Made by a program: the position numbers and the translations under genes. A stretch of DNA of 34,969 bases from an uncultured Verrucomicrobiota bacterium (GTDB lineage: Bacteria > Verrucomicrobiota > Verrucomicrobiia > Limisphaerales > CAIQOK01), in NCBI GenBank assembly GCA_903873415.1, contig CAIQOK010000115.1, forward strand, positions 1 to 34,969, read 5' to 3'. Under the pieces are notes generated by a model that saw only the letters and a list, made by a program, of their open reading frames with translations, did no database searches and had not been told where the DNA came from. Positions 1 to 34,969 of the stretch are shown here, piece by piece. The first letter of the stretch is position 1. Each line of letters starts with the position of its first letter.

Positions 1-82
1 AATCCTACAGATTTTAAGCCTCACACTTTTTGAGAAAACACCCATTCTACAGGCTCTTTCTCAACAACCACTCCCTGACTCA

Positions 83-3047
83 TCACCCAACCACGATAAT
101 CACCAATGTTTGCCGGGCTTCTAAACCGGACACTTGTGAAATGAAATGATAATTGCCGGACTGAAGCGCAATTACGGCGCGGCCGGATTGCATCCGCAAA
201 AAACGGACCCCGGCCACTTTTGACAGAGGTCGTCCTCCCTCGGTCAGGTTGTCCACGCCGCTGGCCGGCAGGTAAAGGGTGGCACGGGTGTTGGCAGGGA
301 TTTCCGTTTCGTAGAAAAATCCGCCGCGCTTCACCTTCCAGTTGCTCACAATCCGGCCATGAATCGAGTTGTAGTGCGCCTTGACCCAGTGGATGGGGTG
401 GTGGTCCGGGTGGCTGTCCGGCGAGGGGGGCGAGGGGGGGCGAGGGGCGAAGGATGATCTGTCCGTAACCCGGGGAGTCCGCTTCAATGCCCGCCAATTC
501 GCCGAGCATCCATTCGCAGACCGCGCCGAAGGAATAGTGGGCAAAGGAATTCATCGAGGCGTTCTGCTTGCCGTCCACACCGCCGAATCCATGGTCTTTG
601 GTATAGCTGTCCCAATGTTCCCAGATCGTCGTGGCACCCTGTTGGACTTCGTAGCCCCAAGAAGGGAACTTGCGGCTCTGGAAATGGTTCACGGCCAGAT
701 CGTGTTCGCCGATGCTGCTTAAAACCGGCAGCAGTGGGCGCGTGCCCAGAAACCCGGTGGTCATGCCGGAGTTGCCGGCCGTTTGGCCGGAGCGCAATTT
801 ATCCGCGAGTAGATGCCCCGACTTTAGGCGCAGCTCGGCCGGAATGAGGTCCATGAACAAGGCCAGCGCATAGGCGGTTTGAGTGTCCAGGGTCAATGAT
901 CCGTCAGCTTTCACATATTTGGCATTGAAGGCCGCCTTGATGCGGGTGAACCAGTCCCGGTATTGGGCCGCTTCGTTTGGCTTGCCGATAGCTTGGCCCA
1001 TTTCGGACATTAACTTAGCCGAGTAGGCGAAATAAACGGTGTCCACATATTCAATGGGCGTGTTGCCGCCGAATGAAAGCCAATCTCCCCAGGCATTGCC
1101 GTGGTTGATGCCCAGAAAATCCCGGCTGGCGGCCTTGCGCCAGTCCAGAAATCTCACCAGCGCCGGCCAGCACCGCTCGATAATCCGCGTGTCCCCATAA
1201 GCCCGCCAGATGGCATGGGGGACAATCACACCCGCATCGCACCATGCGGTGCCAAAATCCCAGCCGTGCTGGAAGGGATACGGGGCGTAGCCGGGAAAGG
1301 TGCCGCTGGGGCGCTGCGACTCCATCAACTCCCGAATCCACTTCGTGTAGAACGCGGCCACATCGGCATTGTAGGTGGCTGTGTGGACGTAAATCTGCGC
1401 GTCCCCGGTCCAGCCAAAGCGCTCGTCCCGTTGCGGGCAGTCCGTCGGTAGATCCAGAAAGTTGGCCCGCTGCGTCCACACCACATTTTTAAAGAGCCGG
1501 TTGGCCATCGGATCGCTGCACTCAAAACCGCTCGCCATGGCCGTGTCGCTGTGAAGCACGATGCCGTTGATGGCGTCCTTGTCCGGCTTGCCGGGAAACC
1601 CGGTCAGTTCCACATATTGAAAACCGTGGAAGGTGAAGCGGGGCGTCCACTCCTCGCCGTTCTTGTCTCCGCTCAGGACATAGCGGTCCAGTGCGCGGGC
1701 TTTGCGGTAATTCTCGTTCATCAGGCGGTCGTCGGGATGGAGCATCTCGCCGTAGCGCAGTTGCACCGTCCTGCCCGCCGGTCCCTTGACCTTCAGGCGG
1801 ACCACGCCGGCGAAATTCTGGCCCAGATTGAAAATGTAAACGCCGTTCGTCGGCGAGGTGATCGACACCGGGCTGAGTTCCTCGATGGCCCGCACTGGCA
1901 CGCCTGGAAAGGCCTCCAGTTTTGCGGGGCGGTGAAAAGCCAGATCCACCGGCCGGCCCTTGATCTCCACCGCGCCCACGGGCTTATCGGCGTTGGCGTA
2001 TTCGTAGAAGACGGCAGGAGCCGAGGGGTTGTCTGCAGCCGCAATCGCCTGTTCCCAAAGCAAATCGTCAAAGCCGGGCATCGTCCATCCGGGAGTCTCC
2101 CTGCGTGCATCGTAAAATTCACCCATCAGAAAATCCCCTTCGCGCACCGGCCCATCGCCCGTCACCTTCCACGATTTGTCGGTGACTACGGTCTCATTCG
2201 ACCCGTCCATGTATTCAATCTCCAACTGCGCCAGGAGCGCCGGGGTCTTGCCGTAAGTGTCCCGGCCCAGATGCTCAGTGCCTATACCGGTGAGCAGGCC
2301 GAACCCGATATAGCCCGCGTACCAACCATCCCCGACCCAAGCGCCCATCGCATTGCCTCCGGAGTGAACCAGTGCGGTCACGTCGTGGCTCCAGTAGTAG
2401 GCCCGCTGGTGATAATCCGTCCAACCCGGAGCGAATCGGGCGTCGCCGATCCGCTGGCCGTTGAGGTAAAGTTCATAGATGCCCAGTGCCGTGGCATAGA
2501 CTGTGGCGCGTTTGATCTTTTTGGCCGCGAGAAATTCCTTGCGATACTGCCGGGCCGGCGGGAGGTAAAGGGTCTCCGGGTCCTTCCTGACCGGTTAGGT
2601 GTCGCGAAATGCAATGTAATCCGCCTTACAGTCGCCGGGCTTGAGCAGCCCCATGCTCCAGGCTGCCGGGGCGCTCCAGCGCGCTTTGCCGGCCGTGTCC
2701 CACACGCAAACCTTCCAGAAACAGGGCTGGCGGGAGTTTAGCGCCTTGCCGCCATAGACCACATTCACCGTCTCCGAACCGCTCACTTGCCCGCTATCCC
2801 AGAGATCACCGGCACCGCGGTCCAGCAGGGCGGTCGAGGAAGCCACCAAGACCCGGTAGGCCGATTGTTGGGCACCGCGGGAGGGGGATTCCACGCGCCA
2901 TGTCAGCCTTGGTTGCGCCTCGTCGACACCGGAAGGGTTCACACGGTATTCACAGCGCAGGGCCACCGGCATGAGCGAGTCGGAAATTGCGGGCTGAACA
3001 ATGATCAGAATGCCCAGCCCGGCGGCTGCGAAAAATCGTTTGCTCAT
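83..3047 (-). pseudogene. Secreted alpha-L-rhamnosidase (GH78), interrupted by a stop and a frameshift
   Basis: Would encode about 988 residues, normal for GH78 enzymes, which release terminal alpha-L-rhamnose from plant and microbial glycans by inversion. The ATG at 3047 precedes a signal peptide (MSKRFFAAAGLGILIIVQPA). An N-terminal beta domain follows, then the conserved stretch ending YNG-like ELYLNGQRIGD, the (alpha/alpha)6 catalytic barrel with DCPQRDERFGWTGDAQ at about residues 536-551 (general-acid region), and TTIWEHWDS at about 806-814 (general-base Glu near 810). The frame is broken twice. An in-frame TAA lies at 2595-2597, directly after FRDT, with homology resuming at once (PVRKDPETLYLPPARQYRKEF). 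A +1 shift lies in the G-rich tract at 420-453, after which the expected C-terminus (WVKAHYNSIHGRIVSNWK... to 83) is in another frame. Unshifted reading runs to 21 with an unrelated tail. Either a decaying gene or assembly error; the family call is firm. Confidence 0.88.
420..453 (-). repeat. G-rich imperfect tandem repeat at the rhamnosidase frameshift
   Basis: Three CGAGGGG-type units start at 422, 431 and 441, with G runs of 6, 7 and 4. Spacing is 9, then 10 bases, so the second unit carries one extra base relative to the first. Replication or sequencing slippage here is the simplest explanation for the +1 frame change between the body and the C-terminus of the rhamnosidase. Confidence 0.8.
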
Positions 3048-3377
3048 ATGTTTTGTGCTTTAGACTTAAACGTTTCCACTCCGGTTTGCCATCCCCAAAT
3101 GGAGCGTGACCGCCGCTCCGCTGTGGTTCACCGCTCAGCCGGCGAGGCGTCCGCGCTGAGCCCCCTGCCGTGTGGATTCGATGAGTGCTTGGCGGGCCGG
3201 CTTCTTTCCATCCGAAACCGGCTCGTTCTTCGACTGATATCTTATTGGGGAAATCTTTGGCCGGCTGAATGAATGGCTGCGAGGCTGGGGAGGGCTGTCA
3301 AACACGCGGCTGTCCGCCTTTTCTTAGTGAAGCGGGTGTCTTGACTTCCAAGAGCGCGTGCCAAAGACTGTCTTTTT
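3048..3377. other. Intergenic region between divergent rhamnosidase and glyS genes
   Basis: This is a 330-base gap separating two divergently transcribed genes, so it should contain both promoters. On the plus strand a TTGACT box sits at 3341-3346. I see no tRNA, no long repeat and no convincing small gene here. Confidence 0.6.
3341..3369 (+). promoter_or_regulatory. Possible glyS promoter, near-leaderless
   Basis: TTGACT (3341-3346) is followed after 17 bases by AAGACT (3364-3369), a weak -10 matching 3 of 6 consensus positions. Initiation about 7 bases later would place the transcript start only one or two bases before the glyS ATG at 3378. No Shine-Dalgarno sequence is visible, which fits a leaderless or very short-leader mRNA. 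The -35 is good and the -10 is poor, so this is tentative. Confidence 0.35.
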
Positions 3378-4997
3378 ATGTCCGACTCGAAAGACAATCT
3401 TGTTATGGAAAAACTCGTGTCGCTGTGCAAGCGGCGCGGTTTCATTTTTCAGTCCTCCGAGATTTACGGCGGGATCAATGGTTTTTGGGATTACGGCCCT
3501 CTGGGCGCGGAGCTTAAGCGCAATGTGAAGGAACTCTGGTGGAACACGATGACGCGCCAGCGCGACGACGTGGCCGGGCTGGAGGCCACCATCATCATGT
3601 CCCCGGAAATCTGGAAGGCCTCCGGGCACGTGGCCACGTTTAGCGATCCGATGATTGATTGCAAGACCTGCAAGGGCCGGTTCCGGGCCGATCATGTGGG
3701 GGAGATTTCCTGTCCGCAAAAGCCCAGCAAGATGGTGGCCGAGTGTCATGGCGAGAAGACCGAGCCGCGCGCCTTCAACCTGATGTTCCAGACCTTTGTC
3801 GGACCGGTTCAGGATGAATCCTCGGTGGCCTACCTGCGGCCGGAGACGGCGCAGGCTATTTTCGCTCAGTTCAAGAACGTGCTGGAAACCTCGCGCCAGA
3901 AGGTGCCCTTTGGCATAGCCCAGGTGGGCAAGGCGTTCCGCAACGAGGTGACACCCCGCAATTATATCTTCCGCTCCCGTGAGTTTGAGCAGATGGAGTT
4001 GGAGTTTTTCATCAAGCCTGACGAGGTGGTGGAGGCCATCTGTGGGCAGGTGGCCGTTCCGTTGCCCGGTGCAACGCTCACGGATCCTCAGCCCGACTGG
4101 GGATGGGCGGCCTGGCACCAATACTGGGTTCAGGAGCGAGTCCGGTTTTACGAGGGGATCGGACTGTCCCGTGAGACCTTGGGTTTTCATGTGCAAACGC
4201 CGGCGGAGCTGGCGCACTACGCGCGTGCCTGCACCGATATTTTGTTCAAGTTCCCCTTCAGCAAGCGCGACGAAAATGGCGAGCTTAAGGGCGAGGAACT
4301 CGAGGGAATCGCGGCCCGCAGTGATTTTGACCTCAGCCAGCATGCGCGATTCTCCGGCAAACCCATGGGGGTGTTCGACGAGGAATTGCGCGCCGCCTGG
4401 GGCAAGCTGGCCAAGGACAGGCAGGACGACATCTGGAAACGTTACTACGAGAATCGCAAAGGCTATCTGGAAAAATCCGGCGTCGCCTTTGAAGCCGCCT
4501 CCCGGCAGGCCACCGAGGACGCCAACGGCTTGGCCAAGGGGCAGTACATCCCGCATGTGATCGAGCCCAGCGCCGGAGTGGACCGCTTGATCCTCGCATT
4601 GCTTGCCAACGCCTATTCGGAAGCGACCGACACCGACGCCAAGGGCAAGAGCGAGTCGCGGGTGGTTCTTAAATTCCATCCCCGGGTGGCGCCCATCAAG
4701 GTGGGGGTGATGCCGCTCCTGAAAAACAAACCGGAACTCGTCGCCAAGGCCCTTGCGGTGCGCGATCTGCTGCGGCCGTGGATGAATGTGTTCTACGACG
4801 ATGCCGGCTCAATCGGCCGCCGCTACGCCCGCCAGGACGAAGCCGGCACGCCTTTCTGCGTGACGGTGGACTTCGACACTCTGGGCGAAAAGCCCGAGCT
4901 CAAGGATACGGTGACCATTCGGCACCGGGACGGCGGCCGGCAGGAAAGGCTGGCGTTGGGTGATTTGCTGAGCTGGATTCTGCCCCAAATCCGCTGA
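3378..4997 (+). CDS. glyS: Glycine--tRNA ligase, single-chain alpha2 type
   Basis: Charges tRNA-Gly with glycine in the cytoplasm, using ATP. The 539-residue length and sequence match the dimeric class II enzyme (archaeal/eukaryotic/Firmicutes type), not the alpha2beta2 GlyQ/GlyS of E. coli. The N-terminus reads SSEIYGGINGFWDYGPLG (about 27-43). A Cys-containing insertion with CKTCKGRF and SCP (about 95-113) may bind metal. Class II motif 2 is FRNEVTPRNYIFRSREFEQM (about 188-207), and motif 3 contains EPSAGVDRLILALL (about 400). The C-terminal anticodon-binding domain starts with VAPIKVGVMPLLKNK. The ATG at 3378 is the first start that gives a normal N-terminus. The stop overlaps the next gene's ATG by one base (TGATG), implying translational coupling. 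A 451-residue frame on the opposite strand is a composition artefact. Confidence 0.96.
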   Translation: MSDSKDNLVMEKLVSLCKRRGFIFQSSEIYGGINGFWDYGPLGAELKRNVKELWWNTMTRQRDDVAGLEATIIMSPEIWKASGHVATFSDPMIDCKTCKGRFRADHVGEISCPQKPSKMVAECHGEKTEPRAFNLMFQTFVGPVQDESSVAYLRPETAQAIFAQFKNVLETSRQKVPFGIAQVGKAFRNEVTPRNYIFRSREFEQMELEFFIKPDEVVEAICGQVAVPLPGATLTDPQPDWGWAAWHQYWVQERVRFYEGIGLSRETLGFHVQTPAELAHYARACTDILFKFPFSKRDENGELKGEELEGIAARSDFDLSQHARFSGKPMGVFDEELRAAWGKLAKDRQDDIWKRYYENRKGYLEKSGVAFEAASRQATEDANGLAKGQYIPHVIEPSAGVDRLILALLANAYSEATDTDAKGKSESRVVLKFHPRVAPIKVGVMPLLKNKPELVAKALAVRDLLRPWMNVFYDDAGSIGRRYARQDEAGTPFCVTVDFDTLGEKPELKDTVTIRHRDGGRQERLALGDLLSWILPQIR

Positions 4998-5488
4998 TGA
5001 CCGGCCCGGTTGAAATCACGGGTGGTTTGGTCCGGCAGCGCGCTCCCACGCTCTACCTCATCATTGCCATCAAGCTATTCAAGGGTCTGGCCTTGGTGTC
5101 GCTGGCCGTGGCGGCCTACGCCCTTTCAGACAACAACCTGCCGGTGGAATACCGGCATCTGCTCCACTTCTTCCGCATCGATCCGGAGAAGAAATTCTGG
5201 AGTGATCTGGCGCTGCAGGTGGGCAAGATCACCCAGGCCAATGTGCTCTGGGTGGCTGTGGGCACCCTGACCTACAGCCTCTTTTCCTGGGTGGAAGGCA
5301 TCGGGCTGGTTTTTCGCGCCCCATGGGCCGGTTGGCTGGCCATCGGCGAATCGGCTTTCTTTATTCCAATCGAGGTGGTGGAGCTGGTCACGCACTACTC
5401 CCGCACCCTGCTGGCAATCCTCGCTCTGAATGTTCTCATCGTCTGGTATCTCTTCCTGAACCGACAACGGCTCTTCCGCCACCACTGA
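4997..5488 (+). CDS. DUF2127 family membrane protein
   Basis: A 163-residue integral membrane protein of unknown function. Four hydrophobic segments are visible: LYLIIAIKLFKGLALVSLAVAA near residues 19-41, one in the ANVLWVAVGTLTYSLFSWVEG region (about 80-100), one in WAGWLAIGESAFFIPIEVVEL (about 109-130), and a C-terminal one from LLAILALNVLIVWYLFL. The pattern of KLFKG, Y..F..VEGIGL..R, WAGWL, the acidic P-E-V-E segment and a final N-IVWYL matches DUF2127 as I know it. Its ATG overlaps the glyS stop by one base, so it is probably co-translated with glyS, though no functional link follows from that. The C-terminus ends in basic and His residues (RQRLFRHH) on the presumed cytoplasmic side. 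Confidence 0.8.
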   Translation: MTGPVEITGGLVRQRAPTLYLIIAIKLFKGLALVSLAVAAYALSDNNLPVEYRHLLHFFRIDPEKKFWSDLALQVGKITQANVLWVAVGTLTYSLFSWVEGIGLVFRAPWAGWLAIGESAFFIPIEVVELVTHYSRTLLAILALNVLIVWYLFLNRQRLFRHH

Positions 5489-5529
5489 CCCGGACGCGTG
5501 GTGGGCTCGGTGAAAACAGCCAGTCCGCG

Positions 5530-5557
5530 TTGACATTTGCGGCGGGTTCACTATCGT
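5530..5557 (+). promoter_or_regulatory. recA promoter
   Basis: A perfect TTGACA -35 (5530-5535) is followed after 16 bases by TATCGT (5552-5557; 4 of 6 consensus). The predicted start is about 30 bases before the recA ATG at 5594. No palindromic LexA-type box that I recognise overlaps it, so SOS control is not shown. The promoter argues against the TTG at 5537 as a start codon, since that would lie between the -35 and -10. Confidence 0.65.
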
Positions 5558-5593
5558 GGCTTCTTACTGAGCCGCAAGAAACCACTCAATTTT

Positions 5594-6712
5594 ATGCCCC
5601 CGAAACCCACTGAGAAATCCGTTGAAAAAGCCGCGGAAAAATCCGCCGTCGTTGAAACCAGGGAAGCCAAAGCGGCCGAGGCCAAGTCGGCCGAAGCGGC
5701 CAAGCTGGCGGCTGTGCGCGAGCGCGATCTGGAGGCCGCCATCTCCTCCATCACCAAAGCCTACGGCGATGGCAGCATCATGCGCTTGGGCGCCGCCCGC
5801 GCCCTGCGCCAGATCGAGGTCATTTCCACCGGCTCTCTCGCAGTGGATCTGGCCTTGGGCGTCGGGGGGGTGCCCCGAGGCCGCGTCGTGGAAATCTTCG
5901 GCCCGGAATCCTCCGGCAAAACCACCCTCATGCTCCATGTCATTGCCAATGCCCAGAAGAATGGCGGACTTGCCGCGTTCATCGACGCGGAGCACGCGCT
6001 CGATCCGGCTTATGCCAAGAAACTGGGGGTGAATTTGGACGAGCTGCTCGTTTCCCAGCCCGATTCCGGCGAGGAAGCGCTGACCATCTGCGAAACTCTG
6101 GCCCGCTCAAACGCGCTGGACGTGATCGTCATCGACTCCGTGGCGGCGCTGGTGCCCAAGGCGGAGCTGGAGGGGGAGATGGGGATGGCAACGATGGGGA
6201 TGCAGGCGCGTCTTATGAGTCAAGCCCTGCGCAAATTGACCGCCCTCCTGGCCAAATCCAAGACCACCTGTATTTTCACCAATCAGCTCCGGGAAAAGGT
6301 AGGCGTCATGTTTGGCAATCCCGAGACCACCCCGGGGGGAAAGGCCTTGAAGTTTTATGCCAGCGTCCGCATGGATATCCGCCGCAAAGACACACTCAAA
6401 GACGCCGCCGGCAATGCCGTGGGCAATCATGTCAAAGTTAAGATCGTGAAGAACAAAGTCGCCCCGCCTTTCGCCGAGGCCGAGTTCGACATCCTTTACA
6501 ATCATGGCATCAACAAGGAGGGCAGCATTCTGGATGTGGGGATTGAAAACGGCGTGGTGGATAAAAAAGGGGCTTGGCTCCAGTTCAACGGGGAATTGAT
6601 CGGGCAGGGGAAGGATGCGGCGCAAAAAGCCCTTGTCGAAAAACCTGAGATAGCCAGGAAGATTGTGGAAGCCATCATGGCCAAGCGCAACGCCGAACCG
6701 GCCGCCGCCTGA
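5594..6712 (+). CDS. recA: Recombinase RecA
   Basis: Forms ATP-dependent filaments on single-stranded DNA for homologous recombination, and acts as co-protease in the SOS response. The product is 372 residues. The core begins at [25 protein letters not shown] (about 42). Walker A is GPESSGKTT (103-111), the Walker B strand is [16 protein letters not shown], the L1 loop is [16 protein letters not shown], and L2 begins [21 protein letters not shown]. The start is placed at ATG 5594 because the in-frame TTG at 5537 falls inside the promoter. The first 41 residues are an Ala/Lys/Glu-rich extension ([20 protein letters not shown]...) absent from E. coli RecA. The usual acidic C-terminal tail is short, ending [11 protein letters not shown]. 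It appears monocistronic, with no recX directly downstream. Confidence 0.97.
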
Positions 6713-7119
6713 AGCCCCTGCTCCCGAACTCCCGCTTGGACGCATGTGGTTTCCAGATCGACACCGACTCCAGAAGGTGATTTCCAGATGTTGCGGATCC
6801 ACGCAGTCGAGCCTGAACACCCACAGGCCGGCTGCGTGCGGCCCGCTCCGGTGGAACCACCGCACATCGCCGGTGCCGGTCTGACCCCGCCGCCTCTGAG
6901 GCGGATGTTGACGCGGACGGGTTTTTCGCCCCGCTCATCGGGGTGAGGGCGGGTGTGGGGCAAACGGCTCAAGGGCGGCAGCATGAAATCAAGCCGGATC
7001 GCCTTATCATCCGGCGTTTCCCCGAGAAACAACCCTTGAGCCCGGAAGAAGAAACCGGATGAAGGTCGAAGCTGTTTCCCTTCAGGTTTTCTTAAGGTCG
7101 GCATGCTTAGAGTCGCGCC
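6713..7119. other. Non-coding gap between recA and the YHYH gene
   Basis: These 407 bases contain no convincing gene. Frames on both strands are short or extend into recA as shadows, and none shows a recognisable motif. Two compact 5-bp hairpins with 5-base loops lie at 6890-6904 (CCGCC/GGCGG) and 6929-6943 (CCCCG/CGGGG). Neither is followed by a T run in the recA direction, so they are not standard intrinsic terminators. Confidence 0.6.
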
Positions 7120-8895
7120 ATGAAAATCTACTCAGTTCAACCCCGCGCAATCCTCCTGATTCTAGCTTTCGCCGCGGTGGCGCATGCCGCCGACCCCTGC
7201 GTGGACTCGTGGCTGACGGCTTCTTCCGGAAAATACGCCCGCATCTACACCACCGATGCCAACAAAATCAACGGCGTCACCGCCACCACGTGGAGCAATG
7301 GCACGCAAAATCAAGCGCTGCCCGCCTACGTTGGCGTGCAGGAGATTTATTCGTCGGCCGGCTGGGTTTATATCCGCAGCACCGGGCTGGGCATTCACAC
7401 GATGGGACCTTGGCTGAACGGCGCATTCCCGAACCTGCCCGTCAACACCAAGACCTTCTGGCGCATCCCGCGCGCGACGTCCGTGCCCGCCACCAAGACA
7501 CTCTCGCCCGGCGGGGCGATCGGTTATTTCGTGGACGGCGTGGCGATGTTTGATTCCCGCGACGCTTTTTATTGGAACGGCACGACGGACAACGTCTCGG
7601 GCGCGGGCTATTGGAATCGCGACGCCTACGTGAATGAAAGCGCCACGTTCGATCCCGGTTACGCGCATCAGCCGCCAGACGGATCGCATCATTATCACGC
7701 CAGCCCCGTTGCTCTGCGCTATGAACTTGGCGACCATGTGGATTTCAATTCGACGAACAAGACGTATTCCGAGTCGGCCAGCGCGGTGGTGAAACATTCT
7801 CCGCTTCTCGGCTGGGTGAAAGATGGTTATCCAATCTACGGGCCGTATGGTTACTCAGTTGCGACGAATGCAGCGAGCGGCGTGCGACGCGTGGTGAGTG
7901 GCTATGTGCTTCGCAACGGTCAGAGTGGTTCGCAAAATCTCACGGCGACCGGACGAATCAGTCTTCCGCTGTGGGCGCAACGGCTCTACAATGTCGCTTC
8001 CAACATTCTCACCGGTCCGGCGGTCAGCACCACCTATCCGCTCGGTCGTTACATGGAGGACAATGATTATCTCGGCGACCTCGGCTACACGCAGGGCGTC
8101 AGCTTCGATCTCGACGAGTACAACGGGCGTTTCTGCGTCACACCAGAATTTCCCGGCGGCACTTATGCCTACTTCGTGAGCATTAGTAGCAACGGCACGC
8201 CGACCTTTCCCTACAACATAGGCCGCGCCTATCGCGGAAATCCCACTGGCGGGGCGGTTTCGACACTCGCGGAAGCCGTGACGACCAATTACGTCGGTGG
8301 ACCAAAACTTCCCGCGTCACTCAACCAGCCGTCCGTGAACAATGGCATGGTGACGCTGACCTGGAGCGCGATTGAAGGCGGCACGTATCGTGTCGAGTCG
8401 TCCACGAACCTCACAAACTGGACAACGAACTCCACCGGCATCGCGGCAGTGTTGAATAACGGTGGCGATACGACCGGCGGCACGGAGGGCAAAAATTTTT
8501 ACCGCGTGGCGATGACGGCACTTGCCAGCTACGATCCCGTTGCTGGCGGGAGCGGCGCAACTGGCGGTGCCGCATTCGCCGTGCCCGGCGGCTCCGTGAG
8601 CCGCGGCTCCGTGAGCCGCGGCTCGGGCACCAACATTACTTTGAGCATCACGCTGTCCGGTCCACCCTCGCCGCCTCCTGTCAACGCACCCATCACCAGT
8701 GTCACGATGGGTTCCCTCACCGCCACGGGCGCATCCTATGCGGTTCAAGGCACGGTGCTGGCGAATTTCTCGATTCCCGCCAATGCCACCCTCGGGGCGC
8801 AAACCATCGTGGTGACGTTTCAGAGCGGCCCGCCGCCCCAGAATGCCCCTCCGCCCTCCTATAGCTTCGTGGGTGGATTGACGATCAACCCCTGA
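7120..8895 (+). CDS. Secreted YHYH-domain protein
   Basis: A 591-residue exported protein of the YHYH family; the reaction, if any, is unknown. A signal peptide (MKIYSVQPRAILLILAFAAVAHA) is followed by the YHYH domain. This includes the naming motif in GSHHYHASP (HHYH at 190-193), then SPLLGWVKDGYPIYGPYGY, YMEDNDYLGDLG and LDEYNGRFCVTPEFPGGTYAYFVS, where His and acidic residues could bind metal. A fibronectin-like segment typical of Verrucomicrobiota follows (LTWSAIEGGTYRVESSTNLTNWT ... FYRVAM), then a low-complexity Gly/Ser linker with two exact GSVSR repeats (about 491-500), and a C-terminal beta module ending in PPPSYSFVGGLTINP. It stands alone between recA and the convergent mnmE. The ATG at 7120 gives a complete signal peptide. 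Confidence 0.85.
   Translation: MKIYSVQPRAILLILAFAAVAHAADPCVDSWLTASSGKYARIYTTDANKINGVTATTWSNGTQNQALPAYVGVQEIYSSAGWVYIRSTGLGIHTMGPWLNGAFPNLPVNTKTFWRIPRATSVPATKTLSPGGAIGYFVDGVAMFDSRDAFYWNGTTDNVSGAGYWNRDAYVNESATFDPGYAHQPPDGSHHYHASPVALRYELGDHVDFNSTNKTYSESASAVVKHSPLLGWVKDGYPIYGPYGYSVATNAASGVRRVVSGYVLRNGQSGSQNLTATGRISLPLWAQRLYNVASNILTGPAVSTTYPLGRYMEDNDYLGDLGYTQGVSFDLDEYNGRFCVTPEFPGGTYAYFVSISSNGTPTFPYNIGRAYRGNPTGGAVSTLAEAVTTNYVGGPKLPASLNQPSVNNGMVTLTWSAIEGGTYRVESSTNLTNWTTNSTGIAAVLNNGGDTTGGTEGKNFYRVAMTALASYDPVAGGSGATGGAAFAVPGGSVSRGSVSRGSGTNITLSITLSGPPSPPPVNAPITSVTMGSLTATGASYAVQGTVLANFSIPANATLGAQTIVVTFQSGPPPQNAPPPSYSFVGGLTINP
8590..8624 (+). repeat. 15-bp tandem repeat inside the YHYH gene
   Basis: Two perfect copies of a 15-base unit beginning GGCTCCGTGAG, plus five bases of a third, encode GSVSRGSVSRGS. 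The junction reads GAGCCGCGGCTC, a perfect 12-base palindrome, so the tract can form a hairpin and is prone to in-frame slippage. It sits in the linker between domains, where length change should be tolerated. Confidence 0.85.
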
Positions 8896-9110
8896 ACGAA
8901 TCTTTGTCTCGCGTGAGACGGACGGCGGGCTGGGCAGAAATTGTGTGGCGCCCCATCCCGACGTCGATTTGAAACGGTCACAATATTCACATCCAGCCAC
9001 GGTGCGTTTCCGTCCTGTGGCCGGCGGCGTAAAGAGGCGCTTGTAGAGCGTTGATTACAAACGGCGGACCGATATGGTTACGAAGTTATGCTTGGATTTT
9101 GGGTTTTGAA

Positions 9111-9135
9111 CGTCCGTAATTTGCCTGCGCGGACG
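9111..9135 (-). terminator. Possible mnmE terminator hairpin
   Basis: Inverted arms CGTCCG (9111-9116) and CGGACG (9130-9135) enclose a 13-base loop just beyond the mnmE stop at 9146. On the minus strand the stem is followed by TTCAAAAC, which is only weakly U-rich. Position is right for a terminator but sequence support is modest. Confidence 0.3.
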
Positions 9136-9145
9136 GGTGGGGTTC

Positions 9146-10560
9146 CTATTTTCCTATGCAGAACTGGCTGAAGATCACATCGAGCAGATCTTCGGTGCTG
9201 GTTTTGCCGACGATTTCTCCGACGGCATTGACTGCGATTCGCAAGTCCAGCGCGGCCAGCTCCAGTGTCTCCCCGGCGCGCAACGCTGCCACCGTCCGCA
9301 CTGCCGCGGTCCGGGCGCGTTCAAGTGCCTCCTGATGCCGTGAGTTGATCATCACCTGGAGCATGTCATTCTGGATACCACCGGACCAGACGAGTTCTTT
9401 GATGGTGTCCTTGAGCGTTTCCAGTCCCTGCCCGGTGAGGCAGCACACGTCCACGATCCTCAACCGGACTGGGTCTGGGTGACGGAGGAGGTGCCGGCCG
9501 GTTCGGGATGGGGGATGCCGGGGAGAACAAGTTTTATCGGTAAATCCGTCTTGTTCCTTATCAGGATTCGTTTCTTGGCCCTGAATTCGGCCAGATGATC
9601 TTCATCGGCCGGGGTGATCGGTTCCGAGGCGTCGAACACATGCAGGATGAACTCCGCCTTGGTCAGGGTGTCGCGGCTGCGGCGGATTCCTTCAAGCTCG
9701 ATCGCGTCGCGAGCTTCGCGCAGCCCGGCCGTATCGATGAAGACCACCGGAAGTCCGCGGATGTTGGCGGTCTCCTCGATGGTGTCGCGGGTGGTGCCGG
9801 CCACCGGTGAGACGATGGCGCGATCGTGTCCGAGAAGTTGGTTGAGGAGGCTGGATTTGCCCGCATTGGGGCGGCCGATAATGGCCGCGCGAATGCCTCG
9901 GCGCAAAATCTGTCCATCGTCCGCGGTGCGCAGCAATTCTTCCATGAAGCTCACAGTTCCATCGAGGCGGGCAAGCAGTTGGGTCAGCGTGTCCGGGGCG
10001 ATATCCTCGTCGGGAAAGTCCAGATGCGCTTCGATGTGGGCAAGGGTTTTGAGCAGGGCGTCACGGAGTTGGTTGATGCGTTGGGACAGTTTCCCTGCCA
10101 ATTGTTCGTTGGCTGCTTGCAGGGCCAGCTCAGTGCGGGAATGGATCAGGTCCGCCACCGCTTCGGCCTGAGCCAGGTCGATGCGGCCGCTTAGGAATGC
10201 GCGGCGGGTGAATTCACCCGGCTCGGCCAGACGCGCCCCTGCCGCCAGCACCGCATCCAGAACCGCCTTGGCAGGAAGAATCCCGCCGTGACATGAGATT
10301 TCCACCACGTCCTCGCGGGTAAAGGTCCGCGGAGCCCGCATCACTGAAAGCAACACCTCATCCACCACCTGGCCGTGGTGATGGATTTTGCCGTAGTGGA
10401 TGGTGTGGGAGGAAGCGGCGGAGGGGTTCGGGGTGTTTTTCCCGGCGGGGTAGAAACAAGCATCGGCGCAGGCCAGAGCGCGGGAACCGGAGATGCGGAT
10501 GACTGCCAGCCCGCCTTCCCCAAGTGGAGTGGCTATTGCCGCAATGGTGTCATCAATCAT
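9146..10560 (-). CDS. mnmE: tRNA modification GTPase MnmE, frameshifted near the 3' end
   Basis: With MnmG, adds carboxymethylaminomethyl to U34 of certain tRNAs, using GTP and methylene-tetrahydrofolate. The N-terminal folate-binding domain is intact (MIDDTIAAIATPLGEGGLAVIRISG; EPGEFTRRAFLSGRIDLAQAEA at about 113-134). The G domain has G1 GRPNAGKSS (229-237), the K-loop region GTTRDT (255-260), G3 DTAG (276-279) and G4 NKTD (336-339). The protein ends in the diagnostic CIGK. The first frame stops at 9460-9462 after TQTQSG. The remaining C-terminal part, RIVDVCCLTGQGLETLKDTI to CIGK, is in the -1 frame from about 9463. The crossing lies somewhere in a non-conserved, C-rich linker (about 9466-9545), so a one-base loss there would leave all conserved parts intact. 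It is the last gene of the hemE-hemN-mnmE run, 61 bases after hemN. Confidence 0.92.
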
Positions 10561-10621
10561 GGAGCAAAAGGGGATGAACGAAGAGGCTCAACGTCGCGTT
10601 ATTTTCGGCTCAACCCGGCAA

Positions 10622-11998
10622 TCAGATGGTCCTGGAGTGGCGTCGTTCGCCCGAGCCGGCGAGCGTGTTGTCAAAACACATCGCGATATTGCGGATGAAG
10701 AGACGCCCGGAGTCGGTTACTTCCAAGCCGGCGGGCGTGCGTTTGATGAGGCCGTCGGACTCGAAGGGGGCCAGAGAGGCAAGTTCCGCCTCGAAATGGT
10801 TTTCGAAATGAATCCCCAATTTGGCGCTCATGGCCCCGAAATCCAGCGCCAGATCGCACATCGTCCGCATGATGGTCTCACGCCGGATCACATCCTCTGC
10901 GGTGAGGAAATAGGCCCGGTGCAAGGGCACGCGGCCGGCATCCACGGCCTCCTGATACCTGGGGAGTTCCTTTTCGTTTTGCCAATAGGCATCGGGGATC
11001 TGTGAGATGCTCGACATGCCGAAGGAGTAGATGTCGGATCCGGCGCGGGTGCTGTATCCCTGGAAATTGCGCTGGAGTTGCTTCTGTCGCTGCGCCACGG
11101 CCAGTTCGTCGGTCGGTCTGGCAAAATGATCCATACCGATATACACGTACTGATCCTCGGCGGTGAGTTTTTCGATGACCAGCTTGAGCACCTGGAGTTT
11201 GGTTTCCGGAGTGGGCAGAACCAGGTTTTCCAGAATCTTCTGGGACGGCTTGATCCAAGGGACATGGGCGTAGCTAAAAACCGCGAGCCGATCCGGCCTC
11301 ATCTCAAGCACTGTGTCGAGGGTTTCCTGGAATGTTTCCGGGGTCTGATGCGGCAGGCCGTAGATGAGATCGAGGTTGATGGAGCCGAAGCCCAGCTCGC
11401 GCATCCAGTCCATGGCCTGCTGGGTCATCGCCCTCGGCTGGATGCGGTGGATGGATTCCTGGACTTTTGGATTGAAATCCTGCACGCCCATTGAGGCGCG
11501 ATTAAAGCCAATCTCACGCAGCGCCACGAGATGTTCCCGGGTGAGCCGGCGCGGATCCACTTCCACGCTGGCCTCAATATCGGGGGAGAAGGTGAAGTGC
11601 CGGTGGATGATGTCGCCGAGCCGCCGGATCTCATCGGGCCGCAGGAAGGTGGGGGAGCCGCCGCCAAAGTGGAGCTGGACGGCCTTGCGGCCCCTGTTCA
11701 GGCGCGGGGCGAGGGTGGCCACTTCGCGGCCAAGATAGTCGATGTAATCGCGGCCCTTGTCATGATTGGTGGTGATCACGGTGGTGCAGCCGCAGAACCA
11801 ACAAAGGGTCTCGCAAAACGGGATGTGGAAATAGACGGAGAGGTCGCGGGCCGATTGGTTGTTGGCCTCGATTCTCGAGGCTAGCGCGTCCCATGTGATG
11901 GAGTCGGTGAATTTGGTGGCGGGGGGATAGCTTGTGTAGCGCGGCCCGGCCACGTTGTATTTTTTAACCAGCTCGAGATCCACCGGGAGAGTTTTCAT
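10622..11998 (-). CDS. hemN: Oxygen-independent coproporphyrinogen III oxidase (radical SAM)
   Basis: Converts coproporphyrinogen III to protoporphyrinogen IX by two radical decarboxylations without oxygen, in cytoplasmic haem synthesis. The 458 residues match true HemN in length. The radical SAM cluster motif is HIPFCETLCWFCGC (C62, C66, C69, plus the HemN-type C71). GGGSPTFL follows, then VEVDPRRLTREHLVALREIGFNRASMGVQDF, LDLIYGLPHQTPETF, and the HemN-specific RAYFLTAEDVIRRETIMRTMCD region. The start is the ATG at 11998, which overlaps the hemE stop as ATGA, so the two are translationally coupled. A longer in-frame reading up to 12391 runs into hemE and is rejected. Because it sits directly behind hemE, HemN likely acts in the same pathway branch; HemF is not seen here. 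Confidence 0.96.
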   Translation of the reverse strand: MKTLPVDLELVKKYNVAGPRYTSYPPATKFTDSITWDALASRIEANNQSARDLSVYFHIPFCETLCWFCGCTTVITTNHDKGRDYIDYLGREVATLAPRLNRGRKAVQLHFGGGSPTFLRPDEIRRLGDIIHRHFTFSPDIEASVEVDPRRLTREHLVALREIGFNRASMGVQDFNPKVQESIHRIQPRAMTQQAMDWMRELGFGSINLDLIYGLPHQTPETFQETLDTVLEMRPDRLAVFSYAHVPWIKPSQKILENLVLPTPETKLQVLKLVIEKLTAEDQYVYIGMDHFARPTDELAVAQRQKQLQRNFQGYSTRAGSDIYSFGMSSISQIPDAYWQNEKELPRYQEAVDAGRVPLHRAYFLTAEDVIRRETIMRTMCDLALDFGAMSAKLGIHFENHFEAELASLAPFESDGLIKRTPAGLEVTDSGRLFIRNIAMCFDNTLAGSGERRHSRTI

Positions 11999-13101
11999 TG
12001 AAAGTTTTTTACGGTGTCCACCAGTGCGGCGATATTCTCCAACTTTGCGCCCGGGGTCAGCCCATGGCCGAGATTGAAAATATGTCCGGGCCGGCCGCGC
12101 ATGGACTCGAGCACGGCGCGTGTCTCCCGGGCCACTAACTCCGGCGTCGCATCGCAGAGCAGGGCCGGGGGCAGGTTGCCCTGAAGCGCGATATGGGCCG
12201 GGATACGTGTCCGAATTTCGGCAAGAGAGGTCTGCCAGTCGATGCCAAGCACATTGGCCCCGGTGGCAATGAGGTCCTCCCAGTTGCCGTGGGTGCCGAG
12301 TGAAAACGCAATGATGGGAACCCCGGTGGCCGCAGTCGCCGGGGTGCCGGTGCCGCCGCCGTGCAAGGCGCCGATGATCTGTTGCATCCATTGCCCGCTG
12401 GCCTCCTGAAATTCAGCGCGATCCAAATGTCCGCCGTGGCTGTCGAAGATCTGGAGGGCGTCGACGCCGGCGGCGACCTGCATTTTGAGATAGGCGGTGA
12501 CAGCTGCGGTGAGCTTTTCGGCGAGGGCGAAATAGGTTTTGGGATCCTCCCGGAACAAGGCCAGGGCCTTGCTGTATTTTGGAACGCTGGATCCTTCCAT
12601 CATGAAGGTGGCCAGTGTCCAGGGCGAACCGCTAAAGCCAATCATCGCGGTATCCTCTCCCAGTTCACGGCGCAGCAGTCGCAGGGCGCCGTCCACGTAG
12701 CTGAGCTTTTCACAAACCTTTTCCACCGACAGTTGGTCCACATCTGCGCGGCTTTGGATGGTGAAATCCATCACGACGCCGCCGGTTTCGCGGAACCGGT
12801 AGGGCTGGCCCAGTGCCTCGGGGATGACGAGAATGTCGCTGAACAGGATGGCGGCATCGAATCCGAAGCGGCGGATGGGCTGGAGGGTCACCTCCACGGC
12901 CAGCTCTGGATTTTGCACGAGCTGCACAAAGGTGTAGGTCTCCTTGAGCTTGCGATATTCGGGTAGGGCGCGGCCGGCCTGGCGCATCAGCCAGACTGGG
13001 GGGCGGTCGTTGGAGCGGCAATGGCAGGCGTTGAGGAAGCGCTGGCGGCTGGTAAATCCGCGGGTCGTGCTTGGCGCAGGGACTGGATTGACTGTGGTCA
13101 T
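11995..13101 (-). CDS. hemE: Uroporphyrinogen decarboxylase
   Basis: Removes four carboxyl groups from uroporphyrinogen III to give coproporphyrinogen III, the substrate of the downstream HemN. The 368-residue length is typical. The hallmark N-terminal motif is PPVWLMRQAGRALPEYR (about 34-50), with the conserved Arg residues that hold the substrate. The second signature is GFDAAILFSDILVIPEALG, which carries the catalytic Asp. GFSGSPWTLATFM, LQIFDSHGG and GNLPPALL follow, and the C-terminal INLGHG-like segment is present as FNLGHGLTPGA. The start is ATG 13101; a purine-rich AGAAGAAGAA stretch directly before it may help ribosome binding. Its stop overlaps hemN by four bases. An imperfect hairpin whose U-tract faces the other strand lies in the 116 bases before it. 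Confidence 0.97.
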   Translation of the reverse strand: MTTVNPVPAPSTTRGFTSRQRFLNACHCRSNDRPPVWLMRQAGRALPEYRKLKETYTFVQLVQNPELAVEVTLQPIRRFGFDAAILFSDILVIPEALGQPYRFRETGGVVMDFTIQSRADVDQLSVEKVCEKLSYVDGALRLLRRELGEDTAMIGFSGSPWTLATFMMEGSSVPKYSKALALFREDPKTYFALAEKLTAAVTAYLKMQVAAGVDALQIFDSHGGHLDRAEFQEASGQWMQQIIGALHGGGTGTPATAATGVPIIAFSLGTHGNWEDLIATGANVLGIDWQTSLAEIRTRIPAHIALQGNLPPALLCDATPELVARETRAVLESMRGRPGHIFNLGHGLTPGAKLENIAALVDTVKNFQ

Positions 13102-13147
13102 TGTTCTTCTTCTGGCCCTTTTATTCCTGAAATCTGTTGCCCGGCAG

Positions 13148-13191
13148 AGCCGTTGGCGTCGGTCCGGAAAGGGGAACCGACGGCTTTTTTT
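13148..13191 (+). terminator. Intrinsic-terminator-like hairpin on the strand opposite the genes
   Basis: The arms AGCCGT (13148-13153) with CGGTCC (about 13160-13165), and GGAACCG with ACGGCT (about 13173-13185), pair imperfectly. A run of seven T follows (13185-13191) on the plus strand. Both flanking genes are on the minus strand, and read from that strand the T run becomes A residues before the stem. It therefore looks like a terminator for a plus-strand transcript that I cannot identify. Confidence 0.5.
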
Positions 13192-13217
13192 GCACGGGAT
13201 TGAGCATTCAATTTGCT

Positions 13218-13946
13218 TTAACGGGCGATAATGTCGAATCCATATTCGCGGCAGAACGTATCGGTCGGCGACCGGATTTGAATCCGGCGGCGCAGGAATG
13301 GATCCGGGTAGGCGAGGCTGATGGCGCGCAAGCCCAGATTTTTGCCGGGTGCCGGCGGCTGCGGGCCGTAGAGATCATCTCCGACGATCGGGTAGCCTGA
13401 TTCATTGAGATGGACGCGGATCTGGTGGGTGCGTCCGGTAAAGGGATGAGCTTCGACGAGCGAGATCCTGGGACCGGCTTGCAGGACGCGGAAAGTGGTC
13501 TCGGCCTCCTTGCCTTCTCGGGTGTCAACGCACATTCGGGCCCGCTGCTCGGGATCGGGTCCAAGGGGGAGTCGGCAGGTCCACTCTGTTTCCTTGGGGG
13601 TGCCGTGGACGACGGCGAGATAGACTTTCTCCATCTTGCGGCTTTCAAAGAGATTGCCGTAGGAATCCACGGCGCCGAGGCTTTTGGCGCAGAGGAGAAT
13701 GCCCGAGGTCTCGGCGTCGAGCCGGTGGACGAAGCGCAGGAATTTCAGGTTGCGCGATCGGGCCCAGAAATCACCGTTGGCGATGGAAGAGACCAGGGCT
13801 GCCTGGAGGTTGCGGGATGTTTTCTGCCATGAAAAAGGCACGAGCATCCAGCCGCGCGGCTTGTCGATTGCCATGACCGAACGGTCCTCGTAGAGGATGT
13901 TGATCTGCTCGCCCGTGGGCAGTTCGATATAATTGGGTCTCGCCAC
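13218..13946 (-). CDS. RluA-family RNA pseudouridine synthase
   Basis: Isomerises uridine to pseudouridine in rRNA or tRNA. The 242 residues contain only the catalytic domain. The signature FVHRLDAETSGILLCAKS has the catalytic Asp at 77, and the family motifs MAIDKPRGWMLVP (about 25-37), EKVYLAVVHG and PFTGRTHQIRVHL...GYPIVGDDLYG follow. There is no N-terminal S4 domain, as in RluA, RluE and TruC types, so it may target a single site, but the exact position cannot be told from sequence. The start is a GTG at 13946 (GTGGCGAGACCC), giving a normal short N-terminus. It lies 60 bases after the FG-GAP gene and 116 before hemE. A longer frame reaching 14311 is out of phase and not coding. Confidence 0.9.
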   Translation of the reverse strand: MARPNYIELPTGEQINILYEDRSVMAIDKPRGWMLVPFSWQKTSRNLQAALVSSIANGDFWARSRNLKFLRFVHRLDAETSGILLCAKSLGAVDSYGNLFESRKMEKVYLAVVHGTPKETEWTCRLPLGPDPEQRARMCVDTREGKEAETTFRVLQAGPRISLVEAHPFTGRTHQIRVHLNESGYPIVGDDLYGPQPPAPGKNLGLRAISLAYPDPFLRRRIQIRSPTDTFCREYGFDIIAR

Positions 13947-14006
13947 CCGGACAGCTTAGCGGAAGCAGGCGCGGCAAACAATGACGCATCCGTGTCCGTG
14001 GCTTCT

Positions 14007-16331
14007 TTATTCTTGCGGGTAGACGAGGATCCGGTCGTGGACCAGCACGATGAGGTCGTTTTTTCCGTCGCCGGTGACATCGGCAACCAGGGCCTCGCGC
14101 GGTTCGGGCAGGTCGTTTCGCCGGGCGCGGAAACTGCGTTCTTCGAACACCGGCCAGCGGTTGGCTGGAACGAATTTGTGCTGCGCGCTGAACAGGACCA
14201 GATCGAGATAATTGCGGGCGGTCTCGAGAAAAACCAGATCCTTGCGCCCGTCTTGGTTGAGGTCTCCGGACACGACATCGTTGAGGAACCCGTCTTTGAT
14301 GGGGGTTTCATAGCTGTCGAGCAGGTTGAGTTCCCAGACCTCGCCGCCGAGCCGCTGCCAGGAAACGGTGTTCAGGCCCATCAATGCGATGCTTTGCTGG
14401 CCCGGGCCGCCCAGCGCGACGGGTTGCAACCGGGTGGATTCGGAGACCGGCAAGGGCAGGTTGCGCACGACCTGCCAGACACCCAGCCGGTCCCGCTCGC
14501 AGAGGCTGAGCACCTTCAATTCGGAATCCAGCAGGAAGAGGGACGGGATGGCATTGGTGCCATTGGGGAGGGCGGTTGCGCCGACGAGGCCCGAATTGCT
14601 GGCCGCACCATTGATCTGTTCCTTGACCCGGAACATCCAGGCGAGCTTATTGGTGCTGGAGGCCGGGCGGGTTTCCGGTTCCATAACGACGGCGCGGAGG
14701 AAGTTTTTCTGGGGTAATAGCAGCTCCGTTTTGCCGTCGCCGTCCACATCCAGCGTGGTAGACCAGGGTTGGGCCAAACCGCCGCCGGGTGGTTCCACGT
14801 TCAGTTCCTCAAAATCCTTGCCTGGCACCTGCCGAAGCACTTTCACTTTCTCATAGGGAATCAGGATCACCAGATCGCTCAGTCCGTCCTGATCCAAGTC
14901 GTGGAAAGTGAGGGATACGGGATTTGCCAGGAATGAGTCGCTGAGTTTCTGGGTGTGGCTCTTGCCGTCGGCGGTGCGGGTGAAGAGCGAGCGTTTGCCA
15001 TCCTGATCCAGGATTACAGCCAGAGTGGGTTTTGCGCCGGGGCGCAGCGGGCCGACGGCCATTGCCAAGGGCTTTCCCTCCAGAGGGATCAGGGTGGGAA
15101 AGGGCAGGTGCTGCCCTTCGTCCAGCCGCGCGATGCCGATCTGCCGCTCATCGGGGCTGAGGAGAAAGATGTCCGGCCGACCCTCGCCGCTCCAGTCCGC
15201 CACGGCCAGGTCGCTTACGCCGGCCAGGGTGGGAAAGGTACGGGCGGCGGCGAGTGCTCCGTCCTTTTCCTGAAAGTAAATGGAGATCTGTCCGCTCTCC
15301 GGTTCAGCCACCAGCAGGTCGGCAAGCCCATCCCCATTGGCATCGGCCCACAACTGGCCTCGCCGGGCTTTATCCGTCCGGGTCAGCGGGAGCACTTGGA
15401 ATTGCCCCTCGCGCAGGGTGCCGGAAAGAGGGCCGGCGGGTTTGCGCTTGAATGCGGAGATCTGGGCCCGGCCGGAATTGGCTGTGATGCTGACGAGCTG
15501 CACGCCGGAGTTGGTCTCCAGATTGTCAGCCCAATAGGAACGGATGGGCGGCGAGGGGAAAAAGAGTTGCGGGCCCAGGCTGCCGTCGGATTTTTGCCGG
15601 CAGAGCCGGAACGGATTGCGATCCTCCCAGTTGACCAGCAGCAGATCGTTGCGGCCGTCGCCGTCCACGTCGAGCACTTGGATTCCTTTGACCGTGCCGG
15701 AGAACGGGATTTTCCGGGGTTCACCCAAGCTGTGATCTTCCAGCTGGGCGAGCAAATAAACGCAGGTCTCGCCCAGCAGGATCAGGTCCGTCCGTCCGTC
15801 GCCGTTGAGGTCTCCGGTGACAAGAGCATTGGCTGAGAGTTGTCCGTCGGTCAGGGGCCAGCGCTTGGGCGCGCTCCAGCCATTGGTTCCTTGGTTATAC
15901 TGCACGATCAGCTCTTTGGGATCGCCGTAATACGCCAGATCCGGCCGGCCATCCCCATTTAGGTCGGCCACCACCAGAGCGGCGATGCGTTTTTCCGAGG
16001 CGATGGATTCGATGCGGAACCGGGCGTCGGGCGGGAGCACATTGAGCTCGCGCCGGGACTTGACCGGGGAGGGGCCGGATGTGTTGGTGCGGCCTGTGTT
16101 GTTATATAGAAGGTTGATTTTCGAGCGGGCGTTGTTCACGACAATCAGATCCGTCAAACCGTCCCCGTCCAGATCCGCCGCATGCAGTTGGGAGATTGCC
16201 GGGTCGATGGGGAAAATCTCCGGTCCGGCGAAGCCGAAGGTGTTGGTTGGTGCCGCGTGCCCGCATTGGAGCAGGCAGGTGGCCGCCCAAGTGGTAGAGG
16301 CAAAGGTTAAAAACTTTTGAAGCCGGTTCAT
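14007..16331 (-). CDS. Secreted FG-GAP/VCBS-repeat beta-propeller protein
   Basis: A 774-residue exported protein built almost wholly from FG-GAP/VCBS repeats, which fold as Ca2+-binding propeller blades. The signal peptide is MNRLQKFLTFASTTWAATCLLQCGHA. At least nine Asp-rich loops are visible in order, including DLDGDGLTDLIVV, DLNGDGRPDLAYY, DLNGDGRTDLILL, DVDGDGRNDLLLV, DANGDGLADLLVA, DWSGEGRPDIFLL, DLDQDGLSDLVIL, DVDGDGKTELLLP, DLNQDGRKDLVFL and DVTGDGKNDLIVL. The DxDGDG pattern is the usual calcium loop. No catalytic domain is seen, so surface adhesion or scaffolding is an inference. The ATG at 16331 gives the complete signal peptide. The gene follows the TPR gene by 191 bases on the same strand, so co-transcription is possible. 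A Cys in the signal region (CLLQCGHA) could be a lipobox-like site but fits poorly. Confidence 0.88.
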   Translation of the reverse strand: MNRLQKFLTFASTTWAATCLLQCGHAAPTNTFGFAGPEIFPIDPAISQLHAADLDGDGLTDLIVVNNARSKINLLYNNTGRTNTSGPSPVKSRRELNVLPPDARFRIESIASEKRIAALVVADLNGDGRPDLAYYGDPKELIVQYNQGTNGWSAPKRWPLTDGQLSANALVTGDLNGDGRTDLILLGETCVYLLAQLEDHSLGEPRKIPFSGTVKGIQVLDVDGDGRNDLLLVNWEDRNPFRLCRQKSDGSLGPQLFFPSPPIRSYWADNLETNSGVQLVSITANSGRAQISAFKRKPAGPLSGTLREGQFQVLPLTRTDKARRGQLWADANGDGLADLLVAEPESGQISIYFQEKDGALAAARTFPTLAGVSDLAVADWSGEGRPDIFLLSPDERQIGIARLDEGQHLPFPTLIPLEGKPLAMAVGPLRPGAKPTLAVILDQDGKRSLFTRTADGKSHTQKLSDSFLANPVSLTFHDLDQDGLSDLVILIPYEKVKVLRQVPGKDFEELNVEPPGGGLAQPWSTTLDVDGDGKTELLLPQKNFLRAVVMEPETRPASSTNKLAWMFRVKEQINGAASNSGLVGATALPNGTNAIPSLFLLDSELKVLSLCERDRLGVWQVVRNLPLPVSESTRLQPVALGGPGQQSIALMGLNTVSWQRLGGEVWELNLLDSYETPIKDGFLNDVVSGDLNQDGRKDLVFLETARNYLDLVLFSAQHKFVPANRWPVFEERSFRARRNDLPEPREALVADVTGDGKNDLIVLVHDRILVYPQE

Positions 16332-16522
16332 ATGAATGCCAAGGAATTGAAAGCTGCCAATGCTTCGGGGTTTTGGCGAGACTATTCCCCGAGTAAGTGC
16401 GGGGAATTCGGGGGCGGCGTGGTCCCAAAGCTAAAAGCCCGCCGAGAAGCGGCCTGGTTTCACGGGGATGCGGAGTTTTTCCGGGGATCAGTGCGGGGCG
16501 GATAGGCGGGCAGGTCAGAGGG

Positions 16523-18496
16523 TTAGTGGACGTTAGTGGCCGCTTGCTCCAGCATTTTTTCCAAGGGCGGATTATGGGGGAAACCCAGGGCCAGAGCTCT
16601 TTGATAGTGCCATCGTGCGAGCTGGGTGGAGGGCGGGTTTTGGGTGAGGTAAAAAACCGCGAGGTTGTTGTGGGCGTCGCCATAATTGGGGTCGAGCTGG
16701 AGGGCTTTGCGGAAGGCCTTTTCTGCGGCATCCCGCAGCCCTTTCTGGCTGAGGGCGATTCCAAGCCGGTTCTGTATCTCCGCGTTTTTCGGGGCGAGCG
16801 CCGCGGCGCGGCTCAAGTGATTTAGGGCCTCCTCGTATTTACCCTGCTGAAATTTGAGCTGGCCCAGCATCGAGAGGCTGTAAGCGTCGTTGGGGGCGAT
16901 AGCCACGGCTTGCTGGAGGCTTTTGTCGGCGTCCTCGAGATGGTTTTGCTCCATCTGGATCACGCCCAGATTGACGAGGGTGTTGACGCTCTTGGGGGCG
17001 AGTTGGAGGACTTGTTTGTAAGTCTGCTCTGCGCGGTCATATTGGCGGCGGGCGAAAAACTTCTGGGCCTCGGCGACCATGGCCGAGCTGCCGGCGGGTA
17101 GTTTGCGCAGGGATGGGTCCTCAAGCGTGTCGGCCGTCTCGGGTTTTGCGGCGGGTGGTTGGAGCAGGGCCAGCTCTTCGGGGGTGTAGGGAATCGCCGG
17201 GGCTTGGAGCACGGCCAGGCGGGTGCGCAGGAGGGTGAGCTGGTCCTGCAGTTCCTCCAGGGTTGCGGTGGTGTAGGGGGTTTTACGCTTGGAAAGTTCT
17301 TTCTGGGCGGCGAGAAGCTGGTCGCGCAACGAGTCGCGTTCGCGCCGGATTTCGGCCACGCGAGCGGATTCCTTTTCCGTGGCGCTCTTTCCCGGGGGGC
17401 TGGCTGTCTTCGCTGCGGAGAGTTCTTTGACTTTGGATTCCAAGCTGACATTGCTGGATTGCAGGGTTTTGCGCTCAGTCTCGAGGGAAGTGATCCTCGA
17501 CCGGGCTTCGGCCAACTGTTTTTCGAGCCGGGTGCTCTGGATGTTTTCACTGCGGGTGCTGGTCTGCAGTTCGCCGGTCCGGCGTTTGAGGATTTTATTT
17601 TCCGCCAGCAGACTGGCTGCCGTCTCGGCGTCGTGCAGCGCTGATTTGAGCCGGACCTGCAAGGAGTCGCGATCCTGCAGCAGCGCCGTCTGGGCCTGGG
17701 TGAGGGCGGCGAGTTTGCGCTCGCTTTCCGCCAGATCTTTACGGATGGACTTGAACTGGGCGGATTCCGGCGCGGGGTTTTCCTTGCGGGGCTGCTGACG
17801 GGCTTGGATTGTTGCCTGCAGTTTCTTGCGGTCGGATTCCAAGGCGGCGAGTTGTTCGGATTGCTCGGCAAGCCGGCGCTTGGCGGCGGAGAGATCTTTT
17901 CTGGCCTCTTCCAGCGGTTTGGAATCTGGGGCCGCGGAGGGTTTTTGAAGCAGGCAGGCGTTGAGGAGGGAGGTCTGTTTTTCCAGAAGCTGGATCCGAT
18001 CGCGGGCGGCCAGGAGTTCGCGCGGGTCCGCCGAGGCGGGCTGCACAGCCAGAGCTTCGCGCAATTTGGCCTCGAGCAGCAGCCTGTCTGATTGGACTTG
18101 CCGCAGCTGCTCGCGCAGCCCGGCCAATTGCAGAGGTAGTCCCGGATCAAGGGCCGGTGGGGGGGGCGCTGCGCCGCTTGGTGGCGGGGCTGGTGCGGTT
18201 CTTGCCGGTGCGGTCGGGGGTGGGCGGTTTGTTTCGGCCAGGCGCTCTTCCAGATAACTGAGGCGGAAAGCGACCACCCGAATGCTCCAGTCCGGATAGT
18301 TTTTTCTGAGTTTAAGCAGTTCGGTTCGGGCCTGTAAATATTTCGCGGTGGCAGCCTGCATCTGTTGCTGCGCCCCCAACGCATCGCCCTCCTGAATCAG
18401 GGCATACACGTGAACGTAGTCGTCGTCCGGTTCCTCGGCCTGTGCGGGCACAAGAGCTGCCAGGAGCAGGAGGCTGAGCAGGAAGAAGCGTTTCAT
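16523..18496 (-). CDS. Exported coiled-coil and TPR-repeat protein
   Basis: A 657-residue protein of unknown function. The signal peptide is MKRFFLLSLLLLAALVPAQA. A short helical domain (DDDYVHVYALIQEGDALGAQQQMQAATAKYLQARTEL...) resembles a TPR-like unit found at the N-terminus of similar Verrucomicrobiota proteins. A Pro/Ala-rich linker (about 95-120) is followed by a long Lys/Glu/Leu/Gln-rich coiled coil of about 300 residues. The C-terminus has about five tetratricopeptide repeats, beginning VAEAQKFFARRQYDRAEQTYKQVLQLAPKSVNTLVNLGVIQ and including NDAYSLSMLGQLKFQQGKYEEALNHL and NAEIQNRLGIALSQKG. TPRs bind partner proteins, so a periplasmic scaffold is the inference. I chose ATG 18496 over upstream in-frame codons to 18592 because only it starts at the signal peptide and it fits the promoter. 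Confidence 0.85.
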   Translation of the reverse strand: MKRFFLLSLLLLAALVPAQAEEPDDDYVHVYALIQEGDALGAQQQMQAATAKYLQARTELLKLRKNYPDWSIRVVAFRLSYLEERLAETNRPPPTAPARTAPAPPPSGAAPPPPALDPGLPLQLAGLREQLRQVQSDRLLLEAKLREALAVQPASADPRELLAARDRIQLLEKQTSLLNACLLQKPSAAPDSKPLEEARKDLSAAKRRLAEQSEQLAALESDRKKLQATIQARQQPRKENPAPESAQFKSIRKDLAESERKLAALTQAQTALLQDRDSLQVRLKSALHDAETAASLLAENKILKRRTGELQTSTRSENIQSTRLEKQLAEARSRITSLETERKTLQSSNVSLESKVKELSAAKTASPPGKSATEKESARVAEIRRERDSLRDQLLAAQKELSKRKTPYTTATLEELQDQLTLLRTRLAVLQAPAIPYTPEELALLQPPAAKPETADTLEDPSLRKLPAGSSAMVAEAQKFFARRQYDRAEQTYKQVLQLAPKSVNTLVNLGVIQMEQNHLEDADKSLQQAVAIAPNDAYSLSMLGQLKFQQGKYEEALNHLSRAAALAPKNAEIQNRLGIALSQKGLRDAAEKAFRKALQLDPNYGDAHNNLAVFYLTQNPPSTQLARWHYQRALALGFPHNPPLEKMLEQAATNVH

Positions 18497-18534
18497 TGTG
18501 GCATATGCTAATCGGACGATGAAACTTTTGGCAA
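18494..18534 (-). promoter_or_regulatory. Promoter abutting the TPR gene start
   Basis: Reading the minus strand, TTGCCA (plus 18529-18534) and TAGCAT (plus 18505-18510) are separated by 18 bases. They match 5 and 4 of 6 consensus positions. The predicted start is about 18498, one to three bases before the ATG at 18496, so the transcript would be effectively leaderless. Confidence 0.45.
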
Positions 18535-18633
18535 TCGATTCCATTGCGCCACCGTTGGGCGTTGGAAATCGCATCCGGGCGCAACGGGCCATGAAGGAAG
18601 GGGGGGGGCTGTGCGATACGGAACCGGGCCGGG

Positions 18634-18682
18634 GTTCGAGCTGGTGTTCCAGCTTGAACTTCTCAGGCAGGCCAACTAGGGT
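18634..18682 (+). promoter_or_regulatory. rnpB promoter with overlapping inverted repeat
   Basis: TTGAAC (18654-18659) and TAGGGT (18677-18682) are spaced by 17 bases. They place the transcript start at about 18688, exactly where the P1 stem of RNase P RNA begins. The agreement of two independent predictions supports the promoter. An inverted repeat, GTTCGAGCTGG (18634-18644) and CCAGCTTGAAC (18649-18659) with a TGTT loop and one mismatched position, has its right arm over the -35 box. Confidence 0.6.
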
Positions 18683-18687
18683 GGAAT

Positions 18688-19089
18688 TGGTTTTGAAAGG
18701 GCGGAGAATCGCTCCCGGCGCAAGCCGGGGGAGGAAAGTCCGAGCACCGCAGGGCGCGATGCCGCGTAACCCCGGTCAGGCCGGGGATACACGCGGGGGA
18801 AGACGCCGTGAGGCGTCCCGACGGAAAGTGCCACAGAAAACAAACCGCCGGCGGAGCGCAAGCCTCGCAGGTAAGGGTGAAAAGGTGCGGTAAGAGCGCA
18901 CCGCTCCAAGCGCAAGCGCGGAGGCACGGAAAACCCCATCGGGTGCAAGGCCAAATAGGGGACCTCGAAGCGGCCCGTTTCAGTTCTCGCGCAAGCGGGA
19001 TGGGTTCCGGGTACTGGCTGCCAAGACAAATGATTCTCTCCACCCGCGAGGGTGCAGACAAAACTCGGCTTACAGCCCTTTCAAAACCA
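18688..19089 (+). ncRNA. rnpB: RNase P RNA, bacterial class A
   Basis: The catalytic RNA that removes 5' leaders from pre-tRNAs. The P1 helix is a perfect 15-base complement of the 5' end TGGTTTTGAAAGGGC (18688-18702) and the 3' end (19075-19089). Conserved core blocks appear in order: GGAGGAAAGTCCGAGC (from 18729), ACAGAAAACAAACCGCC (from about 18833), GTAAGGGTGAAAAGGTGCGG, and near the 3' end a block AGACAAAACTCGGCTTACAG. This last block differs from the usual cagAA consensus by one G to A. The length of about 402 bases is normal. It is tail-to-tail with the GHL10 gene (40 bases apart). A hairpin at 19095-19124 (GCG-TCCCA and TGGGA-CCGC) lies just past the 3' end but lacks a T run. Antisense frames here are not genes. 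Confidence 0.96.
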
Positions 19090-19129
19090 TTTCAGCGTCC
19101 CAAGTGTCCAGACTGCCTGGGACCGCGCA

Positions 19130-20365
19130 TCAGTGTGCGGGGGGAATGTTCCATGGCGTCTGGGCTGGTTGGGGATTGACCTCGCTCTCAAGTGTTTTGA
19201 GCAAAGCCGGATTTTCCGCGAGGCTTTTCATGCTGTAAAGGATGTAGCCCCCGGTCCCGCGTTGTTGGCGGGTGATCCGGATCTGGTTGGAGATTTCCTC
19301 CGGTTTCCATTTGGCGGCATTTGATGCGGCCAGACCCGGAAAGATCCTCCGCCCACCCGGGCTTTGGCCTGTCCACCAGTCCAAGAGCGCAGGAAAACTT
19401 TGTTCCTTTGCATCCACCGGCCAGTAAAGTTGCGGTGCCAGATAATCCACCCAGCCGTTCATGAGCCATTTCCGCGAGTCAGCATAGAGTTTTGCGTAAG
19501 CGTCATATCCCCGCACCGAGGCGGGAAAGCCTGGACGCCAGATGCCGAAGGGGCTGATGCCGAATTTGACCCCGGGTTTGGCGGTTTGAATGGCGCGGTG
19601 CAAGCGTTCGACGAAGGAGTTCACATTGGCCCGGCGCCAGTCCGGGCGGCTGAGCCGGCCGGTGGCGCCAAACTTGCGCCAGCTCGCCGAGTCGGGAAAG
19701 TCCACCTCCGTTCCGTCTGCGGCTTTTTCCTTGTAGGGATAAAAATAATCGTCGAAGTGAACGCCATCGATGTTGTAGCGTTTGACGACATCCATGACCA
19801 CCTTCACGCAGTAATCCTGCACCTCGTGTTCGCCGGGATCGAGCCAGAGAAACTTGCCGTAATGCCGGACCAGGTTTGGGCGGGTTCGGGAGATATGCTT
19901 GGGGGCGATGGGCGAGCGGGCCAGAAAATGATGGGCCCGGAAAGGATTGAACCAGGCGTGGAGCTCCAGACCCCGGACGTGGGCCTGTTCGATTGCAAAG
20001 GCCAGCGGGTCATAAAACGGTTGAGGCGCCTGCCCCATCGTTCCTGTGAGGTATTCCGACCACGGCTCGAAACGGGAGGCGTAGAGGGCGTCGCAGGCGG
20101 TGCGGACCTGGAAGAAGACGGCGTTTAATTTCAGCCGCACGGCCAGGTCCAGAAGCGCGACGAGTTCTTTTTTTTGATCCGCAGTGCTGAGGCCTGGTTT
20201 GGAGGGCCAGTCAATGTTCCCCACTGTGGCGATCCAAACGCCCCTAAATTCACGCAGGGGAGGAGGGGAGATGGGTGCCGGCAAGGAATTGCCGTGTGCA
20301 ATCAGGGCCGTTAGAAGCAGGGCCAGCCCCCGCGCCAAGGGGCTCAGGAGCGGGCGTTTTTTCAT
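19130..20365 (-). CDS. Secreted GHL10 glycosidase (DUF187, DigH/YngK-like)
   Basis: A 411-residue exported TIM-barrel protein of the GHL10 family. The characterised member DigH (YddW) of E. coli cleaves glycan strands of peptidoglycan that have lost their peptides; the substrate here is inferred only. The signal segment is RGLALLLTALIAHGNS. The family start is PPPLREFRGVWIATVGNIDWPSKPGLS (about 34-60), then LNAVFFQVRTACDALYASRFEPWSEYLTG, LELHAWFNPFRA, the acidic IDGVHFDDYFYPY motif (about 220) with likely active-site Asp residues, KFGISPFGIWRPG, and DYLAPQLYWPVD. The ATG at 20365 overlaps the stop of the upstream gene as ATGA, so it is translationally coupled. It is the last gene of the three-gene exported operon and converges on rnpB. 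Confidence 0.88.
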   Translation of the reverse strand: MKKRPLLSPLARGLALLLTALIAHGNSLPAPISPPPLREFRGVWIATVGNIDWPSKPGLSTADQKKELVALLDLAVRLKLNAVFFQVRTACDALYASRFEPWSEYLTGTMGQAPQPFYDPLAFAIEQAHVRGLELHAWFNPFRAHHFLARSPIAPKHISRTRPNLVRHYGKFLWLDPGEHEVQDYCVKVVMDVVKRYNIDGVHFDDYFYPYKEKAADGTEVDFPDSASWRKFGATGRLSRPDWRRANVNSFVERLHRAIQTAKPGVKFGISPFGIWRPGFPASVRGYDAYAKLYADSRKWLMNGWVDYLAPQLYWPVDAKEQSFPALLDWWTGQSPGGRRIFPGLAASNAAKWKPEEISNQIRITRQQRGTGGYILYSMKSLAENPALLKTLESEVNPQPAQTPWNIPPAH

Positions 20366-22254
20366 TTCTTGAGCAGGGGCGGGGCGGGGGAGAAGAACTG
20401 AAACATCAGTCCTTCGGCGCTGGCGTTGCCCGTCAGGACGGTGAAGTGAAAGTAGCGGGCGATTTTGTCGAACGGTGGCAGGAGCGAGAAGTCGGCCCAG
20501 TCCCTGACTCCCGCAGGCAGCAGTGGGTTGTTTAAAGCCGGAGCATTGGTTCCGGCGCCGCGCAGGGATTCAAAAGCGGCGCGGGAGGTGGCGGCCTGGT
20601 TTTCAAAACCGAACCAGCCGGTGCTCAGTCCCCCGGCACGGGCGGCTGCATCTCCCAACCCGGCGCTTTCCTTCAGCGGTTTGGGCGGGGTGTTGCTGCT
20701 GCGGATATATTCCTCGATCAGGGCCGGGTCGGTGCTCAGGGCCACATAGCCGCCGCAGGCGGCATAACTGAGGCTGCCACCGGGGGAAGGGGTCGGACCG
20801 GAGAGCCCGAAGGGCAGCGGGACCACGGGCACGGAATAAATTTTGTGTCCGAGAAATTCCCGCTCTGCGGGAGTGCCGCCAGCCTGGCTGGCAATGAGAA
20901 AGAGGTATTTCAGGGCGGCGGCGAGTTGCTCGGCCTTGGGCGAACCCAGCAGCCAGAGGCTGGGCGCAGCGCTCAATTCCGCCGGAGTCGCGCCCCGCGG
21001 GGCCTTCTCGTAATTGATCACATCGTCGCCCAGATTGCCGAAGAGGTTTTTTTTGATGTCGAAATCAGGATCCTTCTGGCGCGCGGCTTCAGTGGCGGTC
21101 TCAAGGATAAAGTTCAGGCTCCCGGTAAACTGAGGGGAGAGGGCGGAGAGCATCTTCTGCATGGCTGCCCAGGCCCCTTGGCCGTCGATACGCCAGCGCT
21201 GGAATTTGACGGCATCCAAGGGCACAAAGGACGGGGGGCTCGATTCCTTGATTCCGGCCGGGAAGAGTTTGAAGAGTCCGTCGCGCGCGGGTTCCGGGAT
21301 GCCTAGAAAGAATTTCACCAGCAGACCCTCCGCGGAACTCTGCCCCGCCCAGGCCAATGTTTTCAATCCGCTCAATCCAGTCACGCCTGCGATCTTCTGC
21401 GGACTGAACATTGCCAAGGGGGATTGTGCCGGGTCTTTTTCCCCCACCGGTCCGGCCAGCAGTCCCACCAAGGCCTTCACATTGACCCAACCCCAGAAAG
21501 GCACGTCATGGAAGAGGGCCAGCCGGTCCGCCTCGAAGGCGGCCACCCCCGCCAGTGCAGGGGCGGCTCCGCCCGTGAGGTGGGCCAGGGCTTTTTCCAC
21601 GGTTTTCTCGGAGGTTCCGACGATCAGCATCGACTCAAACTGGCCGAGCAACAGTTGGCTGACCGATGTGTTGTTGGTCGCCGTCTCGTTTTCCGATCCG
21701 GCCGGAGAATAAAGTTTGCGGAGGCTTGCCGGAATGTCCTTTTCCGAGACGGGCAGGGTGAGGAATTCCAAGTCGCGGATTTTTGCTGTTTTGATGGGCT
21801 TGCCGCCCTCCACCCATTTGCGGCGGAGGAGAGCGAGATCGTTTTTCAAACGGTCGCTTTTCGATTTGGCATCCAGTAGCAGGAGAAATCCGGGCTGGGC
21901 CTCGCTGGCCGGCCACCCGTTCTGAATCATGGCGATGGTCAGCTGTCCCTGCGGCAGATCCTCGTAATCCGACAGGTTGATCCCGATGTCCCGCTCCAGA
22001 GGCAGCAGGAGTTGTTCTTTCCATCGGGCCACAAACTTGTTTTTGAAGGCGGCCATGTCCGGATCATTCCAGAGCTGCCACTGGGGTGATGCCTGATAAA
22101 GGGTTCGCAGCCGGGTGAAATCGGGGGCCGACACCGCGGCCAGAGTGTCGGCGGGAAGTATTTTTTCAGGAACCGGGATGTCGGCGCGGGTCCGGGTGGT
22201 TAAGGCCAAACAGATCCAAGCGGTGCTGCGGAAAAAACGTGGGAGGAGTCTCAT
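20362..22254 (-). CDS. Secreted DUF3352-like protein of unknown function
   Basis: A 630-residue exported protein whose function I do not recognise. The N-terminus (MRLLPRFFRSTAWICLALTTRTRA) is a signal peptide. It is followed by PVPEKILPADTLAAVSAPDFTRLRTLY, the kind of start seen in DUF3352-like proteins of Planctomycetota and Verrucomicrobiota. Repeated elements of the form LP-x-LAFFSxxD-like (DRLALFHDVPFWGWVNVKAL; GSLSYAACGGYVALSTDPALIEEYI) suggest two related halves. No catalytic motif, Cys pairs or transmembrane segments are apparent beyond the signal. It lies 26 bases after the protease gene and overlaps the GHL10 gene by four bases, so the three are one transcription unit. A role as periplasmic partner or substrate of the two neighbours is a guess. 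Confidence 0.7.
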   Translation of the reverse strand: MRLLPRFFRSTAWICLALTTRTRADIPVPEKILPADTLAAVSAPDFTRLRTLYQASPQWQLWNDPDMAAFKNKFVARWKEQLLLPLERDIGINLSDYEDLPQGQLTIAMIQNGWPASEAQPGFLLLLDAKSKSDRLKNDLALLRRKWVEGGKPIKTAKIRDLEFLTLPVSEKDIPASLRKLYSPAGSENETATNNTSVSQLLLGQFESMLIVGTSEKTVEKALAHLTGGAAPALAGVAAFEADRLALFHDVPFWGWVNVKALVGLLAGPVGEKDPAQSPLAMFSPQKIAGVTGLSGLKTLAWAGQSSAEGLLVKFFLGIPEPARDGLFKLFPAGIKESSPPSFVPLDAVKFQRWRIDGQGAWAAMQKMLSALSPQFTGSLNFILETATEAARQKDPDFDIKKNLFGNLGDDVINYEKAPRGATPAELSAAPSLWLLGSPKAEQLAAALKYLFLIASQAGGTPAEREFLGHKIYSVPVVPLPFGLSGPTPSPGGSLSYAACGGYVALSTDPALIEEYIRSSNTPPKPLKESAGLGDAAARAGGLSTGWFGFENQAATSRAAFESLRGAGTNAPALNNPLLPAGVRDWADFSLLPPFDKIARYFHFTVLTGNASAEGLMFQFFSPAPPLLKK

Positions 22255-22280
22255 GGGGTTGGGGCGGGACAGGCCGCTGA

Positions 22281-23252
22281 TTACTCGGTGGCCAACTGAT
22301 GGGTATGGCTGGGCGGTGCCAGATAGCGGTAGGCGTTGCCCGGATTGTCGTTGGCGTAGGTGAAGGCGTCGCGGTGGTCGAGGAAGAATTTGACCGCCTC
22401 GGCCGGGATTGCAAAGCCCAAACCTTCGCCGGAGGTGAGCTTCATGTTGGTGATTCCCACGACCTCGCCTGCGAGATTAAAGAGAGGCCCGCCGCTGTTG
22501 CCGGGATTGATCTGGGCGGTGGTTTGCAGATAGAGCATGCCGGACATCTCCCGGGTTTTGGTGCTCAGGATTCCCTCGGTAACCGTGCGTTCCAGTCCCA
22601 GCGGGCTGCCGATGGCAAAGACCCGTTCGCCCACAGCAAGCAGATCGGCGCTGCCCAAGGCGACCCGTTTGAACCGGGGTGCATCCGGATCGTCAATTTG
22701 AAGCAGGGCCAAGTCTTGGAATTTGTTGAGTGCAACGATGCGGACCTGTTTGTAGGCATGGGGTGCGAGATGCCCCCCTCGTTGGTGGTAGACCTCGACG
22801 GAAATCTGGGTTTCGCCCTCGATGACGTGGAAGTTGGTCATGAGGAATCCGCCCTCGTTGAGCATGAAGCCCGAGCCCAACCCGCCGGGCGTGCGAACTT
22901 GCACGACCGCTTCACCGAGCTGATTGACCAGATCGCGCACGCTTTGCTCCGGAGATGCTTTGGTGCGCGACAAGTAGAATCCTGTTTCCGCGGCCGCCGG
23001 GCCGGGGCGCTCGCCCGCAGTCACACCCGGGGCCTGCTTGGCTGCAGCGCCTGGGTTCCTGGTGACGGCGAGCACCGCGCTGCGGGGAATCATCAGGACG
23101 GTATATCCCAAGTCGACGGCCAGTTGATCGTGTTTCTCGGCTAGGATCTTTCCGCTTACCGACGCCTTGTCCTTCAGTTCAATCGTGTCGGCCCGTCCAT
23201 GGATCAGGTGGAGGAAGGCGGTTGCTAGAGCCAGCACAGACTTTCTTGACAT
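22281..23252 (-). CDS. Exported trypsin-like serine protease without a PDZ domain
   Basis: A 323-residue secreted protease of the HtrA/trypsin-2 type. A short signal-like N-terminus (MSRKSVLALATAFLHLIHGRA) is followed by a small N-terminal beta segment (TIELKDKASVSGKILAEKHDQLAVDLGYTVLMIPRSAV, about 23-60) of a kind seen ahead of proteases in this phylum, a Pro/Gly/Ala linker, and the protease domain. The catalytic triad is visible: His142 in TNFHVIEG, Asp180 in KFQDLALLQID, and Ser253 in NPGNSGGPLFN. The oxyanion and substrate strand GLGFAIPAEAVKFFLD follows. There is no PDZ domain, unlike DegP or DegS, and the C-terminus (NAYRYLAPPSHTHQLATE) is short. As first gene of the operon it has a strong promoter directly upstream. 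Protein quality control or processing in the periplasm is the likely role. Confidence 0.88.
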   Translation of the reverse strand: MSRKSVLALATAFLHLIHGRADTIELKDKASVSGKILAEKHDQLAVDLGYTVLMIPRSAVLAVTRNPGAAAKQAPGVTAGERPGPAAAETGFYLSRTKASPEQSVRDLVNQLGEAVVQVRTPGGLGSGFMLNEGGFLMTNFHVIEGETQISVEVYHQRGGHLAPHAYKQVRIVALNKFQDLALLQIDDPDAPRFKRVALGSADLLAVGERVFAIGSPLGLERTVTEGILSTKTREMSGMLYLQTTAQINPGNSGGPLFNLAGEVVGITNMKLTSGEGLGFAIPAEAVKFFLDHRDAFTYANDNPGNAYRYLAPPSHTHQLATE

Positions 23253-23311
23253 GCGGGCAGAATAATCGAGTTGGAACGGGTTGACAAGCGGGGTTGCCGC
23301 TTGAGGTCAAC
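23250..23311 (-). promoter_or_regulatory. Promoter and dyad of the protease-DUF3352-GHL10 operon
   Basis: On the minus strand, TTGTCA (plus 23282-23287; 5 of 6) and TATTCT (plus 23259-23264; 4 of 6) are spaced by exactly 17 bases. The start is predicted within a base of the ATG at 23252, so this mRNA should be leaderless. An interrupted inverted repeat spans 23280-23311: outer arms GTTGAC and GTCAAC, inner arms AGCGG and CCGCT. It covers the -35 box and could be an operator. Confidence 0.55.
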
Positions 23312-23388
23312 GGTCTTCCCCCTTTTATGCCTCCGGACAAATGGTTCCTCCTTACTTATCCCCGAAAAGAATCAATCCATTCAACGCT

Positions 23389-24348
23389 TCAATGCGTGAT
23401 TGCCGCGCTAAGCTGGCCGTGGGCGCTGATGGCAGCCACGCGTTTGAGTCCGGGCGGGACGGAGCATTGGTTGGCGGAGTTTGAGCCCCAAGCCACCACC
23501 GTGCCATCGCTTTTCAAGGCCAGGCTGTGGTAGTCCCCGGTGGCAATGGCGATGACTTTAGATAGCCCCGCAGGCACGGCGTAGCGCATCATTCCATAGC
23601 TGCCCCAGGAAACAACCGTCCCGTTCTGCCTGAGGGCCAGGCTGTGGAACCCTCCTGCCGCCACGGCCACGACCTTGTCCAAACCTGCCGGCACGGTGGA
23701 CTGGCCATAGAAGTTGTTGCCCCAAGCGCTGACGGTCCCGTCCTTTCTCAGGGCCAGACTGTGATACATGCCGCCGGCAACGGCCACGACACCACCCAGC
23801 CCCGCCGGCACTTGGCACTGGCCGTCCTGATTGAATCCCCAGGCGACCACCGTGCCATCGCGCTTGAGCGCCAGACTGTGCGCGGCGCCTGCGGCCAGGG
23901 TTCTGACTTTGCTCAACCCTGCGGGCACCGCGTCCTGGCTATAGTCGCCGAATTGGCCGCTGGACCGGCCCCAAGCCAGCACGGTCCCGTTCCACAACAA
24001 GGCCAGGCTATGCACGTTGCCGGCAGCGATCTGGAGCACAGGCTGGCGGTTCAAACTCGTTGGCACCGAGGTCTGCCCGAAGGTGTTGTCACCCCAACTG
24101 CGCACCCGCCCATCCCAGTCAAGGGCTAATCCGTGGAAATCTCCGGCCGCCACGGCCGCCACGCGCGTCTGAAATTCGATGGGCAGTGGGCCCGGAGCTG
24201 TATCTGCGCCGCCCCAGATAACGAGGCGGTGGGCGGCATGAGTTTGAACAACCGCTGAAAGCCCTGCGAGCAGGAGCAGCCATGCAAGTTTGGCGCGGGC
24301 TGAAAGGCAGGGTGCGCCTCGTGCTGGGTGAATTGCTTTTGTTGCCAT
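23389..24348 (-). CDS. Secreted RCC1-repeat (beta-propeller) protein
   Basis: A 319-residue exported protein made of about six to seven RCC1-type repeats, the seven-bladed propeller first known from eukaryotic chromatin factor RCC1. In bacteria the family has no single function. The signal peptide is in SARAKLAWLLLLAGLSAVVQTHA (about 16-38). Repeats follow the pattern HSLAL..DGTVVAWG.N..GQ..VPAGL..V.A.AAG, for example GDFHGLALDWDGRVRSWGDNTFGQTSVP, AAHSLALKRDGTVVAWGFNQDGQCQVP and GMYHSLALRKDGTVSAWGNNFYGQSTVP. There is no accompanying catalytic domain. The start is ATG 24348, the one that gives an intact signal peptide; the frame continues upstream to 24504 without support. A TATATAA at 24381-24387 lies about 33 bases before it, but I see no clear -35. 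Confidence 0.85.
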   Translation of the reverse strand: MATKAIHPARGAPCLSARAKLAWLLLLAGLSAVVQTHAAHRLVIWGGADTAPGPLPIEFQTRVAAVAAGDFHGLALDWDGRVRSWGDNTFGQTSVPTSLNRQPVLQIAAGNVHSLALLWNGTVLAWGRSSGQFGDYSQDAVPAGLSKVRTLAAGAAHSLALKRDGTVVAWGFNQDGQCQVPAGLGGVVAVAGGMYHSLALRKDGTVSAWGNNFYGQSTVPAGLDKVVAVAAGGFHSLALRQNGTVVSWGSYGMMRYAVPAGLSKVIAIATGDYHSLALKSDGTVVAWGSNSANQCSVPPGLKRVAAISAHGQLSAAITH

Positions 24349-25162
24349 GACAGTGCAGCCCAAGGGCAGCACCCACACCTTATATAAATCCCGACGCAAC
24401 GCCATCCGGGATCGACCCGAATCGGGCCCAATGCGGAATCCGGTACGCCTCCGTGAATGATCCGAGGGGGCGGCCGGGCAGGGCTTGGTTCGCCAATTCT
24501 GCAACCGATTCCGCTTGACCGTGGTGCGACGCGTCCAACAGGGCAGGAAATATTTCTTATACTCAATTGGTCGCCCCGCTCGCGAGAGCGGGGCGCGGAT
24601 TGAAACTCTTTAGTGGATGGGTTGGAATCTCTTTTTCCGTCTTCATGGTTTTTATGGGCGTTAGGGTGGATTTGGTTTGGGGTGGGAAGTTTACCATGAA
24701 GCGCATGGGGCGCATGAAGGGGTGGGATGGTTTTTGATGGCGCAACCACGCATCTGTGGAATGTGAGTCAAGTAAAGGGCGCGACACTCCGCGCGCGCCG
24801 TCGCGGTGCAGGAGAAGGCGCGGGTTGGCAAGAGCGGCGTGTAGAGCACTGCCCACCCTGCCGGCGTTTTTAATCAGTCTGTACTATGAGGGACAGGGAG
24901 TGAATCAAGCGCGGTCGGGGCGCAGGGTTGAACGGACGATGCGCAAGGAAATTGGCTATATACCGGCAAATAAGGGCTTGATGCGCAGCACAGCACTGGC
25001 TTGCGAGGCCTGGCAACACAAAGCCTGCCGGACCTGGGGGTCAAGTTTGACGCTGCGTTTGCGGCCTGCTTGCAGTAGATGGGCTGTCATGTGCTGGCCC
25101 GTGGTACATTTGGATTTGTTTTTGTGGTTGAGACTGCTGCGGGATTCTGAATCAATTCGGGC
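24349..25162. other. 814-base non-coding region with a CRISPR-type repeat
   Basis: This is the longest gap in the window, between divergent RCC1 and TIM-barrel genes. Short frames here have no recognisable motif and no matching strand logic. Contents seen: TATATAA near 24381; a solitary CRISPR-type repeat at 24570-24606; a strongly G/T-rich stretch at 24607-24745 with four G runs that could form a quadruplex; and from 24750 on ordinary GC-rich sequence with a short GCCGGCG-T5 element near 24860. I find no second CRISPR repeat, no tRNA and no insertion-sequence ends. Confidence 0.6.
24570..24606 (+). CRISPR. Solitary CRISPR-type repeat (single copy)
   Basis: This 37-base element has exactly the form of a type I CRISPR repeat. 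It starts GTCGCCCCGCTC, forms a perfect 10-bp stem (CGCCCCGCTC with GAGCGGGGCG) around a GCGA loop, and ends CGCGGATTGAAAC, where ATTGAAAC is the classic 8-base 3' handle. The shape is closest to type I-C repeats (GTCGC start, GC-rich hairpin, GGATTGAAAC end), though it is longer than the usual 32 bases. The upstream flank is AT-rich (AATATTTCTTATACTCAATTG, leader-like), with TATACT at 24558-24563. No second copy occurs within the following few hundred bases, and no cas gene is in the window. It is not a terminator, since no T run follows the stem on either strand. Confidence 0.6.
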
Positions 25163-26341
25163 ATGCGTTTTTCTAATTCCACGCTGGGGTCGGCGCGTGT
25201 TCTGGCGGCTTGTTGTGTTGCGTTTGCCACGGCGGGGCTTGCGGCGGCCCGTTCGGCGCCGGCGCTGTCTGAATTTTTGATCGCCACCGGCTGGGCGGCG
25301 ACCAATCTGGCTGATGCTTCTTTGGCGAATGCTCTGGCCCAAGCCCATTTCAATGCGGTTCTATGGCCGCAAGACAAGCTGGAGGTCTGCCGCGCAGCGG
25401 GGTTGAAACTGATGGTGGAGGATGCGAAGACCCAGGATGCCGCGCGTCTGGGTAAGGACCCGGTGGTGTGGGGCTATCATGTGGCCGATGAGCCCAAGGC
25501 GCCGGCGTTTGCGGCTTTGGCACGCGAGGTGGAGGAATTGCGGCAAGCCGATTCCCGGCACCCGGCCAACATCAACATGCTTTGTTTTGGGGGGGAATTG
25601 CTGCGCGACTACCTGCGGATCGTGCGTCCGGATATTCTCAGCTACGACCATTACCAATGGTGGTGGGGGTCGCACAGTCATTTTGAGAAGCTCGAACAGC
25701 ACCGCGCCGCGGCCTTGTCGGCCGGGATCCCGCTGACCTGCTGGGTGGAGGTCAATGCCAATCCCAACATGGAGTGGGGTGGGGAGCAGGGGTGTGATCC
25801 GGACAACGCGGTCAAGTTGCGGCAGAGTGTCTACACCAGCCTGGCCTATGGCGTGAGGGGCATTCAATGGTTCAGTGCGGCGCAGCTCTTCAAGCCGGGA
25901 AGCACTGATCTAAACGAGTGCGGGCTTGAGGTGGCCGCGCTCAACGCCGAGCTGGAGAAGCTGGGGCCGACGCTCATGAGGCTGCATTCCGTTGATGTGT
26001 TCCATACCCAGCCCCTGCCTCGCCGGACCTGCGAATCGCAGCATGATCATTGGGCGCAGGTTCTGGGGGACGAATTGATGTGGGGAATGTTTAAGGACGA
26101 GGCGGACACGGACTATCTGATGGTGGTGAACCGCGATATTCGCCAACGCCGGCAGGCGACGGTGCAGTTTCAGCGTGCGGGGTATGGGCGCAAGGTCAAG
26201 GAGGTTTTCCGGTTTGACCGGGCTACGGGCCGTTGGGTCGGGTTGAGCAGCCGGGTGCGGGTTCTTTTCGTGGTGAATTTGGCGCCGGGTGACGGGCAGT
26301 TATACAAGGTGCTGAAGGAGGACGCGGTGGGGGGCAAGTGA
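25163..26341 (+). CDS. Secreted TIM-barrel, glycoside-hydrolase-like protein
   Basis: A 392-residue exported protein of a family I cannot name with certainty. The signal peptide is MRFSNSTLGSARVLAACCVAFATAGLAAARS. The body reads like a (beta/alpha)8 glycosidase: FNAVLWPQ, GLKLMVEDAKT, VWGYHVADEPKAPAFAALAREVEELRQAD (the Asp-Glu-Pro after beta-4 is where retaining enzymes place the acid/base Glu), HPANINMLCFGG, RPDILSYDHYQWWWGS (aromatic substrate platform), PLTCWVEVNANPNMEWGG and YGVRGIQWFSA. A small C-terminal beta domain (YLMVVNRDIRQRRQATVQF, then VKEVFRFDRATGRW) follows, as in many glycosidases. The active-site assignment is inference. It lies 100 bases before the first PSD1 gene on the same strand, with a probable terminator between them. 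The ATG at 25163 gives a clean signal peptide. Confidence 0.65.
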   Translation: MRFSNSTLGSARVLAACCVAFATAGLAAARSAPALSEFLIATGWAATNLADASLANALAQAHFNAVLWPQDKLEVCRAAGLKLMVEDAKTQDAARLGKDPVVWGYHVADEPKAPAFAALAREVEELRQADSRHPANINMLCFGGELLRDYLRIVRPDILSYDHYQWWWGSHSHFEKLEQHRAAALSAGIPLTCWVEVNANPNMEWGGEQGCDPDNAVKLRQSVYTSLAYGVRGIQWFSAAQLFKPGSTDLNECGLEVAALNAELEKLGPTLMRLHSVDVFHTQPLPRRTCESQHDHWAQVLGDELMWGMFKDEADTDYLMVVNRDIRQRRQATVQFQRAGYGRKVKEVFRFDRATGRWVGLSSRVRVLFVVNLAPGDGQLYKVLKEDAVGGK

Positions 26342-26382
26342 TGCTTTGATTTGTGCCTTCCAAACGAGCCCTGAAATTTCCA

Positions 26383-26436
26383 GCCGCCAGATTGGTTTCC
26401 GGCGGCATTTTGTTTGCCGCCAATTGCCGGCGGGGC
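26383..26436 (+). terminator. Hairpin with T-rich tail followed by competing hairpins
   Basis: GCCGCC (26383-26388) and GGCGGC (26401-26406) form a 6-bp stem followed by ATTTTGTTT, so this can terminate the TIM-barrel gene. Its second arm can instead pair with GCCGCC at 26416-26421, and that third arm with GGCGG at 26429-26433, just before the PSD1 ATG at 26441. The four mutually exclusive arms resemble an attenuator. Confidence 0.45.
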
Positions 26437-26440
26437 TAAG

Positions 26441-29400
26441 ATGCGCAAAAAAGCGGTGAACTCTTTCAATTTAAAAAACCGTTTTTCCCTGATCCGGTTT
26501 TCCGGCTGGATGTGGTTCTTGGTTGCTTTGGTGGTTTTGATCGCGGGCCCTGGCGATGGTGTTGCGGGGGGCGTTGCGGTGGATTTCGAGCGGGACATCA
26601 AGCCCATCTTCATCAAGCGTTGCTACGAATGTCACGGGCCGGAGAAGCAAAAAGGGGATCTGCGTCTGGACCGGAAAACCGAGGGCGGCTACACCGGCAA
26701 ATCGGACAAACCCCTGTGGATCGTTGGGCAGAGTGCCAAAAGCCAGATGGTCGAGCGGGTCCTCAGCAGCGATGCGGACGAGCAAATGCCCCCCAGGGGC
26801 GAGCGCTTGTCCGTTCAACAGGTGGGGCTGCTGCGGGCGTGGATTGACCAAGGGGCAGCCTGGCCGGAGGAGCAAAAGCATTGGGCGTTCGTGAAGCCCC
26901 AGCGCCCGTCCTTGCCAGGGGTCAAGAACAAGCGCTGGCCCCGCAATCCCATCGACTCCTTCATCCTCGCCCGGCTGGAGCGGGAAAAACTGGCGCCTTC
27001 CCCGGAGGCGGACCGGGCCGTCTTGATCCGGCGTTTGACTTTGGATTTGACCGGACTGCCTCCCGCCCTGGGTGAGGTGGATGCGTTTCTGAAGGATGGG
27101 AGCAGCCAGGCTTATGAAAAGGTCGTGGACCGGTTGCTGGCTTCGGATCACTATGGCGAACACTTCGCCCGCGGGTGGTTGGATCTGGCGCGCTACGCCG
27201 ATTCCAACGGGTATCAGGTGGATTTGGCCCGTTCGATGTGGCCTTACCGGCAGTGGGTGATCAATGCATACAACCAGAACATGCCCTTTGACCGGTTTAC
27301 CGTTGAGCAACTGGCCGGCGATCTCTTGCCGAACGCCACGCTGGATCAGAAGATTGCCACCGGGTTCCATCGCAACACCAAGATCAACGACGAGGGCGGC
27401 GGCGATGAGGAGGAATACCGGATCAAAGCGGTCAAGGACCGGGTGGCCACCACCGGCACCACTTGGCTTGGGTTGACGGTGATGTGTGCCGAGTGCCACA
27501 CCCACAAGTATGATCCGATCTCGCAGGAGGAATACTACCGTCTCTACTCGTTCTTCAATTCCACGGCCGACCGGGGGAATTACAATCTCGAGCCCACCGT
27601 GTCCGTTCCGGCTCCACCAATGGAATGTGTTGGGAGTTACCTGCGGGAGCGGCGGGCTTCGGTGCAGCGGGAGTTGGAGGCGGTGGAAAAGCGGCTTCCC
27701 CTTGAACAGCAGGCTTGGGAGGCGAAGCTCTCCCCGCAACCCGATCGTTGGGTCCCGTTGAATCTGACCCATGCCCTGTCAACGGGGGGCGCGGTTTTCA
27801 CCAACCTGCCCGATCACTCCATTCTGGCCACCGGCATCAACCCCACCTACGACACCTATCAGATCGAAGCGGCGAGCGGGCTCAAGAGAATTACGGCGGT
27901 GCTGCTCGAGGTGTTGCCGGACCCGAGCCTGCCCCAGAATGGGCCGGGGCGCTGGGGGCAGACTGGCAATTTCATCCTGGACGAGCTGGGACTAACGGCA
28001 TCCCCGCTCGGAGACGCGGTGTCCCCCCCTGAGACGGTTTTCTTCAGTAAGGCGACGGCCGACTGGGAGCAGAAGTATTATCGGGCCGAACATGCGGTGG
28101 ATCGGAATCCCAAGACCGGTTGGGCCATTGGTCCGAGGTTTGGGGAGCGGCATTTTCTCATCGCCGAGCTCAAGATGCCCGTGGCTTTTGAGTCGGGCGC
28201 CCGGCTTGGGTTCCGACTTGATTCCTACCATGGCAACAACCACGTCGTGGGGCGGCTGCGTCTTTCGGTGACGGATGAGGCGGATGCCTCGAAGCTTTGG
28301 CCGCTGCCGCGCGACATTGTGGAGTTGTTGGCGATTCCGGCCGGAAGCCGCAGTCTGGAACAGCAGCGTCAATTGGCCGCTCATTACCGGACGGTGTCGC
28401 CGGGCATTCGCGCTTTGGAGCAGGAGCTCTTCCGCCTGAAAGAGCGTGAAAGCGAGCTGGCAAAAAAGAAGTTTGCCACTCTCGTCATGTCGGAGCTGGC
28501 CCAGCCCCGTCCGACCTTTGTGCAGGTGCGGGGGAATTTTTTGGAGAAGGGCAAGCCGGTCCAGCCCGGAACACCGGCGGTGCTGCCGCCCTTTCCGGAG
28601 AATGAGGTGGCCAATCGTCTTGGGCTGGCCCGATGGCTGGTGCGCCCGGACAACCCCCTGACGGCCCGGGTGGCCGTGAACCGCTTTTGGGAGAGGCTCT
28701 TCGGGACCGGCATTGTCAAGACCAGCGAGGATTTCGGCAAGCAGGGTGAGCTGCCTTCGCATCCGGAGCTGTTGGATTGGCTGGCCTGCGAATTCATGCA
28801 GCCGGCCCCATCCCCGCGGTCCGCAGCTGCCCCGCCCCGGGCCTGGGACGTCAAGCGTCTGGTCAAGCTCATGGTCATGTCTGCCACATACCGGCAAAGC
28901 GCCGCGGTGGATGCCAGGCGTCTGGAGCTGGATCCCTACAACCGGCTTTTGGCGCGCGGGCCGCGATTCCGGATGGACGCTGAAATGATCCGCGACCAGG
29001 CGCTGGCGGTCAGCGGTTTGCTCAATCCCGAGATTGGCGGGCCGAGTGTGTTCCCGGTGCAGGTTCCCAATCTTTGGAAGGAGCTGGGTTTTTTACGTCC
29101 GGAGATAGGGATGGACGAATGGCCCACCAGCGAGGGGCCGGAGTTGTATCGCCGCGGGTTGTATACTTTCTGGCGCCGGGTCTGCACCTACCCGACTTTT
29201 GCGACTTTCGATGCACCCAGCCGCGAGCTTTGCACGGCGCGTCGTCCCCGGACGGACACTCCTTTGCAGGCGCTCGCGGCGTTGAACGAGCCGACCCTGT
29301 TGGAAGCCGCGCGGGTGCTGGCTCAACGGGTGATGCTCCAGGGCGGCTCCGGAGCGGAGCGGCAAATGGACTATGCCTTCCGCCTGTGTCTGGCCCGGGT

Positions 29401-29605
29401 GCCGACCCGGCGCGAGCGGCAGCGCCTGGTGGGGCTTTACGAGCAGCAGTTGAAAGGTTTTCAGGCCGATGGCAAATCGGCCGAAGCGCTGCTGGGCGCG
29501 GGTTCTGCGGCGCGCCCGGCCGGTTTGGACGCTCCCAAGCTTGCCGCCTGGATGGTGGTGGCCAATGTGCTGCTCAATCTGGATGAAACCCTGACCAAAG
29601 GCTGA
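26441..29605 (+). CDS. PSCyt1-DUF1549-DUF1553 (PSD1) protein with F5/8-like middle domain
   Basis: A 1054-residue exported multidomain protein typical of Planctomycetota and Verrucomicrobiota, usually next to DUF1501 proteins and linked with polysaccharide use; the reaction is not established. An N-terminal hydrophobic segment (FSGWMWFLVALVVLIAGPG, about 20-38) precedes the planctomycete cytochrome c domain with haem site CYECH (61-65). A DUF1549 domain follows (NPIDSFILARLEREKLAPSPEADRAVLIRRLTLDLTGLPP ... YADSNGYQVD ... NTKINDEGGGDEEEY), with a second CAECH at 349-353. The middle region (about 440-640) has a discoidin/galactose-binding look: YYRAEHAVDRNPKTGWAIGPRFGERHFLIAELK. The C-terminal DUF1553 begins near RLGLARWLVRPDNPLTARVAVNRFWERLFGTGIVKT. 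I use ATG 26441 rather than TTG 26414, which lies within the hairpin. Confidence 0.9.
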   Translation: MRKKAVNSFNLKNRFSLIRFSGWMWFLVALVVLIAGPGDGVAGGVAVDFERDIKPIFIKRCYECHGPEKQKGDLRLDRKTEGGYTGKSDKPLWIVGQSAKSQMVERVLSSDADEQMPPRGERLSVQQVGLLRAWIDQGAAWPEEQKHWAFVKPQRPSLPGVKNKRWPRNPIDSFILARLEREKLAPSPEADRAVLIRRLTLDLTGLPPALGEVDAFLKDGSSQAYEKVVDRLLASDHYGEHFARGWLDLARYADSNGYQVDLARSMWPYRQWVINAYNQNMPFDRFTVEQLAGDLLPNATLDQKIATGFHRNTKINDEGGGDEEEYRIKAVKDRVATTGTTWLGLTVMCAECHTHKYDPISQEEYYRLYSFFNSTADRGNYNLEPTVSVPAPPMECVGSYLRERRASVQRELEAVEKRLPLEQQAWEAKLSPQPDRWVPLNLTHALSTGGAVFTNLPDHSILATGINPTYDTYQIEAASGLKRITAVLLEVLPDPSLPQNGPGRWGQTGNFILDELGLTASPLGDAVSPPETVFFSKATADWEQKYYRAEHAVDRNPKTGWAIGPRFGERHFLIAELKMPVAFESGARLGFRLDSYHGNNHVVGRLRLSVTDEADASKLWPLPRDIVELLAIPAGSRSLEQQRQLAAHYRTVSPGIRALEQELFRLKERESELAKKKFATLVMSELAQPRPTFVQVRGNFLEKGKPVQPGTPAVLPPFPENEVANRLGLARWLVRPDNPLTARVAVNRFWERLFGTGIVKTSEDFGKQGELPSHPELLDWLACEFMQPAPSPRSAAAPPRAWDVKRLVKLMVMSATYRQSAAVDARRLELDPYNRLLARGPRFRMDAEMIRDQALAVSGLLNPEIGGPSVFPVQVPNLWKELGFLRPEIGMDEWPTSEGPELYRRGLYTFWRRVCTYPTFATFDAPSRELCTARRPRTDTPLQALAALNEPTLLEAARVLAQRVMLQGGSGAERQMDYAFRLCLARVPTRRERQRLVGLYEQQLKGFQADGKSAEALLGAGSAARPAGLDAPKLAAWMVVANVLLNLDETLTKG

Positions 29606-29741
29606 GCATGTCAAACCCGCTAGAACCGGCATTGTGGGGGACGGCGCTTTGCGTGGACCGGCCTCACTGTCCGGTGACAAGTCTGTCAGGTGGAATTAAA
29701 GAGCCGAGCCATCCGGCGCAAGGTTAACCCAAAATCAACCC

Positions 29742-31187
29742 ATGCCGACATCACATTTGGACCATTTAAAACTCTCCACCCGGCGCAAGTTTTTGCAGCA
29801 GTGCGGCACGGGGATGGGCGCGCTGGCTTTGGGGTCGCTCATGAACGAAAAGCTTTTTGCCACTCCTGCCAGAGGCGCCATCGGCGCGGGGCTGCCCGGC
29901 CCGCATTTCGCACCCAAGGCGAAGAACATTATTTATCTCTTCCAATCCGGCGGTCCGTCTCATCTCGACCTTTTTGACTACAAGCCGGAGCTTATCAAGC
30001 GCAACGGGCAGAAGATTCCTGAGGAAATCCTTAAAAACATCCGGCTCGCGCAGATCGGCAAGAACGCCGCCTTGCTTGGTTCCCGTTACCAATTCCGGCA
30101 GCATGGGCAGTCGGGAGTATGGCTTTCGGAACTGTTGCCGCATCTTGCCACCATCGTGGAGGACGTCGCCTTTGTGCAGGGGTTTTATTCGGAAGCATTC
30201 AACCACGATCCCGCCACGCTGTTCATGAATACCGGGGCGCAGCTCTCCGGCCGGCCGAGTATGGGATCCTGGATGAGCTATGGACTGGGCAGTGAGAACA
30301 AGGATCTGCCCGCCTTTGTGGTGATGAGCACCGGGGCCGGGCAGCCGCTGACCAACAATTCCTGGGGCAGCGGTTTTCTTCCCACGGTGCATCAGGGCGT
30401 CCAGCTCCGTTCGCAGGGCGATCCGGTCCTGTTCGTCTCGAATCCGCCGGGCATGGGGGCCCAACGCCGGCGCGAGTCGCTTGACGCCGTGCGCGATCTC
30501 AACGGGATGCGGTTCGATGTGTTGCGCGATCCTGAAATCGCCACGCGCATTGCGTCCTACGAACTGGCTTACCGGATGCAGACCAGCGTGCCGGACGTGA
30601 TGGATATTTCCAAGGAACCGGCGGCCATGCATGAAGCCTATGCCACCACGCCCGGGCGGGCTTCCTTTGCGAATAATTGCCTTCTTGCCCGGCGTCTAGT
30701 CGAGCGTGGAGTCCGCTTCGTCCAGCTTTATCATCGGGGCTGGGACCATCACGGAGGGCCGGATGGCAACCTGGTGTTCGACCTGAAGAAGCGCTGTCTG
30801 GAAACCGATCAGCCGGCGGTTGCGTTGATCAAGGACCTCAAAGCGCGCGGGTTGCTGGATGAAACCCTGGTGGTCTGGGGCGGGGAATTTGGCCGCACCC
30901 CCATGATGCAGGGCAGTCTCAGTCCGGACCAGTTGGGCCGCGACCACCATCCGCATGGTTACACGGTCTGGCTGGCAGGCGGGGGGATCAAGCCGGGCAT
31001 CGTTCACGGCAAAACGGATGACTTCGGCTTCTATGCCACCGAAAACAAGGTCCATGTCCACGATCTCCACGCCACTATCCTGCACCTCTTCGGACTGGAT
31101 CACACGAAATTGACCTACCGGTTTCAGGGTCGCGACTTTCGCCTGACGGATGTGCACGGCGAGGTGGTCAAGCCGCTGCTGGCATAA
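29742..31187 (+). CDS. DUF1501 protein, Tat-exported, sulfatase-like fold
   Basis: A 481-residue protein of the DUF1501 family, related in fold to alkaline phosphatases and sulfatases and almost always paired with a PSD1 protein; its activity is unknown. The N-terminal TRRKFLQQCGTGMGALALGSLMN is a twin-arginine signal, indicating folded, probably cofactor- or metal-loaded, export. Conserved blocks: KNIIYLFQSGGPSHLDLFDYKPEL (about 64-87; Ser or Asp residues may bind metal), SEAFNHDPATLFMNTG, RPSMGSWMSYGLGS, RLVERGVRFVQLYHRGWDHHGG (metal-ligand-like Asp/His), and VVWGGEFGRTPMMQGS...GRDHHPHGYTVWLAGGGIKPG. It follows the first PSD1 gene by 136 bases and precedes the second by 18. The ATG at 29742 gives the Tat signal in normal position. 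Confidence 0.92.
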   Translation: MPTSHLDHLKLSTRRKFLQQCGTGMGALALGSLMNEKLFATPARGAIGAGLPGPHFAPKAKNIIYLFQSGGPSHLDLFDYKPELIKRNGQKIPEEILKNIRLAQIGKNAALLGSRYQFRQHGQSGVWLSELLPHLATIVEDVAFVQGFYSEAFNHDPATLFMNTGAQLSGRPSMGSWMSYGLGSENKDLPAFVVMSTGAGQPLTNNSWGSGFLPTVHQGVQLRSQGDPVLFVSNPPGMGAQRRRESLDAVRDLNGMRFDVLRDPEIATRIASYELAYRMQTSVPDVMDISKEPAAMHEAYATTPGRASFANNCLLARRLVERGVRFVQLYHRGWDHHGGPDGNLVFDLKKRCLETDQPAVALIKDLKARGLLDETLVVWGGEFGRTPMMQGSLSPDQLGRDHHPHGYTVWLAGGGIKPGIVHGKTDDFGFYATENKVHVHDLHATILHLFGLDHTKLTYRFQGRDFRLTDVHGEVVKPLLA

Positions 31188-31205
31188 CAATTCATCCACG
31201 CTTCC

Positions 31206-34200
31206 ATGTTCAATCGCATTGTTCCTTCGGTTTTCTGGCGCTTGGCGGTGTCTCTGGTCGGCGTTTCCGGGGTTTTGGCCGCGGGCAAACCCGGCGGCGA
31301 TCCGGCCAAAGTGGACTTCAACCGGGACATCCGGCCGGTTTTTTCCGAGCATTGTTACACCTGCCACGGTCCGGACGAGAACAAGCGCAAGGCCGGGTTG
31401 CGGCTGGACACGCAGGAAGGCGCTTTCAAGGAGCTCAAGTCCGGCGATCACGCTTTGGTGGCGGGCGATCCGGGCAAGAGCACTTTGGTGGGGCGCATTC
31501 TCTCGACGGATTCCGAGGAGGTGATGCCGCCGCCCAAGCACAACAAACCCCTCAAGCCGGAGGAGATCGCGTTGCTGCAACGGTGGGTGAGGGAAGGTGC
31601 GGCGTGGAAAAAACATTGGTCGTTCATTGCGCCTGAACGCCCCGCCTTGCCGGCGGTAAAGGACGGAAAATGGCCGCGCAATGCCATTGACTACTTCACC
31701 TTGGCTCGGCTGGAAAAAGAGAAGCTCCGCCCCAATCCAGAAGCCGACCGGGCCGCGTTGATTCGTCGCGCGACGCTGGATTTGACAGGACTGCCGCCCA
31801 CCATCGCGCAGGTGGACGCTTTTCTGGCGGACAAATCCAATGACGCCTATGGCAAACTGGTGGACCGACTTCTTGCCTCGCCCCACTACGGCGAGCGGAT
31901 GGCCCAAAACTGGATGGACTTGGCGCGCTATGCCGACACCAGCGGCTATCACTTCGACGGGGTTCGATTCATGTGGTTGTGGCGCGATTGGGTCATCAGC
32001 GCCTTCAATGACAACAAACCTTACGATCAGTTCACCGTCGAACAAATCGCCGGGGATCTCATGCCAAAGCCGACCCAGTCCCAGCGCATCGCCACGGGCT
32101 TTGTCCGCAACAACATGACCAATGACGAGGGCGGTGCCGATCCCGACGAGTATCTCAACAAATATGTCGTTGATCGCGTCAATACGGTCGGTGCTGTTTG
32201 GATGGGGCTGACGGTGGGTTGCACCGAATGCCACGATCACAAATATGATCCGCTGACGACGAAGGAGTTTTACCGCATGTACGCGTTCTTTCACAACGTG
32301 CCGGAAAAGGGGCTGGACCGGATCCGCACGGACAATCCGCCGCCGCGTCTTCCCGTGCCGACGACGAGCCAGGCTCTGGAGTTTGTGGAAGCGGATTTCC
32401 GGCTGAAAGACGCGGAAAAGACCTTGCAGGACCGCTCCAACGAGCTGGGCGAGACGCAGGAAAAGTGGGAGCTGGAAATCAACGCCAAACCCGCCGCCAC
32501 TCCGCAGTTGCCCGGGTTGGTTACGGGGATAGCGTTTGACGGTTCGTTGGGTGTGACCTCATCCACCAACGGTATGGATGGGAGGATTCATGGCACGAAC
32601 CAGGCGCAGTTTGTTGCGGGGCGAATTGGTAAAGCCCTCCAGCTCGACGGCAGGGTGTATGTGGAATTTGGAGCGCCGGGGGGATTTGATCGCACCGATG
32701 CCTTTAGCTGCGGGGCGTGGGTGAAATTGGAGGGGGAGGGTGCCGTGCTGAGTAAAATGACCAAGGAGCTTCGGGGGTTTGATTTGTTTTACACGGCGCA
32801 ACGCTTTGAGGTGCACCTGCTTAGTGCCTGGCCTGGCAACGCATTGAAAGTGCAAACCAAGGAAACCTTTCCCAAGGGCCAGTGGTTGCATGTGATGGCC
32901 ACCTACGACGGCTCGGGTAAGGCGGCGGGCGTGAAGTTTTTTGTCAACGGCCGTCCGCGCGAGCTGCAAATCGAAAACGACACCCTCTCCAATACCATTG
33001 CCAATAACGCCCCCCTGCGGATTGGTGCCCGCAGCAACGAGGGAATCCTCAAGGGATTGGTCGATGAGGTCCGCCTCTATCAGCGCGCCCTTGGCGCGGA
33101 GGACGTTCAGTCGCTTCTACTAGAGGGATACCGTCCCCTGATTGCCAAATCCCGGGGGGCCCGCAGCGAGGAGGAACGAAGCGAGCTGCAGAAATTCTAC
33201 AAGGAGAACTACGCTCTGGATTACATCCGTTCGGAGGCCGCCTTGGCAGAAGCACGCAAGCATAAGGAACAATTTTATCACACCATTCCCACCACCCTGA
33301 TCATGGAGGAGATGAAGCCGCCCCGGGACACGTTTGTGCTGGTGCGCGGCGATTTCCGCAATAAGGGGGAGAAGGTGGGACCGGGCACTCCTTCGATCCT
33401 TCCGGCCTTGCCCCCCGGGCCGGTAAACCGGCTGGCCCTGGCACGTTGGTTGACGTCCAAGGACCACCCGCTCACGGCCCGGGTCACGGTCAACCGCTAC
33501 TGGTCCCTCTTTTTCGGCACGGGGCTGGTGAAGACGATCAACGACTTTGGTTCGCAGGGCGAATGGCCCAGTCATCCCGAACTGCTCGACTGGCTCGCGG
33601 TCCAATTCCGCGATGGGGGTGCAGGGCCGAGGGCAGGGGGCGGGCTTTCGGAGCCGACGGCCGCTTGGGATGTGAAAGCGTTGGTGCGATTGATTCTGAC
33701 CAGCGCCACCTACCGGCAGTCTGCGGCGGTCTCGCCTGAACAGTTGGAGCGCGATCCTTACAATCGCCTGTTCACCCGCGGTCCCCGGGTGCGGCTCGAT
33801 GCGGAATTTGTCCGTGACAATGCTTTGGCCGTCGCGGGGTTGCTCAACGAGCGGGTAGGCGGCCCGAGCGTGAAACCCTACCAGCCCCCCGGCATCTGGG
33901 ACGGGACCGACTCGAAGTTTGAGCAGGACCACGGCGACGCACTGTATCGGCGCGGGCTGTATGTGTTTTGGCGACGCTCGGCGCATTATCCCGCTTTTGC
34001 CACCTTCGACGCCCCCAGCCGGGAGGTTTGCACTTTTCTGCGCCAACGCACGCAGACTCCGCTGCAATCGCTCGTCTTGATGAACGATCCGGCATTTGTC
34101 GAGGCGGCGCGCGCTCTGGCCCAGCGTGTCTGGCGCGAGGAACCCACCGACACCGGCAAACGTCTGGTCCGCGCCTTCCGGCACGCGCTGGGGCGCAAAC

Positions 34201-34400
34201 CCGGGACGGATGAAATCCAGGTGCTCAGGAAAACCTACGACCGGCAACTGGCCGGATTTCAACAGGATCCAGAGTCGGCCAAAGCCTTGCTGAAGGTGGG
34301 CGAATTCTCCGGGCCCGGTCCGGCCGATTCGGCCGGGTTGGCTTCATTGACCGCCGTGGCCAACGTGTTGTTGAATCTGAACGAGACCATTACCAAATAG
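31206..34400 (+). CDS. PSCyt1-DUF1549-LamG-DUF1553 (PSD1) protein
   Basis: A second, paralogous PSD1 protein of 1064 residues. The signal peptide is MFNRIVPSVFWRLAVSLVGVSGVLA. The planctomycete cytochrome domain has CYTCH at 50-54, and DUF1549 follows (RNAIDYFTLARLEKEKLRPNPEADRAALIRRATLDLTGLPP; YADTSGYHFDG), with CTECH at 339-343. Unlike the paralogue upstream, the middle (about 435-640) is a LamG/concanavalin-like lectin: GIAFDGSLGVTSSTNGMDGRIHG, GRIGKALQLDGRVYVEFGAPGGFDRTDAFSCGAWVKL, QWLHVMATYDGSGKAAGVKFFVNGRPRE and GLVDEVRLYQRAL. The C-terminal DUF1553 follows (LALARWLTSKDHPLTARVTVNRYWSLFFGTGLVKT; RRGLYVFWRRSAHYPAFATFDAPSREVCT). It starts 18 bases after the first DUF1501 gene and ends 5 bases before the next, so it is clearly in an operon. 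Confidence 0.93.
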   Translation: MFNRIVPSVFWRLAVSLVGVSGVLAAGKPGGDPAKVDFNRDIRPVFSEHCYTCHGPDENKRKAGLRLDTQEGAFKELKSGDHALVAGDPGKSTLVGRILSTDSEEVMPPPKHNKPLKPEEIALLQRWVREGAAWKKHWSFIAPERPALPAVKDGKWPRNAIDYFTLARLEKEKLRPNPEADRAALIRRATLDLTGLPPTIAQVDAFLADKSNDAYGKLVDRLLASPHYGERMAQNWMDLARYADTSGYHFDGVRFMWLWRDWVISAFNDNKPYDQFTVEQIAGDLMPKPTQSQRIATGFVRNNMTNDEGGADPDEYLNKYVVDRVNTVGAVWMGLTVGCTECHDHKYDPLTTKEFYRMYAFFHNVPEKGLDRIRTDNPPPRLPVPTTSQALEFVEADFRLKDAEKTLQDRSNELGETQEKWELEINAKPAATPQLPGLVTGIAFDGSLGVTSSTNGMDGRIHGTNQAQFVAGRIGKALQLDGRVYVEFGAPGGFDRTDAFSCGAWVKLEGEGAVLSKMTKELRGFDLFYTAQRFEVHLLSAWPGNALKVQTKETFPKGQWLHVMATYDGSGKAAGVKFFVNGRPRELQIENDTLSNTIANNAPLRIGARSNEGILKGLVDEVRLYQRALGAEDVQSLLLEGYRPLIAKSRGARSEEERSELQKFYKENYALDYIRSEAALAEARKHKEQFYHTIPTTLIMEEMKPPRDTFVLVRGDFRNKGEKVGPGTPSILPALPPGPVNRLALARWLTSKDHPLTARVTVNRYWSLFFGTGLVKTINDFGSQGEWPSHPELLDWLAVQFRDGGAGPRAGGGLSEPTAAWDVKALVRLILTSATYRQSAAVSPEQLERDPYNRLFTRGPRVRLDAEFVRDNALAVAGLLNERVGGPSVKPYQPPGIWDGTDSKFEQDHGDALYRRGLYVFWRRSAHYPAFATFDAPSREVCTFLRQRTQTPLQSLVLMNDPAFVEAARALAQRVWREEPTDTGKRLVRAFRHALGRKPGTDEIQVLRKTYDRQLAGFQQDPESAKALLKVGEFSGPGPADSAGLASLTAVANVLLNLNETITK

Positions 34401-34405
34401 CTGAT

Positions 34406-34969
34406 ATGAATTTCGAGGCTGAAATCCAGCGGACCCTGAGCCGCCGCTCCTTTCTCTCCCGCAGCACCACGGGACTGGGCGCTCTGGCCCTATCGTCTCT
34501 GTTGAACCCGCGCTTGTTCGGGTCGGAACCGGCAGGGGCGTTGTCAACCAATGGCGCGCTCAAGACGTTGCATCATCCGGCCAAAGCCAAACGGGTCATC
34601 TACCTCTTCCAATCCGGCGCCCCCTCGCATCTGGATCTGTTCGATTTCAAACCCAAACTCAAGCAAATGACCGGAGAGGAGCTGCCGCCGAGCATTCGCA
34701 AGGGGCAGCGGATCACGGGCATGACGGCCGGCCAGGCCGTGTTGCGTTGCGTGGGGTCCCCCTTCGAATTCAAACGCTACGGAAAATCCGGAGTCGAACT
34801 GAGCGGCATGCTCCCCCATATCGGCGGGATCGCCGACGATATCACACTGATCCGGTCCATGTTTACCGAACCGATCAACCACGATCCGGCGGTGACGTTC
34901 ATGGGCACGGGCAACCAGCAACCGGGGCGTCCGACCATGGGGGCGTGGCTGGCTTATGGGCTGGGCAGC
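34406..34969 (+). CDS. DUF1501 protein, Tat-exported (cut by the window end)
   Basis: The first 188 or so residues of a second DUF1501 protein, open to the right edge. The ATG at 34406 is five bases after the stop of the LamG-type PSD1 gene. The twin-arginine signal LSRRSFLSRSTTGLGALALSSLLNPRLF is at residues 11-38. The family core follows as KRVIYLFQSGAPSHLDLFDFKPKLKQM, then SGVELSGMLPHIGGIADDITLIRSM, FTEPINHDPAVTFMGTG and QQPGRPTMGAWLAYGLG, the same order as in the gene at 29742. It is the partner of the second PSD1 gene, completing a repeated PSD1-DUF1501 arrangement. Full length cannot be seen; the paralogue suggests about 480 residues. Confidence 0.92.
   Translation, partial: MNFEAEIQRTLSRRSFLSRSTTGLGALALSSLLNPRLFGSEPAGALSTNGALKTLHHPAKAKRVIYLFQSGAPSHLDLFDFKPKLKQMTGEELPPSIRKGQRITGMTAGQAVLRCVGSPFEFKRYGKSGVELSGMLPHIGGIADDITLIRSMFTEPINHDPAVTFMGTGNQQPGRPTMGAWLAYGLGS

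Follow-up and report, generated by a model that had tools for sequence, protein, structure and literature searches.

The stretch of DNA analysed here, 34,969 nucleotides from an uncultured Verrucomicrobiota bacterium and called the window below, carries a single CRISPR repeat of the type I-C class, which is probably what remains, without its leader, of an I-C array that was lost or transferred; a dispersed element would have cut it on the spacer side, and it is expected to be inert now. The repeat is intact and identical to an array repeat of a distant relative. It occurs once in the genome, lacks a leader and a second repeat, is accompanied by no detectable type I-C cas genes, and is followed after a few bases by a member of a dispersed intergenic family.

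The solitary repeat and its class

The 37-mer GTCGCCCCGCTCGCGAGAGCGGGGCGCGGATTGAAAC lies exactly at positions 24570 to 24606 on the plus strand and ends in ATTGAAAC. Its 10-bp GC stem is perfect and closes on a GCGA loop, with a fold of -24 kcal/mol (z -4.0) that none of 200 shuffles equalled in stability. A preceding sequence-only reading had described a 37-base element with just this stem and loop and had assigned it to type I-C, and both points hold good. Identical letters form the array repeat of one relative (L052), and repeats of the same class adjoin the I-C cas loci of two others (L104 and L105), so that by these matches the window 37-mer is a true CRISPR repeat of type I-C and not a hairpin arisen by chance. 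The bases TCAAT directly 5' of the repeat (24563-24567) can pair with ATTGA in the 3' handle (24599-24603), which lengthens the hairpin in the predicted fold; this may be coincidence.

The search of the genome for this 37-base sequence that the sequence-only reading had proposed returned a single copy in 3.8 Mb with up to 3 mismatches allowed, and the reversed pattern, run as a control on the same 3.8 Mb, had no match. The genome (G000) is a draft of 189 contigs, 97.8% complete. With no second copy at up to 3 mismatches, it does not hold the two or more regularly spaced repeats that make a CRISPR array. A degenerate second repeat was sought without gaps from 24201 to 25160: the best plus-strand match has 20 of 37 positions, against 21 at the 95% point of shuffles, and the best minus-strand match, at 25 of 37, falls in part on the repeat, which is palindromic. 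The locus is thus a solitary repeat unit, a single intergenic 37-mer with no other repeats associated. At one copy per genome the hairpin is no REP-like dispersed element either. Had the 37-mer proved to be a common intergenic hairpin unrelated to CRISPR, this would have spoken against the earlier reading; what is common and intergenic here is its 3' neighbour.

The relative with the identical repeat (L052, genome G106) belongs to the same order and another family, and there a leader precedes two copies of the 37 letters, spaced by about 71 nt. In many genomes of the order the class as a whole, GTCGC-N-GCGCGGATTGAAAC, forms arrays with a period of 71-72 nt. In 58 relatives searched with the pattern GTCGC-N-G(C/T)GGATTGAAAC these are true arrays of 37-nt repeats at that period, and a narrower form of the pattern is present in 48 of 320 genomes from the order. 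When the genome collection was scanned for the exact stem, with the loop left free, 18 stretches from Verrucomicrobia and Opitutaceae came up, L052 among them. In L105 the genes cas3c, cas8c, cas7c, cas1 and cas2 are followed by a repeat of the window class, as are a Cas8c variant, cas7c, cas3c, cas1 and cas2 in L104. The window copy therefore resembles the type I-C repeats of its order and of Opitutaceae in sequence (37/37 with L052), length, stem and 3' end, but differs from them in having no second repeat, spacer, leader or cas genes. The same-genus genome G001 contains no repeat of this class; RCC1 paralogues were the sole match in a synteny comparison with it.

Loci with one repeat also exist among the relatives. 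Three of them, all from the same order (L010, G048:C269; L014, G035:C449; L141, G139:C7), have a true I-C leader and then a single repeat, with no second copy and away from any detected array, and would be naive or fully collapsed arrays. They share with the window locus the lone I-C repeat and differ from it in the leader. A fourth, L143, is a comparable leaderless remnant that has kept a degenerate repeat 72 nt upstream. The window locus, having neither the leader of the first three nor the degenerate repeat of the fourth, is the barest case we have seen.

Flanking sequences and chromosomal setting

The leaders of the order are strongly conserved: they show a CTTTGACA box followed by GGCAGGTTCGCGGAAA..TA..AA and, next to the repeat, by a small hairpin that ends in GGGCCGCA. 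A matrix was made from the last 60 bases of 25 such leaders. In leave-one-out scoring these leaders reach from +14 to +71 bits, and the 5' flank of the window repeat (24440-24569, plus strand) scores -88 bits; it has no hit to a leader HMM, and a second set of seven leaders, from Opitutaceae, does not match it either. Since neither the order's leaders nor those of Opitutaceae match, the flank is, by these comparisons, unrelated sequence and no leader. The AT-rich, leader-like flank of the sequence-only reading must accordingly be given up, and its option of a naive array of leader plus one repeat, a layout that does exist in L010, L014 and L141, finds no support here. The flank also lies outside the dispersed family met on the other side and contains no degenerate repeat. 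Directly upstream of the repeat there is no match to a sigma-70-like promoter consensus; TATACT at 24559-24564 stands alone, with no second hexamer to go with it.

On the 3' side, a 7-nt linker, TCTTTAG (24607-24613, plus strand), is the most that a first spacer could have left behind. Directly after it comes a copy, truncated at its 5' end, of a dispersed intergenic element specific to this genome (24614-24912, plus strand). By BLAST, counting from the match list, this element has about 38 further places in the genome, mostly at 67-84% identity, and none in G001. Other copies extend about 85-100 nt farther 5', so the window copy, with its start 7 nt downstream of the repeat, has been cut short there. 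The multicopy element does not itself include the CRISPR hairpin. Insertion of the repeat inside a copy of the element was considered and rejected: the 5' flank aligns to the element's 5' part no better than shuffles do, and the repeat was therefore not simply inserted into it. Nine copies of the element, with a mean identity of 67%, give a 382-column consensus; shuffling of the columns yields less stable consensus folds.

The repeat lies between a divergent upstream gene for an RCC1-repeat protein (23389-24405, minus strand) and a downstream gene for a predicted protein with no Pfam match (25163-26341, plus strand). Other neighbours encode a trypsin-like protease and PSD1/PSCyt and DUF1501 proteins, and the RNase P RNA lies further off. 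These are ordinary chromosomal genes, and they place the repeat on no phage, prophage or plasmid. The window has no match to phage DNA, and its two plasmid matches, weak and partial (E 0.7), both fall on the repeat itself. Both flanks are native to this genome, as its RCC1 paralogues and the dispersed family show.

cas genes of the genome

Single-family searches of this draft, 97.8% complete as noted, detected no type I-C cas genes: Csd1, Csd2 and Cas5 gave nothing, and Cas3 gave only helicases below the cut-off. A Cas8c variant in the same-order I-C locus L104 (8138-10684; PDLC01562, E 2e-113) is missed by the Pfam Csd1 search (PF09709). The Cas7c that goes with this variant is recognised by the Csd2 model, so the Csd2 search should cover systems of that kind as well. 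The earlier statement that there are no cas genes is right for the window itself and, for type I-C, for the whole genome. It fails for the genome's only Cas1, an RT-Cas1 fusion of 705 aa encoded with Cas2 on a 3.4-kb contig (C23). The suggestion that the repeat is a dispersed element for use by Cas6/Cas5 found no support, the repeat being single-copy and the genome having no Cas5, Cas7c or Cas8c and no Cas3 above the cut-off.

We also considered the repeat as part of the RT-Cas1 system and rejected this. The RT-Cas1-type loci of relatives carry different repeats, ending CCCCGTTGAAGC or similar, and repeats of that type are absent from this genome, which makes membership of the window repeat in such a system unlikely on sequence grounds. 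The array-less RT-Cas1 and Cas2 module (L043) is bordered by 60-nt inverted repeats, 83% identical, at 96-155 and 3330-3389, near both ends of its contig, which also contains a 164-nt direct duplication; a mobile module is one possibility, a feature of the assembly another.

Origin of the locus

The remnant of an array, one of the options raised in the sequence-only reading, fits best among them with the single copy and with the lack of leader, second repeat and I-C cas genes. A type I-C array, either native and then lost or a horizontally transferred fragment, would have been reduced to one repeat; unrelated sequence would have replaced the leader side, and a truncated copy of the dispersed element would have cut the spacer side to within 7 nt of the repeat. 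Because leader, spacer, promoter-like site and type I-C Cas proteins are missing, the repeat would be expected neither to acquire spacers nor to yield a processed crRNA. Collapse of an array to one repeat by recombination between its first and last repeats has been described (PMC7056967). That model, for type I-F in Legionella pneumophila, has in common with the window locus the one repeat left after array loss, but it keeps leader and cas genes, and the window locus has neither. A literature search under other wording found no named single-repeat remnants. Three points weigh against a relic. Stem and handle are perfect, where decay would be expected of a neutral relic; the 37/37 match to a distant relative points to a recent loss, and a sequence held by selection is the less likely explanation of that match. 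A simple collapse would leave the leader upstream, and as there is none a second rearrangement or a transfer must be assumed. Finally, a lost contig of the 189-contig draft could hold an I-C locus.

The same fragmentation, together with the frequency with which relatives' arrays end at contig ends, invites the explanation that a real array was collapsed in metagenome assembly, its first and last flanks having been joined through the 37-nt repeat. We consider this unlikely: a leader would then be expected upstream, and the flank is not one; neither the repeat nor its array appears on another contig; no I-C cas genes were found; and both flanks belong to the genome. Solitary repeat units of phages and plasmids, RacrIC1 among them, act as RNA anti-CRISPRs (Racrs; PMC10651486), and a transcribed window repeat would in the same way bind Cas proteins of type I-C and inhibit an I-C system. 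The likeness is that of one repeat mimic standing in an intergenic region with no cas genes, and three viral contigs, described below, each have one repeat of the class. Such a role is nevertheless very improbable here, for the window repeat is on no phage or plasmid, has no promoter-like site, and sits in a host with no I-C system to inhibit, whereas 83% of prophage solitary repeat units match the CRISPR subtype of their host (PMC10651486).

The perfect preservation of the repeat, the RT-Cas1 and Cas2 of the genome and the leader-plus-single-repeat loci kept in L010, L014 and L141 could instead point to an orphan repeat still at work, as a crRNA-like regulatory RNA or as a site for spacer integration in trans by RT-Cas1/Cas2 or a transient I-C system. 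To this too we give very little credence: RT-Cas1-type loci of relatives use other repeats, the window locus has no leader, and there is neither a second repeat nor an insert of spacer length. Least probable in our estimate is that selection keeps the repeat as a chromosomal decoy, or as a crRNA-like RNA, that sequesters the Cas proteins of incoming or transient I-C systems; were it so, the decoy would be a host-borne counterpart of the phage Racrs. Read as a relic, the locus is a clean case of a CRISPR array that has vanished down to one intact repeat, and it carries the caution that a lone repeat does not demonstrate an array, a leader or an immune function.

Single repeats on viral contigs

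Better leads than the window locus are offered by the leader-plus-one-repeat loci of the relatives and by single I-C repeats in viruses. On each of three viral contigs, 75, 58 and 39 kb in length, there is one Verrucomicrobia-type repeat of the I-C class with no second copy nearby, respectively at 4060-4096 on the minus strand (L157), 894-930 on the plus strand (L159) and 284-320 on the minus strand (L160). These single repeats are candidate Racrs. That of the 75-kb contig overlaps the stop codon of a phage portal gene.
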